Assembly (NCBI GenBank): GCA_001604065.1
Contig: LVAO01000006.1
Location: forward strand, 62,001-126,000
Source: Clostridiales bacterium Firm_09
GTDB lineage: Bacteria > Bacillota > Clostridia > Christensenellales > DTU072
Direction of reading: 5' to 3'
DNA: 64,000 nt
The notes beneath the pieces are model-generated. The model searched no databases and was not told the DNA's origin. It worked only from the letters and a program-made list of their open reading frames with translations. Positions 1 through 64,000 of this stretch are shown in pieces. How positions within the stretch are numbered: position 1 is the stretch's first letter; every line of letters starts with the position of its first letter. A program made the translations under genes and the position numbers.

Positions 1-308
1 TGCCGGATTTGTATGCGGCCGCCGATGTTGTCGTCATACGTGGTGGCGCAAACAGCCTTGCCGAAGTCGCGGCGCTCGGCAAGCGCGCATTATGCATTCC
101 GCTTCCGAAGGGCGCCAGCCGCGGGGATCAGCTTGAGAATGCCAGAAGCTACCAGAAATCGGGACTTGTGCGCGTTATGGAGCAGGATTCGCTGACTCCG
201 GAATCGCTTTATGCCGCAATAGATGCCCTCCTTTCTGCCGATCCGCCCAAAGGAGTCTATCATCGCGCGAATGAGGCCATTGTAAAAGAAATATTGAAGG
301 TTTTGTAA
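1..308 (+). CDS. murG: MurG, C-terminal part (5' end outside window)
   Basis: This is the last 102 or so codons of the UDP-GlcNAc:undecaprenyl-pyrophosphoryl-MurNAc-pentapeptide GlcNAc transferase, the membrane-associated step that makes lipid II for peptidoglycan. The reading frame is open to the left edge, and PDLYAAADVVVIRGGANS followed by E-x-AALGKRALCIPLP and Q-x-ENA matches the C-terminal UDP-GlcNAc-binding half of MurG. The usual R-A-G-A there reads R-G-G-A. The TTG at base 9 is an internal Leu codon, not a start. No downstream dcw gene follows; the next gene is an unknown protein with its own promoter 17 bases after the stop. Confidence 0.9.
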   Translation, partial: PDLYAAADVVVIRGGANSLAEVAALGKRALCIPLPKGASRGDQLENARSYQKSGLVRVMEQDSLTPESLYAAIDALLSADPPKGVYHRANEAIVKEILKVL

Positions 309-324
309 AATAAAGTCGAAGGAG

Positions 325-352
325 TTGTGCAAACCACACGTTCTGCTATAAT
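325..352 (+). promoter_or_regulatory. Candidate sigma-A promoter for the 439-aa protein
   Basis: TTGTGC at 325-330 and a perfect TATAAT at 347-352, with a 16-base spacer (17 if GTTGTG is taken as the -35). It starts 16 bases after the murG stop and lies 21 bases ahead of the next start codon, so that gene can be transcribed apart from murG. Confidence 0.6.
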
Positions 353-373
353 GACGGCATACAGCGAGGTTAT

Positions 374-1693
374 ATGTTCAAGAGCGCACCCAGAGTGCTT
401 GCCGTCGTTCTGCTTGTTTCGATTGCGGTGCTGATGGTCATCGCAAGCAGTTCGGGCTTCACCGAACTTTTCAAAAAGGTTGAAGCAAGCACCAACCATT
501 CCGACACACAAGAGCACGATACTCCTGCCGCATCGCAGGATGACTCTGTTTCCATCCCCGTGATTTCGTCCAATTTTCCCAAAGCACCGATTCAGGGCGG
601 TTTGTTTGCCTATGTCCAGACATTGGAAGCGGACAGCGCTCTGACGCTGATGGAAGTTCACCAGAGCGCAGGAGGAATCCTGCTCGTCGTATCCGGCGCG
701 CCCGCATCGGGAGACTTTACCGTAAAAAAGCAATCCGTCACCGTCGTCAATATGTCCGAGGACGGAACCCTAAGAGCCGCACTGACATTGGATACGCCCA
801 ATCCCTCCTACTATGTCTGTTCTCAGCTGACATCCGACGGACTTGCCGTCGCGGTAAAAGATTCAACAAAATGTTATCTTTTTACCGTGGATTACGCGCT
901 GGCGGAAAGCCGCTCTCTGGAGCTTCCTTCGGTCAATTCCGCACGTATCTTCCCGCTGTCGGAAGGCTTTCTGTTCCTTGCCGAACGTGCAGAGAATTCC
1001 GCAACGCTTATTCAGAACGGTGCAATAAAAAAGAGCGCCGCCATTCAGTCCGGAGAGGTTTTTGACATTGTCGAGCTTCGTTCCTCCCTCAACATCTTTT
1101 TGAACGGCATTAACGGTTACAGCATAGTGACATTGGATAAGAATCTTGCGGGCTTTTCTGTCATTTCGATACCGGAAAAACGCGCCTTGAAGCTTCAGCC
1201 GGTCACTGAATCCGGCATTCAGAAATATATTGTTGTCGAACAGGCATCCGGTTCTGTCTATCTCGCCAAATATACCGCATCCTTCCGTGAATCCGAATGC
1301 GAGCGTGTCTGCCTGGGAATCGCAGAGGGCGCCGAAATCTTTCAGAACGGCGAAAGCCTCCTGCTTCTTCTCAAAAGCACGACACCCAGGGTCTATCTTG
1401 TCGATTTGTCGCTTGGGGTCACTCTTTCTTCCTCCGCGTTTTATAAAGACATACGCAAAATCCATGATTGCGCATGCTATCCGGGCGGATATCTGCTCCT
1501 TATTTCCAACAACGCTGCGGACGGATCGCTCACTCTGACCGACGTACGCAATGACGGCTCCCTCTCTTCGAAAATTGTCTCCCTTTCCGTCGAAAAAGCG
1601 CGGTTCACAAAAAATGTCAACGGGACGGCAAGCATCGTCTATTCTGTTAAAGAGGAAGCAAATGTGATAAGGATTGCCGCTGTCTCTCTATAG
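374..1693 (+). CDS. Membrane-anchored extracytoplasmic protein of unknown function
   Basis: I do not recognise this 439-residue protein. Residues 7-28 form a single hydrophobic segment preceded by K and R, so it is an uncleaved signal anchor or signal peptide. A Ser/Thr/Asp/Glu-rich linker follows at about 38-60. The rest is a long series of beta-strand-like stretches with no obvious catalytic motif. The periodic strands suggest a beta-propeller-like fold, but that is inference. The start has a GCGAGG Shine-Dalgarno at 363-368. The gene follows murG and converges on recG; no clear terminator with a T-run was seen in the 134-base gap. Confidence 0.7.
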   Translation: MFKSAPRVLAVVLLVSIAVLMVIASSSGFTELFKKVEASTNHSDTQEHDTPAASQDDSVSIPVISSNFPKAPIQGGLFAYVQTLEADSALTLMEVHQSAGGILLVVSGAPASGDFTVKKQSVTVVNMSEDGTLRAALTLDTPNPSYYVCSQLTSDGLAVAVKDSTKCYLFTVDYALAESRSLELPSVNSARIFPLSEGFLFLAERAENSATLIQNGAIKKSAAIQSGEVFDIVELRSSLNIFLNGINGYSIVTLDKNLAGFSVISIPEKRALKLQPVTESGIQKYIVVEQASGSVYLAKYTASFRESECERVCLGIAEGAEIFQNGESLLLLLKSTTPRVYLVDLSLGVTLSSSAFYKDIRKIHDCACYPGGYLLLISNNAADGSLTLTDVRNDGSLSSKIVSLSVEKARFTKNVNGTASIVYSVKEEANVIRIAAVSL

Positions 1694-1827
1694 ATACCGA
1701 TCGGGCGGAAGAAATTGTGCGGTTTTGTATGATGCAATTCCGCTCTTTCTCCATCGCTCCGTTCCGCTCCCGCCATGCACGGACAGCACAGTTGACCTGC
1801 TTCTGAAATATCAGTTGAGGGACATCG

Positions 1828-3825
1828 TCAGAACAAAGTGATACGCTTCAGTCCCGAACGTTCGGCATATTCCAGCAGCACTTTTTCGTATTTCTTATAA
1901 TCCAGTCCGTCGGCAAGCTTTTTGGCAAGCGCCACAAGGCTTACCGGAAGATTGATGCCTGCAAACCCCCTGCCGCTCTGGCTTTCGCCAAAGAAGTCGC
2001 CGGCTCCCCGCAACTGATAGTCGCGCTCGGCGACGGCCATCCCGTCCGTCTCTTCGCAAAGGATATGCAGACGCTCCTGTTCCCCGGGATCTTTATCGGT
2101 ATACAAAAAACAATATGCCCTGCTGCCGTTGCGGCCGATTCTTCCCCTTAGCTGGTGCAGCGTGGCAAGTCCGAAGCGCTCCGCCCCGAAAATCGCCATG
2201 ATATTGGCTTCAGGAATATCAACGCCCACCTCAATGACGGTTGTACTGACAAGGATATCCGTATCTCCTTCGGCAAAAGCGCGCACCGTCTGCAGTTTCT
2301 CCCCGACAGGAATTCTGCCGTGAAGAAGCCCGATATTCAGTTTTTTCTTGTATCGGTCCTTAAGTTCTTCATACAGCGATTCCGCCGCCTCGCAGCCTTC
2401 GCCGTCGTCATCAATGCGCGGTGCAACAACAAACGCCCTTGCGCCTTTCCGACACTCCTCCGCAATATAATCGAGCATCGCATCGCGCTTTTCTTTTGGG
2501 ACAACCGCTGTTTTTACATTATCTGCGTCATGCCGCCTGTCAATGTGAATGACGTCCACATCGCCGAACATCGCCAGACGCAAAGAACGCGGTATGGGCG
2601 TCGCCGAAAGCGTCAAGGTATCCACCGTTACCCCTTTGTCCACAAGCGCGGTGCGCTGCGCCACGCCGAAGCGATGCTGCTCATCGATAACAATCATTCC
2701 CAAATGGCGGAAATCCGAGTTCTTTGAAAACAATGTATGCGTTCCCACCACGATATCCGTGCTGCCGTTTGCGACGGAAGCCCGCACCGAGCGCTTCTCC
2801 GACACCGATGAAGAACCGGATAAAAATGCGATACGGACGCCCAGAGGCGACAATATCCTTTTGAAATTTTCATAATGCTGTGCGGCAAGAATTTCCGTGG
2901 GCGCCATAACGGCCGTCTGATACCCGGATCGGACCGCGAAATATGCCGCAAGCATCGCCACTACGGTTTTGCCGCTGCCGACATCACCCGTCAGCATGGC
3001 ACAAAGCGGCTTATCGCTTTTCAATCTGCACAGAATTTTTTCTATTGCGTTCTTCTGCGAGGGCGTCAAAGCGAATGCCAGCTTTGCCTCAGCCTCCTTT
3101 ATGGCTGCCACAGACGCGGTGTAAACGTTCTGTCTGCTTTGGGTCTCCCGCACCAGACGAAACGCCGCTATGCGCTTGACCAGCTCTTCCAGCGCAATAC
3201 GCTCCCGTCCTTCCTGCGCTTCTTTCATGCTCTGCGGACAATGCGCCGCTCTTACAGCTTCCGCAAGGGTCATCACACAATTTTTCTTTTCGTTTTCTGC
3301 GCAAAGAATGCTTTCGGGCATATATTTTTTTACCATATCCGCAGCCGCCTTGCGAACAGCAGCTTGGGGTACAAGCCCTTTAACGGAATACACCGGCACT
3401 ATGCCCGAAAGCTTTTTGGGTTCTGGACTGAGCTCATAAATGGGATTGACAAGTTCGGGCGCAGTGGTTTTTTTGAGTTTTCCGCAGCAGCGGATTTTTA
3501 TACCGTTCACAATATGCTTGGCGACGAAGGGACTGTTATACCATACCAGTTTGACCCATGTGCCGCCTTCCGAAATGCCCGCCGCGCGGAAAACGCGCAG
3601 ACTGCCTTTGTGAAAGGGCTTGGAGACCGACTGTATGGTCAGTTCGGTCAAAACAAAAGCTCCGTCCTCTGCCGATTCCACCGGCAGAGCGGAGCCGAAA
3701 TCCATATAATCTCTTGGCAAAAATGCCGCAAGATCGTCAAAATCATAAATATTGAGGGCATGAAAACCCATCAGCGTGGCAAGCCCGACTCCCTTCAGAG
3801 AGAGCAACCCCTCCTGCGTTTCCAT
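1828..3825 (-). CDS. recG: ATP-dependent DNA helicase RecG
   Basis: RecG is a monomeric superfamily-2 helicase that remodels stalled forks and branched DNA. The 665-residue length is slightly short but complete. The N-terminal wedge/OB region occupies about residues 50-140. Walker A GDVGSGKT is at 280-287, followed by the DEQH box within VIDEQHRFGV and the C-terminal helicase motifs ending in LHQLRGRIGRNG. Its ATG overlaps the stop codon of the fakA-like gene by one base (TAATG), so the two are translationally coupled. The asp23-yloV-recG order matches Bacillus subtilis except that sdaAB/sdaAA are missing between yloV and recG. Confidence 0.97.
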   Translation of the reverse strand: METQEGLLSLKGVGLATLMGFHALNIYDFDDLAAFLPRDYMDFGSALPVESAEDGAFVLTELTIQSVSKPFHKGSLRVFRAAGISEGGTWVKLVWYNSPFVAKHIVNGIKIRCCGKLKKTTAPELVNPIYELSPEPKKLSGIVPVYSVKGLVPQAAVRKAAADMVKKYMPESILCAENEKKNCVMTLAEAVRAAHCPQSMKEAQEGRERIALEELVKRIAAFRLVRETQSRQNVYTASVAAIKEAEAKLAFALTPSQKNAIEKILCRLKSDKPLCAMLTGDVGSGKTVVAMLAAYFAVRSGYQTAVMAPTEILAAQHYENFKRILSPLGVRIAFLSGSSSVSEKRSVRASVANGSTDIVVGTHTLFSKNSDFRHLGMIVIDEQHRFGVAQRTALVDKGVTVDTLTLSATPIPRSLRLAMFGDVDVIHIDRRHDADNVKTAVVPKEKRDAMLDYIAEECRKGARAFVVAPRIDDDGEGCEAAESLYEELKDRYKKKLNIGLLHGRIPVGEKLQTVRAFAEGDTDILVSTTVIEVGVDIPEANIMAIFGAERFGLATLHQLRGRIGRNGSRAYCFLYTDKDPGEQERLHILCEETDGMAVAERDYQLRGAGDFFGESQSGRGFAGINLPVSLVALAKKLADGLDYKKYEKVLLEYAERSGLKRITLF

Positions 3826-5453
3826 TATTCCACCGACAAATAATAGAAATAGTGGGATTGTCCGCCGTAATAGCTCATAATATCATAATAGGGATAAATT
3901 TCTTGCAATTTTGCAGCCAGATTCCCCGCTTTTTCTTCTGTGACGTCTTCCCCGTAGTATATCGTGACCACCGCTGTGGAATCATCCGTCATCTTGCTCA
4001 CCACATCGATTGCGACATCATTCGGATCGGACCCTTTGGCGACAACCCCTTTATAAATACCGATGATATCTCCGTTATGGACATCGATGCCGTCAATCTC
4101 GGTATCGCGGACCGCATGGGTTACCTGTCCGGAACGCACTCCTTCGGCGGCCTTCTGCATGGCGCGTGCGTTGTCTTCCACGCTTGCCTCAGGACTGAAA
4201 TTGATTGCAGCAGCAATCCCTTGAGGGATATTTTTTGTAGCTATTACTACAATATTGGCCTTAGTAAGCTCCTGCGCTTGTTCTGCGGCCAAAATGATAT
4301 TGCTGTTGTTGGGAAGGACGAAAACATTTTTTGCGCCGATACTGTCCACAACATTGATAATATCGGATACGCTGGGATTCATGGTCTGTCCGCCGACTAT
4401 GATGGCATCCACATTGAGCTCCCTAAAGATATTCTCTAAGCCCTCGCCGGTGCAGACGGCAACCATGCCCTGCTCCTTAAGTTGTGTCTCCTGCGCCTGC
4501 TTTTTGTATTCGCGGCTCTGTTCAAGCATATTTTCTATTTTGGGTTTGTCCAATTCGCCCAGCTGCAACGCATATCCCAGCGCTTTGTCCGGATTGTTGG
4601 TATGGACATGAACTTTGACGAGCTGCAGATCGCCGACCACAATGACGCAATCGCCAATCTGATTCAGCTTATCCCTCAGCTTATCGATATCCGAGATCGT
4701 AGCGGTCTTGCGGAGATTGATGATAAAAAACTCTGTGCAGTAAGCAAAAGTAATTTCATCCAGATTGTGGACGTCCACCTGAAAAGCCGTCTGTTTGGGC
4801 ACTTCGGGCGTATCCGCCGGTACTGCGGGAGCCATCTCGATGCCTGCAAGAATATTGTACATGCCATACAACATGATCAGCAGTCCTTTGCCGCCTGCGT
4901 CGACAACACCTGCTTTCTTCAAGACAGGAAGCATTTCCGGCGTCTGCGCAAGAACTTCCTCGCCTTTTTCGAGAATCTTTTTGAAAAAAGCAATAAAATC
5001 CGCCTGCCGGTTGGAAATCTTGACCGCCTGGTCGCTGACAATGCGGATGACGGTCAGGATGGTGCCTTCCTTCGGATGGGTGACAACATCGTATGCAACG
5101 TTGGAACCGTTTTTGAGAGCGTGGGCAAAGACCTTGGTATTGATGACCTTTTCCTTTGACAATACCTCGTTCATCCCGCGAAGAATCTGCGAAAGAATCA
5201 CGCCGCTGTTGCCGCGCGCGCCTTTTAATGCCCCTCGTGAAATTGCCTGACAGCTTTCGCTTATCGCATCGGAGCGGAGAGTCTCGAGTTCTCTGATTGC
5301 AGAACTCATTGTTAAATTCATGTTTGTTCCCGTATCGCCATCCGGCACAGGAAACACATTGAGGCTGTCAATCAGATTTCTGTTGAGTTCCAGATTCCGC
5401 GCCGCCCCTGCAAACATGTTTTTTATATCGGTATTTGACAGTATTGTTATCAT
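3825..5453 (-). CDS. fakA: DAK-domain fatty acid kinase subunit (FakA/YloV family)
   Basis: FakA-type proteins phosphorylate fatty acids bound to a DegV/FakB partner so they can enter phospholipid synthesis. The 542 residues match the family. Near residue 30 is the DhaL-like nucleotide/Mg site NVFPVPDGDTGTNM, followed by a middle domain and a C-terminal YloV-like domain ending YYDIMSYYGGQSHYFYYLSVE-like sequence. The Shine-Dalgarno AAAGGG precedes ATG. It lies 17 bases after asp23 and overlaps recG by one base. No degV/fakB is present in the window, so the substrate-delivering partner must be elsewhere. Confidence 0.92.
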   Translation of the reverse strand: MITILSNTDIKNMFAGAARNLELNRNLIDSLNVFPVPDGDTGTNMNLTMSSAIRELETLRSDAISESCQAISRGALKGARGNSGVILSQILRGMNEVLSKEKVINTKVFAHALKNGSNVAYDVVTHPKEGTILTVIRIVSDQAVKISNRQADFIAFFKKILEKGEEVLAQTPEMLPVLKKAGVVDAGGKGLLIMLYGMYNILAGIEMAPAVPADTPEVPKQTAFQVDVHNLDEITFAYCTEFFIINLRKTATISDIDKLRDKLNQIGDCVIVVGDLQLVKVHVHTNNPDKALGYALQLGELDKPKIENMLEQSREYKKQAQETQLKEQGMVAVCTGEGLENIFRELNVDAIIVGGQTMNPSVSDIINVVDSIGAKNVFVLPNNSNIILAAEQAQELTKANIVVIATKNIPQGIAAAINFSPEASVEDNARAMQKAAEGVRSGQVTHAVRDTEIDGIDVHNGDIIGIYKGVVAKGSDPNDVAIDVVSKMTDDSTAVVTIYYGEDVTEEKAGNLAAKLQEIYPYYDIMSYYGGQSHYFYYLSVE

Positions 5454-5470
5454 TCATTGGCCCTTTGGTC

Positions 5471-5821
5471 TCAGAGTTTGACTCCGACGATATGGACATT
5501 GACAGACTTGACACGCATACCGGTTAGATGCTCAACGTTGTACTGAACGGAAGACTTAAGGCTTTCGACAACCGCCTCCCTTGTTACTCCCGCTTTTAGA
5601 ATGACATACAAATCGATAAACATGCGGTTATCCATGGTGACAAGCTTGACGCCTTTGGTCAAAGGAACCTTATTGAAGAGCTCCATCAGGCTATCCGACA
5701 GCCTTCTTGAAGCAAGCTCCACGACGCCGTAGCACTCCAGCGCAACATGGCTGATAAGCATCGCAACCGCATCGTCGCTGATGGTAATATTGCCATAGAT
5801 ATTGGAGGTACTGAGCGCCAT
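5471..5821 (-). CDS. Asp23/Gls24 family envelope stress-response protein
   Basis: This 116-residue protein has the YloU/Asp23 pattern: GNITISDDAVAMLISHVA near the N terminus, a G-V-V-E-L-A segment, and a C-terminal VKSVNVHIVGV beta strand. Asp23-family proteins are small cytoplasmic or membrane-associated proteins linked to cell-envelope homeostasis. It is the first gene of the asp23-yloV-recG unit, with AAAGGG Shine-Dalgarno upstream. It is transcribed divergently from rpmB across a 270-base AT-rich intergenic region. The family assignment is firm; the exact role is not known from the sequence. Confidence 0.9.
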   Translation of the reverse strand: MALSTSNIYGNITISDDAVAMLISHVALECYGVVELASRRLSDSLMELFNKVPLTKGVKLVTMDNRMFIDLYVILKAGVTREAVVESLKSSVQYNVEHLTGMRVKSVNVHIVGVKL

Positions 5822-6008
5822 AATGTTTCCCTTTTATCCTGGAAAGTATATAAAGTCTGTACTATTAATTATCATAAAGCAAAATCAATCTTTTTGCAAC
5901 TATAAAAAACTATTCCCTTTATTTATGGCAGCTTGCAGACGAATTTGTTTTTTTGCATTTTCTCTTGGGGAATCTTGCAGGCATTCAACAAAAAATGTAT
6001 AAAATTCG

Positions 6009-6037
6009 TTGCCAAACGGGAGATTAAAGTGTATACT
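6009..6037 (+). promoter_or_regulatory. Sigma-A promoter of rpmB
   Basis: TTGCCA at 6009-6014, a 17-base spacer and TATACT at 6032-6037, about 48 bases before the rpmB start. Confidence 0.75.
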
Positions 6038-6091
6038 ATTAAGGCAAAATAAGAAAGAAAGGCAGGCTTTGTGCCGCCGGGAGGTAATAGA

Positions 6092-6286
6092 ATGTCCAGA
6101 GTATGCAGTATTTGCGGTAAAGGCCCCATGAGCGGCCACAAGGTCAGCCACAGCAACATCAAGACCAACAGGAGCTGGGGTGTCAACGTTCATAAGGTCG
6201 CGGTCGCAGCCTCCGATAATGGCGTTGCCAAGTCCCAGTATGTCTGCACCAGATGCCTGCGCACAATGAGAAAGAGCGACAGATAA
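6092..6286 (+). CDS. rpmB: 50S ribosomal protein L28
   Basis: L28 is a small protein of the large ribosomal subunit. I place the start at [20 protein letters not shown] (base 6092) because GGGAGG lies at 6079-6084 with ideal spacing; an upstream in-frame codon at 6071 would add only seven non-conserved residues. The 64-residue product keeps four cysteines in two CxxC pairs (CSIC near residue 5 and CTRC near residue 54), the zinc-binding C+ form. It is monocistronic, with its own promoter and a strong terminator, flanked by spoVM and asp23 as in Bacillus. Confidence 0.97.
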
Positions 6287-6314
6287 GGTCTTATTGTTTT
6301 TATTTTAATAAATG

Positions 6315-6342
6315 AGGTTATCCGGGCGATAACCTTTTTTTT
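6315..6342 (+). terminator. Rho-independent terminator of rpmB
   Basis: AGGTTATC (6315-6322) pairs perfectly with GATAACCT (6328-6335) around a CGGGC loop, followed by an eight-T run. Confidence 0.92.
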
Positions 6343-6363
6343 GTTTTACATTCAAACAGAAAA

Positions 6364-6388
6364 CAAAACGCCTGTTTCAAGCGTTTTG
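6364..6388 (-). terminator. Terminator of spoVM on the minus strand
   Basis: CAAAACGC (6364-6371) pairs with GCGTTTTG (6381-6388). Read on the minus strand it lies 10 bases after the spoVM stop and runs into TTTTGTTTTC. Confidence 0.75.
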
Positions 6389-6398
6389 TCATGGCTCC

Positions 6399-6485
6399 TT
6401 ATTCTTCTTGCTTCCCGAACAGTTTTTTCAAATAGCGGATAACCGGCTTCAAAAATGCGGGACATTTGATGCATACGAATTTCAT
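6399..6485 (-). CDS. spoVM: Stage V sporulation protein M (28 aa)
   Basis: SpoVM is a tiny amphipathic helix that recognises the convex forespore membrane, recruits SpoIVA and supports spore coat and cortex assembly. The ORF starts MKFVCIKCPAFL, which shares M-K-F..I-K.P.F-L with the Bacillus protein (MKFYTIKLPKFL), including the functionally critical Pro9. A basic amphipathic helix and a charged KQEE tail follow. AAAGGAG lies 8 bases ahead of the ATG and a terminator follows. It sits between rpe and rpmB, exactly the Bacillus subtilis position. The identification rests on sequence plus synteny. A cysteine pair (C5, C8) is unusual. Confidence 0.9.
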   Translation of the reverse strand: MKFVCIKCPAFLKPVIRYLKKLFGKQEE

Positions 6486-6616
6486 ATATATATTCTCCTT
6501 TGTCCCAATATATGCCGAAGAGAAGAAAATGTTACATCTCATTATTTGTTTTCATGCTTTTTCTTGCAGTAAGACTGTCCGCACGACAAAGAATCCGCCG
6601 ACAGGGCACGGGGGCT

Positions 6617-7267
6617 TTAACCTCTTAGCGACTTGATCGTCAAAGCGGGATCGGCGGCCTTGAATACCGCACTGCCGGCAACAAGAATGGTTGCGCCCGC
6701 TTCGCGCGCGCAGGCGGCGGTAATCTCATTGATGCCTCCGTCAATTTCGATGGGGATATCAATATTGTTTTCTTTAAGATACGTGCGGATTTCCCGAACC
6801 TTCTCCAACGAAGCTTCAATAAATTTCTGTCCGCCCAGTCCGGCATAAACGCTCATAACCAGTATGAAATCGCATTCTTTGAACATCGCGGCATAGGGCT
6901 GAAAAGGAATATCCGGATTCAATACAAGTCCCGCCTTTGCACCGAGCGCGCGTATTTTCTGCAGCGCGGCAAGCGGGTCTTTGCTGGCGTTGGGATGAAA
7001 GGAGAGCATATCTGCTCCCGCCCTGACAAATTCATCTATATAGCGTTCGGGTTCAACAATCATCAGATGGACATCAAGCGGCAGTGTCGAAACCTTTTTG
7101 AGCGCCGCAATCATCGGCATGCCGAAGGTCAGGTTCTTTACAAAAACGCCGTCCATCACATCACAATGAACAAGGTCCGCACCCCATTCGCCGATATCCC
7201 TGACTGCCTTCCCGAGGTTGGCAAAATCTCCGGACAATATCGAAGGGGCAATTTGTATCTTATTCAT
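6617..7267 (-). CDS. rpe: Ribulose-phosphate 3-epimerase
   Basis: Rpe interconverts ribulose-5-phosphate and xylulose-5-phosphate in the pentose phosphate pathway, using a metal ion in a TIM barrel. The 216 residues begin MNKIQIAPSILSGDFANLG, with the metal/catalytic HCDVMDGVFVKNLTFG block at about 34-49, LDVHLMIVEP at about 64-73, and the phosphate-binding IEIDGGINEITA followed by LVAGSAVFKA. The Shine-Dalgarno GGGAGG precedes the ATG. It overlaps rsgA by eight bases. The thiN gene that follows rpe in Bacillus is absent; spoVM comes next. Confidence 0.96.
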   Translation of the reverse strand: MNKIQIAPSILSGDFANLGKAVRDIGEWGADLVHCDVMDGVFVKNLTFGMPMIAALKKVSTLPLDVHLMIVEPERYIDEFVRAGADMLSFHPNASKDPLAALQKIRALGAKAGLVLNPDIPFQPYAAMFKECDFILVMSVYAGLGGQKFIEASLEKVREIRTYLKENNIDIPIEIDGGINEITAACAREAGATILVAGSAVFKAADPALTIKSLRG

Positions 7268-8138
7268 AGCGTTCCTCCCGCGCTTTCTTCAGCTCTCTAT
7301 ATATTTCAGTATAACGCGCATATCTTCCGCTGTCAATCAGACCCTTTTTTAGCGCTTCCTTTACAGCGCAATCCGGCTCTGCAATATGCGTACAGCTTTT
7401 ATATCTGCATGCGCTCTGCAGCGGAACAAATTCCGGATAATAATACATCAGTTCGGTATACTCCACCTCAATGCTCTCCAGCATGGAGAATCCGCAGGTA
7501 TCCGCAACCCTGCCGCCGCATACATTAAAGATTTCAACATGGCGCGTGGTGTTCTTGCCCCTCATTATCCGCGCGGACAATCCGTCGGTTTTTAACGACA
7601 ACCCGGACAGCGCATTCAGAATGCTGGTTTTGCCGACTGCCGACTGTCCCGCAAAGCAGACAAGCTTGCCCTTTACCAGTGAGCCGAGCTCGGACAGATT
7701 ATCCCCTCTCAGGCCGGAAACGGTCAGGCATTTTACAATTTTCTGATAGGGCGCAAGCAAGATTTCTGTCTCGGCTTTTTCGGCAAGATCGCATTTGTTG
7801 TAACAAAGAATCGGCTCGATGCCCTCTTTGAAGCAGTTGAGAAGAATCTTGTCAACCAGTATCCAGTCCGGCTCCGGCTCCTTTGCGACGATCAGGATGA
7901 CGCTGTCGATGTTGGCGACATAAGGGCGAATCATTTTGTTTTTGCGCGGAAGGATTTCTTCAATGACCGACAAGGGCTTTTGAATCTCCAGCACCACGTT
8001 GTCGCCCACAAAGATATCTTCGCCGAGACGAAGCCGCCCACGCGCGTAAGCAATATAAGTCTTGCCTTCTGCTTCGACGGTATAACGGTTGGAGACAATT
8101 CGGACGACTTGTCCTTGCACCGCATTATGCTTGGTCAT
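7260..8138 (-). CDS. rsgA: Small ribosomal subunit biogenesis GTPase RsgA
   Basis: RsgA is a circularly permuted GTPase that checks late maturation of the 30S subunit. In the 292 residues an N-terminal OB domain is followed by the permuted G domain: G4 NKCD at 114-117 comes before the P-loop GQSAVGKT at 164-171. The C-terminal zinc knuckle is ACRYKSCTHIAEPDC. The gene overlaps rlmN by 14 bases and rpe by eight. In Bacillus the phosphatase prpC and PASTA kinase prkC sit directly upstream; here they are missing and rlmN abuts rsgA. Confidence 0.96.
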   Translation of the reverse strand: MTKHNAVQGQVVRIVSNRYTVEAEGKTYIAYARGRLRLGEDIFVGDNVVLEIQKPLSVIEEILPRKNKMIRPYVANIDSVILIVAKEPEPDWILVDKILLNCFKEGIEPILCYNKCDLAEKAETEILLAPYQKIVKCLTVSGLRGDNLSELGSLVKGKLVCFAGQSAVGKTSILNALSGLSLKTDGLSARIMRGKNTTRHVEIFNVCGGRVADTCGFSMLESIEVEYTELMYYYPEFVPLQSACRYKSCTHIAEPDCAVKEALKKGLIDSGRYARYTEIYRELKKAREERYE

Positions 8139-9186
8139 CTGCGCCCACTCCTGTTTTTTCCCCTAAGAATTTGCGTCGCAGTTGTCCGCAGGCCCCCTCG
8201 ATATCGTTGCCCATGCTGCGGCGCAGAGTTGCTGAAATCTTATTTTTTTCAAGCACCGCAAGAAAATTGTCGACATCCTTGTCCTTCGCTCCGCGCAGAC
8301 CTTTTTCTTTGACATAATTCAGCCGGATTAAATTGACGTGGCAGGGAAGGCCCTTCAAAAGGCGCGACAGCTCCTCGGCGCTCCCGGCATCCGAGTTTTT
8401 TCCTTCCACCAGAGAATATTCAAAAATCAGCCGCCGTCCTGTCTTATCAAAATAATATTTTGCGGCATCCATGATTTCTTTGATGGGAAATTTGCGATTC
8501 ATCGGTATGAGCGCATTGCGCTTCTCGTCCGTTGGCGCATGCAAAGAGACAGTCAGCGTCACATTGAAACCATCGTCGGCAAGCTGTCGTATTTTGTCCG
8601 CAAGCCCGACCGTCGAAAGCGAAATGTTGCGCTGCGAGATATTGAGGCCGCGCTCGGCGGATACCTGCCGCAGAAACTTGGTGACGTTGTCATAATTATC
8701 CAGCGGCTCGCCGCTGCCCATCAGTACGATATTGGTCACGGCGCGTTTTTCTTTGGTGCCGCCGTTCAGACGATTGGCGGCAAGCACCTGCCCCAGAATT
8801 TCTCCCGAAGTCAGATTGCGCGTCAGTCCCCCGATTCCGCTTGCGCAAAACGCGCAGCCCATACGGCAGCCGGCCTGCGTCGAAACACATAAAGTATTTC
8901 CGTAGTTATGAGGCATATAGACCCCCTCGACAACATTGCCGTCTTCCAGTCCGAATAAATATTTTTCTGCGTCTTTTCCCTTGAATCTCCCTATCACCTC
9001 AACGGCGCGCGCGCGGAATTTGCCCGCAAGCTTTGCAATAAGGTCTTTGGGAAGGTTTGTCGCTTCGCTGTACTCCTTGTCCCGCAGCACCATATCATAT
9101 ACCTGGTCGGCGCGGAAAGCGGGATAATCAAGCTCCATAATCCGTGATTTTATTTCTTCGTAATCGAAATCCTGTAAATTTGCCAT
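8125..9186 (-). CDS. rlmN: Dual-specificity 23S rRNA/tRNA adenine C2-methyltransferase RlmN
   Basis: RlmN is a radical-SAM enzyme that methylates A2503 of 23S rRNA and A37 of some tRNAs. The 353 residues contain the radical-SAM cluster motif CRMGCAFC (C-x3-C-x2-C) at about residues 105-112, the GSGEPLDNYDNV block, and the essential C-terminal cysteine in RRSMGNDIEGACGQL. The spacing of catalytic parts is normal. It is inside the long minus-strand housekeeping unit, starting one base upstream of the rsmB stop and overlapping rsgA. Confidence 0.96.
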   Translation of the reverse strand: MANLQDFDYEEIKSRIMELDYPAFRADQVYDMVLRDKEYSEATNLPKDLIAKLAGKFRARAVEVIGRFKGKDAEKYLFGLEDGNVVEGVYMPHNYGNTLCVSTQAGCRMGCAFCASGIGGLTRNLTSGEILGQVLAANRLNGGTKEKRAVTNIVLMGSGEPLDNYDNVTKFLRQVSAERGLNISQRNISLSTVGLADKIRQLADDGFNVTLTVSLHAPTDEKRNALIPMNRKFPIKEIMDAAKYYFDKTGRRLIFEYSLVEGKNSDAGSAEELSRLLKGLPCHVNLIRLNYVKEKGLRGAKDKDVDNFLAVLEKNKISATLRRSMGNDIEGACGQLRRKFLGEKTGVGADDQA

Positions 9187-10410
9187 TCAGTCTTTCTTCC
9201 TTCTGAGACGTGCGATATAAAACCCTTCTGTACCCTTTTCATCCGGGAGAAACTGAAGTTCGCCCTTGTTTTTGTAAGGGAGCGGCATTTCCTCCAATAC
9301 GAAATCCGGATGCCGCGACATAAAATCAAAGACAACCTCTCCGTTTTCTTCTTTTAATATCGTGCAGGTGGAATACACCAGCGTGCCTCCCGGAGCAACC
9401 GCATCCGCGCCTGCTTCGATAAGCTTTTTCTGAAGCGCGGACAGCGTGGCAATATCCCCGGCCGAACGGTTGAGAACAATGTCTTTCCTTCTGCTGAGCG
9501 CACCCAATCCGGAACAGGGCGCATCAATCAGTACAGCGTCAAAACGATGATGCCATTCCGGCCGCGCCGAAGTCCCGTCGTTGATGACGGTGTTAATCCG
9601 AACATTCATTCTTTTTGCGTAGGACTCGATAAGCGCCACTCTCTGCGGGAAGATGTCGCAGCCGGTTACTTTTGCGCCGCGTTCGGCAAGAAAAACGCTT
9701 TTTCCACCCGGTGCGGCGCAAAGATCAAGAACAGTCTTTCCGGCTACTTCTCCCAGCGCCAGCACCGCGAGCGTAGAAGTAAAACCCTGATAGGTCAGCT
9801 TTCCTTCCTCGTACAGGTTTTTGATGACGGAATTGTTTTTTACATAATAGCCGGTGATTGTTTTTTCGCAATATGCGCCTTGCAGAACACTCTCGGGAAC
9901 ACCTGCCGCCAGCCGCACATGCTCTTCTTCCCTGGGTACGGATACCAGTATCCTGCGATAGGCGCGGGGATATTGCTTTTTGATGAGTTCAATAAGAGAA
10001 TACGGCAGATTGCAGCGTATCTCTTCTGCCTTTTTTCCTTTCTCCGAGAGCTTATATTCCCTTCGCGCGGCGCGGTTCATGACAGAATTGACAAAACCGG
10101 ATGCCTGCGCAAAAGGAAGCGATTTGCATAACTCCACCGTTTCGTTTACCGCTGCATAATCCGGCATATCGCTGTAACGCAGGCAATATAACCCAAGCAT
10201 CAATAAAACGCGGATTTCGGGTTTGGGTCGCTTATCCGATAATGCCGAAAGGATGGCATCAAGCTCGAAACAGTGCTCCAGAACGCCATATACCGTTCGC
10301 GTGACGTAAGCACGCTCGCTTTCGTCCGGAATTTCATTCAGTGCAAGGTTGGAATATGCCCCTCCTCGGATTACTGCGGAAAGCACTTCGTATGCCGTGC
10401 GCAGCTTCAT
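9187..10410 (-). CDS. rsmB: 16S rRNA (cytosine-967-C5)-methyltransferase RsmB
   Basis: RsmB methylates C967 of 16S rRNA. The 407 residues comprise an N-terminal NusB-like RNA-binding domain (about 1-130, starting MKLRTAYEVLSAVIRGG) and a Rossmann methyltransferase domain with LDLCAAPGGKS for AdoMet binding, DAPCSGLGALSRR with the TC/PC nucleophile region, and VYSTCTILKEEN carrying the second catalytic cysteine. The ATG overlaps the fmt stop in ATGA. It is part of the def-fmt-rsmB-rlmN block conserved in Bacillota. Confidence 0.96.
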   Translation of the reverse strand: MKLRTAYEVLSAVIRGGAYSNLALNEIPDESERAYVTRTVYGVLEHCFELDAILSALSDKRPKPEIRVLLMLGLYCLRYSDMPDYAAVNETVELCKSLPFAQASGFVNSVMNRAARREYKLSEKGKKAEEIRCNLPYSLIELIKKQYPRAYRRILVSVPREEEHVRLAAGVPESVLQGAYCEKTITGYYVKNNSVIKNLYEEGKLTYQGFTSTLAVLALGEVAGKTVLDLCAAPGGKSVFLAERGAKVTGCDIFPQRVALIESYAKRMNVRINTVINDGTSARPEWHHRFDAVLIDAPCSGLGALSRRKDIVLNRSAGDIATLSALQKKLIEAGADAVAPGGTLVYSTCTILKEENGEVVFDFMSRHPDFVLEEMPLPYKNKGELQFLPDEKGTEGFYIARLRRKKD

Positions 10411-11333
10411 AATAATTTTGTCCCCTTGCCAATGGCATGTCCGCGCAAAAAGCTTGCAGCATCCATCGCACGGGAGCCTTCCGCCTGCACCTCAGTCGGA
10501 CGAAGCGCATCCCTGCCGCATTTGATGAGGATGCCGTTTTTGTCCGATACAACCACTTCGCCGGGTTCACCGGGAAATTCGCCTTCGACAACCTCGGCTC
10601 TCAGAATCTTCAGCATACCAAAAGGCGTCTCCGTATAAGCGGACGGCCAAGGCGTATAGGCGCGTATCTGATTCTTTATGTCCGCCGCAGACCGCGAAAA
10701 ATCAATCCTGCCATCCTCCTTGCAGATTTTTTTGCAGAAGGTCGCCTTGCCGGGATCCTGCGGAGTAAAAACAGCCCTGCCCGCTTCAATCTGGTCAAGC
10801 GCTTCCACAATAGCTTCCGCCCCCGCTACGGCCAGCTTCGCCGTCGCCTCTGCACAATTCTCATTGCCGTCAAGAAGTATTTTTTTCACAAGAATCACGC
10901 TTCCGCTGTCCACCTCGTATTCCGTCTGCATGATGGAAACCCCGATTTCCTTTTCTCCGTTAAGGATGGAACATTGTACGGGGCAGGCGCCGCGGTATTT
11001 GGGAAGAAGAGAACCGTGGACATTGATCACGCCATACGGACAGAGCGACAATATTTCTCTCGAAAGGATTTGCCCGTAGGCCGCCGTCACCATGATGTCC
11101 GCCTGGTACGCGCGCAGTATCTCAACACCCTCGCGGCTGATTCTTTCAAATTGATGGATGGGAAGACCAAGCTCCTCGGCCGCTTGTTTGACCGGGGAAG
11201 CAATCGTTTTTCCGCCTCTGGCATTGACTCTGTCCGGCTGGGTCACAACGGCAGATACTCTATGAGAGGACCTGCAGATTGCACGAAGAATTGTTTCGGC
11301 AAAGGCAGGCGTTCCCAAAAATATGACTTTCAT
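10407..11333 (-). CDS. fmt: Methionyl-tRNA formyltransferase
   Basis: Fmt formylates initiator Met-tRNA using 10-formyl-tetrahydrofolate. The 308-residue protein starts MKVIFLGTPAFAETILRAI, contains the formyl-transfer signature NVHGSLLPKYRGACPVQ (conserved N, H and the SLLPKYRG loop), and ends with a C-terminal OB-like tRNA-binding domain. It overlaps def and rsmB by four bases each (ATGA), indicating coupled translation. Its partner deformylase is the gene immediately upstream. A folate transporter with a THF riboswitch occurs elsewhere in the window, at 43086-43634. Confidence 0.96.
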   Translation of the reverse strand: MKVIFLGTPAFAETILRAICRSSHRVSAVVTQPDRVNARGGKTIASPVKQAAEELGLPIHQFERISREGVEILRAYQADIMVTAAYGQILSREILSLCPYGVINVHGSLLPKYRGACPVQCSILNGEKEIGVSIMQTEYEVDSGSVILVKKILLDGNENCAEATAKLAVAGAEAIVEALDQIEAGRAVFTPQDPGKATFCKKICKEDGRIDFSRSAADIKNQIRAYTPWPSAYTETPFGMLKILRAEVVEGEFPGEPGEVVVSDKNGILIKCGRDALRPTEVQAEGSRAMDAASFLRGHAIGKGTKLL

Positions 11334-11824
11334 GCATTCTCCTTTTTTGATTTTGCGATATCCGAATCCAGGCTTTTAGGAGCCTCAGTCAGCTTATCGA
11401 TAAACAGAATCCCATGCAAATGGTCGGTTTCGTGACAGACAATACGCGCCATCCAATCCTCAAAAACATGCTCTTTGCGGTTGCCTGCGCGGTCCTGAAA
11501 AACCAAAGTAAGCTTCTGCGGGCGCTCCACATAACCGTCTTTTTTATGGTCAACCGACAGACAGCCCTCCATCGCCGTGACGCTTCCCGAAGAAGCGACA
11601 ATCTGAGGATTGATGATCTCCCACTTTTCACCGTTGTATTCCAGCACCGCGGCCTGTTTGAGTATTCCCACCTGCGGAGCGGCAAGACCCACTCCGTTTT
11701 CATGCTTCATCGTTTCATACATATCGTCCAAAAGTGTCGCAAGCCGTCTGTCAAAAACGGTGACGGTTTTGGATTGCTGACGAAGGACAGGTTCGCCTTC
11801 TTTGAATATGTTTCTGATTGCCAT
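11330..11824 (-). CDS. def: Peptide deformylase
   Basis: This metalloprotease removes the N-formyl group from nascent proteins. The 164 residues carry the three family motifs in order: GVGLAAPQVG (residues about 43-52), EGCLSV with the metal-ligand cysteine, and HETDHLHG with the two histidines and catalytic glutamate. The length is typical of type-1 enzymes. It lies 18 bases after priA and overlaps fmt by four bases, the conserved def-fmt pairing. Confidence 0.96.
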   Translation of the reverse strand: MAIRNIFKEGEPVLRQQSKTVTVFDRRLATLLDDMYETMKHENGVGLAAPQVGILKQAAVLEYNGEKWEIINPQIVASSGSVTAMEGCLSVDHKKDGYVERPQKLTLVFQDRAGNRKEHVFEDWMARIVCHETDHLHGILFIDKLTEAPKSLDSDIAKSKKENA

Positions 11825-11842
11825 TCTGTCTTACTCCCTTTT

Positions 11843-14026
11843 TTACAGCATCTGCTGAGGATTGATTTCTGTGAAGACGGTCACATCGCGTGCCGTCGCT
11901 TCGGATGCGGCTTTATATATTTCGGGCATAAGAAGCTCTTCGCTGCCCAATGACACCCAGACAACAACCTGAAAACGGAAGTTGCTGCAGATCCGTTTGA
12001 TTGGCGCACGCATTGCCTGAACGCGGATGATTTCTTTTTTATATGTTTCTGTCTTGAGCGCAGAGAGCGTTTCATATAGCTTTCTTGCCGCAGTTATAGC
12101 ACATTCATCTTTCTTTGATAATACAAGAAGCCTGACAATTCTTGTATAAGGCGGAAACTTGGTTGTCTCCCGCACATTGGACTCTTTTTCAAAAAAGCCT
12201 TTGTAATCGTAGCGCGAGGCATAACGGAACACATAATGGTTGGGATTTGTCGTCTGCATGATAACCCTTCCGCTTTTCTGTTCCCGCCCGGCGCGGCCCG
12301 CGACCTGCGTAATCAGCTGGAAGGTGCGTTCATTGGAACGATAATCAGAATAATATAATGCAAGATCCGCATCCAGTATCCCCACCAACGTAACATTTGA
12401 AAAATCGTGTCCTTTGGCGATCATTTGCGTGCCGACAAGAATATCGGCTTTGCCTTCGCCGAAGGAAGATAAAATATTGTAGCAGGCATCCTTGGTTTTG
12501 GTTGTATCGTTATCCATGCGCAGGATCCGCGCCTTTGGAAAAATTCGTTGCAGCTCTTCTACTACCTTTTCGGTTCCTGTTCGGCCTTCTTTGAGATTCT
12601 CAAATCCGCAGACCGGACACTTGTCAATCATTTTGTACTGCTTGCCGCAATAATGGCATTTGAGTGTGTTGTCGTCCTTGTGAAAGGTCAGGCTGACTTC
12701 GCAATCTCTGCACCTTGCGACATAACCGCAGGAACGGCAGCGCACAAACGAGGCAAAACCCCTCCGGTTGAGAAAAACCATTGCCTGATTGCCTGCCGAA
12801 AGCGTCTTTTCCAATGAAGAAAGAAGCTCGCGGCTGAAAATGGATGTATTGCCCGCACGCAGCTCCCTGCGCATGTCGACCGTCTCGATGACAGGCATTT
12901 CGCGTTTATTGACGCGGTTGCACAATGTTATCAGATGATACTCACCGCGGCATGCCTTAAGATAACTTTCTAATGACGGCGTCGCGCTGCCCATAATCAG
13001 CTTGGCTTTGTTGTGGCGGATTCGGAACTGTGCTATGTCTGCCGTAAAATATCTCGGATTTCCTTCGCTGACGTAGCTGGCATCATGCTCCTCATCAATA
13101 ATGATTGCGCCCAGATTCTGTACCGGAGCAAATACCGCGGAGCGTGCTCCCAGCGCCACTCTCGCTTCTCCCATACGCAATCTGCGCCATTCGTCATAAC
13201 GTTCGCCATCCGACAAACCGCTATGTAAAACGCCCACTTTATCTCCGAAACGAAGGCGGAAAACTCCAAGCATCTGCGGCGTCAGCGATATTTCGGGCAC
13301 CAGCATAATGGCGGTTTTACCTTCCGCCAGCATCCTTTCTATCACCGTCATATAGACTTCTGTTTTGCCGCTGCCCGTAACGCCGTGAATCAGATAAACT
13401 CCTTCTTGCCCATTGAGAACGGCATCCACCGCCGCGCGCTGCTCATCCGTAAGCGTGATTTCTTTTTGTTTGGCCGGAAGGCTTACGGGCATGCGCCCCA
13501 CTTCGACCAGCTCCCTTTTGATGAAACCTTTTGATGCCAACGTCCTGATGGCGGAGGCGGACAGCGCATTGCTGAGTTCTGATTCGTATTTTGCCCCGTT
13601 TTTGAGCGCATCCAGCACAGCCGCCTGCATATCCGCACCCTTTCGAAGTTTCTTACGGACTTCTTCCGCGTCCACGCCATCCGCAAGTGAAAGCAGATAT
13701 TTATTCAGGATCCTAACCTTTCCGCCTCTGAGCTTTGCGGGGATAAACAGCCGGAGACTGTCGATATAGCGGATATTCTGCCTCTTGAGGTAGCGGGCAA
13801 GTTCAAGCATTTCGGGAAGAATCGGGGGAACTGCATCCAGAATTCTTTCAATATCCCGGACTTCATAGCTGCTGTCTTCCTTAATGCCTATGACAAAGCC
13901 TTCTTTTTTTTGCCTGCCGAAGGGCACCAGCACTCGGCTTCCGACGGGCACCTCAAAAGCGGCTCCGTAGTCGAAGACTCTGTCGACCTCCTGATTGCTG
14001 ATGTCGACAATCACCTGGTAAATCAT
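11843..14026 (-). CDS. priA: Primosomal replication restart helicase PriA
   Basis: PriA reloads the replisome at repaired forks. The 727 residues comprise an N-terminal 3'-DNA-binding domain, Walker [14 protein letters not shown], a DEEH box in IIIDEEHDASY, and a paired zinc-binding cysteine cluster (CRSCGYVARCRDCEVS, then CHYCGK and CPVCG). The QVAGRAGRE motif is in the second helicase lobe. Its start overlaps the coaBC stop by four bases. The coaBC-priA-def-fmt order is conserved in Bacillota. Confidence 0.97.
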   Translation of the reverse strand: MIYQVIVDISNQEVDRVFDYGAAFEVPVGSRVLVPFGRQKKEGFVIGIKEDSSYEVRDIERILDAVPPILPEMLELARYLKRQNIRYIDSLRLFIPAKLRGGKVRILNKYLLSLADGVDAEEVRKKLRKGADMQAAVLDALKNGAKYESELSNALSASAIRTLASKGFIKRELVEVGRMPVSLPAKQKEITLTDEQRAAVDAVLNGQEGVYLIHGVTGSGKTEVYMTVIERMLAEGKTAIMLVPEISLTPQMLGVFRLRFGDKVGVLHSGLSDGERYDEWRRLRMGEARVALGARSAVFAPVQNLGAIIIDEEHDASYVSEGNPRYFTADIAQFRIRHNKAKLIMGSATPSLESYLKACRGEYHLITLCNRVNKREMPVIETVDMRRELRAGNTSIFSRELLSSLEKTLSAGNQAMVFLNRRGFASFVRCRSCGYVARCRDCEVSLTFHKDDNTLKCHYCGKQYKMIDKCPVCGFENLKEGRTGTEKVVEELQRIFPKARILRMDNDTTKTKDACYNILSSFGEGKADILVGTQMIAKGHDFSNVTLVGILDADLALYYSDYRSNERTFQLITQVAGRAGREQKSGRVIMQTTNPNHYVFRYASRYDYKGFFEKESNVRETTKFPPYTRIVRLLVLSKKDECAITAARKLYETLSALKTETYKKEIIRVQAMRAPIKRICSNFRFQVVVWVSLGSEELLMPEIYKAASEATARDVTVFTEINPQQML

Positions 14027-15216
14027 GTGTCCAGGACAGGAAGTTCTGCGACTTCATCAAGCAGCACATGCGCAAGAGCGGTTTTGCTCATTTTTTCCAG
14101 CGGAGTAACCGAACCGTCCGCGCGAATCAGCGTGACTATGTTGGTATCCTTATCAAATCCGGCGCCTTCGGCAGTCACATCGTTTGCCACAATCAGATCG
14201 GCGTTCTTTGCACGAAGCTTGTTGACAGCATTGGCGATAAGCTCTTCCGTTTCGGCGGCAAATACAACAAGCTTTTTCTTCCCTTTGACTTTGCCCACTT
14301 CACGGGCGATGTCGACGTTTTTTATAAGCTCCAGAGTAAGGGTCTCCGCCTTAATCTTTTGTGGGCTGAAATTTTTAACCTTGTAGTCCGACGGCGCAGC
14401 GGCTTTGATGATGATATCCGCTTCCGGAAGTTTTTCCATGACCGCGCGGTACATCTCTTCCGTCGTTTCGACACGCACCACCTCTGCGCCTTTCGGGGGC
14501 TCAACCGAAGTGAATGCCTGCACGACAATCGCCCGCCCGCCTCTGTCAATGACGGCCTCGGCAATGGCCATGCCCATTTTGCCGGAAGAACGGTTGGAGA
14601 GAAAACGTACCCCATCCACCGGCTCACGGGTTGCCCCGGCTGTCACCAGCACAGTCTTCCCTCTGTAATCCGGTCTGGGCGTTAACAGCTTATCGACAAA
14701 GTCAGCAATCACCCCGGGTTCCGCAAGCCGACCTTTCCCGACTTCGCCGCAGGCAAGAAGCCCCGTATCCGGCTCGACAAAAAGATAGCCGCGCTGCTTC
14801 AGCGTTTGTATGTTCTTCTGTGTCGCGGGATTCTCATACATCATCACATTCATCGCGGGACAAACGATAACAGGGGCGGCGGTTGCCATGATTGTAGTCG
14901 TCAGCATATCGTCCGCAATCCCTTCTGCCGCCTTGCCGATAAAATTGGCGGTTGCGGGTGCAATGACAAAGGCATCCGCCAGTTTTGCATAACCGATATG
15001 CTCGACCTCAAAAGGTCTGTCTTTGTCAAACATATCGACAACAACACGGTAATTGCTCAACGTTTCGAATGTCAGCGGCGAAACGAACTCCTGCGCGTTT
15101 TTGGTCATAATGACCCGCACGTTGTATCCCATCTTGCGAAGCCTGGAGACCAGCTCGCAAGCCTTATAAACGGCAATGCCGCCCGTTACACCCAAAATTA
15201 CCGTTTTAACGGCCAT
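14023..15216 (-). CDS. coaBC: Bifunctional phosphopantothenoylcysteine synthase/decarboxylase
   Basis: CoaBC performs two steps of coenzyme A synthesis: CTP-dependent joining of cysteine to 4'-phosphopantothenate, then FMN-dependent decarboxylation. The 397 residues show the CoaC flavoprotein half with VTGGIAVYKACEL, the catalytic-His region FEVEHIGYAKLAD, APATANFIGK and the PAMNVMMYENPATQ substrate loop. The CoaB half follows with VTAGATREPVDGVRFLSNRS. It overlaps rpoZ by 11 bases and priA by four. The last CoA-pathway step but one, CoaD, is encoded at 35428-36441 as a fusion protein. Confidence 0.96.
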   Translation of the reverse strand: MAVKTVILGVTGGIAVYKACELVSRLRKMGYNVRVIMTKNAQEFVSPLTFETLSNYRVVVDMFDKDRPFEVEHIGYAKLADAFVIAPATANFIGKAAEGIADDMLTTTIMATAAPVIVCPAMNVMMYENPATQKNIQTLKQRGYLFVEPDTGLLACGEVGKGRLAEPGVIADFVDKLLTPRPDYRGKTVLVTAGATREPVDGVRFLSNRSSGKMGMAIAEAVIDRGGRAIVVQAFTSVEPPKGAEVVRVETTEEMYRAVMEKLPEADIIIKAAAPSDYKVKNFSPQKIKAETLTLELIKNVDIAREVGKVKGKKKLVVFAAETEELIANAVNKLRAKNADLIVANDVTAEGAGFDKDTNIVTLIRADGSVTPLEKMSKTALAHVLLDEVAELPVLDT

Positions 15217-15409
15217 TGTTGAAGATGATTTTGATTTTGTCTTCGTAAAATTCTTTGGCCGCGAGCGAAACGGCTTTCATGCCGGATGCCTCCAGTTCGT
15301 CCGTGTCCATAGAAAGAAGCTCTTTGGTTCTTTTGGTAAGCGCCACAACAAGCGCATAGCGACAAGGTGCTTTTTGAATCAGTTTGTCAATCGGGGGATC
15401 AATCATCAT
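15206..15409 (-). CDS. rpoZ: RNA polymerase omega subunit
   Basis: Omega helps assemble and stabilise RNA polymerase. The 67-residue product begins MMIDPPIDKLIQKAPCRYAL, matching the conserved N-terminal helix (D-P-x-I-D-x-L) and the LVVALTKRTKELL segment. An ATG three codons upstream (15418) is also in frame, but the Shine-Dalgarno TAAGGAGA touches it. The ATG at 15409 has about ten bases of spacing and fits the Bacillus N terminus, so I choose it. It sits between gmk and coaBC, as in Bacillus. Confidence 0.9.
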   Translation of the reverse strand: MMIDPPIDKLIQKAPCRYALVVALTKRTKELLSMDTDELEASGMKAVSLAAKEFYEDKIKIIFNNGR

Positions 15410-15476
15410 ATCATCCATTCTCCTTACGGTTAATTTTTGTAATTATTCCCTATTTTTGTATCTCGGGATACGTTTC

Positions 15477-16097
15477 TCAACACTTGCTGCACGGATTCAT
15501 CAGACGTTCTGCAAGAGAGGGATTGCGTTTTCTTCTGTTTCTTTCTGCCAGAATTATCGCACATACGGCATCCACACATTCCTGCAGGTTGTCATTGATG
15601 GCGATATAATCATAGTGGCGTATGCTTCTGTATTCTGTACGCGCAATTTTAAGACGCAATGCGCACACCTCCGGGCTTTCGGTACCACGGACAGAAAGTC
15701 TGCGGGTAAGCTCCTCGAAGCTTGACGGAGTAATGAAAATATAGACTGCGTCCGGATTGTTTTTTCTTATTTTTGCGGCGCCTTTGGTCTCTATTTCAAG
15801 CACAACGTCGGTCCCCTCTTCCAGCAGCTTCTGGACCTGTGCTTTGGGCGTACCGTAACGGTTGTTGAATTTTGAAACATATTCCAGAAATTCGTTATTC
15901 TCCACCATTGCCTGAAATTGCTCTTGGGTGCGGAAATGATAATGAATGCCGTCAATTTCGCCCGGACGCGCGGCGCGCGTCGTGACCGAAACCGAAACGG
16001 CAAGTCCACTGACCCTTTGAAGAACTTCATGCAGCACCGTACCCTTGCCTGCGCCGGAGGGTCCCGATAATACGAAGAGAATGCCTTTCCTTTCCAT
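15477..16097 (-). CDS. gmk: Guanylate kinase
   Basis: Gmk converts GMP to GDP with ATP. The 206 residues begin MERKGILFVLSGPSGAGKGT with the P-loop at 11-18, then the GMP-binding SVSVTTRAARPGEIDGIHYHF block. VVLEIETKGAAKIRKNNPDAV follows, in which the usual EID-V/I-Q-G-A reads EIE-T-K-G-A, and IFITPSSFEEL comes next. An AGGAG Shine-Dalgarno lies 13 bases ahead. The remA (ylzA) gene usually found between yicC and gmk is missing: only 16 bases separate them. Confidence 0.96.
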   Translation of the reverse strand: MERKGILFVLSGPSGAGKGTVLHEVLQRVSGLAVSVSVTTRAARPGEIDGIHYHFRTQEQFQAMVENNEFLEYVSKFNNRYGTPKAQVQKLLEEGTDVVLEIETKGAAKIRKNNPDAVYIFITPSSFEELTRRLSVRGTESPEVCALRLKIARTEYRSIRHYDYIAINDNLQECVDAVCAIILAERNRRKRNPSLAERLMNPCSKC

Positions 16098-16113
16098 ACA
16101 AACGACTGAGCTC

Positions 16114-16986
16114 CTATTCCAGATTCTGGACCTGTTCCCGGATCATTTCGATGAGATTCTTAAGATATAATACGCCTTTTGTGATTTCGGCGTCGCTGCA
16201 TTTGCTTCCTATGGTATTCACTTCGCGATTGGCTTCCTGCGTAAGGAAGTCAAGCTGCTTCCCCGTCGGTTCTTCTTTATAAAGAAGCTCCCGGTAATGT
16301 GCGATATGCCCGCGCAATCTGGTCATTTCTTCGTCAATATTGGTCTTGTCGATAAAGAACGCGACTTCGTTGCAGAGACGCGCCTCATCCATTTGGACAC
16401 CCTGCAAAGCTTCCGCAATGCGCTCAGAAAGTTTTTTGCGGTAATCTTCGGCAACCGCGGGCGCGCGTTCCTCAATCATCTTCAGCCCCGCCTCCAAGGC
16501 ATCAATCTTGACGGCAAGATCTTCGACCAGCTTTCTGCCTTCTGTCGCTCTCATTCTGGTAAGATTTGCCACGCTTGCCTCGGTGGCCTCCGATATCAGT
16601 TCGGAAAGAATCGCTTCGTCGTCCGAGGATTCCACCAGCTTCACAATCTCCGGCGTTTTTAAGACGGTGGATACGCTCAGATCGTTGACATAACCCATCG
16701 CCTGAAGCTCTGAAGCAATCCGGAGATAGCTTTCTGCAAGGCTTCTGTCCAACGCAAGCATGTTTTTTGAAGTACGGTTGTCTTCATACGTCAGAAAGAT
16801 ATCCAGATGTCCTCTGGTAATGCTTTGCGAAACCGTCTTGCGGATAAGGTCCTCCGCAAACTGAAACCCCCTGGGAAGCTTAAACAGCAAATCCAGAAAC
16901 CTGTGGTTGACAGACTTTAATTCTATGGTTATCTTTCTTTCGTATCTCTCTGCTACGCCTTTGCCGTAGCCTGTCATACTGTTCAT
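16114..16986 (-). CDS. yicC: YicC/YloC family endoribonuclease
   Basis: YicC-family proteins are endoribonucleases implicated in RNA turnover and stationary-phase stress. The 290-residue protein begins with the hallmark MNSMTGYGKG and continues IELKSVNHRFLDLLFKLPRG. It ends in the conserved C-terminal DUF1732 segment with the QLDFLTQEANREVNTIGSK block and the final VLYLKNLIEMIREQVQNLE. It lies nine bases after the AIR-synthase-like gene and directly ahead of gmk, as in yloC-remA-gmk clusters, but here remA is absent. Confidence 0.94.
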   Translation of the reverse strand: MNSMTGYGKGVAERYERKITIELKSVNHRFLDLLFKLPRGFQFAEDLIRKTVSQSITRGHLDIFLTYEDNRTSKNMLALDRSLAESYLRIASELQAMGYVNDLSVSTVLKTPEIVKLVESSDDEAILSELISEATEASVANLTRMRATEGRKLVEDLAVKIDALEAGLKMIEERAPAVAEDYRKKLSERIAEALQGVQMDEARLCNEVAFFIDKTNIDEEMTRLRGHIAHYRELLYKEEPTGKQLDFLTQEANREVNTIGSKCSDAEITKGVLYLKNLIEMIREQVQNLE

Positions 16987-16995
16987 TGGATCTCC

Positions 16996-17967
16996 CTATG
17001 ATTGTGTCAAACGGATGTATTCGTCCGGGCGGACATCAAGGACCAGCATTTGGTCCCCGTTTATGGCAACAGCTTTGTCCGAGCATATCTCTCCGATAAG
17101 AGTCGCTTTGATGCCCTGTTTGCCCATTTCTGCAATCAGCGCCTGCGGCTCCGGCGTTGTAATCAGCATGCTTCCGCTGGATAACAATCTGTACGGGTCG
17201 ACCTTAAGCGCCTCGCAGATGGCTTTGGTACAGGGAAGCAGGGGAATGGACTGCGTAAAGATTCTTGCCCCGATGCCGGCGCGCTCACACAGTTCGCTGA
17301 CCGCGCCGTATACGCCACCCTCGGTGATGTCATGCATCGAAGTGATGTTCAGATTTCTTGCAATCCGGCTTTCTTCACCCACACCCGTCTGCTTTGACAA
17401 CTCCAGTGCTTCTGCCAGCATATCCTGCGGGAGCTTTAAGCTAAGCTCTTTGTAAAATGCCTTGGCAAGAAGCGCGGTGCCTTCCAGTCCGATATGCTTG
17501 GTGACGACAATGCCGTCTCCCTGCCGGGCGGAGGCGACCATAAAATGTTTGTTTGCTTTGCCGACAGCGGTACAGCTGACAATCATTCGATTGACGGCAT
17601 CCGAAAATTCGGTATGTCCTCCGGCGATTTCGATATTTTGTCTTTTTGCCTCTGCCTCGGCGTCGTCCATGACCGCCGCAATGTCCCGGGGCGTGCCGGT
17701 CACCGGTGCGATGATTGTAAGCATCAGCAAAAAAGGTTCTCCTCCGCCCGCCCATACATCGTTGGCCGCAACTTTTACCGCAAGACTGCCGATATTCTGT
17801 GTTTCGCCCGTAATCGGGTCAGAAGAAATCAGCATAAGCCCGTCGGAAGAAAAGGACGCACAGTCCTCTCCGATTGCCGCGCCGGTTATCACTTCTTTTC
17901 TTCTGTGCGAAATGCGTGAAAGAACTGCTTCCTGCAGCTCCCCGCTCCCTAATTTGCCGATTCTCAT
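16996..17967 (-). CDS. AIR synthase-related protein (HypE/PurM superfamily)
   Basis: This 323-residue protein belongs to the PurM/ThiL/HypE superfamily of ATP-binding enzymes. It shows an N-terminal glycine-rich segment (KLGSGELQEAVL), GAAIGEDCASF with the metal/ATP aspartate, VKVAANDVWAGGGEP typical of the family, and EIAGGHTEFSDAVNRM. Its substrate cannot be told from sequence. No hyp genes are nearby, so a hydrogenase-maturation role is not supported. It is the first gene of the long minus-strand unit. The TATAAT lies only nine bases before the ATG and no Shine-Dalgarno is present, suggesting a leaderless message. Confidence 0.8.
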   Translation of the reverse strand: MRIGKLGSGELQEAVLSRISHRRKEVITGAAIGEDCASFSSDGLMLISSDPITGETQNIGSLAVKVAANDVWAGGGEPFLLMLTIIAPVTGTPRDIAAVMDDAEAEAKRQNIEIAGGHTEFSDAVNRMIVSCTAVGKANKHFMVASARQGDGIVVTKHIGLEGTALLAKAFYKELSLKLPQDMLAEALELSKQTGVGEESRIARNLNITSMHDITEGGVYGAVSELCERAGIGARIFTQSIPLLPCTKAICEALKVDPYRLLSSGSMLITTPEPQALIAEMGKQGIKATLIGEICSDKAVAINGDQMLVLDVRPDEYIRLTQS

Positions 17968-17976
17968 TGCAACAAT

Positions 17977-17982
17977 ATTATA
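17977..17982 (-). promoter_or_regulatory. -10 element giving a probably leaderless transcript
   Basis: A perfect TATAAT on the minus strand ends nine bases before the ATG at 17967. The -35 region (TTTTAC at 18000-18005) is poor. If transcription begins at the usual distance, the 5' leader is only two or three bases, and no Shine-Dalgarno fits. Confidence 0.5.
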
Positions 17983-18052
17983 AAACAGTTATCGAAATAG
18001 TAAAATGAAATAATAGGCATGCGGCAAAGTTATCCACATTTTTACATTTTTT

Positions 18053-22269
<4,217 letters not shown>

Positions 22270-22325
22270 AGCTTGTCCTTTGATTCATGATTTTGTGTAT
22301 TAAAAAAGATATTCCCAGCAGAATC

Positions 22326-23315
22326 TCAATTTTCTTCCCATGCCTTGGGAACAAAATGTTCGCGAAACATTTTCAGGGCATAATTATCGCTCATGCCGGC
22401 AATATAATCCGCAATAAATACTTTTTTATCCTCCGTATTCTTTCTGTACCCTTCGGGAACCAGCATAGGATAGACAAGGTAATATTGATATAAAAGCTCC
22501 AGCATATGCGTCGCCCTCTCTTCTTCTGTCTTTGCGGCCGATTTCACATAAACTTTCTCAAACATGAAATCTCTGAGATCCGTCATCGCGCGGGCATAGC
22601 GGGGAGATTGCCTGATTTCGGGCTTGCCGTAGCTTTGCTCAACAATATCTGTCACAAACGAATTGATTTTTTGCCCTTTTTTGTTGCCGAGAAGTGCATT
22701 TATATCCTTGGGAATATCCTCTTCGTCAAGAATGCCCGCACGCATCGCGTCATCTATATCATGATTGAGATAGGCTATCCTGTCTGCAAAACTCGCCACC
22801 TTGCCTTCCAGCGTGCAGGGCGTACCATCCAATTTATGGTGAAGAATACCGTCTCTCACTTCATACGTCAGATTCAGCCCCTGCCCGTCTTCTTCGAGCA
22901 CTTCGACAACGCGCAGGCTCTGCTCATTATGGGCAAAATGCCCGGTCATTTTATTAAGAACCCGCTCCCCGGCATGCCCGAAAGGCGTATGTCCCAGATC
23001 ATGCCCCAGACCGATGGCTTCGGTAAGGTCCTCATTGAGAAGGAGAGCGCGGCTTATGGTGCGTGCAATCTGCGTCACCTCAAGCGTATGGGTAAGCCTT
23101 GTACGGTAATGATCGCCTCCCGGCGACAAAAAAACCTGTGTCTTATGTTTCAGTCGCCGGAAGGATTTGCAATGCACTATCCTGTCGCGATCGCGCTGGA
23201 ATTCTGTCCGCAGCGGACAAGGCTCAAGAGGCTTCTGACGGCCCAGAGTATCATACGAATGCGCTGCGAAAGGCATCAGATACTCTTTTTCAAATCGCAA
23301 ATAATCTTCTTTCAT
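22326..23315 (-). CDS. dGTPase-like deoxynucleotide triphosphohydrolase (HD domain)
   Basis: The protein belongs to the Dgt/SAMHD1-like HD superfamily that hydrolyses dNTPs to nucleosides and tripolyphosphate. With ATG at 23315 it is 329 residues. The HD metal ligands are in RTRLTHTLEV and GLGHDLGHTPFGHAG, followed by LNHDIDDAMRAG. An in-frame TTG six codons upstream has no Shine-Dalgarno. In B. subtilis-type genomes a homologue precedes dnaG; here it precedes pcrA-ligA in an apparent repair/replication unit. The exact nucleotide preference cannot be read from sequence. Confidence 0.88.
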   Translation of the reverse strand: MKEDYLRFEKEYLMPFAAHSYDTLGRQKPLEPCPLRTEFQRDRDRIVHCKSFRRLKHKTQVFLSPGGDHYRTRLTHTLEVTQIARTISRALLLNEDLTEAIGLGHDLGHTPFGHAGERVLNKMTGHFAHNEQSLRVVEVLEEDGQGLNLTYEVRDGILHHKLDGTPCTLEGKVASFADRIAYLNHDIDDAMRAGILDEEDIPKDINALLGNKKGQKINSFVTDIVEQSYGKPEIRQSPRYARAMTDLRDFMFEKVYVKSAAKTEEERATHMLELLYQYYLVYPMLVPEGYRKNTEDKKVFIADYIAGMSDNYALKMFREHFVPKAWEEN

Positions 23316-23402
23316 TTTGTTATCCGATATCAAAAGCTTTGTTTTCTGCCATGCGGATTCGGAACAGACGATGATTCCTCATGTACGCTCCCGGTATTTA
23401 TT

Positions 23403-23431
23403 ATTATAACATTATCCATACTGTTTTTGAA
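23403..23431 (-). promoter_or_regulatory. Promoter of the dGTPase-pcrA-ligA unit
   Basis: On the minus strand TTCAAA (23426-23431), a 17-base spacer and a perfect TATAAT (23403-23408). It predicts a leader of about 80 bases. Confidence 0.6.
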
Positions 23432-23468
23432 CGGTTATTATGATTTTTTCTCCGCATAATAAAATCAG

Positions 23469-24143
23469 ATGGAATATAGAAAGAAAATGATCAAACCGGC
23501 CATATTGATTGTCGCTCTTTTTCTTGCCTTCATACCGGTTTCGCATGCAGGCGGCCCGGCTCATGCGGAAAACGGATACGAAGCAGCCGAAACCGTTTCT
23601 GCAACTTATACCGTCGCCGCAGGGGATACCCTGTGGAAGATTGCAATCCGATACGAAATCGGTCTCCGGGAACTCATAGCCGCCAATCCGCAGCTTAAAA
23701 ACCCCGCGCTACTCTACGTCGGGCAAAAAATCAATATCCCCGTGACCGCTCCGCTGAAGAGCATCGAGGACGAGATTGTACGTCTGGTAAATGTTGAACG
23801 CGCAAAAAACGGGCTTGCGCCGCTTACCTCAAATTGGCAGGCAGCGCGTGTCGCCCGCATCAAATCACAAGATATGATTGACAATAACTACTTTTCGCAT
23901 ATCTCACCTTCCTATGGCTCGCCCTTCAAAATGATGGAGAGCTTCGGGCTGCGATTCTCCGCCGCGGCAGAAAATATCGCTTATGGCCAGCAGAGCGCAC
24001 AGGAAGCCGTCAATTCTTGGATGAATTCCCCCGGTCATCGCGCCAATATCCTCAGCAAGAGCTACACTCAAATCGGCGTCGGTGTCGCAAAGAAAGCCAA
24101 TGGAACACTTTATTTTACGCAGATGTTTTTGAAGCCGGTATGA
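23469..24143 (+). CDS. Secreted LysM-CAP domain protein (SafA/YkwD-like)
   Basis: This 224-residue protein has a signal peptide (KMIKPAILIVALFLAFIPV, cleavage near AHA-EN), one LysM domain at about 47-90 (YTVAAGDTLWKIAIRYEIGL ... LYVGQKINIP) and a C-terminal CAP/SCP domain at about 98-222 with VNVERAKNGLAPL, YFSHISP, AENIAYG and WMNSPGHRANIL. LysM binds peptidoglycan. CAP domains of this type are common in spore-coat and envelope proteins of Clostridia; given spoVM in the same window a spore role is possible but inferred. Start choice is uncertain: Shine-Dalgarno is weak, and an ATG at 23487 is an alternative. Confidence 0.85.
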   Translation: MEYRKKMIKPAILIVALFLAFIPVSHAGGPAHAENGYEAAETVSATYTVAAGDTLWKIAIRYEIGLRELIAANPQLKNPALLYVGQKINIPVTAPLKSIEDEIVRLVNVERAKNGLAPLTSNWQAARVARIKSQDMIDNNYFSHISPSYGSPFKMMESFGLRFSAAAENIAYGQQSAQEAVNSWMNSPGHRANILSKSYTQIGVGVAKKANGTLYFTQMFLKPV

Positions 24144-24153
24144 TTCCATCTCG

Positions 24154-24182
24154 GACCGGTCGGAAATCTGTTCCGACCGGTC
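24154..24182. repeat. 12-bp inverted repeat between convergent genes
   Basis: GACCGGTCGGAA (24154-24165) pairs perfectly with TTCCGACCGGTC (24171-24182) around ATCTG. There is no T-run on either strand, so it may stop or protect both convergent transcripts without being a standard intrinsic terminator. Confidence 0.6.
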
Positions 24183-24194
24183 GGAATGGCTTCT

Positions 24195-25406
24195 TCATCC
24201 ATGGAATTCCGGAAAAATTTCAAGTGTCACATCGCTCAGCGGGAAGGTGCAGCAGGGATGGACATAACCGTAATCAAAGTCCGCCATCCTGCGGCCGTCG
24301 ACAGATTTGGGTATATAAACCTCGCCGCTTACAAGACGGGAGTGGCACCAGCCGCATATGCCGCTGCGGCAGCGGGCTGGGGCGGCTATGCCGCTGTGCT
24401 CCATCGTATTGAGCAGCGTATCGTGCGCAGAACATGCTGTCCTCTTTTCTTCTCCACGCATGAGGACAGTAAGGTTGAATACGCTTCCCTTCGCTTTGGG
24501 ATACTCTTTATCTTTTTCTGGATTTCTGTATTCTCCGAATACTTCATGGCGTATAAATTTGCGGCGTATGCCGAGTTTTGCGATTTCTTTATCCGCAAAA
24601 TCATACATCGCCTGCGGCCCGCAGATGAAGACAGAATAGTCTTCGTTTTGCGGTGCATATTTTTTGATGATCTCGGCGGTGATAAAACCGCGCTCACAGC
24701 CTTTGGCGTCCTCATCGCTTAGGATATCGATTCTTTTGAAAGCCGGACAGGCGGCGGCAATCGCATCGAATTCTTCTTTGAAAAGAATATCTTTTGATGT
24801 CCTGCTGCCGTACAGGAGTGTCAGGCTGGCTTCTTCGTCGCCATCCGCAATCGCCTTGGCAAGAGAAAGGAACGGCGTGATGCCGCAGCCGCCCGCGAGA
24901 CCGATAATGTGCTTTGCATCACGCAAAGGCTCATAGGTGAACACACCTTCGGGCGCGGAGGCCACAACTTTGGTGCCCACCTGCCATTGGTCCAGAATAA
25001 AATGAGTGGCAAGCCCGCCTTCCACACGTTTGACGGTAATGGCATATTTGCCGCTCAAAGATTCTTTGGGCGACGAACAGAGAGAATACGGACGGGTCAG
25101 CTTTGCATTTCCGATAGTCAAGGATATCGAAATATACTGGCCGGCGGAAAAATAAGCAAGCGTTTTTGTGCCTTTTTCTGTATCCGGCGCCAATATATAC
25201 GTTTTCACATCGGCGTTTCTCTCGATGACTTTTGATACCACAAGGTATTGGACAGCAGGATGGAGCGCTTCTGCAAGCGCATTGGCTTTGTAGGATTGCA
25301 GGGGCGGCAGCTCTTTTGCGGGCGCAGCCTCAATAATTTGATTCCTTTTGGGAATCATTTTAAGAAAATCAAATTTGCTTAAAGAACGGATATTGGATCC
25401 GGACAT
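24195..25406 (-). CDS. FNR-type flavoreductase with C-terminal 2Fe-2S ferredoxin domain
   Basis: This 403-residue protein carries electrons between NAD(P)H, FAD and a 2Fe-2S centre. After a roughly 60-residue N-terminal extension comes the FAD domain with RPYSLCSSP. The NAD(P) domain follows with GLAGGCGITPFLSLA and ICGPQAMYDF. The plant-type ferredoxin domain ends the chain, with cysteines in CRSGICGWC (C-x4-C-x2-C) and a fourth in HPCC. I start at ATG 25406 because AAAGGGGG lies upstream and because the preceding gene's TGA ends one base before it. It is translationally coupled to the FAD oxidoreductase, its likely redox partner. Confidence 0.88.
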   Translation of the reverse strand: MSGSNIRSLSKFDFLKMIPKRNQIIEAAPAKELPPLQSYKANALAEALHPAVQYLVVSKVIERNADVKTYILAPDTEKGTKTLAYFSAGQYISISLTIGNAKLTRPYSLCSSPKESLSGKYAITVKRVEGGLATHFILDQWQVGTKVVASAPEGVFTYEPLRDAKHIIGLAGGCGITPFLSLAKAIADGDEEASLTLLYGSRTSKDILFKEEFDAIAAACPAFKRIDILSDEDAKGCERGFITAEIIKKYAPQNEDYSVFICGPQAMYDFADKEIAKLGIRRKFIRHEVFGEYRNPEKDKEYPKAKGSVFNLTVLMRGEEKRTACSAHDTLLNTMEHSGIAAPARCRSGICGWCHSRLVSGEVYIPKSVDGRRMADFDYGYVHPCCTFPLSDVTLEIFPEFHG

Positions 25407-25407
25407 A

Positions 25408-26925
25408 TCAGATACCCCCTTTGAGTTTTCTTGATACCCTGTCGCCGGCAATTTTGCCGGAAGTGTAGGTTGAGCTGTAACCGATGCTGCGCGCCGAATG
25501 CCCGCCGCAGAATGTCAGATTCGGTATGGTATAATCGTCTTTCTCAGAAGAAATACGCGCAAGCATGTTATCCCATCCGGCATTGATGTAACCGTAAATC
25601 GTTCCTTCCGGTGTGCCCAGATAACGGGCAAACGTGACAGGTGTCGCGATCGAAATTTCTTCTATATGGGAAATGATGTCCATCCCCGAAAGCTTCTCAT
25701 AGGCTTCCAGATAACGTCTGGCAAGATTGTTCTTGTATTTCTTGTATTCCTCCGGCTTCAGATCTTCGGGAATGTCTGAACCGAACAGCGGCATGGTGAA
25801 AAACATGGAGCAGGTGCCCTTGGGCGTGCAGTCGGGAATCACATCGTTCAAGCAATTGACAATATACATGCTGCCGGAAAGTCTTTGTTCGTATTGCTTG
25901 CGTGCGTTGCCCGTCGATGTGACAAAGACGGTATAATCTTTGATGCCAAGCTCCTCCATCGTGCAGTCCAATCCAAGATATACCGTCGCAACCGAAATCC
26001 CGAATCTGCGCGCATTGGCGAGCTTAAGATCCCTTTGCGGGATTCTGGCAGGATCCGAACGGTTGAAAACATTGTTGGGTATGATATTGGATATGATTTC
26101 TTTTGCGAAAAGCTCTTTGCCTGCCGCTTCTACACCGATTGCCTGACCTTCTGCGCCAAAAATAAAACGCGTCACTTCTGAATTATACCAGACCTCACCG
26201 CCGTTGTCGCGGATGACCTTTTCCAGCGCCATGGATAATTCGTGGGAGCGTTTATAAGGCATGGCTGCGCCGTTTTTGACATAAGAGTTCAGCATCGCCA
26301 GATAATGCATCGCATTGACTTCGTCTGTCGGTACCCCCAGATATCCCCAGTAGGTGCAAAGAATGTCGCGCGCCTTTTCCGACAGACCCAGCGCGTCCAT
26401 TACCTGCTCGACGGAATGCGAAGCAACGCGCATAAAATCTCCGTGCCTGGTGATCATCACCAATGGGTTCGGCTTGCCTTTCATTTTGGTGATATAGGCG
26501 ATTGCTTCTTCCACTTTGCGCGCCAAATCAAAAAGCGCACGCACCTGTTTTTCGCAGCCGGGCACAGCGCGCTCCATCTCCTTGCAAAAAGCATCGATGC
26601 CCGCGGGCAATTTGACATCGTAACCGTCCGGTCCGGTTGCGACCGTACGGAAGGTATTGAATTCGTATTGCCAGTTGATTTCTGCCCCCAGTTCCTTGAA
26701 AATCTGATAAACCGGACCGGGGTTCTCTGACGTGCCTACACCTGCAAGTTCGTGAAGCGAAGGCTCAAACTCAAAACGCCCCCGCACAAAACTTGAGGCG
26801 CTTCCGCCGGGAAGGTTGTGCTTTTCTAAAAGAAGCGTTTTTAGGCCATTCTTCGCGGTCGTCGCGGCGGCGACAAGACCGGCATTGCCGGCTCCGACCA
26901 CAATGACATCATAATTCTTGTCCAT
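25408..26925 (-). CDS. CrtI/phytoene desaturase-like FAD-dependent oxidoreductase
   Basis: The 505 residues begin with a dinucleotide-binding fold (YDVIVVGAGNAGLVAAATTA, GxGxxG at 11-16) and LLLEKHNLPGGSASSF, the pattern of the phytoene-desaturase/carotenoid-isomerase/retinol-saturase superfamily. The C terminus has the FAD-closing motif GGHSARSIGYSSTYTSGKIAGD. No other carotenoid genes are nearby, so carotenoid chemistry is not supported; the substrate is unknown. It is the first gene of a two-gene unit with the flavoreductase, has a strong TTGACG-17-TATAAT promoter and an AAGGAGAGG Shine-Dalgarno. Confidence 0.85.
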   Translation of the reverse strand: MDKNYDVIVVGAGNAGLVAAATTAKNGLKTLLLEKHNLPGGSASSFVRGRFEFEPSLHELAGVGTSENPGPVYQIFKELGAEINWQYEFNTFRTVATGPDGYDVKLPAGIDAFCKEMERAVPGCEKQVRALFDLARKVEEAIAYITKMKGKPNPLVMITRHGDFMRVASHSVEQVMDALGLSEKARDILCTYWGYLGVPTDEVNAMHYLAMLNSYVKNGAAMPYKRSHELSMALEKVIRDNGGEVWYNSEVTRFIFGAEGQAIGVEAAGKELFAKEIISNIIPNNVFNRSDPARIPQRDLKLANARRFGISVATVYLGLDCTMEELGIKDYTVFVTSTGNARKQYEQRLSGSMYIVNCLNDVIPDCTPKGTCSMFFTMPLFGSDIPEDLKPEEYKKYKNNLARRYLEAYEKLSGMDIISHIEEISIATPVTFARYLGTPEGTIYGYINAGWDNMLARISSEKDDYTIPNLTFCGGHSARSIGYSSTYTSGKIAGDRVSRKLKGGI

Positions 26926-26983
26926 CCTGTCCTCTCCTTATTAAAATATTCTTATTAAAACCATAAGAAAAATCATCATCCTG

Positions 26984-27012
26984 ATTATAAATCTTATTTT
27001 TTTATGCGTCAA
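26984..27012 (-). promoter_or_regulatory. Sigma-A promoter of the oxidoreductase pair
   Basis: TTGACG (27007-27012), 17-base spacer, TATAAT (26984-26989) on the minus strand. Confidence 0.85.
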
Positions 27013-27131
27013 TACGGTAAAATTCGAAAATTACGGAAACACTTCATAAATCTTTGAGAATTCAAGCGAACATCAAATTCCGCTATAATTTCGAAATCCG
27101 CATCTGAATATCAAAATTCATTCTGTAAACG

Positions 27132-27153
27132 TGATTTGTGAAGTGGTTCCTTA
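27132..27153. repeat. Solo relic end of a dispersed element
   Basis: TGATTTGTGAAGTGGTTCCT plus TA is identical over 22 bases to 34975-34996, the right end of a transposon relic. No matching left end is seen nearby. Confidence 0.7.
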
Positions 27154-27247
27154 CCTTTTTTGGGCTTTGTCTCTGCCTGAATAATATCATCTGTGCTGCG
27201 GAACTGCCGACAGCGATAATCCCGTACAGTTATGTCAAAAACGGCCA

Positions 27248-27276
27248 TTGCGCATCTTCCCGTTCCGTGATAAGAT
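27248..27276 (+). promoter_or_regulatory. Promoter of the SASA esterase gene
   Basis: TTGCGC (27248-27253), 17-base spacer, TAAGAT (27271-27276), followed by the AAAGGGG Shine-Dalgarno of the esterase gene. Confidence 0.6.
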
Positions 27277-27305
27277 GTAGTAATTAAAATAAAGGGGATA
27301 TTCAT

Positions 27306-28652
27306 ATGGAAAAACTGAAACGGAATACGCTGTCTTCAACTCTTTTTCTTCTCCTCAGCCTTGCGTTGTTATGGCTGTCACAACGATTTCTTTTTGAACC
27401 CTACCGGGATGCAACGCTGTGGAAAACCGCCCTCTGCTACACGGCATCCGGACTATGCTTTATAGCCCTCTCATTCTGGGTTGCTCTCAGACTCGCAAAC
27501 AAGCAGCCCGGGATGACATTTGCACTCGGCACCGCGATGGGACTCGCGGCAACCGGAATTTTTATCGGAACAGGCGCAATCTTTGCCTCATTTTCGCCCA
27601 GGGTTTTTGCTTACGGCGTATCCACCGCCATCCTGGACAGCATTGTTTTTGCTGCAATCGCATTTGCTTTTGGCAAAACCCATGCGCGGTCCGGCGCAAA
27701 GACACTCTCTGTGCTTGCCGCAGCCGTTCTTATTCTGGCAATCGGCTTCCTTTCTTCTTTTTCCCAGGCTGCGATAAAAAGCGCGCCCAAAGGGGGCGTC
27801 ATCAGCAACTTCCAAATCAAAAATTGCCTGCCGGATGGCGGCGGAAAACCTGTAAAAGTAATTCTTCTCGCCGGACAGTCCAATGCCTCGGGTGTATCTT
27901 CGGTAGAATATTTGTCAAAAAAAGAAGATCCTGCGTCATTCGCCCGTTACAATGCGGGATACGAAAACATCCGGATCAATTTTTTTACCGAAAACGGAAA
28001 CAATTCTTCGGATGGCTATTATATACCCGTAACCCTCGGGCAGGGATGCCGGACGTCCTGTTTCGGACCCGAAATCGGCCTTGCGGATGCCCTTTTTGAG
28101 GATTATCCGCAGGAGACTTTCATCATCCTCAAATATACCTGGGGCGGCACAAACCTCTACAACCAATGGCTTTCTCCCTCTTCCGAGGGCAAAACAGGCG
28201 GATTGTATACGGCATTCGTCCGTTTTGTCAAAGCAAATATGGAGTATCTTCTCGCAAGAAATTATAACGCGGACATTGTTGCCATGTGCTGGATGCAGGG
28301 TGAATCCGATGCCTTGGACAAAAACAGCTTCGTGTACGGAGAAAATACCGCAAATCTTGTGCGTGACCTCCGCAATGAATTTGCGGACTTCCTTCCGGAA
28401 AGAGGAATGCTGTTTGCGGATGCGGGCATATCGGACAGCGTCTGCTGGAAGAACTATGCCGCAATCAATGATGCCAAGCGCGCTTTTGCAGAGACTTCCC
28501 CTCTCAATATCTATCTGGATACGATTGCCGCCGGCCTCACGGTCAGCAATGAACCGGAAGGCAACCCCGACCTTGCCCATTACGACTCGATGTCCGAAAT
28601 CCTGCTCGGCAGAATGTTCGGTGAAGCAATCGGAGAATTTTTGTCCGACTGA
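27306..28652 (+). CDS. Membrane-anchored sialate-O-acetylesterase-like (SASA) protein
   Basis: The 448-residue protein has about five N-terminal membrane segments (residues roughly 10-30, 38-58, 68-90, 98-118, 130-150). An extracytoplasmic SASA/DUF303 SGNH-like hydrolase domain follows. The nucleophile block is LLAGQSNASG at about 192-201. It is followed by YTWGGTNLYNQW and CWMQGESDA (W-x-Q-G-E-x-D). The likely catalytic His is in DLAHYDSMSEILLGRM near the C terminus. SASA enzymes remove acetyl groups from sugars. The substrate is unknown. It converges on the DUF4091 fusion gene, another apparent glycan-acting membrane protein. Confidence 0.85.
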   Translation: MEKLKRNTLSSTLFLLLSLALLWLSQRFLFEPYRDATLWKTALCYTASGLCFIALSFWVALRLANKQPGMTFALGTAMGLAATGIFIGTGAIFASFSPRVFAYGVSTAILDSIVFAAIAFAFGKTHARSGAKTLSVLAAAVLILAIGFLSSFSQAAIKSAPKGGVISNFQIKNCLPDGGGKPVKVILLAGQSNASGVSSVEYLSKKEDPASFARYNAGYENIRINFFTENGNNSSDGYYIPVTLGQGCRTSCFGPEIGLADALFEDYPQETFIILKYTWGGTNLYNQWLSPSSEGKTGGLYTAFVRFVKANMEYLLARNYNADIVAMCWMQGESDALDKNSFVYGENTANLVRDLRNEFADFLPERGMLFADAGISDSVCWKNYAAINDAKRAFAETSPLNIYLDTIAAGLTVSNEPEGNPDLAHYDSMSEILLGRMFGEAIGEFLSD

Positions 28653-28688
28653 AGAACAACCGGACAAAAATTCACGCTTCATTTGCCT

Positions 28689-28705
28689 GCCGGCGGCGCG
28701 CCGGC
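28689..28705. terminator. GC-rich hairpin after the esterase gene
   Basis: GCCGGCG (28689-28695) pairs with CGCCGGC (28699-28705), with flanking TTTGCC and AAAG that can extend it. Only a short T-run follows, so terminator function is probable but not strong. Confidence 0.45.
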
Positions 28706-28725
28706 AAAGTTTTCAGAATTCTGGA

Positions 28726-28758
28726 CTTCCTTCAAGGTATCCGTGACGCTTGTCTTAA
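28726..28758. repeat. Diverged copy of dispersed relic end
   Basis: CTTCCTTCAAGGTATCCGTG and the following ACGCTTGTCTTAA align with 34823-34856, with a few substitutions. It lies between the convergent esterase and DUF4091 genes. Confidence 0.5.
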
Positions 28759-28772
28759 CGCCGCCTGTATTC

Positions 28773-31700
28773 TTATTCCCAAATGCTTTCGACCACCGTT
28801 TCCATCGTATCGGAATCGTTTGCATAATATGTGGTTGCGAGATATTCCAGACGATCGCGTGTCCAATCCATGATATCTCTCATGGTCTGATATTTCTTTG
28901 TAAAATCCTTGCCCTGCGAAGCGACGGACGCCACTTTGGTTCTGAGTTCCGCAAGGCAAGCGTCCGCTTCCTCTGCGCTCATCAGACCCCTTGCCTTCAG
29001 ATCGTTATAAAGCTGGTCAAGCGAAATAAAGAATTCGGCTTCCTCGATGCTTTCGCAGGAAGTTTCCAGACGGATCCCGCCGTAGAAAGACGAACGGTCC
29101 TCATCCGGGAAATAGATGAACTGCCCGTCCAAAAAGCCATTGAAACCGTAAAAATACAGCGCATTTTCTTTAAGATCCGATCTCCAGAGCCAATAGCCGC
29201 GCAGATTGCCTTCGTAAATCTGCCATTGAGTGACGTGCGTTTCAAAAAGCTGATTGTATCCGAACTGATTGGGATAGGGCAAAAACGGTTGGACGCAGGT
29301 ATAGACCCATGCTTCTTTGCCATTCGCCTCACAAACCTCCAGGACTTTGTCCGTAGTTTTGTAAGAAAGCGGGCAATAGGCATCAAAGGCATCCAGGAAA
29401 ATTTCTGCATACGGGCCCGAAGGGTCCACATTGGCAAGCATTCTGAAGCCGCCCGGATGCTGTGTTTGGATATTGTAATCCGCAATGGCATCGTATCTTG
29501 CCTTGTTATAGATTTCTATCTCAAGCATGTAGAATTTATAAATGTCTTCTCTTTCCATCAGCTTGCCCGTCACCGGATTTTTGGGGAAGAATTGGGACTG
29601 ATCCCATTCGTCCTTCCATTTGATGTAGGCCCTGTCCAGAAGCGTTTCGGTGCTGTTCACGGGATAACGGCTCAGGAACTCTGTGATATGGTATATCCAT
29701 TGATAGACCTGCTTGCCGTAATATTTGCGGTAAAGCTCGGCATTAAATTCTTTGCCGTCTTCACTCCAGTACAAGCTGTTTTTCAATGCGCTGCTGATAA
29801 GATTGAGGTCGTCAAAACGGAAGAACGACAAGCCTTGTTCTTGAATCTGCTTTACCTGATATTGCGCCCAGCCTTCCCATAATTCCGTTCCTGTTTCGGC
29901 TTCTATCCCGTAATTCTTTTTGAATCTGGCTTTTTCGTTCTTTGTTAGCTCTCCGCTCCAGTCCCACGCTCCGTCTATATACCATCTGTCATTCATCAGA
30001 AAGCCTGTTATGCTGTAGTCTCCGGCGTTCATATGGCGCTTGGCATAATAATCGATATATTTTTGTTCCGACGGAGCAGGCAGGGTGAAAAAGTAATGGG
30101 TATTTTGTGGTACAACATAGTTGCCGACTTCAATGTTGATATCGAAAGCGACGGCTTCTTTTTGAGTTTTTATCTTGCCCAATAGGTTGGACTTCGTTTC
30201 AAACGTGAACCGGAGAGTCGCCGTATAGATGCCCGGCGTCTGATCGTAATCTGTAAAGAAATTGAACCAGAATCCTCCTGTCTGACCCGCCTCCATGCTT
30301 TGTTTGTTGACGGGACGGAGAATTTCCGCAAAGGTGTCATCGTATATGTAATCGATATAGCGGATTTCGCAATCGGTGATTCTCTCATAAGAATCATTGC
30401 GTATGCTTACACTTGCGGTTAGATTATGGAGCTGCTCCGTACAGGTAAAAGCAATCTGCTGTGAGCCGTATTCGTTTCTTCCCACCCGTATGGTCGGCAC
30501 ATAATTCTTTTGGTATTTTTTAACAACTTTCATTTCCGGACTGATGCGTTCATAAGAGTCGGTCGTCCAGATAAAATAACCGTCTCCCTCGGCCACCACC
30601 GTGCGGGCATAAGCGTTTTCTGCCGTTAAAACAACCGCGGGTATGCTGATAAGGGAAGCCCCGAGCGACAGCAGCAATGCCCATGCCGCCGCACCTTGAA
30701 TGTGCAGTTTTTTTCTTTGTCGGGGTGCCCGGCTTCTGGAGAGCATTTCTGTTCCTTGCGGGGGGGCAAGAACAGCCTTTCCGGCAGAAACAAAAAGCGT
30801 ATCCGGATGCTTGCGGAAAGAAAAGATATGGAAATCTTTGAAGATATCCATGACAACAGCCAATCCCGCCATGGAGAGAAAAACAATCGTCATAAAATCC
30901 ACAATGCGCATATCAAACATTTCCATATTGGTGGTCGGCGGCCAGCTGTCATACCCTTCCGGGAAGATGAGAAGGTAGCCGATGCCCACGGAAAGATGAG
31001 AAATAAGATATGCGGCAAACCCCAGACCGACCGCACGCGCATTGCGGGGCGCAAAGCTCTCCGCACGGAAGAACTTATAAAACAGGCTGTTGGCAAGAAG
31101 AATGCCGACACAAAGACCCATCAGCGAATAATGCCCGAATGAATGGATGAATTCAAAGGGGAACCAGACGTCCACAAAAGCGCCCGTCTCGTTCGTTGCT
31201 CCGTGGGCGACGCTGTCGCGATAAAGAAAGAATACGGCAGTCATAAAAAGTCCGTACGCTCCCCAATAAAACAATTTTGCAATCAAATCCACCGGTGCGT
31301 TTTTACAATAATATTTTACGACTCCCAAAACGCCCGCATACAGCGAAGCACCCAGCGCAACAAAGAAAAGCTCCTTCATAAAGACTTCCGGCAGATACAT
31401 CACCAGGCAGAAGAAGTAGACGCTCATAAGAAGTCCGCTCATTTCAAAGACTGATTTCAGCAGATGAAAATAGGGATAACCGGCGCCTCTGCGCACAATC
31501 CTTTTTTCTGCCAGGATATCTTTTTGGACGGAATAAATCTCGTTGCGCGCAAAACAAATCAAAATGCCGACAATCAGAATCTCCGCTCCGAGCGTCGCGA
31601 GCTGGAAGCCCCGTATGGTGCCCGGAAGAGGCGCGCCGGGGCCAAGGTCGATTTCTGTACGGTCCAGCAGCCCGTATATACCGCATCCCGCAAGCAAAGC

Positions 31701-32534
31701 AAGTCCCGCAAGCGCCGTCCAGAACACAGCAATATCGCTTTTTGAGGGAGAATATCCCGCAAATCCAAAAAGCCTGCAATAGAATCTGCGCAGGAAGCCC
31801 GCATCGGCCATAGAATTTCTCTTTTTGTAAGGAAGAAGAATCTCTTCCGCAGGCTTCTTAGCATAAGCAGAAAATCTGCTCCGCGCAGAATTATTCAACA
31901 GCGCTTCGGCGCCCTTTTCTCCGGCGGCAAGAAAAAGTGAAACGCCGCCCGCCGCCAAAGCAAGAGCGGTTGCAAAAAGCCCGGCCGCAAGACCGAATGC
32001 GGAAGAATACCTCCAAAGCGCAAGAAATGCGATGCCGAAAACCGCAATGGATGCAGCGCAGGCGCAAATCACCAGAAGATTATCACGCATCCCCTTTTCT
32101 TCCGTATGCTTTCTGCCGTAAGAAGCGGACAGAAGCTGAAAGCTGCCGAGAATGCCCGAAAACAGAAAACCTATAGTGAATCCCGCAGCGTAACCGAAGT
32201 TGCGGAGATACCAGGAAAAGGAGAGGAACCAGCTTTCCTGATTGCCCGCAGAAGTACATGCGAGCGTAATCGCCACAGCCGCAAGCGACAGTGCGGCAAG
32301 TATATCCGAAAAAAGTTTGATGACCATCGTGCTGCGCGGCAGGAGCATGTAGCACAAAAACGATGCAAGAATCAATGCGAACATGACGACATTGATCGTC
32401 CCGAGTGCGGAGTCGCTCCATAAGAACATCGTTTCTATGGGCGAAAACAGTGCTGCACCCAGAACAATCAGCATGGCAAGTGCCGACGCGCCGGAAAGTA
32501 CGGTATAAGCTGTAAATCCCTTATTCAGTTTCAT
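28773..32534 (-). CDS. Polytopic membrane protein fused to extracytoplasmic DUF4091 domain
   Basis: The 1253-residue protein starts at ATG 32534 behind GGAGGG. Residues 1 to about 600 contain a dozen or so hydrophobic segments in a multi-pass membrane module. A further segment near 640-665 (WALLLSLGASLISIPAVVL) leads into a large C-terminal domain. That domain matches the DUF4091 glycoside-hydrolase-like family: AYCPLSYKTTDKVLEVCEAN, WVYTCVQPFLPYPNQF, GYWLWRSD, and the final IRLETSCESIEEAEFF. DUF4091 proteins are usually secreted and associated with glycan breakdown. Fusion to a polytopic module is unusual. The membrane part is not a transporter family I recognise. Confidence 0.8.
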   Translation of the reverse strand: MKLNKGFTAYTVLSGASALAMLIVLGAALFSPIETMFLWSDSALGTINVVMFALILASFLCYMLLPRSTMVIKLFSDILAALSLAAVAITLACTSAGNQESWFLSFSWYLRNFGYAAGFTIGFLFSGILGSFQLLSASYGRKHTEEKGMRDNLLVICACAASIAVFGIAFLALWRYSSAFGLAAGLFATALALAAGGVSLFLAAGEKGAEALLNNSARSRFSAYAKKPAEEILLPYKKRNSMADAGFLRRFYCRLFGFAGYSPSKSDIAVFWTALAGLALLAGCGIYGLLDRTEIDLGPGAPLPGTIRGFQLATLGAEILIVGILICFARNEIYSVQKDILAEKRIVRRGAGYPYFHLLKSVFEMSGLLMSVYFFCLVMYLPEVFMKELFFVALGASLYAGVLGVVKYYCKNAPVDLIAKLFYWGAYGLFMTAVFFLYRDSVAHGATNETGAFVDVWFPFEFIHSFGHYSLMGLCVGILLANSLFYKFFRAESFAPRNARAVGLGFAAYLISHLSVGIGYLLIFPEGYDSWPPTTNMEMFDMRIVDFMTIVFLSMAGLAVVMDIFKDFHIFSFRKHPDTLFVSAGKAVLAPPQGTEMLSRSRAPRQRKKLHIQGAAAWALLLSLGASLISIPAVVLTAENAYARTVVAEGDGYFIWTTDSYERISPEMKVVKKYQKNYVPTIRVGRNEYGSQQIAFTCTEQLHNLTASVSIRNDSYERITDCEIRYIDYIYDDTFAEILRPVNKQSMEAGQTGGFWFNFFTDYDQTPGIYTATLRFTFETKSNLLGKIKTQKEAVAFDINIEVGNYVVPQNTHYFFTLPAPSEQKYIDYYAKRHMNAGDYSITGFLMNDRWYIDGAWDWSGELTKNEKARFKKNYGIEAETGTELWEGWAQYQVKQIQEQGLSFFRFDDLNLISSALKNSLYWSEDGKEFNAELYRKYYGKQVYQWIYHITEFLSRYPVNSTETLLDRAYIKWKDEWDQSQFFPKNPVTGKLMEREDIYKFYMLEIEIYNKARYDAIADYNIQTQHPGGFRMLANVDPSGPYAEIFLDAFDAYCPLSYKTTDKVLEVCEANGKEAWVYTCVQPFLPYPNQFGYNQLFETHVTQWQIYEGNLRGYWLWRSDLKENALYFYGFNGFLDGQFIYFPDEDRSSFYGGIRLETSCESIEEAEFFISLDQLYNDLKARGLMSAEEADACLAELRTKVASVASQGKDFTKKYQTMRDIMDWTRDRLEYLATTYYANDSDTMETVVESIWE

Positions 32535-32563
32535 TGTTGGCCCTCCGATAATAAACAAATCTT

Positions 32564-32592
32564 ATTTTACATTAGTTTCAAAAACATGACAA
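32564..32592 (-). promoter_or_regulatory. Promoter of the DUF4091 fusion gene
   Basis: TTGTCA (32587-32592), 17-base spacer, TAAAAT (32564-32569) on the minus strand. Confidence 0.65.
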
Positions 32593-32634
32593 CAGGTTAA
32601 CGAAAATTCATGACCTAAAAAATAAATATGTTGC

Positions 32635-32663
32635 TTGCGAAAAACATTTTTTCGGTATATGAT
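32635..32663 (+). promoter_or_regulatory. Promoter of the CmpB-like gene and HD gene
   Basis: TTGCGA (32635-32640), 17-base spacer, TATGAT (32658-32663); an AGGAGA Shine-Dalgarno follows ahead of the ATG at 32701. Confidence 0.65.
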
Positions 32664-32700
32664 ATATTCTGTTTTCATACTTCAGTACACAGGAGAAGTT

Positions 32701-33477
32701 ATGACCGTTTTCATACAATTGCTCTTTTTATTTGCTTTCGGTGCTTCTGCAGGCTGGCTCGGAGAATTTGCCGGACGCAGCATACGGGCAAAAAGGCTTA
32801 TCAATCCGGGTTTCCTGAGCGGTCCAGCATTGCCGATTTACGGCTTTGGCGTTGTGATGCTCCATTATCTCAGCAATCTGAATTTTGATTTTATTGCCGT
32901 CGGGGCATGGCGCGTCGTCTTTTTTACCGCTCTGGTAATAATCGTGATGACGCTGCTGGAATTTGTCGGCGGCATCATCTTCATTAAAGGAATGAAACTG
33001 AAACTCTGGGATTACAGCAGACAGCCCGGCAATTTTATGGGTATCATCTGTCCGCTTTTTTCTGCTTTATGGGGAGTATGCGGACTGGCATATTTTTACC
33101 TTATCAATCCCTGGCTGAAAAATCTGGCTGCCCTTGTCGCACAAAGCCGCGCAGGCATTCTTGTGATCGGTTTGTATTACGGTGTATTTCTGGTGGACTT
33201 TGCCTTTTCTATGAAGCTTGGTCTCAAGCTTCGCGCCGCGGTCCAAAAACTGAAAACCATTATCAATATTCAGGAGCTCCAGTCGGACTGGCGCAAACGC
33301 TTTGTCCAACAGCACAGGCACTCCTTCTTTTCCCTGCAGTTCAAAATCAACGCGCTCCTGGGGGATATACGCGACAATCGGGGCGACAAACCGATCATCA
33401 AATACCTCTATGAAAAATATGGAAAAAAGGATACCCGACCACCATCCGATAAGAAGGACGATGCCGACAATGATTAA
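32701..33477 (+). CDS. CmpB-like putative ABC-transporter permease family membrane protein
   Basis: This 258-residue protein starts at MTVFIQLLFLFAFGASAGWL. An AGGAGA Shine-Dalgarno supports that choice over an in-frame ATG at 32635. Six or so membrane segments cover residues 1-170, with the family-typical GWLGEFAGR, GFLSGPALPIYGFG, LEFVGGIIFIKGMKLKLWDYS and CPLFSALWGVCGLAYFYLI. These fit the Pfam family named putative ABC-transporter type IV (CmpB). The transport function of that family is not proven. The C-terminal 100 residues are charged and cytoplasmic. It overlaps the HD gene by eight bases. Confidence 0.8.
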   Translation: MTVFIQLLFLFAFGASAGWLGEFAGRSIRAKRLINPGFLSGPALPIYGFGVVMLHYLSNLNFDFIAVGAWRVVFFTALVIIVMTLLEFVGGIIFIKGMKLKLWDYSRQPGNFMGIICPLFSALWGVCGLAYFYLINPWLKNLAALVAQSRAGILVIGLYYGVFLVDFAFSMKLGLKLRAAVQKLKTIINIQELQSDWRKRFVQQHRHSFFSLQFKINALLGDIRDNRGDKPIIKYLYEKYGKKDTRPPSDKKDDADND

Positions 33478-33928
33478 TTTATCCCAAGACAGCTATTTTA
33501 CCGGGATTGCAGAAAAAATAACCTCATCCGGACGCTATCCTTCCCTGAAGCAATGGACCCAGCATGCGCATGTGTCAACATACAGCCATTCCGTCTGGGT
33601 GGCGATGCTTGCCTATAAAATGGCAAAAAAACTGCATCTCAAAGCGGATTATCCTTCGCTGATACGCGGAAGCCTCCTTCATGACTATTACTTGTATGAT
33701 TGGCATGATAAGAACAAAGGCTTCCGCGGACATGGCTTCAAGCACCCCGCCATATCTTTGCAGCGCGCATCCGAAGATTATTCTCTCAACGACATCGAAC
33801 GCGACATGATAAAAAAACATATGTTCCCCTTAACACCTTTCCCACCCCGCTATACCGAATCCGTTTGCCTGTGCCTGTGCGACAAGGTGGTCTCCGTATT
33901 GGAAATCCTACGTCTGCTTAAGGAATGA
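33470..33928 (+). CDS. HD-domain metal-dependent phosphohydrolase
   Basis: The 152-residue protein is a compact HD-superfamily hydrolase: QHAHVSTYSHSVWVAMLAYK supplies the first His, RGSLLHDYYLYDWHD the HD pair, and the HGFKHPAISLQRA and CLCDKVVSVLEIL segments the remaining ligands. The substrate is unknown. The start MINLSQDSYF at 33470 follows AAGAAGGA at 33451-33457 and overlaps the CmpB-like stop. An ATG at 33461 is an alternative. The CmpB-like/HD pair is common in Clostridia, suggesting a linked but undefined job. Confidence 0.82.
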   Translation: MINLSQDSYFTGIAEKITSSGRYPSLKQWTQHAHVSTYSHSVWVAMLAYKMAKKLHLKADYPSLIRGSLLHDYYLYDWHDKNKGFRGHGFKHPAISLQRASEDYSLNDIERDMIKKHMFPLTPFPPRYTESVCLCLCDKVVSVLEILRLLKE

Positions 33929-34005
33929 ATTTTCTGACATGCTTCAATATTTCTCTTTTGAAACCATACTTTCGGATCAAAAGCCGAATTATTATATATT
34001 CGCTG

Positions 34006-34034
34006 TTGTTCGTTAAATCAAATTGATATATAAT
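34006..34034 (+). promoter_or_regulatory. Sigma-A promoter of deoC
   Basis: TTGTTC (34006-34011), 17-base spacer, TATAAT (34029-34034). Confidence 0.7.
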
Positions 34035-34066
34035 AATTGTAAAGAATATCCGTCAGAGGGTTTGCC

Positions 34067-34732
34067 ATGGATATAAAAGACATCCTTTCACGCGTTGACC
34101 ACACGCTTTTGACCCAGACCGCCACTTGGGAAGAAATCAAAGCAATTTGTGACGAAGGCATCCGATACCGTACAGCTTCCGTCTGCATTCCGCCCAGCTA
34201 TGTAAAAAGGGCAAAGGATTATACGGGCGAAAAACTGAATGTCTGCACCGTTATCGGCTTCCCGAACGGCTACAATACCACCGAGGTCAAGGCGTTTGAG
34301 ACCGCCGAAGCGATACAAAACGGCGCGGACGAAATCGATATGGTCATCAATATCGGCAATCTCAAGGAAGGCAACGATAAAGCGGTCCGGAACGAAATCG
34401 CCAGACTGAAAGGGATCTGCGGCAAAAGAATCCTGAAGGTCATTATAGAAACGTGCCTTCTCACGGAAGAAGAAAAAATAAGAATGTGCCACATCGTCAC
34501 AGAAGCCGGAGCGGATTTTATAAAAACCTCGACGGGATTTTCGAAAGCGGGTGCGACCAGAGAAGATATCCGACTCTTTCGCGAACACATCGGCAAAAAT
34601 GTTTTTATGAAAGCTGCGGGCGGCATACGCTCCCTGCAGGATGCGGAAGAATTCATTGCTCTCGGCTGCGCACGTCTGGGCACCAGCGCGATTGTAAAAA
34701 TCGTCAAACAAGAAGAACATTCGGGCTATTAA
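34067..34732 (+). CDS. deoC: Deoxyribose-phosphate aldolase
   Basis: DeoC splits 2-deoxyribose-5-phosphate into glyceraldehyde-3-phosphate and acetaldehyde, letting the cell use deoxynucleosides. The 221 residues begin [20 protein letters not shown]. They contain GFPNGYN at 65-70, [13 protein letters not shown] with the catalytic aspartate at 91, and the Schiff-base Lys153 in [32 protein letters not shown] supplies the second lysine. The length is typical. It is a single gene here, with its own promoter and no deoxynucleoside phosphorylase or kinase next to it. Confidence 0.96.
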
Positions 34733-34761
34733 AAACCATTTATTCCGCCTCCGCTCTCTCG

Positions 34762-34779
34762 CCCGTACCCCGGTACGGG
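34762..34779. repeat. Palindromic hairpin downstream of deoC
   Basis: CCCGTACC (34762-34769), two C, then GGTACGGG (34772-34779). There is no T-run; it may act as a weak terminator or belong to the flank of the relic element that follows. Confidence 0.45.
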
Positions 34780-34822
34780 GCTTCGTCCTATCCGGCAAAC
34801 GATCCATCAGAAATTTTTCCGC

Positions 34823-34997
34823 CTTCCTGCAAGGTATTTGTGAAGTTTGTCCTTAAGGAAACACACTGTTTGCCCTTGTTTATGGTAAAATATTATCATC
34901 AACTGTTACGGGTGACCTGATGAAAAACCAGCTTTCCTTTGCTGATATCGAGCAATCCGCCAAGACCAGAGTTATGATTTGTGAAGTGGTTCCTTAA
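34823..34997 (+). mobile_element. Transposon relic with remnant of a transposase N terminus
   Basis: The segment carries two direct copies of a terminal sequence: ATTTGTGAAG-TTTG-TCCTTAA at its left and ATTTGTGAAGTGGTTCCTTAA at its right (34976-34997). Between them an ATG at 34921 opens MKNQLSFADIEQSAKTR, like the start of IS5-type DDE transposases, then runs straight into the right end and stops. The layout resembles the relic at 53976-54182. It is an internally deleted, non-autonomous remnant. Confidence 0.6.
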
Positions 34998-35440
34998 GTT
35001 TTTTCGTAGGTTTCCTTTGCATTGCGGATGATGGACAATGCCTCGGACAGAGATTTTTCTGCCCTGCCAAGAAGGACAAGCACATCGCTCCGGACATCTC
35101 CTTCCACACGCGCCTTGAAGTCAAGAGCTTGTCTGCGTATCGCCTCGGCCTCTGCTTCCGCCTGCTTGATGATGCCGTGATCGGATAACAGAGCGTCCGC
35201 CTTCTGCTGTGCCGCCATGATAATGGCTTCGGACCGCGCAGCATCCTCCTGCCGCTTTCTTTCTGATGCCGCTATCAGCTGACGCGCTTCACGCACCATA
35301 TCCGGCAGATTTTTGCGGATGCGGTCAACCGCGGCAAGCAATGCATCGCCGTCTATGATGACTCCGCCGCCGAACAGCGGTTTTTTGCCGTCATGGATTT
35401 CCTGCTCCATTTCTATGAGAATATCTTCTATATCTTCCAT
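34994..35440 (-). CDS. Coiled-coil protein downstream of CoaD (unknown function)
   Basis: I do not recognise a defined family. The 148 residues are mostly charged helix with heptad-like spacing (about 40-145), rich in A, E, K and R, such as ASERKRQEDAARSEAIIMAA, reminiscent of stalk-type coiled coils (ATP synthase b/E-like) annotated beside coaD in Clostridia. The Shine-Dalgarno AAAGGAG is good and the start overlaps the rsmD-coaD stop by 13 bases. The TAA stop lies inside the right end of a transposon relic, so the original C terminus may have been altered. Confidence 0.7.
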   Translation of the reverse strand: MEDIEDILIEMEQEIHDGKKPLFGGGVIIDGDALLAAVDRIRKNLPDMVREARQLIAASERKRQEDAARSEAIIMAAQQKADALLSDHGIIKQAEAEAEAIRRQALDFKARVEGDVRSDVLVLLGRAEKSLSEALSIIRNAKETYEKT

Positions 35441-36441
35441 ATGCGCGCTCCTTTTATCTCTTCCGCAACGCCAGGGTCTACGAGACCGGAAATGTCGATG
35501 CCTTCCTGCACATCCTTTTTTACCAGCGTACTGCTGATTTCTTTATCCTTGGCGGGTATGAGAATGGTTTCTATGCCTCCGTTTTTCTTATTGAATTCCG
35601 CCATTTCTGTTTCGTAAACGAGATCTTTCTCATTGCGGTATCCGCGGACTATCGTACGTATGCCGAGCCTGCGGCAAAAATCTATTGCCATGCCCGGATA
35701 ATCGCGTATTTTGACGCGTTTACCATATTCCCTTGTAGAAAGTTCGGCAAAACGGATCCGCTTTTTCAAATCAAAACGGACCTCTTTGTCCGGATTGATT
35801 AAAAAAACAATATAAACCAGGTCGAACCGCATGAGCGCCTGCTCCACAAGATATTTATGGCCCAACGTGAACGGATCGAAGGTCCCCGTTACGGCCGCCT
35901 TGGTCATCTTTTTGATAATATCGATGGTCGTAGTACCGTATTTCCTGCTGTCGAATACAGCAAATTCATCGGGCAATACATACGCATCGTTGTCTGTGCT
36001 GCGTTCGAGTACGATTGTGCCCCCGGCGGACAATACGTCTTTATCAAGAATGGTCTTGAGAATACCCGCTTCCAATCCCTCTTTATATGGAGGGTCCAGA
36101 AAAATCAAATCAAACTTCCGTCCCGCGGCTCCCAGCTTAGACAGTGCAGTCTTATAATCCGCCGCATAGACCTCCGCATGGATTCCACGAAGATTCTCTT
36201 TGACTGCATCAAGAGAATCCCTGGATTTATCAACAAACACAGCTTCTTTTGCCCCACGCGACAAGGCCTCTATGCCAAGCGAGCCGCTTCCGGCAAACAA
36301 GTCAAGAACCGTGCTGCCCTCAACCTCCGTCATCAGAAGATCAAAAACAGCCTCCTTCACCTTGTCGGTTGTCGGTCGAACAGTCCGACCCGGCGGTGCG
36401 ATGAGCGGACGCCCCTTATATTTGCCGGAGATCACTCTCAT
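35428..36441 (-). CDS. rsmD-coaD: RsmD-CoaD fusion: 16S rRNA G966 methyltransferase and phosphopantetheine adenylyltransferase
   Basis: One 337-residue frame holds two full enzymes. Residues 1 to about 178 are RsmD (MRVISGKYKGRPLIAP, LDLFAGSGSLGIEA for AdoMet, FLDPPY catalytic motif), which methylates G966 of 16S rRNA. Residues 179-337 are a complete CoaD (VTGTFDPFTLGHKYLVEQAL with the T/HxGH nucleotidyl-transfer motif, VRGYRNEKDLVYETEMA, EISSTLVK), which makes dephospho-CoA. The genes are normally adjacent but separate. There is no stop or internal Shine-Dalgarno at the junction (ATG at 35907). I start at ATG 36441 because GGAGG touches the upstream TTG. Confidence 0.92.
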   Translation of the reverse strand: MRVISGKYKGRPLIAPPGRTVRPTTDKVKEAVFDLLMTEVEGSTVLDLFAGSGSLGIEALSRGAKEAVFVDKSRDSLDAVKENLRGIHAEVYAADYKTALSKLGAAGRKFDLIFLDPPYKEGLEAGILKTILDKDVLSAGGTIVLERSTDNDAYVLPDEFAVFDSRKYGTTTIDIIKKMTKAAVTGTFDPFTLGHKYLVEQALMRFDLVYIVFLINPDKEVRFDLKKRIRFAELSTREYGKRVKIRDYPGMAIDFCRRLGIRTIVRGYRNEKDLVYETEMAEFNKKNGGIETILIPAKDKEISSTLVKKDVQEGIDISGLVDPGVAEEIKGARIWKI

Positions 36442-36547
36442 TGAATTGTTCAACCTCCTTTGTCAGACAAGTATATGACAGAACCATGCAATCAGAAAAA
36501 AGCCATCCGGATGCAAATATGACAACGCAAGGTTTTCTTTCTTGAAT

Positions 36548-36970
36548 TTACAGGATATCTTCTTCCGCAAGGGTGATTCCGTGCTTCCTCAGCACCTCTG
36601 CGGCTTTTTTATTATCGTCTACCTTGATTAAGATTACGGCGCATTTCTTGGAGCTTCTTGTAAAAGAATACAGATAATTGATATTTATTCCTGCGCCGTC
36701 CAGTATTTCAAGCACTTTATACATCTCGCCGGGCTTGTCTGCGACTTCAAAACCGAGGATCTCGGTTTCGGCGCAGTTGAATCCTGCCGTTTTGAGCGCG
36801 GCGACTGCTGCCGCGTTGTTGTCCGTAATCGCGCGGAGGATGCCGAACTCCTGCGTGTCGGCCACAAGCATCGCGAGTATGTTGACGCCCGCATCCGCAA
36901 GCACTTTCGAAAAATCGCGGACCCTGCCCTCACGGTTCTCCAAAAAAACAGCGATTTGGTGTATAAACAT
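36548..36970 (-). CDS. Tandem ACT-domain regulatory protein
   Basis: The 140 residues are two ACT domains: residues 1-65 (IHQIAVFLENREGRVRDFSK ... ILRAITDN) and 72-135 (GFEVADKPGEMYKVLEILDG ... CAVILIKV). Free-standing tandem ACT proteins of this type sit next to phenylacetate-CoA ligase and indolepyruvate oxidoreductase genes and are thought to sense amino acids. It has an AAGGAGGG Shine-Dalgarno and lies 16 bases after paaK. The likely ligand is an aromatic or branched amino acid, by context only. It is the last gene of the unit. Confidence 0.88.
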   Translation of the reverse strand: MFIHQIAVFLENREGRVRDFSKVLADAGVNILAMLVADTQEFGILRAITDNNAAAVAALKTAGFNCAETEILGFEVADKPGEMYKVLEILDGAGININYLYSFTRSSKKCAVILIKVDDNKKAAEVLRKHGITLAEEDIL

Positions 36971-36986
36971 ATACTTCCCTCCTTAT

Positions 36987-38291
36987 TTAATCAAAATTCC
37001 TTTTGTCGGTTACTCTTACTGCCTTGCCCTCGCTGCGGCGCACGCTCCCGCACGACACTATTTTTACTTCCGCATTCACGCCGATGGCAGAGGTAATGTC
37101 GCCTTCCAGCTTCTTGCGCAGCGACTCAACCGCCTTGACTTCATCAAAGGCGACATCGGGCTGAAGCTCTACTTCAATCAGCATCACATCCAGATTGTTG
37201 ACCCTGTCAACGGTGATGTGGTAATGGGTAGAAATCCTTGCATCGCAGGAAATCAATACGCTTTCGATCTGCGAAGGGAAGACGTTGACGCCGCGGATAA
37301 TAAGCATATCGTCCGAACGCCCTTTGATTCTCGCTATACGCATACCCGTTCTGCCGCAGGGACAGGGACTGTCGTCCAAAGCGGTGATGTCGCGCGCTCT
37401 GTACCGGATCAGCGGCATCCCCTCTTTAAGGAGCGTTGTAAACACAAGCTCACCCCTTTCTCCATAAGGAAGCGGCTTTAATGTATCCGTAGATACGATT
37501 TCCGGGTAAAAAAAGTCATCGTTGATATGTGAGCCGGTGTGGTATTCGCATTCCGCGCCGACACCGGGACCCGAGATTTCGGATAAACCGTAAATATCGT
37601 AAGCCTTTATGTTGAGTTTTCTCTCTATCTCATGACGCATTTCTGCCGTCCATGGTTCCGCCCCGAAAATGCCCGCTTTCAGGTTGAAATCTGCGGGCGT
37701 CAGTCCCATTTTCGCAATTTCATCCGCAAGGAAAATCGCATAGGATGGTGTGCAGCACAGGATTTCGGCGCCGAAATCCTTCATCAGCATGATCTGCCTG
37801 GGGGTATTGCCGCCCGATACCGGTACGGCCGTCGCGCCCAACAGTTCTGCTCCGTAATGCATCCCCAGACCTCCCGTAAACAGTCCGTAGCCGTAGGCGA
37901 TATGGATGATTGTGCCTTTTTTTGCGCCGGCGGCCGCCAATGCCCGCGCGCAACCCTCAGACCAGATTTCTATATCTTTTTTTGTATATCCCGCGACCGT
38001 CAGCTTGCCTGTTGTGCCGGAGGAGGCATGCAGACGGACAATCTCTTCTCTGGGGGCAGCAAACATTCCGAAGGGATAATTGTCCCTGAGATCCTTTTTG
38101 GTTGTAAAAGGAAGCTTCCAGATATCATCGATACCCTTGATATCGGATGGCTTAAGTTTGATTTCGTCCATTTTCGCCCTGTATGTGGGCACATTATTGT
38201 ATACGCGGCTGACCACCTTGACAAGGTTTTCGGATTGATACACCTTTTTCTCTTCTTTGGTCATGCATTCCGCTTTCTCATTGAAATACAT
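36987..38291 (-). CDS. paaK: Phenylacetate-CoA ligase
   Basis: PaaK activates aryl acetates to CoA thioesters through an acyl-adenylate. The 434 residues start MYFNEKAECMTKEEKKVYQ at 38291 behind AAGGAGG; an upstream in-frame extension has no such site. The phosphate-binding loop is RLHASSGTTGKLTVAGYT, followed by GAEPWTAEMRHEIE, YDIYGLSEISGPGVG and the C-terminal hinge RIKGRSDDMLIIRGVNVFPS. It follows iorAB: the aryl-acyl-CoA formed from aromatic 2-oxoacids by IOR can be interconverted to acid plus ATP by this ligase, giving fermentation energy. Confidence 0.95.
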   Translation of the reverse strand: MYFNEKAECMTKEEKKVYQSENLVKVVSRVYNNVPTYRAKMDEIKLKPSDIKGIDDIWKLPFTTKKDLRDNYPFGMFAAPREEIVRLHASSGTTGKLTVAGYTKKDIEIWSEGCARALAAAGAKKGTIIHIAYGYGLFTGGLGMHYGAELLGATAVPVSGGNTPRQIMLMKDFGAEILCCTPSYAIFLADEIAKMGLTPADFNLKAGIFGAEPWTAEMRHEIERKLNIKAYDIYGLSEISGPGVGAECEYHTGSHINDDFFYPEIVSTDTLKPLPYGERGELVFTTLLKEGMPLIRYRARDITALDDSPCPCGRTGMRIARIKGRSDDMLIIRGVNVFPSQIESVLISCDARISTHYHITVDRVNNLDVMLIEVELQPDVAFDEVKAVESLRKKLEGDITSAIGVNAEVKIVSCGSVRRSEGKAVRVTDKRNFD

Positions 38292-38310
38292 AGCTTCCTC
38301 CTTGCCTATA

Positions 38311-38877
38311 TTATGCTCTGTACCCCAAAGCGAGCGCTTTGCGGTTGATTTCCAACAGTTTCGCGGGCACCGAAACTTCCAATGCCTGAATTGCGGATTC
38401 TTCCGTTTCACCAATCATCTTAAAAAGAACACCAAGCATCACCACGTTGACCGCCTTGGTATTTCCTGCTTCCGCGGCAAGCGTCAACCCTTGAACGAGC
38501 CGGTAGTTTCTGCCTTCCGCGGTAAGCTTCTCGGTGATATCTGCGGGATAGCTTTGCGCGCCGGTAATGACCGGCATCGGCAATATGATCTGATCATTGA
38601 TAAGCAGGATACCGTCCTTCTTCAGATAATGGCTCCAGCGGAGAGCTTCCAGCCTCTCAAAGGCGAGAATATAATCTGCTTCGCCTTCGCTCACCAAAGG
38701 CGAAAGCACGCTTCTGCCGATGCGGACATGTGTCACAACGCTTCCGCCTCTCTGCGACATGCCGTGCACTTCACTGAGTTTGCAATCCATTCCCTTGCGT
38801 TCGGCGTACGCGCCCAGAATGCGGCTTGCAAGCAAGGTACCTTGTCCGCCGACACCGACAATCAAAATATCAAGCAT
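38311..38877 (-). CDS. iorB: Indolepyruvate:ferredoxin oxidoreductase, beta subunit
   Basis: IorB is the gamma-domain-type subunit of the enzyme that oxidatively decarboxylates aryl pyruvates to aryl-acetyl-CoA, reducing ferredoxin. The 188 residues begin MLDILIVGVGGQGTLLASRI and contain EVHGMSQRGGSVVTHVRIG, both family hallmarks. The ATG at 38877 has AGGAGG ahead; longer in-frame starts run into iorA and are rejected. It lies 11 bases after the iorA stop. Confidence 0.95.
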   Translation of the reverse strand: MLDILIVGVGGQGTLLASRILGAYAERKGMDCKLSEVHGMSQRGGSVVTHVRIGRSVLSPLVSEGEADYILAFERLEALRWSHYLKKDGILLINDQIILPMPVITGAQSYPADITEKLTAEGRNYRLVQGLTLAAEAGNTKAVNVVMLGVLFKMIGETEESAIQALEVSVPAKLLEINRKALALGYRA

Positions 38878-38888
38878 ATTGTTTCCTC

Positions 38889-40598
38889 CTATCCGACAAT
38901 CGCGCCGAATTTGCAAAGCGTTTCGCACACTCCGCATGCCACGCAAAGCTCGGGATTGATGCGCACGCCGCCCTCGATGCTTTCGATCGCAGGGCAACCG
39001 ATGCGCAGACAGGATTTGCATTTCATGCATTTTTCCTGTTCGATATGCAGCGCGGGGGGATATTTTTTATTGAGAAGCGCACAGGGCCTCCTTGCGATTA
39101 TTGCGCTGACCCCGGGACGTTCCACCTCTTCTTTGATAACCCTCTCCAATTCAACAAGGTCGTATGCGTCCACGACACGCACGCTTCCCACACCGCAGGA
39201 CTTCAGAAGCGCCTCTAAATTCAGTTTATAAGCAGGTTCCCCTTTGATTGTTCTGCCCGTTGCGGGATTATCCTGATGTCCGGTCATACCGGTGATGGAA
39301 TTGTCCAGAATAATGCAGGTGATGTCGGACTGGTTATATACCGCATTGATGATGCCTGTAATGCCGCTGTGGATAAACGTAGAATCGCCGATGACAGACA
39401 CCATTTTTTTGGCAGCCGGTGAGCCGACCTTATCAAAACCATGGCTCACTCCCACGCTCGCGCCCATACATATGCAGGTATCCAGAGCATTGAGCGGGGC
39501 AAGCGCGCCCAGCGTATAGCATCCGATATCTCCGGATACCGCAAGCCTGAGCTTGTTGAGGATATAGAACACACCTCTGTGCGGACAGCCCGCGCACATG
39601 ACGGGCGGTCTTGCGGGCAGCGTCAGGGTTGATTTGGGTGAAGGAATGCCGTACAGTTTTTCTCTGATGAACGCAACACTGTACTCGCCCTGCCTCCCGA
39701 AGATTTCTTTGCCGTGGCAGGCGATGCCGTTGGCTTTGAGCTGGTCTTCAAAAAAAGGCTCCAGTTCCTCAATCACCATCAGCTCGTCCACCTGTTCTGC
39801 AAACTTTCGGATGGCTTCCATGGGCAAAGGATAAACGATGCCAAGCTTGAAAACAGAAGCATCCGTTGCTTCCTTTACATACTGGTACACCGCGCCCGAA
39901 CAAACAATGCCGAGCTTGGAAGAACGGATTTCCGCCCTGTTGACGCCCATCCTGTTGACGTCTGAAGCGAGGCGGGCTTCGCGCGCCTCCACTGCAAGGT
40001 GACGTGCCCGGGCCATCGCAGGCATCATCACGTATTTCATGGCATCCTTTTTATATTCTTTAAGCGGCCTCTCCTCGCGTTCACTTGTCACAACAAAACT
40101 CTGGCTATGCGCGATACGCGTCGTCAGCCGGAAGAAAACGGGAGTATCGTATTCTTCGCTGATCCGATAGGCAAGCTTCATGAATTCGATCGCTTCCTGG
40201 CTGTCGGCGGGTTCCAGCATGGGAATATGCGCCGCGCGCGCATAAAATCTGCTGTCCTGCTCATTCTGCGAACTGTGCATGGCGGGGTCATCCGCAACCG
40301 CTATCACCAGTCCGGCATTTACTCCGGTGTATGCCGCGGTAAAAAGCGGATCCGCCGCGACATTCACACCGACATGCTTCATGCATGCAAGCGCTCTGCC
40401 GCCGCCGATGGACGCGCCTATCGCGACTTCCACGGCTACCTTCTCGTTCGGCGCCCATTCGCAATATATTTCGGGATACTTCGCCGCGAATTCGGTTATT
40501 TCTGTAGACGGCGTACCCGGATAGGACGAAACGACTTTTACACCTGCTTCGTATGCGCCTCTGGCCACCGCCTCATTTGTCAGCATTAGTTTTTTCAT
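38889..40598 (-). CDS. iorA: Indolepyruvate:ferredoxin oxidoreductase, alpha subunit
   Basis: The 569-residue catalytic subunit has the pyrimidine-binding domain (MLTNEAVARGAYEAGVKVVS, YPGTPSTEI), the VMCAGCPHRGVFY block, and the ThDP-diphosphate motif GDIGCYTLGALAPLN ... GDSTFIHSG. Two C-terminal 4Fe-4S motifs follow (CMKCKSCLRIGCP and CVACGVCETLC). It works with IorB on indolepyruvate, phenylpyruvate and similar 2-oxoacids. The Shine-Dalgarno is AGGAG. It is the second gene in a unit led by the hydratase. Confidence 0.96.
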   Translation of the reverse strand: MKKLMLTNEAVARGAYEAGVKVVSSYPGTPSTEITEFAAKYPEIYCEWAPNEKVAVEVAIGASIGGGRALACMKHVGVNVAADPLFTAAYTGVNAGLVIAVADDPAMHSSQNEQDSRFYARAAHIPMLEPADSQEAIEFMKLAYRISEEYDTPVFFRLTTRIAHSQSFVVTSEREERPLKEYKKDAMKYVMMPAMARARHLAVEAREARLASDVNRMGVNRAEIRSSKLGIVCSGAVYQYVKEATDASVFKLGIVYPLPMEAIRKFAEQVDELMVIEELEPFFEDQLKANGIACHGKEIFGRQGEYSVAFIREKLYGIPSPKSTLTLPARPPVMCAGCPHRGVFYILNKLRLAVSGDIGCYTLGALAPLNALDTCICMGASVGVSHGFDKVGSPAAKKMVSVIGDSTFIHSGITGIINAVYNQSDITCIILDNSITGMTGHQDNPATGRTIKGEPAYKLNLEALLKSCGVGSVRVVDAYDLVELERVIKEEVERPGVSAIIARRPCALLNKKYPPALHIEQEKCMKCKSCLRIGCPAIESIEGGVRINPELCVACGVCETLCKFGAIVG

Positions 40599-40619
40599 GT
40601 CTGCTCCTGTGCAATATTG

Positions 40620-42851
40620 TTATTTGCGTTGATAATTGATTAAACAACCGGCTCTGATTATTGCCTTCTCTTCGCTTGTAAGAGGATCGATGCGGAGGGT
40701 AATATCTGCCGTCTTCTTGCCATCTCTTATAAGAACGGCTTCTGTTTTTCCGCTTTCGAGTGCCGCAAAAACGCCCTTTACGGCAATCAGATCGCCCGTT
40801 TCAAGCGGAACGGAGAAATCATAGAGAAAGGGTATCATACCCCAGTTGACCAAGTTGCTTCTGTAACGTTTGGTCGCGTATTCTTTTGCAAGATTGGCAA
40901 GACCTCCAAGCACTCTCTGGCAGGAAGCCGCTTGTTCACGTGCGCTGCCGTCACCCGGCTTATAGGCAAAAACCGCACTTCCGGCTATATAGTTGTCTCC
41001 CAATCCGGCAATCGCCGCGGCATCCTTAAACGCTTGCGGCGCGTTGCCCTCCCTTCTTTGCTTCTCTTCTTCCCTTGCACTCTTTGCTCTTTTTACATAA
41101 CCGGGATCCTTGCGGCTCAGGGTAAAATCCGCAAGCCGCAATGGATTGGAGCGGAAGGAGGAGGTTTCGCCGGATGGAATCAGCTCATCCGTTGTTGTCA
41201 CGGGGTCTGTGATGACGGAAGCAATCCTTAAAAGGATATTGTCCTCCAAAGCAATCTGTTCCGGCCAGTCCGCAATATTGGGACCGTACACAAGAGCGGC
41301 ATCCGGGTCCGGTCTGTTATATCCGCCATAGACTCTGCCGGCATAGATTTTGCCGTCAAAAGAAAAATCCGGAATCCTGTCATCGTAATCAAGCTCCAAA
41401 GCGGATGTCAGATATCCGCCATTTGCTGCAGTCGCCGCGATGCTGCGTGCGTCCATCAGTGCTACGCTGGCCACCTGTCCTTCATTGGGTTTGCTGCCCT
41501 CTCTGGAAGGGAAGTTGCGGGTCGTATGCCGTATCGACAAACCGTTATTGGCAGGCACATCCCCCGCACCGAAGCAGGGGCCGCAGAATGAGGGTTTTAC
41601 GATAACACCCGATTCTGTCAGGTCGGCTATCGCACCTTTGCGCAGAAGATCAATATAAATAGGCTGCGACCCGCAATATACGCTCATCGACAATGTATCG
41701 CCGATTGTTTTATTTTTTAATATCCTGCTCGCTTCAAAAAGATTGTCGTAAGTGCCGCCCGCGCAGCCGGCAATGATTGCCTGATCGACTCGGATACGTC
41801 CGTCCTTCGTGATTTTGTCGGTCAACGCAAAAGCAGGATTGTCCAGAGTCATTCTGCCTTCTTTTTCGCATTTCCCGAGAATCCCGTACGGATCCGCAAG
41901 AAGCTCGCGGATGGTCACCGCATTGCTCGGATGGAAGGGTAAAGCAATCATCGGCTCGACAAGTGACAAATCAATCTCAATGATCGCATCGTAATATGCG
42001 CCCTCCCCCGGTTCCAGTCTGTTGTATTCTTCTGCACGGTTTCTTTGTTTAAGGTAATCAAAAACCTTATTGTCGGTAGCCCAAATGGAGGATAAACAAG
42101 TAGTCTCTGTCGTCATCACATCGATGCCGTTGCGATACTCCACGGACAGGTCGGCAACCCCGGGGCCGAAAAACTCCAGAACCTTGTTTTTTACAAAACC
42201 CTTCTGGAAGGTCGCGGCAATCAGCGAAATCGCCACATCCTGCGGCCCTACGCCCCTTCGCGGCTTGCCTTTCAAAAAAACGCCGACAACATCGGGATAG
42301 TTGATATCATAGGTATTGCCGATAATCTGCTTGACAAGTTCGGGTCCGCCTTCTCCGATTGCCATGGTGCCCAGGGCGCCGTAGCGTGTGTGCGAGTCGC
42401 TTCCGAGAATCATTTTGCCGCAGCCCGCATGCATTTCACGCATATAGGTATGAATGACGGCCTGATTGGCGGGCACATAAATTGCGCCGTATTTTTTTGC
42501 CGCTGTCAGTCCGAAGATATGGTCATCCTCGTTAATGGTTCCGCCCACTGCGCAAAGGCTGTTATGGCAGTTGGTGAGAACGTACGGCACGGGGAACTTC
42601 TCCAGACCGATCGCTTTTGCAGTCTGAATGATGCCGACATAGGTAATATCGTGGGATGCAAGCGCATCAAACCTGAGTGAGACGGGTTTCCCCTTTTCTG
42701 TCGCAGGAAGCGTATTGTGCGCCTTGAGAATTCTGTAAGAAATGGTTTTCTGATAAGCTTCTTTTGCCTCCGCAAAGGACAATCCTGCCTCTTCCGGAGT
42801 CGGACAAAGGACACCGTGATGGTAATAGCCGCCGGACTTAAGAATGACCAT
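40620..42851 (-). CDS. Aconitase-superfamily hydratase (YbhJ-like)
   Basis: This 743-residue protein belongs to the aconitase/isopropylmalate dehydratase superfamily of 4Fe-4S hydro-lyases. It starts MVILKSGGYYHHGVLC at 42851 behind GGAGG. The N-terminal half contains DALASHDITYVGII, GSDSHTRYGALGTMAIGEGGPE (substrate loop), and two cysteine regions (AGCAGGTYDN and KPSFCGPCFGAGD) that fit the cluster ligands. The C-terminal swivelling domain follows. It is closer to the YbhJ-type 'hydratase' group than to AcnA, and its substrate is not established. Grouping with iorAB-paaK-ACT suggests a role around 2-oxo or hydroxy acids, by context only. Confidence 0.82.
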   Translation of the reverse strand: MVILKSGGYYHHGVLCPTPEEAGLSFAEAKEAYQKTISYRILKAHNTLPATEKGKPVSLRFDALASHDITYVGIIQTAKAIGLEKFPVPYVLTNCHNSLCAVGGTINEDDHIFGLTAAKKYGAIYVPANQAVIHTYMREMHAGCGKMILGSDSHTRYGALGTMAIGEGGPELVKQIIGNTYDINYPDVVGVFLKGKPRRGVGPQDVAISLIAATFQKGFVKNKVLEFFGPGVADLSVEYRNGIDVMTTETTCLSSIWATDNKVFDYLKQRNRAEEYNRLEPGEGAYYDAIIEIDLSLVEPMIALPFHPSNAVTIRELLADPYGILGKCEKEGRMTLDNPAFALTDKITKDGRIRVDQAIIAGCAGGTYDNLFEASRILKNKTIGDTLSMSVYCGSQPIYIDLLRKGAIADLTESGVIVKPSFCGPCFGAGDVPANNGLSIRHTTRNFPSREGSKPNEGQVASVALMDARSIAATAANGGYLTSALELDYDDRIPDFSFDGKIYAGRVYGGYNRPDPDAALVYGPNIADWPEQIALEDNILLRIASVITDPVTTTDELIPSGETSSFRSNPLRLADFTLSRKDPGYVKRAKSAREEEKQRREGNAPQAFKDAAAIAGLGDNYIAGSAVFAYKPGDGSAREQAASCQRVLGGLANLAKEYATKRYRSNLVNWGMIPFLYDFSVPLETGDLIAVKGVFAALESGKTEAVLIRDGKKTADITLRIDPLTSEEKAIIRAGCLINYQRK

Positions 42852-42973
42852 AGAACCTCCATATTGTACCGGTTGAAAATACTTTATTGATAAGTATACC
42901 ATATATAGTAGACAGATTAAAGTAAATAAATAAAAAAAATGGCTGTCTGCCGCTTTAATATGTCCGAACAGAA

Positions 42974-43029
42974 AAGAATTGCGGTGTCCGTCTTATAAAA
43001 TCGACTTGCAAAGGACAGCCGCAATTCTT
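42974..43029 (-). terminator. Long hairpin downstream of folT
   Basis: AAGAATTGCGG (42974-42984) pairs with CCGCAATTCTT (43019-43029), extended by TGTCC/GGACA with one bulge. Read on the minus strand it ends TTTTCTG. It probably ends the folT transcript; loop length is large for a simple terminator. Confidence 0.5.
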
Positions 43030-43085
43030 GTCTGTTTGGTTTCTCTCAGGATTCCGGAGGATATTGAATTAAAAAACAATCTCCG

Positions 43086-43634
43086 TCAGCAGTATTTCTT
43101 TGCTGTTTCCTTAAATACAAACTTTTTTAATGGGGCATAAAGAAACAGAATAATTGCTGCATTGATTGCGAACACAATCGGCTGTGTCGTCATACGCACG
43201 CCAAGATAGACCCAGAAGGTACGCCCCCGGGAATAAACCTGAAAAAGAGCAAACGTATTGAGAAATACTGTGCAGATGATAAAAACCAGCGCAAAGGATA
43301 GGAAAATATTGAAGATAGGGTTCAGTTTGACGAATCTGAAAACCAGTCCCGGGATAAGCCCGATCAGCGTGGAGGATACCGTAATCAACGGCATCCATGC
43401 CAGACCTTGGGAATGAATCAGGAATCCAAGAATGTCACCGAGCAGGCCGGTAAGGAATCCCGCCAAAGGCCCCAAAAAAATACCCGCGATAAAACACGGT
43501 ATATAGCTGAATGTAAGCTTCGTCCCGAAGGCGGATACCGACACATCCAGACTGTTTAGAACGACATTGACCGCGACGAGAAGAGCGGTATACACAAGTT
43601 TTTTTGTGGGCATACCTAAAATACGTTGTTTCAT
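43086..43634 (-). CDS. folT: Folate ECF transporter S component FolT
   Basis: FolT is the folate-binding membrane subunit of an energy-coupling-factor transporter. The 182 residues start MKQRILGMPTKKLVYTALLV at 43634 behind a perfect AAAGGAGG. Five or six membrane segments follow, with the S-component patterns FGTKLTFSYIPCFIAGIFLG and GFLTGLLGDILGFL. Assignment to folate rests on these plus the THF riboswitch directly upstream. The ATPase and EcfT subunits are not in the window. A shared ECF module elsewhere is expected for group-II transporters. Confidence 0.9.
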   Translation of the reverse strand: MKQRILGMPTKKLVYTALLVAVNVVLNSLDVSVSAFGTKLTFSYIPCFIAGIFLGPLAGFLTGLLGDILGFLIHSQGLAWMPLITVSSTLIGLIPGLVFRFVKLNPIFNIFLSFALVFIICTVFLNTFALFQVYSRGRTFWVYLGVRMTTQPIVFAINAAIILFLYAPLKKFVFKETAKKYC

Positions 43635-43693
43635 CAAAAAAGCCTCCTTTTTAATAGGAGAGCTCCATACCGAATGACGGGCGCGCACCGTCC

Positions 43694-43828
43694 ATAGGCA
43701 ACGGATGCAGCGCACCACCGCAGGCTGAAAACACGATGTTTGTGTTCTTTGCCATTCGTCTCCGGACAACATCCCATTCCGGAGCACTATGGAAGCTTTC
43801 GCTTCCGGCGCGGTACGCTTACTCTGCT
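43694..43828 (-). promoter_or_regulatory. Tetrahydrofolate (THF) riboswitch
   Basis: On the minus strand the leader contains CTCCGGAATGGGATGTTGTC (about 43784-43765) closing as CTCCGG/CCGGAG, and downstream TGCGGTGGTGCGCTGCATCC ending near 43700. GAATGGGATG, GCGGTG and GCATCC are the conserved joining and pseudoknot parts of THF-I riboswitches. The long-range pairing of the 5' GAGTAAGCGTACCGC arm was not verified by folding. CTCC (43671 region) can pair with the GGAG of the folT Shine-Dalgarno across TATTAAAAA, suggesting control of translation. Confidence 0.87.
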
Positions 43829-43834
43829 GTTTTC

Positions 43835-43863
43835 AGTATAGCAAATTGCAAAGCGCATCGCAA
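43835..43863 (-). promoter_or_regulatory. Sigma-A promoter of the folT riboswitch transcript
   Basis: TTGCGA (43858-43863), 17-base spacer, TATACT (43835-43840) on the minus strand, about seven bases before the riboswitch begins. Confidence 0.8.
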
Positions 43864-43905
43864 CAAAAGCGCGATATTTTTTTACATTTTCTGCATACTT
43901 ATTAT

Positions 43906-44565
43906 ATGCTGGTCATCATCATAAGATCTCTCATTCTGTTTATTCTACTGGTTGTCGGCATGCGTTTGATGGGAAAGCGGCAGCTTGGCGAACTGCAGCC
44001 GTTTGAGTTTGTCATTACGCTTGCGATTGCAGAGCTTGCCTGTGTACCCATACAGGATGTCTCCATCCCCATACTTTATGGTTTGGTGCCGCTGTTTACG
44101 GTTTTTGTCGTACATTATTTTCTTACAATGCTTTCCAATAAATGGATGTGGTTCCGGAAAACAATGAACGGCAAGCCGATGATTGTCATCAATGAAAACG
44201 GCATTGACGCCGACGCGCTCAAGAAACTGGATATGAACGTCAATGATTTGATGGAGGCGCTTCGTTCGCAACAGTTTTTCTCTGTCGAACAAGTTGCCTA
44301 TGCGATTGTAGAAACCGACGGAAACGTTTCTGTCCTTCCCAACGAGCAGGCGGAGCAGCCCAAATCCATCCCCCTCTCCCTGATTGTCGAAGGCAAACTT
44401 ATCGAAGCCAATCTCGGCATCAGCAACACAGGACGGGAACAAATTAACGCGTTTCTGAAAGACAGAAACCTGACGCAAAAAGATATTGTTCTGATGACGA
44501 CCGAAAGCAACAAGGTTTTTGTTCAGCCCAAAAACAATAAATATTTCACAGTGAAACTGGCATAA
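43906..44565 (+). CDS. DUF421 (YetF/YcaP-family) membrane protein
   Basis: The 219 residues have three N-terminal membrane segments (about 1-20, 35-55, 60-80) and a cytoplasmic DUF421 domain with the family landmarks RLMGKRQLGELQPFEFVITL and ELACVPIQD. GKPMIVINENGIDADALKKL comes next, then the C-terminal half around KSIPLSLIVEGKLIEANL. I start at ATG 43906 (MLVIIIRSLILF); longer frames overlap the riboswitch region. No Shine-Dalgarno is visible. It precedes a DUF4363 gene, a common pair in spore-forming Clostridia; function is unknown. Confidence 0.85.
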   Translation: MLVIIIRSLILFILLVVGMRLMGKRQLGELQPFEFVITLAIAELACVPIQDVSIPILYGLVPLFTVFVVHYFLTMLSNKWMWFRKTMNGKPMIVINENGIDADALKKLDMNVNDLMEALRSQQFFSVEQVAYAIVETDGNVSVLPNEQAEQPKSIPLSLIVEGKLIEANLGISNTGREQINAFLKDRNLTQKDIVLMTTESNKVFVQPKNNKYFTVKLA

Positions 44566-44576
44566 GGGGATAATCT

Positions 44577-44951
44577 ATGGTTTCTAGGATGATACTTGCT
44601 GTCGTGCTTCTTGTCCTGCTGGTTACAGGCGGAATTCTGGAAGAAATCTTCGTGGACAAGCTTCTTTCGGAATTTGAAGAAAAGTTGGCAGACATCGCCG
44701 ACACGCCAGGAGGCAATTATGATTATGACAAAATCCAAGAAACCTACGAATGGTGGATCGAAAAAAACAATTCAATGGAAATGTTTCTGCCCCACATTCC
44801 GCTCAATGATGTAACGCTTGCTCTGGGCGAAATGAGAGGCGCGGTGCAAGCGGGTGATTATGACAACGCGACGGCCCAGTTGAATCGGATATTCGCTGCC
44901 GTTGATACGCTCAAGGATACCTTCAGCCTGAGCATCAGCAATATTTTCTGA
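44577..44951 (+). CDS. DUF4363 family protein
   Basis: The 124-residue protein has an N-terminal signal anchor (MILAVVLLVLLVTGGIL, residues 5-21) and a helical extracytoplasmic domain with WWIEKNNSMEMFLPHIPLND and ALGEMRGAVQAGDYDNATAQ, the pattern of DUF4363. An AAGGGG Shine-Dalgarno lies before the ATG, 11 bases after the DUF421 stop. Pairing with DUF421 is recurrent in Clostridia, so the two probably act together at the membrane. The role is not known. Confidence 0.82.
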   Translation: MVSRMILAVVLLVLLVTGGILEEIFVDKLLSEFEEKLADIADTPGGNYDYDKIQETYEWWIEKNNSMEMFLPHIPLNDVTLALGEMRGAVQAGDYDNATAQLNRIFAAVDTLKDTFSLSISNIF

Positions 44952-44975
44952 CATAGTTTGCAGATTATAAGAAAA

Positions 44976-44993
44976 AGCGCCTTGATAAGCGCT
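44976..44993 (+). terminator. Weak terminator after DUF4363
   Basis: AGCGC (44976-44980) pairs with GCGCT (44989-44993), followed by CTTTC. The stem is short. Confidence 0.4.
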
Positions 44994-45027
44994 CTTTCGG
45001 GCAGCCGAGACGGACCTAAGCTTTCTC

Positions 45028-46470
45028 TTATTTGTCTTCGGAGGACTGTTCCGCTGCGGCAGTCTCTGCAGAAGGCGCTTCGCCGATACATTTGCGGCAG
45101 CCGATTTCAGACAGAATTTTTTCTTTTTTCGCGCCCTCATAATCATAGAAGAACATCGGAATGGCAGAGAATAAGAATCCGATAGCCGGCACCAGGGTAA
45201 CCATCGCAAAGATGCCTTTGAGCGTGGATTCTTTTTGCGGAAGCGGAACACCACTTACTACAGGTTGGACAAAGCCGATCAGAATGAGACCGATGGCAAG
45301 ACCAATCGAACCGATAGCATTGTTGAATTTTGTCACAAACGAATTGAGGCTGAAGCAAACGCCTTCCATGCGCTGCCCTGTCTTCCATTGAAGATAATCC
45401 AGACTGTCGCCCACCATGGGATACGGGAGCACGTTGTATGCGCCAAGTGCCAGACCACCGATGCAAAGGAAAGGCACCAGCAGGAAGAAATTGCTGTGCC
45501 CCACAAAATATGCCGCGCCCAAAAACACCGCTCCGACAAAGGCGGAGATCAAAAATACTTTTTTGTATCCTATTTTTTTATAAAGGACGGGGGAAAGCAG
45601 AATACCCGCAAACATGCCCGCACCGACAATTGCCGACAGAATTGTCGTGATCGTTTCGGGGTCGATATTGCCCAGCTTGAGGACATAGGTTGCCACATAC
45701 ATCGCAGAAGGGATAATCAGATATCTGGTACCCGCTATCATAGAGGATAAAAGCGTCAATACCATGGGCTTATTTTTGGATACGACTTTAATCATATCCC
45801 TGACTTTGATGCTTTCTGTTCTCGTTGCACACCGCTCGGTAGAATTCTTGAAAAGCACCAGATACATCGTACAGGTGAGTGTCGCCGCAAAAATCGCAAA
45901 AGCAAAATATCCCAGGATTTTTCTTTCTTCCGGGAAGAAGTTTGTAAATACCGGAAGCAATGCCATCGGAATCACGGAACCGACAGACCCCACAGTTACA
46001 TAAAGAGAAAGAAGGGACGCCATCTCATCGTTATTGGGGGTGGCAACGCTCATCAATCCCATTGCGGGAACATCCACCAAGGTATACGCCATGCCGAAAC
46101 ACAGATACATCACTGCAGCATATACCATTTTGAAGACAGGATGCGCATTGGGTATGGGCAGAAACAATAATATCGTAAATACGAAAATAGCGATTGAGCC
46201 AAGAAAGACATATGGCCGCATCTTGCCGTATCTGGTATGCGTTTTATCGATCAGTATGCCCATCAGCGGGTCATTGACTGCATCCCATATTCTGGAAGCA
46301 ACCATCAATCCGAATACAAACGTCGGAGTAACGATCAGCAAATCGGTAAAGAAAATCATCAGATAGCCGTTCGTAAAACCGACAATCATATAGCTTCCGA
46401 CTGCCGACAGCGCAAAAATCAAGCGCTCTTTCTTGCTGACATATTTTTTTTGTATTTTTTCGGACTCCAT
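45028..46470 (-). CDS. GPH-family sugar:cation symporter
   Basis: The 480-residue protein has twelve predicted membrane segments and the glycoside-pentoside-hexuronide:cation symporter signatures: GFTNGYLMIFFTDLLIVTPT near the N terminus, DAVNDPLMGILIDKTHTRYGKMRPY (a D-P-x-x-G-x-x-x-D loop typical of the family), and ALGAYNVLPYPMVGDSLDYLQWKTG in the C-terminal half. It moves a sugar or glycoside with Na+ or H+. The sugar is not predictable. It stands alone; the nearest sugar enzyme, GH36 alpha-galactosidase, is 17 kb away. The tail from about 455 is Ala/Glu-rich and cytoplasmic. Confidence 0.9.
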   Translation of the reverse strand: MESEKIQKKYVSKKERLIFALSAVGSYMIVGFTNGYLMIFFTDLLIVTPTFVFGLMVASRIWDAVNDPLMGILIDKTHTRYGKMRPYVFLGSIAIFVFTILLFLPIPNAHPVFKMVYAAVMYLCFGMAYTLVDVPAMGLMSVATPNNDEMASLLSLYVTVGSVGSVIPMALLPVFTNFFPEERKILGYFAFAIFAATLTCTMYLVLFKNSTERCATRTESIKVRDMIKVVSKNKPMVLTLLSSMIAGTRYLIIPSAMYVATYVLKLGNIDPETITTILSAIVGAGMFAGILLSPVLYKKIGYKKVFLISAFVGAVFLGAAYFVGHSNFFLLVPFLCIGGLALGAYNVLPYPMVGDSLDYLQWKTGQRMEGVCFSLNSFVTKFNNAIGSIGLAIGLILIGFVQPVVSGVPLPQKESTLKGIFAMVTLVPAIGFLFSAIPMFFYDYEGAKKEKILSEIGCRKCIGEAPSAETAAAEQSSEDK

Positions 46471-46610
46471 ATCTACCCTGCTTTGAACCTGATTTGTTTT
46501 TGTCCCTTCTCCGCGACAAAACCATCTTTACCAGTATAAACTAAAAAGTTTCAAAGTGGATACATTTTATGTAAATTAATTGTAAAAAAATGACAACGGC
46601 GCAGACTTTT

Positions 46611-49433
46611 TTATTTCTTTATCAGAAGCCGTTTCAAATATTGCCCGGTAAAACTGTCGGGAGTCCCGGCAACTTGTTCAGGAGTGCCCGTCGCGACAAC
46701 CGCACCGCCTCCGTCTCCTCCTTCGGGACCGAGATCAATGATATGATCGGCGACTTTGATAACATCCAGATTGTGCTCGATGACAATGATTGTATTTCCG
46801 CCTGAGGCAAGCCTCTGAAGTATGGCAATCAGCTTCTCCACGTCTGCGATATGAAGCCCGGTTGTCGGTTCATCCAGGATATAGACAGTCTTCCCGGTGC
46901 TTCGCTTGCAGAGTTCCGCAGCAAGCTTGATGCGTTGCGCTTCGCCGCCGGAAAGCGTTGTCGACGGCTGTCCCAGCTTGATATAGCCAAGCCCGACCTC
47001 ATAAAGCGCCTTGACCTTCGCATGGATCTGCGGGACGTTCTCAAAAAATGTATACGCTTCCTCCACCGTCATATCCAACACGTCATAGATGGATTTCCCT
47101 TTATATCGGACTTCCAGGGTTTCCCGGTTGTAGCGCTTGCCGTGGCAGACCTCGCAGGGCACATAAACATCGGGCAGAAAGTGCATCTCTATCTGAATGA
47201 TGCCGTCGCCCTTGCAATTCTCACATCTTCCGCCCGAAACGTTGAAACTGAACCTTCCCGCACTGTATCCTCTGGATTTCGCATCCGGAGTCATGGCAAA
47301 CAGATCGCGGATGGGCGTAAACAACCCGGTATACGTAGCAGGATTCGAACGGGGCGTCCGTCCGATGGGACTCTGGTCGATATCAATAACCTTATCGAAA
47401 TATTCGATCCCGGTGATTTCCTGATATTTTCCCTCTTCCATCGACGCGTGGTTCAGTTTGTTTGCAAGACAGGGATAGATTATTCCGTTGACCAGAGAGG
47501 ATTTACCACTGCCGGACACACCGGTGATTGCGGTGATCAGCCCTGCGGGAATGTCAACGTTTATATTCTTCAGGTTGTTCTGCCTTGCGCCGAGCACAGA
47601 GAGATACCTCCCGTCGGGAATCCTTCTTCTCTCCGGCAGCGCAATGCTCCTCCGGCCGCTCAAAAAATCTCCTGTTACAGAGTTCGGGCAATTCATCACG
47701 TCTTTTGGAGTACCCGAACAGACAAGATATCCGCCGTTTGCCCCTGCGCCGGGACCGATATCCACAATATGGTCCGCCGCGCGTATGGTATCTTCATCAT
47801 GTTCAACGACTATCAGGGTATTCCCAAGATCCCTGAGTTTTGTCAGCATATTCAACAGCTTATGGTTATCACGCTGATGAAGGCCGATACTCGGTTCGTC
47901 CAGAATGTACAGCACACCCGTCAGCCCGCTGCCGATCTGGGTTGCCAGACGGATACGCTGAGATTCGCCGCCCGAAAGCGTCCCGGCATTACGGGAGAGC
48001 GTAAGGTATCCCAGCCCCACGTCAATCAGGAAGCGAAGTCTTGCCTTGATCTCTTTGATAATCGGCTCGCTGATCAACGCGTCACGCCTGTTGAATTTCA
48101 TTTCGGAAAAAAACCGCTCCAGAAGCATGACGGGCATATCACAGATTTCTGCGATATTTCTTCCCCCCACCGTCACAGAAAGCACCTCCTTCTTCAGGCG
48201 TTTGCCATGACAGACTTCACAGGGCTTCGCGGTCATCAGACGTTCAATATCGTTCTTGACGCCTTCCGATGTCGTCTGAGAATAGCGGCGCAGAAGGTTA
48301 TTGACGATGCCTTCGAAATTGCTGTCATATTGGGCCGTGAATTTTGCGGACTTCCATTCCATTTTGAATTTCTGATCGGTTCCATACAGAATAACATGCC
48401 TGACCTCTTCCGGAAGTTCGCGGAAGGGCGTATCCATAGAAAATCCGTAATGCTTGGAAAGCGCCTTGAACTGCATTTCGGCAATTCTGCCCAGGTCAAA
48501 CAAATTCCAGCCGCTGACACGGATGGCACCTTCCCTTAAAGAGAGGCTGTCGTCGGGAATCAGCTTTTTCAAATCGATTTCCGTCTTGTACCCTAACCCC
48601 GTGCAGTTTTCACAGGCACCGAAGGGACTGTTGAAAGAGAACATTCTGGGTGTCAGTTCCGGGAGCATGATTTCACAATCCGGGCAGGCATAATTGGTAG
48701 AAAAGAGCTGTTCCCCCTGTTCGGTTTCGGCGATCACCAGACCATCAGCCAGTTTGAGCGCGGCTTCGACGCTGTCGGTAAGCCTTCTGTTCATTTCTTC
48801 CTTCACAACAATACGGTCGACGACAACACTGATGCTGTGTTTCAGATTCTTGTCAAGCGTGATGTCCTCTTCCAATTCATGCTGTTCACCGTCAATGCGC
48901 ACCCGGGTGAAGCCCGCCTTACGAAAACTTTCTAGCTGCTTCACATATTCTCCCTTCCTGCCGCGCACAACGGGAGCGAGAATCACAACTTTGGTCCCCT
49001 GCGGATATCCCGCAATGATTTCCACTATCTGATCGACAGTGATGCTGCGGATTTCTTTTCCGCACCGGGGACAGTGAGGAATGCCGATACGCGCATATAA
49101 AAGACGCAAATAATCATAAATCTCCGTCACCGTGCCGACTGTCGATCGCGGATTTTTGCTGGTAGTCTTCTGGTCGATAGAAATCGCGGGAGAAAGACCT
49201 TCAATCGATTCCACATTGGGTTTGTCCATCTGCCCCAGGAACTGGCGCGCATAACTTGAAAGGCTCTCGATATACCTTCTTTGCCCTTCCGCAAAAATGG
49301 TATCAAAAGCAAGCGAAGATTTTCCGCTGCCCGAGAGTCCGGTAAATACCACCAATTTGTTGCGCGGTATGGTCACATCGATATTTTTGAGATTATTCTC
49401 TTTGGCGCCTTTTATAATAATGGAATCGTTCAT
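46611..49433 (-). CDS. uvrA: UvrABC system protein A
   Basis: UvrA is the damage-recognition ATPase of nucleotide excision repair. The 940 residues have two ABC modules: the first Walker [21 protein letters not shown] at about 31-50 and the second [17 protein letters not shown] near 640. LSGGE signatures ([13 protein letters not shown] and [13 protein letters not shown]) and zinc fingers with CPRCG, CENCTG, CEVCHG and CENCKGDG follow. The Shine-Dalgarno AAGGTG lies before the ATG. It follows uvrB by 92 bases, the usual uvrBA order. Confidence 0.98.
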
Positions 49434-49525
49434 GCGTCACCTTTTATTGCCTCTGCGTTTAAGGACGCACATTTTATGCCCTCCGCCATTTCATGGCTTC
49501 CGGTCCTGCGCCCATATCCGAAGCA

Positions 49526-51505
49526 TTATTTTTCCGAATGGTCAGAAACCAATAATGATTTCAGTTCTGTGATTCTGTCTCGCAATATGATTGCCGTTTC
49601 GAAATCATAGGACGCCGACGCCGTTGCCATAAGACGGCGAAGTCTCTCTATTTCCGCTGCAACATCCCGTTCTGACAATGCTTTGTCCTCCTTGTCCTCC
49701 GCTTTTTTGGTCACTGCCAATGTGTTGACAATCGGCTTGATGATTGTGCGGGGGGTAATATGATGTTCCGCATTGTATGCTTTTTGAATGTTGCGGCGGC
49801 GGTCCGTTTCTGCAATCGCTTCCGCCATGCTTCCGGTGATGGTATCGGCATACATGATCACCCTTGCATCCTTATTGCGTGCCGCACGTCCGATGGTCTG
49901 TATGAGAGAAGAGCGCGACCGCAAAAATCCCTCTTTGTCCGCATCGAGTATCGCCACCAGCAGGACTTCCGGGATATCCAGTCCTTCGCGAAGAAGATTG
50001 ATGCCTACAATCACATCAATATCGCCCTTTCTGAGTTTCGTAATTATATCGATACGCTCCAGTGTGTCAATATCGCTGTGCATGTACATGACCTTGATAT
50101 GATGTTCCTTGAGGTACGCCGTCAGGCTTTCCGCCATTTTCTTGGTCAACGTTGTGATCAGCGTCCTGCCCTTCTGTTCGACAGCGGTATGGATTTCGGA
50201 TATCAGATCGTCAATCTGACCCTCGGTGGGTCTTACAGAAATCTCCGGCTCAATGAGACCGGTGGGACGCAAAAGCTGCTCTACAATTCTGTCGGCTCGC
50301 TTCAGTTCGTATTCCGCAGGCGTGGCAGAAAGACAAATCATCTGCTTGATTCTTTCGTCAAATTCTGTGAAATTCAACGGCCGGTTATCGTATGCCGCCG
50401 GGAGACGGAAACCGAAATCAACAAGGTTCTTCTTGCGTGAAAAATCGCCGTGATACATGCTCCTTATCTGCGGCAGAGTCATATGGCTCTCATCGACAAA
50501 GAGAATAAAATCCTCCGGAAAATAATCCAGCAGCGTAAAAGGCGGCTCACCCGGACTTCTGCCGTCAAAATAGCGCGAATAATTTTCTATTCCGCTGCAA
50601 TAGCCCATTTCGGCAATCATTTCAAGGTCATAGGATACCCGTTCTTTGATTCTCTGCGCCTCAATCAATTTATTTTTGCTTTCAAAATATCGGACCTGCT
50701 CCTCCATATCCGCGCGGATCTGAAGAAGAATAGGCTCTACCTCGCCGCCGATGACATAGTGTGTCGCGGGATAAATTGCGACATGGGAAAGTATATTGAC
50801 AGACTTGCCTGTGGTCACGTCAAATTCGCTTATCTTCTCGACCGTATCGCCGAAGAAGTCCACTCGTACCGCAAGCGCGGTGCTGGCGGAGGGAAAAATC
50901 TCCAGACGGTCGCCGCGCACGCGAAAGGTCGAACGCACAAAATCAATATCGCTTCGTTTGTATTGTATGGCAATCAGTTTGTCGATTACGGCGTCGCGGT
51001 CGACTTCAAAGCCGGGACGAAGAGAAAGAACATTGCGGAAGTATGCCTCGGGCGCGCCCAACCCATAGATGCATGATACGGAGGCTACCACAATGACGTC
51101 CCTTCTTTCTCCCAAAGATGAAGTCGCGCTATGGCGGAGCTTGTCGATTTCGTCATTCAGCTCCATCTCCTTTTCTATATAGGTGTCGCTTCTCGGGATA
51201 TAGGCTTCGGGCTGATAATAATCATAATAGGATACAAAATATTCTACCCTGTTTTTGGGAAACAACTCGCGGAGCTCATTGCAAAGCTGGGCGGCAAGCG
51301 TCTTGTTGTGCGCGATTACCAGCGCAGGGCGTTGTACGGATTGGATGATATTGGCAATGGTAAACGTCTTACCGCTGCCCGTTACGCCCAGAAGCACCTG
51401 CGTATTGAGTCCGGCGCGCACACCGTCGGCAAGCGCGGCAATCGCCTGCGGCTGATCCCCCTTGGGGAAATATTGAGAGCAGATTTCAAACAGTCTGTTT
51501 TCCAT
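49526..51505 (-). CDS. uvrB: UvrABC system protein B
   Basis: UvrB verifies damage after UvrA loading and recruits UvrC. The 659 residues begin [20 protein letters not shown] with Walker [11 protein letters not shown] at about 40-49. The beta-hairpin [20 protein letters not shown] follows at about 94-113, then [15 protein letters not shown] and a C-terminal UVR coiled-coil domain ([20 protein letters not shown]). All parts are present. It is preceded by two small paralogous membrane-protein genes and followed by uvrA. Confidence 0.98.
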
Positions 51506-51513
51506 GGGGCACT

Positions 51514-51882
51514 CTACTTCCCTATTATTGCCCCAACGATGTATCTTACAAGCGCACCCAAAGCGGCAAATGCAATTGCGGACACTATTTTTACAATCAG
51601 ACCGCGTCTTTTCTTTTGTTTGTCGCGCGCATAAGAAAGCCCCTTTTCTTTGAGGGTGAACAAATACATCCTGTCCCCCTTGAAGTCGGCGCGCTCATAG
51701 TCAAAATAGCCATCTATGGAAAGATTATAAAATAACGGCTCAAGGTCGTCCTCGCGGATATCCACCTTAAGCGGCACTTTGCGCAGGATGTCCACCGGCG
51801 CAAGAAGACACTGCCCGGATTTGCCGGAGGCAGCGTCATAGATAACGTCCATCAAAACCTTCTCTTTTTTTGTGCCGCTCAT
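51514..51882 (-). CDS. Small protein: winged-helix-like domain plus C-terminal membrane segment
   Basis: I do not recognise a named family. The 122 residues have an N-terminal domain with the pattern [20 protein letters not shown] and [18 protein letters not shown], resembling a winged helix. A basic KKRR stretch and one membrane helix follow ([20 protein letters not shown], about 94-115). The ATG abuts the stop of the upstream gene, which has the same layout (domain, basic stretch, C-terminal membrane helix), so the two look like tandem paralogues. Both are upstream of uvrB and co-transcribed with it. Confidence 0.7.
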
Positions 51883-52287
51883 TTAACCCATCCCCAAAAG
51901 CTTCAGAACAAGATAAAGCGCCGCTCCACCGGCGGCGCTGCCTGCAAAAGCCGCCCAAAACACCACCAACGCAAGTCTCCCTTTGCGAATGGGTTTTGGC
52001 TCGGTTGTTTTTTTTACTGCTGCAAGATTGCTGTCACTTTTTGTTTCTTCTGCAATCAGAAGTCCTTTGGGAAGAGCGGCAAGGCATACCACCTTGTCAT
52101 CCTCATAAAAAAGCCGTATATAGCCGCCGATTGTCAGCTCTTTAACAAGTTGTTTTAATTCGTCTTCTTTCATGCCGGAGCCGGGGAACAGCGTGTCTAT
52201 CAGTTCCTTTTTCTCCAATACAACGGACTCTCCTCCGGGTGACATTTTATCGATGGCTAATAAAAGCGTAAGAATCTTGTTATCCAT
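51883..52287 (-). CDS. Small protein: winged-helix-like domain plus C-terminal membrane segment (paralogue)
   Basis: The 134-residue product starts MDNKILTLLLAIDKMSPGGE at 52287. Residues 20-75 form a probable winged helix (ELKQLVKELTIGGYIRLFYE aligns with the equivalent in its neighbour), and VVFWAAFAGSAAGGAALYLV near the end is a membrane helix. The ATG lies six bases after a perfect TATAAT with a TTGACT -35, leaving no room for a Shine-Dalgarno, so the message should be leaderless. It is the first gene of the uvrBA transcription unit. Function unknown. Confidence 0.7.
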   Translation of the reverse strand: MDNKILTLLLAIDKMSPGGESVVLEKKELIDTLFPGSGMKEDELKQLVKELTIGGYIRLFYEDDKVVCLAALPKGLLIAEETKSDSNLAAVKKTTEPKPIRKGRLALVVFWAAFAGSAAGGAALYLVLKLLGMG

Positions 52288-52293
52288 GCGCTT

Positions 52294-52322
52294 ATTATAG
52301 CATCGCGCCTGTCGGAAGTCAA
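52294..52322 (-). promoter_or_regulatory. Strong promoter of the uvrBA unit, leaderless
   Basis: TTGACT (52317-52322), 17-base spacer and TATAAT (52294-52299) on the minus strand, ending six bases before the ATG at 52287. Confidence 0.88.
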
Positions 52323-52336
52323 CACAATCCCGTAGA

Positions 52337-52356
52337 TTGCAAACAATTGTTTGCAA
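52337..52356. promoter_or_regulatory. 20-bp perfect palindrome upstream of the uvrBA promoter
   Basis: TTGCAAACAATTGTTTGCAA is a perfect 20-base palindrome centred about 60 bases before the likely start of transcription of the uvrBA unit. Its core AAAC-N4-GTTT differs by one base per half from the GAAC-N4-GTTC SOS box of Bacillota, so a LexA-type operator is possible. Confidence 0.5.
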
Positions 52357-52505
52357 ACCTGGCGACAATTCTTTTAACGAACGTTATTGGTGTGGAATCT
52401 GCAAATCATCTCAAAATGAGATGCCAACTTTTCATGCTCTGTTATCAAAAAAACGATACCCTGTTGTAAAAGTTTCTTCAGCAGCAATTCACTCGTATAG
52501 CGATG

Positions 52506-52664
52506 TCAGATTTTTTTTATCGTCAGCTCGAATTGGCGCCCGTTCTCTGCCTTGATGATCAGTCTGTCGGGCGCGTCGACACTTCTTGGATAGACAATGT
52601 CTTTTACGCCGCAGACTTCAAGCAGTATTGCTTCGCCGATTTCGTAAATCATGGTTGTTTCCAT
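52506..52664 (-). CDS. Small hypothetical protein, 52 aa
   Basis: This small ORF starts METTMIYEIGEAILLEVCGV and ends ENGRQFELTIKKI. It has no signal peptide or membrane segment. It looks real because AAAGGAGG lies at ideal distance and a TATAAT lies further upstream near 52693-52698. An 8-bp stem (GTTTCACC/GGTGAAAC) places the Shine-Dalgarno in its loop and 3' arm, suggesting translation control. The frame stays open for 43 codons after the TGA stop. No known family is recognised. Confidence 0.55.
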   Translation of the reverse strand: METTMIYEIGEAILLEVCGVKDIVYPRSVDAPDRLIIKAENGRQFELTIKKI

Positions 52665-53106
52665 TTTGTTTCACCTCCTTTGCGGTGAAACCATTATATC
52701 ACCGACCGCAATCCGGAACCCAAAAATCAAAGGTGGATTTTTTATATCTTTATGACTTCTTTTGTCGAAAAATACGTTTATTTTGCCTTGCAAAGAATAA
52801 CTTTTTACGAATTCTGCAAAATATCCGCACCATCCGCATTTTTATTCAGGCCCTTCAAACAGCATGCAGCCTGCTCTTTTTTGTTTTGAATACGGCAAGG
52901 ATTCCGTAATGCATTGCTGCAATTGAAGGAATTCGTATACATCAAGCTTCTTTTGCCTATAAAACGAAAAACAGGTTGATTTCCTGTGCATTACGATGTA
53001 GAATAGAGTTGCGGAAATATCGAAACTCTTGCAAATCCGTCCGGCCGCCTCATTGGTCAGAACACGAACAGATATGCCGCTCAAATAACGTTATTCAAGA
53101 GGATTT
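52665..53106. other. 442-base intergenic region
   Basis: It contains the 5' region of the 52-codon ORF with its SD hairpin (52668-52691), an AT-rich stretch, and the start region of the lipoprotein gene. A possible 80-codon minus-strand frame (52842-53084) begins with TTG, lacks a Shine-Dalgarno and resembles nothing I know, so I do not call it. Confidence 0.55.
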
Positions 53107-53952
53107 ATGAAAAAAGCCTTCCTTATCATGGTGATACTTTGCCTTGCGGGCGCGATGGTCTTCTCCGCATCGGGCTGCAGCGATATCCTTTCTGTTTTTG
53201 CCGTATCGGACGCGCCGGGAGACTACACATTTTCCGATGTCTGCGATAAGTTCAAAGAGGCAAAAACCTTTGATGCCGACATCTTTTTCACCTTGATATT
53301 ATCCGACGACACTTCCAGCTATCATTTTACATCCGCTATCAATTTCACCATGGATGAAGTGAACGAAAAGCCCGTTGTTTACCTCTACTCTCTGGCCGCA
53401 TATCCCGATTCCGTTTGTTATAAGATAGACGGCACCCTGGTAAAAATCGTCGACGGTGAGGTTGTTGAAGCCGCTGTTTCCGATTTATTCCCGGTGCCTT
53501 CTTATTTGTCCGGCAATCAACCTGTTCCCATTCCTCCCGACACCTCCAAAGAGATTTACAATGCCCTGAACGCTATCGACAGTCTGAATTTTTCTTCTTT
53601 TGCGTATGAGGAGGTTGCCGCGCCCGTCGGTTCGATGGGATTTCAGTTCACACTGGACGAAGATTCTGTCGCGGTTGCATCCGAGGCATTGGATGCGAAC
53701 GGATTTTTTAACGATATGGACTCTTGCGTCTTTACTTTTATTACGGACAATGCGACAAAGTTGCCTGTTTCGATAGAAATCAATGCTTCAGGGTCTGCGG
53801 TTGTACGTGTCAAAAACGGAGAAACCTCCACCGATGTTCCTTATGATTTCTCTGTATATTATAAAATAGCTTACAAGAGCTACGATAAAGAGAATCCCGT
53901 TCAGTATCCTCCCGAAATCACTGCTTATCTTGAAAATCCGGAAGAAACCTAA
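53107..53952 (+). CDS. Secreted lipoprotein of unknown function
   Basis: The 281-residue protein has a lipoprotein signal: KK, a hydrophobic core (AFLIMVILCLAGAMVF) and the lipobox ASGC with Cys24 as the predicted lipid-modified residue. The mature part has long beta-strand-like segments such as TFDADIFFTLILSDDTSSYHF and a terminal VPYDFSVYYKIAYKSYDKEN, similar in outline to the outer-surface LolA/LppX-like lipoprotein folds, but this is weak inference. Shine-Dalgarno GAGGA. A transposon relic follows immediately. No partner gene is nearby. Confidence 0.75.
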   Translation: MKKAFLIMVILCLAGAMVFSASGCSDILSVFAVSDAPGDYTFSDVCDKFKEAKTFDADIFFTLILSDDTSSYHFTSAINFTMDEVNEKPVVYLYSLAAYPDSVCYKIDGTLVKIVDGEVVEAAVSDLFPVPSYLSGNQPVPIPPDTSKEIYNALNAIDSLNFSSFAYEEVAAPVGSMGFQFTLDEDSVAVASEALDANGFFNDMDSCVFTFITDNATKLPVSIEINASGSAVVRVKNGETSTDVPYDFSVYYKIAYKSYDKENPVQYPPEITAYLENPEET

Positions 53953-53975
53953 GCAAAGCAAAAAGAAAAACATTT

Positions 53976-54182
53976 TTAACGACAAACTTTACAAATTACC
54001 CGGAGCGCAAAGAGTTGGTTGTCCTCTTTTATGATAAAACATTGATATAAAGACAGATGAGGTTGACCGAATGGACAATCGGCTGACCTTTGCCGATATC
54101 TAGAGCGACGCGTCGGGCCGTCTGAACCGAACAAAAAATTCATTTCGATTTATATGGGGATATTTGTGAAATTTGTCCTTAA
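53976..54182 (+). mobile_element. MITE-like relic with terminal inverted repeats
   Basis: Left end TTAACGACAAACTTTACAAA is the inverted match of right end TTTGTGAAATTTGTCCTTAA (about 18 of 20). Between them an ATG at 54072 opens MDNRLTFADI and hits a TAG, homologous to MKNQLSFADI in the relic at 34823-34997. The 207-base element appears to be an IS with its transposase almost entirely deleted. It lies between the lipoprotein gene and the trp T-box promoter. Confidence 0.65.
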
Positions 54183-54217
54183 AAAAGTTTGTCAAACGGT
54201 TGACAAACTTTTTTTTT
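54181..54217. terminator. Hairpin with T-run overlapping the trp promoter
   Basis: AAGTTTGTCAA (54185-54195) pairs with TTGACAAACTT (54200-54210) around ACGG, extendable with the flanking A and T runs to a 15-bp stem. On the plus strand it reads as an intrinsic terminator. The same right arm contains the TTGACA -35 of the T-box promoter. Confidence 0.75.
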
Positions 54218-54228
54218 GGTGCTAGCAT
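54200..54228 (+). promoter_or_regulatory. Promoter of the Trp T-box transcript
   Basis: TTGACA (54200-54205), 17-base spacer, TAGCAT (54223-54228). The -35 sits in the right arm of a perfect inverted repeat, so the site could also be an operator. Confidence 0.65.
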
Positions 54229-54234
54229 AATATG

Positions 54235-54500
54235 CAATAAACCGTTGAGACAGAATAGTACCCATTGGGTCAGGTTTTCGAGAGAGTTCCGGGTCGGTGT
54301 GACGGAATAAACCGCTTTTGGCGAATGGCCTGTCGAGGGCAAAAGCGAACACGCGCAAGGCGAACAGTAGTTTTTGACGGTACTCCGCCGTAAAAATGGA
54401 GAGAGTATGTTTGTACTCGATAATGAGGCAGCTTGCGCTGCGAAAATGGGTGGCAACACGGTAATTTATCGTCCCATACGATGATTTACCGTGTTTTTTT
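54235..54500 (+). promoter_or_regulatory. Tryptophan T-box riboswitch
   Basis: Stem I base GACAG/CTGTC encloses an AGTA bulge (about 54254) and, opposite, GAATGG with candidate specifier TGG at 54326-54328 (Trp). The apical part GAGAGAG...GGTCGGTGTGA matches the distal-loop signature. The T-box AAAATGGGTGGCAACACGG has TGGC (54451-54454) to pair with the tRNA 3' end; the C matches G73 of bacterial tRNA-Trp. The terminator stem CACGGTAA/TTACCGTG (54457-54493) is followed by seven T. Uncharged tRNA-Trp should allow read-through into trpB. Confidence 0.92.
54457..54500 (+). terminator. T-box regulated terminator
   Basis: CACGGTAA (54457-54464) pairs perfectly with TTACCGTG (54486-54493), followed by T at 54494-54500. 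The 5' arm is shared with the T-box antiterminator, so the two are exclusive. Confidence 0.9.
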
Positions 54501-54536
54501 ATATACAAATCGGTAAAGAAAGCAAAGGAGACAAAT

Positions 54537-54638
54537 ATGGACAACAATGCAAACTACAACACCTATTTCTTTCGATGGTGCCGTCCGCAGCAAATCGACC
54601 GTATCCCCGCAGCCATTACCGCCAAAATTATTTTATGA
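54537..54638 (+). CDS. 33-codon leader ORF between T-box and trpB
   Basis: AAAGGAG precedes ATG at 54537, opening MDNNANYNTYFFRWCRPQQI and ending ...AAITAKIIL. It has a single Trp (W14) in a YFFRW cluster, Tyr/Phe-rich. The TGA stop (54636-54638) overlaps the AAGGAG Shine-Dalgarno of trpB, so translation of the leader could govern trpB start. It is downstream of the T-box terminator, not part of a second attenuator that I can see. It may be a trp leader peptide, but that is inference from position and composition. Confidence 0.6.
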   Translation: MDNNANYNTYFFRWCRPQQIDRIPAAITAKIIL

Positions 54639-54651
54639 AGGAGTTATCAAT

Positions 54652-56037
54652 ATGAATAAAAAAGAAATACCCACCAAAATCTACCTGCGCGAAGACGAAA
54701 TGCCAAAAAATTGGTACAATATGCGCGCCGACATGAAGGAGAAGCATCCGCCCTTTCTTCATCCCGGCACGCTGAAGCCCTGTACGGCAGAAGACCTCTA
54801 TCCCGTTTTCTGCAAGAGCCTTGTCGAACAGGAGCTCGATCAGGAAACCACGCTGATTCCCATTCCCGAGGGCATTCTGGATTTCTATAAAATGTACCGC
54901 CCCTCTCCGCTGGTGCGCGCCTACTGTCTTGAAAAGGCTTTGGGCACCCCTGCCGAAATCTACTATAAATTCGAAGGCAATAACACTTCCGGCTCACATA
55001 AACTCAATTCCGCCGTTCCCCAGGTTTACTATGCAAAAGAAGAAGGCCTCACCTCACTTACAACCGAAACGGGCGCCGGACAATGGGGCACCGCGCTTTC
55101 GATGGCGTGCGCTTTTTACGGCATCAATCTGACCGTCTATATGGTCAAAGTGAGCAGCGAACAAAAACCTTACAGAAAAGCCGTCATGGAAACATACGGA
55201 GCAAAAGTTATCCCTTCTCCTTCCGACACGACCCGTGTTGGCAAAAAGATTCTGGAAGCCAATCCCACAACGGGAGGCTCTCTGGGCTGCGCCATCAGCG
55301 AAGCCATCGAAACCGCAGTCACAACCGACAAATGCCGCTACGTTCTGGGCAGCGTGCTCGACCACGTCATCCTGCATCAGTCCATTATCGGACAGGAATG
55401 CAAAATCGCGCTTGACAAATACGGCGTCAAGCCCGATATCATCATCGGCTGTGCGGGCGGCGGCTCCAATCTCGCGGGTCTGATTGCTCCCTTCATTGGA
55501 GAGAAAATCAAAGGCAAATCCAATACCCGCTTTATCGCGGTAGAACCCGCTTCCTGTCCCTCCCTGACCCGCGGCAAGTATGCCTACGACTTCGGCGACA
55601 CCGGAAAAATGACTCCCCTTGTCAAAATGTATACCCTCGGCAATGGTTTCATGCCCTCTGCCAACCATGCGGGCGGACTCCGTTATCACGGCATGAGCCC
55701 CATCCTGTCCAAGCTCTACGATGACGGATATATGGAAGCCAAAGCCTATGAGCAAACCGCGGTCTTTGAAGCGGCAGTCAAATTTGCCAGAACCGAAGGC
55801 ATCCTCCCCGCTCCCGAATCCTCCCACGCAATCAAAGCAGCAATGGATGAGGCGTTGGAATGCAAAAAAACCGGCGAAAAGAAAGTAATCCTCTTCGGAC
55901 TTTCCGGCACAGGATACTTTGATCTTTCTGCATATATGGCATACAACAAGAAAACCATGACGGATTACATTCCCACCGATGCCGATCTCGAACAAGGATT
56001 TGCGTCAATTCCCCGGATTCCCGGCATCAATGACTAG
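54652..56037 (+). CDS. trpB: TrpB-like (TrpB2-type) tryptophan synthase beta chain
   Basis: Tryptophan synthase beta joins indole and serine using pyridoxal phosphate. The 461 residues are longer than TrpB1 and fit the TrpB2 group. The N-terminal extension is followed by YYKFEGNNTSGSHKLNSA with PLP-lysine K117, TETGAGQWGTALSMA, and the phosphate loop GCAGGGSNLAG. LSGTGYFDLSAYM closes the active site. I start at ATG 54652 behind AAGGAG, rather than an in-frame codon within the leader. Trp T-box control, absence of trpA and presence of IOR (indole chemistry) hint at indole salvage; a terminator follows. Confidence 0.92.
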   Translation: MNKKEIPTKIYLREDEMPKNWYNMRADMKEKHPPFLHPGTLKPCTAEDLYPVFCKSLVEQELDQETTLIPIPEGILDFYKMYRPSPLVRAYCLEKALGTPAEIYYKFEGNNTSGSHKLNSAVPQVYYAKEEGLTSLTTETGAGQWGTALSMACAFYGINLTVYMVKVSSEQKPYRKAVMETYGAKVIPSPSDTTRVGKKILEANPTTGGSLGCAISEAIETAVTTDKCRYVLGSVLDHVILHQSIIGQECKIALDKYGVKPDIIIGCAGGGSNLAGLIAPFIGEKIKGKSNTRFIAVEPASCPSLTRGKYAYDFGDTGKMTPLVKMYTLGNGFMPSANHAGGLRYHGMSPILSKLYDDGYMEAKAYEQTAVFEAAVKFARTEGILPAPESSHAIKAAMDEALECKKTGEKKVILFGLSGTGYFDLSAYMAYNKKTMTDYIPTDADLEQGFASIPRIPGIND

Positions 56038-56043
56038 AAGCAC

Positions 56044-56085
56044 CATCCAAAAAAGGCGCCGCAAAAACGGCGCCTTTTTTGGATG
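56044..56085. terminator. Strong bidirectional terminator
   Basis: CATCCAAAAAAGGCGCCG (56044-56061) pairs perfectly over 18 bases with 56068-56085 around CAAAAA. T-runs serve both strands, so it ends trpB and the convergent phosphatase. Confidence 0.93.
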
Positions 56086-56117
56086 ACAAGCAAGCAACGT
56101 ATTCCTGTCAAATGAAT

Positions 56118-57293
56118 TCAATACAGGACATTCGACAAGTCAAACATCCCGTTGTGCCGCACAACCGTAACGGTATATCCCTGATTGGGTTCTCCGAGTC
56201 CCTTTGTTTTCAGATCATAGGAACTGTAACCGCTTTTCTGATTGTATACAAGCAATATTCCTTGATATCTTATTATTGTATTATTGATATGGTCGTGTCC
56301 GCAAAAGACAGCCTGTGTGCTTCCTCCCTGGAGAATCGCATCAAACATGCCGCTGTTGTGCCGGCTGCAGGCGACGCTTTCGTATGCGTTGCCGAAAATA
56401 TACTCCGTCCCGTCAGAAGCTGTCTGTCCGGGGGTCCGATTTTCGCTTTGCACAATCGCCTGAGCATCCGCGTATTCCGGAAGCGGGATATGGATATACA
56501 TCAGCGATGTGACCGGCTCCGTCTGTTCATACGCGTTAAGATTTGCAACGACACCCCGATACCATTCTATCTGCGACGGTTTCAGATAATCGTATCCGCC
56601 GGAAACGTTATATTTTTTTGCGTCCTCTTGGCTGATTTCGTTGCCGCTGTCCAAGAAAATCAGGCTTTTGCGCACCTCTCCGCCGCTTTTGAGCAAATTT
56701 ACAACATAATTTCCGTTGCCCCAAACTTGGGCGGCGACGGCATCGGGGTCGTTTTCCATCAGGCAATACGCATAAGAAGACCATAATTTAAGATATTTTT
56801 CTCTGGTGAGAGCCGTCCAATTGTCCCCCTCGTGGTTGCCAAGGATGGGGCACCAATAGATGCCCAGGTTTTCCATCATATCGGCAAATTGCCTTGCCCT
56901 CAGCCAATTGGTAGACGAAGTCACAATATCGCCCGTAAAAATGATCAAATCGGGCTGCTCCGCATGGACAGCGTCCAGCATATGCGAGATGGTATCTCCG
57001 CCTTTCTTGCGGTATGTATCCAAATGCATGTCGGTAAAGGTCAGTATTTTGAAGGGTTCATCCGTCAGATTGCCTTCCCCGTCCACTTTACCAAGGGCAC
57101 GGTATCTGCCATAACCCGTATTTCTGTCATAGAACACAACATCGGTCTGATGTTTTAACACTTTGCTCTTATCGATTTTAAGTCCGATCGGCATCCAAAA
57201 ATAGATCGATAATCCGACAATTGCAGCGCACAATACGGACACGCATAAAATGATTGTCATTTTCTTCCTCGAGATTTTTGATTGAACGGCCAC
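56118..57293 (-). CDS. Membrane-anchored calcineurin-like metallophosphoesterase
   Basis: The 391-residue protein starts at GTG 57293 behind GTAGGGG. Residues about 12-34 form one membrane anchor (MTIILCVSVLCAAIVGLSIY), followed by an extracytoplasmic metallophosphoesterase domain: LTFTDMHLD (DxH), LIIFTGDIVTS (GD), CPILGNHEGDN (GNHE) and VFCGHDHINNT (GHDH). The family is purple-acid/calcineurin-like; substrate unknown, possibly a glycan or phospholipid phosphate. It lies ten bases after the 663-residue gene, so they likely act together. Confidence 0.88.
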   Translation of the reverse strand: MAVQSKISRKKMTIILCVSVLCAAIVGLSIYFWMPIGLKIDKSKVLKHQTDVVFYDRNTGYGRYRALGKVDGEGNLTDEPFKILTFTDMHLDTYRKKGGDTISHMLDAVHAEQPDLIIFTGDIVTSSTNWLRARQFADMMENLGIYWCPILGNHEGDNWTALTREKYLKLWSSYAYCLMENDPDAVAAQVWGNGNYVVNLLKSGGEVRKSLIFLDSGNEISQEDAKKYNVSGGYDYLKPSQIEWYRGVVANLNAYEQTEPVTSLMYIHIPLPEYADAQAIVQSENRTPGQTASDGTEYIFGNAYESVACSRHNSGMFDAILQGGSTQAVFCGHDHINNTIIRYQGILLVYNQKSGYSSYDLKTKGLGEPNQGYTVTVVRHNGMFDLSNVLY

Positions 57294-57303
57294 GGTTATA
57301 CCC

Positions 57304-59295
57304 CTACTTTAAATTGATTGTATAGTTGCTCTTGCAGCGGATTTCCATTTTCTCTGCTCCGCGCTCCGCAAAAACATATCGGCTGTCTATGCGCGGATAC
57401 TCCAGTTGCATCTTTTCACCGTTTACCCAGAAGCCTTTGCCATAATCACTGCGGTAGGTTCTGCCCTTGCTGACATAGGTCAATACGTTCTTCCCGAAGG
57501 CAACTGCATTTTCTGATATTCGTCCAACAAAGGCATCAAAGCTTCCTTCTTCTTCCGATGTGGACATTTCATATATCCAGAATTGCCTGCGGCCTCTCTG
57601 AATGAGGTCCACGCGCCGGAAGGGATCTTTGAGATCGGCGAGTAAGGTGCAAAGCGGGCAAGGCAGATATTCCAGCGGACTGCTTGCGATGAGCGCCAAG
57701 AAAGCGTTGCCGATACTGCAAAAAGCGAGATTATTTTTGACAAGCACCCGATCGAATTTTTCTTCTGGAAAAAAGGCATGTGTGAACTTGACGGCTTTTG
57801 CCGGCGCAAGAAATCTGCGCATCGCCGGCAATCGATAGGTAATCAGCGAAACATTTTCGTGCTGCACCGCATACGGGGCTATGCCGTACCCGCCCCAATA
57901 GGAAGGTGAACCGCCGTCTTTTTTATCTGTGCGCATCGGATGATTGGTATAGACGGCCGCTCCTCCCGGCAGCACGGCTTCGATGGTTGTCTGTTGTGCG
58001 CCGGAACTGCCCGGCTTATACGCCTGCAAAGTGGCAAGTTTATAATCTTTTGTGCGGTATGCATAGATATTCGCGCGTTCCAAAGCAAAACCGTTGGTAA
58101 AGAACTTCAGTTTTTTTGTTAGGACAGGCAAAAGGCCCATTTTGCGTAACGGACCGATATTCAGATACCGCATGTTGCTCAGAAAATGATTGGAATACAG
58201 ATCGAATTCATCTATAAAGGACATGGTATTGTCCACTATTTCGGGATTGGTCAGTGCGCCCATACCCAATTGGAACATAATCTGCTTATCTTCGTGCCCG
58301 ATCAGCCCCTTTTCGCCCATTTCTTTCAGGTCCAATCCGGTGGAAGACTTAACAATCTGTTTCTCTTTGCTTCTGCCGATTTCCAATATCGCAGAAGGAA
58401 CTTCATAATAAGGCGTTCCGTCGGATTTCCTTGCTTCCAGCGTCGAAGTGAAGAGCCAGGATTCGATACTGCAGAAATACTTCTTGTCGTAAGTTCCCAA
58501 ATCCCATATGTAGTCAATAATATGGTCGATATTCGGCTCTTTATCATCGCTTCTGAAATTGTTGCCGGGATAAGCTCTTCCCTGAGGCCCGCAGAAGCTG
58601 CCTTCAAAGGCATGATGCGCGAGATCCAGCATCAGCAGATCAATCACCGCGCGCACCTTTGTCTGCATCGCACAAGGTTTTGCATAACGCATAAGATATC
58701 CCAGCGAAACAAGGTCAATGGGATAATAGCAAGCGGACAAGAATTCGGAAAACCCGTATTTCAATCTCAGTTCCAGCCAGTCCTCTATTCTTTTTTTTGC
58801 GATTTCGGTATGTTCGCGCCCGGTAAGCCCGTCGTTGGCAAAAATTACGTCAGGATAAAGTTCTCCGGTCAGATATTCCAATGCAGCAAAAGAAATCAAA
58901 TGGTTTTCTGAATAATAGCACATGCTGTCGCGGCCCGGAGATTTGATCCAGAACTTGAAACCTGTCAGCGTTTCCCGTATGAGAGTATTCAGACTGCCGT
59001 CCGGTGTGATTTCGTCCAGCTTCTTTTTTGCATCGAAGGCGAGCTTAATGAGATAGGTTGCCCTGAAATCGGAACAATCATACCGCGCACCGATATATTC
59101 TTTATATGGATGAATTATGTCGTATGCCCGCTCTGCCGTCAACGTATCGGATGTATAGTCAATGTCCGGATGCTTTTCGCCCGGATGCTCCATCACCCAT
59201 AGAAGCTCAGACATTTCTGTCCGATATTCCATTTTCGGCGGCCACTTACGCGGCATGGTTTTAACATGGAGTGTACGAAAAAAACTTTTGCTCAA
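57304..59295 (-). CDS. Large protein of unknown function, possible (alpha/alpha)6-toroid enzyme
   Basis: I do not recognise a specific family for this 663-residue protein. It has no signal peptide. TTG at 59295 is the likely start, behind ACAGGAGAT. The first 400 residues are largely helical with repeated aromatic-rich segments, for example YSENHLISFAALEYLTGELY and AYPGNNFRSDDKEPNIDHII, like heparinase or DUF2264-type toroids. The C-terminal third is beta-rich (YAYRTKDYKLATLQAYKPGS, PSYWGGYGIAPYAVQHENVS). This layout is common in polysaccharide lyases and hydrolases. It is coupled to the phosphoesterase gene. Function is inferred only. Confidence 0.6.
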   Translation of the reverse strand: MSKSFFRTLHVKTMPRKWPPKMEYRTEMSELLWVMEHPGEKHPDIDYTSDTLTAERAYDIIHPYKEYIGARYDCSDFRATYLIKLAFDAKKKLDEITPDGSLNTLIRETLTGFKFWIKSPGRDSMCYYSENHLISFAALEYLTGELYPDVIFANDGLTGREHTEIAKKRIEDWLELRLKYGFSEFLSACYYPIDLVSLGYLMRYAKPCAMQTKVRAVIDLLMLDLAHHAFEGSFCGPQGRAYPGNNFRSDDKEPNIDHIIDYIWDLGTYDKKYFCSIESWLFTSTLEARKSDGTPYYEVPSAILEIGRSKEKQIVKSSTGLDLKEMGEKGLIGHEDKQIMFQLGMGALTNPEIVDNTMSFIDEFDLYSNHFLSNMRYLNIGPLRKMGLLPVLTKKLKFFTNGFALERANIYAYRTKDYKLATLQAYKPGSSGAQQTTIEAVLPGGAAVYTNHPMRTDKKDGGSPSYWGGYGIAPYAVQHENVSLITYRLPAMRRFLAPAKAVKFTHAFFPEEKFDRVLVKNNLAFCSIGNAFLALIASSPLEYLPCPLCTLLADLKDPFRRVDLIQRGRRQFWIYEMSTSEEEGSFDAFVGRISENAVAFGKNVLTYVSKGRTYRSDYGKGFWVNGEKMQLEYPRIDSRYVFAERGAEKMEIRCKSNYTINLK

Positions 59296-59436
59296 AATAT
59301 CTCCTGTCCTGCTGTTTTCAGGCTGTGTTATGGTTTTTTATTTTATCACAAGGCACTTTTAGCGTCAAGGCAATGCAATTTTTGATCGGACAATACAAAA
59401 AAATGATTCTAAATTTTTCCATAGAAGCCTATCGAT

Positions 59437-59465
59437 TTGACAGCGTTGTTCCATTATGGTATGAT
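59437..59465 (+). promoter_or_regulatory. Sigma-A promoter of the ABC fusion gene
   Basis: TTGACA (59437-59442), 17-base spacer, TATGAT (59460-59465), about 70 bases before the ATG, which has a GGAGA Shine-Dalgarno. Confidence 0.82.
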
Positions 59466-59535
59466 TTGAGTAATTTGAAACGATATAGAATTGTAAAAAT
59501 CTAAAAAAAAGCGATTCCGATCGCCGGAGAATCCG

Positions 59536-62127
59536 ATGTTAAAATTGGTCAATGTTAAAAAAGAATATATTTCTGGGAACAAATATTCAAAAAAATATCC
59601 CATTAACAAAGTTGACGCGCTCAAAGGAGTCAGCCTTGAGTTCCGCGACAGCGAATTTGTCGCCATCCTGGGGCCCTCCGGCTGCGGCAAAACCACTCTT
59701 CTGAACGTGATCGGAGGTTTGGATAAATACACCGGCGGCGACCTCTATATTGACAACAAATCCACCAAAAACTTTTCGGACTACGAATGGGATACCTACC
59801 GCAACGGACAAATCGGATTTGTCTTCCAAAACTACAATCTGATCATGCACCAAAATGTTCTCGCCAATGTCGAGATGGCATTGACGTTGATCGGACTCTC
59901 CCGGGAAGAAAAACGCAAAAGAGCCATTGCGGCATTAGAAAGCGTTGGCCTCGGCGACCAAATTTACAAAAAGCCAAACCAGCTTTCGGGAGGCCAGATG
60001 CAGCGTGTGGCAATCGCAAGGGCAATCATCAACAATCCGAAAATCATTCTGGCGGACGAACCGACAGGGGCGCTGGATACAGAAAGCAGCTTACAGGTAA
60101 TGAAGATTCTCAAAGAGCTGTCCAAAGAAAGGCTGATTATTGTTGTTACGCACAATACCGAGCTTGCAAACGAATACGCCACCCGCATTGTCCGTCTTGT
60201 GGACGGCAAAATAGTATCCGACAGCAACCCCTACGAAAGCAATTTCGTAGAGGACAAAGAGCTGCCCGATGACTCCCGGAATCCGTTTACAAAATTTCTC
60301 CGCACGATCCGTCTGAAGAAGAAGGCCCATATAACCAAGACAAAGCCTCCTCATATGACTTACACCAGCGCTTTCAAGCTTTCGCTCAGCAACCTTGCCA
60401 CAAAAAAGACGCGCACCATACTGACCTCATTTGCCGGGAGTATCGGCATCATCGGCATTGCCCTTATCCTTGCCATTTCATCGGGATTCCAGGGGTACAT
60501 CGGCGGCATAGAAGAATCCGCGCTGTCACGTTATCCTCTAACCATTCAAAAGACCAATTTTTCGCTTCCTTCCATGTTCAATATACTGACAACAATGAAC
60601 AAAATCGACCGTCAGGAATATCCGGAAAGTGAAGAAGCTTATGTCGGCAAGGTAATGGCCGGATTGCTGCAGAACATGTTCAATGCCTTTCAGGAAAACG
60701 ATCTTGCAAACTTCAAAGAATATGTCGACCAGAATTTCGACAGCAGTTATGCCTCTGTAAAATACAATTATTCAACCACGCTGAACATATACAGCAATTA
60801 CATCCATCCGGACACAGGAGAATATATCAAAATCAATCCTTTTGATGATCTGATGGGGGACTATCTGGGTTGGATCAACATGATTGATCCCGAGGGCAAC
60901 TTCATGAAGCAAATCAAACAGATGGTCGACACCATGACCATCTGGGAAGAGCTTATTTCCAACCAGAAACTTCTTGAAGAACAATACGATCTTTTAGGCC
61001 AAGAATACGGCAGCCGCTGGCCCACCGCAAAAGACGAAATTGTCCTTGTTCTCGACAAATACAATCAGATTACGGATTATACGCTGTTTGCCATCGGTAT
61101 AGAAAACCCCGATAATCTGATGACCCTGGTCAATAAAGAAACAGCCAAAACCATCACCGGCAAAACCTACGATTTCAGCGAACTTCTTTCCTTAAAGTAT
61201 CGGGTTATGACCAATGCCGATTATTATTACCAGGATGAATACGGCAACTGGTTCCAGCATGATTTCAAAGACCCTTCCACGGGCAAACGCCAGAACCTTG
61301 TCACAAAAGAATATATCGAAGCCAACAGTCTCGAACTAAAAGTTGTGGGCATTGTTCGCCCCAACGAAAAATGCATTTCTCCTTCCATCAACGGTACGAT
61401 CGGGTATACCAGAGCACTGAGCGAATACCTGATATCCCATGCCGCAGAGCACCCGGCCGTTCTTGCGCAGCAGGCCAGCCCAACCCAAAAAATCACCGAT
61501 CCTTCTGTGACGCTCAACGAAAAAGATCTGGAGTCCGTTCTCATCGCCATGGGCAAGGCCGACCTCAGCAAACCGCTTTCCATCAGCTTTTTTGTCACTT
61601 CCTTCGAGGCAAAAGACGAAGTGATCGCTTTTATCAACCAATACAATGCAACGCATGAGGACAATATCAAATACACCGACACGCTTGGCGCCATGATGTC
61701 TTCGGTCAACGAAATCAGCAATGCCATAACCAGGGTGCTGATTGCCTTTTCGGCCATTTCTTTGATCGTCAGCTCGATCATGATCGGCATTATCACCTAT
61801 ATTTCGGTACTGGAGCGCACCAAAGAAATCGGCATCCTCCGCAGTCTGGGCGCACGCAAAAAGGATATCTCGCGCGTGTTCAATTCAGAAACCATTTCCG
61901 TCGGCTTTATCGCCGGCGTCATCGGAGTAGGCATAACCTATCTGTTGACCGTCCCCATCAATTATCTTCTGGAATCCAAACTGGGCATCAAAGGCATCGC
62001 CCACTTTGTATGGTGGCATGCCCTCATTCTGATAGCCATCAGCATTGTCCTGACGCTGTTCGCAGGCTTCATCCCCTCCCGCATGGCAGCAAAGAAAGAT
62101 CCTGTAAAGGCTTTGCGGAGCGAATAA
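59536..62127 (+). CDS. ABC transporter fusion: ATP-binding domain plus FtsX/MacB-type permease
   Basis: The 863 residues start with an ABC ATPase (1 to about 225): Walker A GPSGCGKT at 46-53, signature [12 protein letters not shown], and Walker [14 protein letters not shown] membrane segment near 290-310 ([17 protein letters not shown]) starts a MacB/FtsX permease with a large extracytoplasmic domain and three C-terminal segments ending in the FtsX-type [19 protein letters not shown] loop. MacB-type systems export peptides or drugs, extract lipoproteins or transmit mechanical signals. No periplasmic adaptor gene lies nearby. The substrate is unknown. Confidence 0.92.
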
Positions 62128-62150
62128 ATTCCAGACAATACAAAAAGGCT

Positions 62151-62232
62151 GGCGCCTGTGTCCGATGGACTCCCATTCGGGAGCATGCGTCAAATAAAAA
62201 CCAAGCCGATTACATAAGATGTTTCAGGCGCC
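62151..62232. other. Structured intergenic element between convergent genes
   Basis: GGCGCCTG (62151-62158) pairs perfectly with CAGGCGCC (62225-62232) across 66 bases. Inside are GTCC/GGAC (60-63 with 67-70 of the 62100s) and CTCCC/GGGAG (70-74 with 79-83). A branched RNA is possible on either strand. I do not recognise a known class. Confidence 0.4.
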
Positions 62233-62270
62233 GCCACGCGCCCCTTTGTGGATGTTCTCTCAGACCTCAG

Positions 62271-62972
62271 CTATTCCGACAGCCCTTTGATTGCATTGAC
62301 GAACTGATGGCTCAGGCAGGAAGGCTCTGTCAGCACAATGCTCAAAGGCCGCTCCCGCACAATGGCAATGATGGCATCCTTATCAAAATCACCGGTGAGA
62401 TTGGGTATGGGTACTTTGACATCGTCCGAAAATATTTCGTTCGTGTCGGCATTGTCCAGCCGAACCTTCGGCGAAAAATCACTGTCGACCGCAAGCAAAA
62501 AGAAAACCAGCTCCAAAATATCCTCTTTGCTTTTGCATTGGGACAGAAGGCGGTTGGCAAGCACCGCCATAGCGCTCCAACCTTCCACAAGCTTGTCAAG
62601 CGCAAAATTATACAATCCTTTTAATGATATATATCGGAGATTGTAGAGTTTTCGTTCTATTTTTTCTTTTTCTTCATCCAGATCAAAGCTTAACAGAGCG
62701 CCAAAAAATGCAGAATATTCCAGACCCGGGTCTTCCGGCAGGGTAATCCCTGCATGCATGAATTTATATTTATAAAAAATGGTAATCACCGAGGACACGA
62801 TATCCCGGATAACAGAGCGAAATCCCTTCATTTCCGAAGCAATATCCAACGTGATGAGATTTTTATGCTTGGTCTCCTCAATGGTACAGGTAGGATAATA
62901 GCTCAGCCTTTTAAGAATATATTCCCTCTCTCCTTTCTCGTCCTTATCCAGGATCAGCCTGACGTTTACCAT
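62271..62972 (-). CDS. Hypothetical protein, distant YtxC-like candidate
   Basis: I do not firmly recognise this 233-residue soluble protein. It has a mixed N-terminal domain (MVNVRLILDKDEKGEREYIL) and a helical part from about 105 on with RYISLKGLYNFALDKLVEGW and VLANRLLSQCKSKEDILELV. That pattern loosely resembles the sporulation protein YtxC (an ORF conserved in endospore formers), which would fit the presence of spoVM, but the match is only by eye. TATACT lies six bases before the ATG, with a poor -35 and no Shine-Dalgarno. It converges on the ABC gene and is followed by the GH36 gene's terminator on the other side. Confidence 0.55.
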   Translation of the reverse strand: MVNVRLILDKDEKGEREYILKRLSYYPTCTIEETKHKNLITLDIASEMKGFRSVIRDIVSSVITIFYKYKFMHAGITLPEDPGLEYSAFFGALLSFDLDEEKEKIERKLYNLRYISLKGLYNFALDKLVEGWSAMAVLANRLLSQCKSKEDILELVFFLLAVDSDFSPKVRLDNADTNEIFSDDVKVPIPNLTGDFDKDAIIAIVRERPLSIVLTEPSCLSHQFVNAIKGLSE

Positions 62973-63056
62973 ATAGATAGTATATGAATCGACTTATAAA
63001 AAAAGTGATACCCTGTCCGGGCCGCCGAAAGGAACATCCTGTCGAAAAATTCCGGA

Positions 63057-63082
63057 AATGCGGCATTCCGCCATGCCGCATT
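63057..63082. repeat. Perfect 10-bp inverted repeat
   Basis: AATGCGGCAT (63057-63066) pairs with ATGCCGCATT (63073-63082) around TCCGCC. It lies just before the terminator of the GH36 gene; its function is unclear. Confidence 0.4.
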
Positions 63083-63090
63083 CCGCAATC

Positions 63091-63120
63091 AAAAAAACGC
63101 TCTCGGAAGAGCGTTTTTTT
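63091..63120. terminator. Strong bidirectional terminator after GH36 gene
   Basis: AAAAAAACGCTCT (63091-63103) pairs perfectly with AGAGCGTTTTTTT (63108-63120) around CGGA. It ends the minus-strand GH36 gene, whose stop is at 63141. Confidence 0.9.
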
Positions 63121-63140
63121 TGAAAAACAAGAAATTTTAT

Positions 63141-64000
63141 TTACTGAATATTTTCGTTCACATTGCTTACGCCGGTAGATATTTTTGCTCCCAGCTTCTT
63201 TTTGACGCCGTCCTCAAGATAAAAAATATTGACATCATCATCATCCTCATAATCCACGTTGATGATGATGGCTTTGGACTTCACAAAGAATTTCTTTATA
63301 AGAGCTGTCTCTTCTTCTCCATAATCGCCGGCGTTGTCCGATACAAACAATACAGAACCGAATAAATGATTGATTTTCGCAAGCAGCAGCTTTTGATCCT
63401 TTGTGAATTTCAGATTGTTTTCGCGAAGGAAGAAAACATCCGGATCGCTTGCAAACGCGCGTCTGTTGAGATGGCGTCTTTGAATCGCGTTATTGATGCT
63501 GTTTTGGGTGGAGGGTGTTTCACGGTTGATATGGAGCCTGAGATAGAACGGCGGCTTGTAAGAAAGTGCGGCATCGCAGCCGATTCTGCATGCGTCCACA
63601 TAGCCGAATGCCGGGCCAAGCGGCACACCGCAACCCAAAATGAGCTTTTCGCCCACGCATTCGCGAAGGAAAGCCATTGCCTCGCACATAATGGTGCCTC
63701 TGGTCTTGCCCTTTCTGGGGAGCATGCATTCGCTGTACAGGAAATCCAGCTTCACCATGTCGTAACCCCAATCATTCACCACAGTCTGGAGCACATTTTT
63801 GATGTAGGCTCTTGCCTGTGGATGATAGATATCCAATGTATATGCTCCGCCCCATGCCGCGCATCCTAAAACAGGTTTGCCGTTCGGCTTCCTGATCAGC
63901 CAGTCCGGATGCTCTGCGACAAGACGGGACTTCTTTGCGGCATTAAAAGGCGCCAGCCATATGCCCGCTTTATAACCTTTGGCATGTATTTTGTCGGCAA
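63141..64000 (-). CDS. GH36-type alpha-galactosidase, C-terminal part (5' end outside window)
   Basis: The frame is open from the right edge to the stop at 63141, 286 codons or so. It reads KGYKAGIWLAPFNAAK then PDWLIRKPNGKPVLG, and WGYDMVKLDFLYSECMLPRK with the likely nucleophile aspartate in KLDF. GCGVPLGPAFGYVDACRIGCD follows, with the second acidic residue. These match the melibiase/raffinose-synthase type of glycoside hydrolase family 36, which removes alpha-galactose from oligosaccharides. The N-terminal part is not visible, so family 36 subgroup and secretion cannot be judged. Terminator at 63091-63120. Confidence 0.88.
   Translation of the reverse strand, partial: ADKIHAKGYKAGIWLAPFNAAKKSRLVAEHPDWLIRKPNGKPVLGCAAWGGAYTLDIYHPQARAYIKNVLQTVVNDWGYDMVKLDFLYSECMLPRKGKTRGTIMCEAMAFLRECVGEKLILGCGVPLGPAFGYVDACRIGCDAALSYKPPFYLRLHINRETPSTQNSINNAIQRRHLNRRAFASDPDVFFLRENNLKFTKDQKLLLAKINHLFGSVLFVSDNAGDYGEEETALIKKFFVKSKAIIINVDYEDDDDVNIFYLEDGVKKKLGAKISTGVSNVNENIQ

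Follow-up and report, generated by a model that had tools for sequence, protein, structure and literature searches.

Structure of the fused rsmD-coaD gene

An open reading frame that carries both an RsmD and a CoaD sequence raises the question of whether the two enzymes are made as one inherited polypeptide, are released separately from one transcript, or are joined only by an error or a recent accident. Such a frame lies on the minus strand of the window, the whole stretch of 64,000 nucleotides analysed here. Translation from the ATG at position 36441 to the stop codon at 35430-35428 gave 337 amino acids without interruption, and the mechanical open reading frame call was longer, starting from a TTG at 36453 (341 amino acids). 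In NCBIfam searches, residues 2-177 matched the RsmD model TIGR00095 with 165.6 bits (curated cut-off, 117.5), and residues 182-330 matched the CoaD model TIGR01510 with 109 bits (curated cut-off, 103.3). The Pfam assignments of both halves were concordant. The proposal in the initial annotation of an in-frame fusion between two complete, commonly adjacent enzymes is upheld by the single frame and by both scores over their cut-offs. The positions of the features are listed in Table 1. No NCBIfam or Pfam family was detected at E 0.001 for the 148-amino-acid product of the downstream gene.

Table 1. Positions of the fused gene, its parts, and adjoining features in the window
Feature	Position	Strand	Basis or remark
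Fused rsmD-coaD gene	35428..36441	-	337 aa plus stop (coding 35431-36441); open frame, translation
RsmD domain, residues 1-177	35911..36441	-	TIGR00095 above cut-off, PF03602; fold as 2fhp, 2fpo, 6m1c
RsmD motif DPPY, residues 116-119	36085..36096	-	Conservation over 75 fused copies
Junction, residues 178-180, with non-conserved Met179	35902..35910	-	Model strands and comparison of fused copies
CoaD domain, residues 179-337	35431..35907	-	TIGR01510 above cut-off, PF01467; fold as 7yxz, 5o08, 3nba
CoaD motif TLGH (TxGH), residues 192-195	35857..35868	-	Conservation over 75 fused copies
Shine-Dalgarno-like AGGAGG of the fused gene	36454..36459	-	12 bases 5' of ATG 36441
Downstream gene, 148 aa (context only)	34994..35440	-	Overlaps the end of the fused gene by 13 bases

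The N-terminal half resembles RsmD (YhhF), the 16S rRNA G966 N2-methyltransferase, in its full-length match and in its fold (2fhp, 2fpo, and 6m1c), whereas the solved RsmD chains correspond to this half of the fused protein only. The C-terminal half resembles CoaD (KdtB), the phosphopantetheine adenylyltransferase, in its full-length match and in the fold of 7yxz, 5o08, and 6b7a. On the other hand, it differs from CoaD in being preceded by RsmD and, in most of the relatives, in the loss of its own start signals.

The RsmD half of the window protein contains DLFAGSGSLGIEA and DPPY, and the CoaD half contains TGTFDPFTLGH, NPDK, VRGYR, and ISST, which we take to be the motifs of the respective enzymes; the catalytic motifs previously claimed for both domains are present. 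Residue conservation was counted in 75 fused copies, a copy cut by a contig end being excluded. D116, P118, G186, P190, T192, H195, G267, and R269 were invariant, and D47, G51, and G53 of the SAM-binding motif were also kept in all 75. The other positions of DPPY were retained in 71 (P117) and 73 (Y119) copies. G194 of TLGH was retained in 74, residue 193 being variable, and S303 and S304 of ISST in 72 and 69, respectively. K219 was altered in two copies and R266 in one. To judge from the sequence, the fused protein would be expected to have two working active sites.

Conservation of the fusion within the family

The initial annotation regarded the fusion as a possible recent stop loss and suggested inspection for an artefactual frameshift at 35900-35910, together with a survey of related genomes. 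In the survey, the junction was open in 37 of 40 genomes from the window's own family (f1), that of the window included, and the fusion was also found in three other families. The 36 other copies in the family, one of them truncated by a contig end inside CoaD, showed 42-65% identity to the window protein. The three exceptions were all at most 84% complete; two (G060 and G061) had no RsmD-CoaD match, and one (G031) had a weak match elsewhere only. Four genomes (G026, G029, G011, and G020) had been flagged with an internal stop and were yet open across both domains; therefore, a stop flag is no proof of separate genes. Because no stop interrupts the junction in 37 of the 40 genomes, the fusion is neither artefactual nor recent, and neither the frameshift nor the stop loss was borne out. 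A faulty assembly, a sequencing error, or a stop loss acquired very recently by this strain would fit the first report from a single genome, but the presence of the same fusion in 36 other family genomes reduces the probability of any of these to practically nil. The gene appears to be an old fusion inherited within the family, not a recent accident.

In the genome of the window (32 contigs, 79% complete), the fused gene alone exceeded the CoaD and RsmD cut-offs. A second, weak RsmD hit (residues 39-119) was located within a 397-amino-acid frame that is probably another methyltransferase, and a match to TIGR00152, presumably CoaE, was also found. Among 38 family genomes, the fused frame was the best RsmD match in 36, in all of which it exceeded the TIGR00095 cut-off. 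It was also the best CoaD match in 36 and exceeded the TIGR01510 cut-off in 30. The six fused CoaD domains below 103.3 bits scored 98.5, 98.2, 95.9, 94.7, 90.9, and 64.2, the last being the copy at a contig end. The profile search of these 38 genomes detected no second copy of RsmD or CoaD over the cut-off.

As a separate observation, many family genomes have a weak hit to the first ~70 positions of the CoaD profile within a frame of ~370-390 amino acids (for example, G011:C111:45540-45758 and G019:C23:17204-17428). This is the size of NadD joined to another domain, and a second fusion is possible.

Start signals at the junction

One transcript might still yield two proteins if translation started at Met179, or if a protease cut at the junction, so that free CoaD was released. 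The interval from ten codons before to three codons after the first CoaD position was scanned for ATG, GTG, and TTG codons and for a Shine-Dalgarno-like site. A total of 76 fused copies and 114 separate pairs were counted, excluding L002 (no CoaD), L182 (best matches on opposite strands), and L114 (a copy); the 114 pairs include many close relatives and are not independent of one another. The window and L004 of the same genus are the only 2 of the 76 fused copies with Met at position 179, and an ATG with or without a site occurs in 9 of the 76, compared with 101 of the 114 separate pairs. However, no Shine-Dalgarno-like site precedes Met179 in the window, and an ATG combined with such a site occurred in 1 of 76 fused copies versus 67 of 114 separate pairs. 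Any of the three codons was present in 44 of 76 versus 114 of 114, and any of them with a site in 4 of 76 versus 74 of 114. As a control, a Shine-Dalgarno-like site was found upstream of the RsmD start in 54 of the 76 fused copies.

These counts indicate that the start signals used by separate coaD genes have mostly been lost from the fused gene. They agree with the earlier claim that the junction lacks an internal Shine-Dalgarno sequence. Because an ATG with a site is so much rarer in the fused copies than in the separate pairs, internal initiation is unlikely, and Met179, which had been suggested as a possible start, is unlikely to serve as one.

Predicted structure of the junction

An AlphaFold2 monomer model was computed from alignment A2, in which 40 of 41 rows were separate genes read through (mean pLDDT, 92.6; pTM, 0.80). 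The last RsmD strand (residues 171-178) and the first CoaD strand (181-186) were separated by two residues in the model and lay in blocks with mean pLDDT values of 93 and 95. Such a joint would be a poor target for a protease. The initial annotation had suggested that fused RsmD domains would decorate a CoaD hexamer; the monomer model shows that the two domains are joined by a very short connection only. The production of two proteins from the fused gene, by internal initiation or by cleavage, is judged very unlikely.

The spacing between the conserved glycines G169 and G186 was 16 residues in 57 of the 75 fused copies, 17 in 16, and 19 in 2, both of the last belonging to family f32. In fold comparison, the two halves of the model matched solved RsmD and CoaD structures, respectively, and none of the chains listed covered both halves. 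The solved CoaD chains 3nba, 3k9w, and 8zn2 carry approximately 15-21 residues ahead of the matched region; an N-terminal extension alone therefore does not block CoaD folding.

Distribution across the order, class, and phylum

Among the matches listed, at least 59 of 297 genomes sampled from the order carried the fusion: 20 of 20 in f1, at least 19 of 21 in f6, at least 18 of 21 in f3, and at least 2 of 21 in f32. DNA was read for these 59 and for the 26 other full-length matches listed outside f1, and the fusion was absent from all 26. In samples of 391 class and 299 phylum genomes, no unbroken full-length match besides that of the window was found among the matches listed. All other stop-flagged full-length matches listed were also read (62 from the class, 33 from the phylum, and 6 from the order), together with four unfused-looking f32 genomes. 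All 105 of these additional loci had separate genes, the 95 outside the order (62 class plus 33 phylum) included. As far as seen among the matches listed, the fusion is restricted to one order.

The best 80 of 348 loci from a scan of named genomes all had rsmD and coaD as separate neighbours, and the named matches belonged to the Bacillota wherever the phylum was readable. All 80 matches lay in one frame, since the scan favours matches that continue in one frame, and their frame statistics were not used. The separate Bacillota neighbours have the same order and strand as the two halves of the fusion but retain a stop and a start between the genes, the distance from the rsmD stop to the coaD start being -8 to 123 bases in the 114 separate pairs. 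In addition, RsmD matches were noted within frames of 516 and 511 amino acids (G772:C2:341032-341562 and G849:C1:2022644-2023198); these may be other RsmD fusions or merely long open frames.

No report of an RsmD-CoaD fusion was found in the open-licence literature; domain-architecture databases were outside the scope of this search, and the fusion may be recorded elsewhere. Passages of two papers treat rsmD and coaD as distinct genes, with no fusion (PMC9717686; PMC6411480).

Number of origins

A quick tree was built from 105 of 127 rows, 57 of them fused, after rows at least 78% identical to one already kept had been dropped. L002, L114 (a copy of L031), L118, and L182 were omitted beforehand, and the named loci were represented by 18 of the 80. 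At least five changes of the fused state were required on this tree. A single clade of all fused copies was rejected (p-AU 0.0006); therefore, the fusion arose repeatedly, or was lost and then regained. On the other hand, grouping the fused copies of f1, f3, and f6 in one clade was not rejected (p 0.305), nor was grouping those of f1 and f6 (p 0.603). Since these clades stand, and since the groups were chosen after the tree had been seen, no number of origins is claimed within the three families; the fusion arose in the ancestry of f1 and is perhaps shared with f3 and f6. The fused f32 pair (G160 and G276) adjoined G172 of the same genus and was nested among the separate genes of its own family. 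For this reason a second fusion is the preferred interpretation of the pair, and its phylogenetic position suggests that it is probably a separate event.

Proposed role of the fused protein

We consider the product most probably to be a bifunctional housekeeping enzyme, translated as a single polypeptide from one start and derived from the fusion of an ancestral neighbouring pair, with no cross-talk between the two activities (probability, approximately 0.8). The stop and start between neighbouring rsmD and coaD would have been lost in an ancestor and the fusion then inherited. The N-terminal half would be expected to methylate G966 of 16S rRNA and the C-terminal half to adenylylate 4'-phosphopantetheine. 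The protein would retain both activities and would assemble through CoaD. Its benefit, if any, would lie in a single start and a one-to-one output rather than in regulation between the sites.

A coupling of the activities, in which CoA or its precursors alter RsmD activity or RsmD carries CoaD to the ribosome, was also considered. The almost constant length of the joint across a long divergence speaks for it, as does the rejection of a single origin. However, the constant length may merely reflect the two flanking strands, and a chance fusion is easy, given how often rsmD and coaD occur as separate neighbours in the phylum. The short joint and repeated gain are thus compatible with coupling and equally with a simple fusion of neighbours, and we regard coupling as unlikely. 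A more specific proposal, that the near-linkerless joint, almost constant in length and apparently acquired repeatedly, fixes RsmD on a CoaD hexamer so that CoA supply tunes late 30S assembly, seems more doubtful still.

In the animal CoA synthase, a phosphopantetheine adenylyltransferase domain is fused to dephospho-CoA kinase, which catalyses the following step in CoA synthesis. The bifunctional enzyme proposed here is similar in that the adenylyltransferase is joined to another enzyme, but the partner in animals is not an rRNA methylase. The fused gene offers a clean and apparently repeated case of an essential CoaD that has no start of its own and depends on translation of the upstream rRNA methylase. 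In these families, annotation that assigns a single domain may list rsmD or coaD as absent. Were the joint to couple the two activities, a link between CoA supply and ribosome maturation could be tested directly.

Other features of the window

A 1261-amino-acid frame with a TTG start is located at 28773-32558 on the minus strand; numerous hydrophobic segments were seen by eye in its N-terminal half, and no Pfam family was detected in it at E 1e-8. A THF riboswitch (RF01831; 43697-43828, minus strand) overlaps and precedes the frame of an ECF transporter S component (43086-43787), which is probably a folate transporter gene. A T-box leader (RF00230; 54236-54479, plus strand) is located upstream of a pyridoxal-phosphate enzyme gene (54547-56037).
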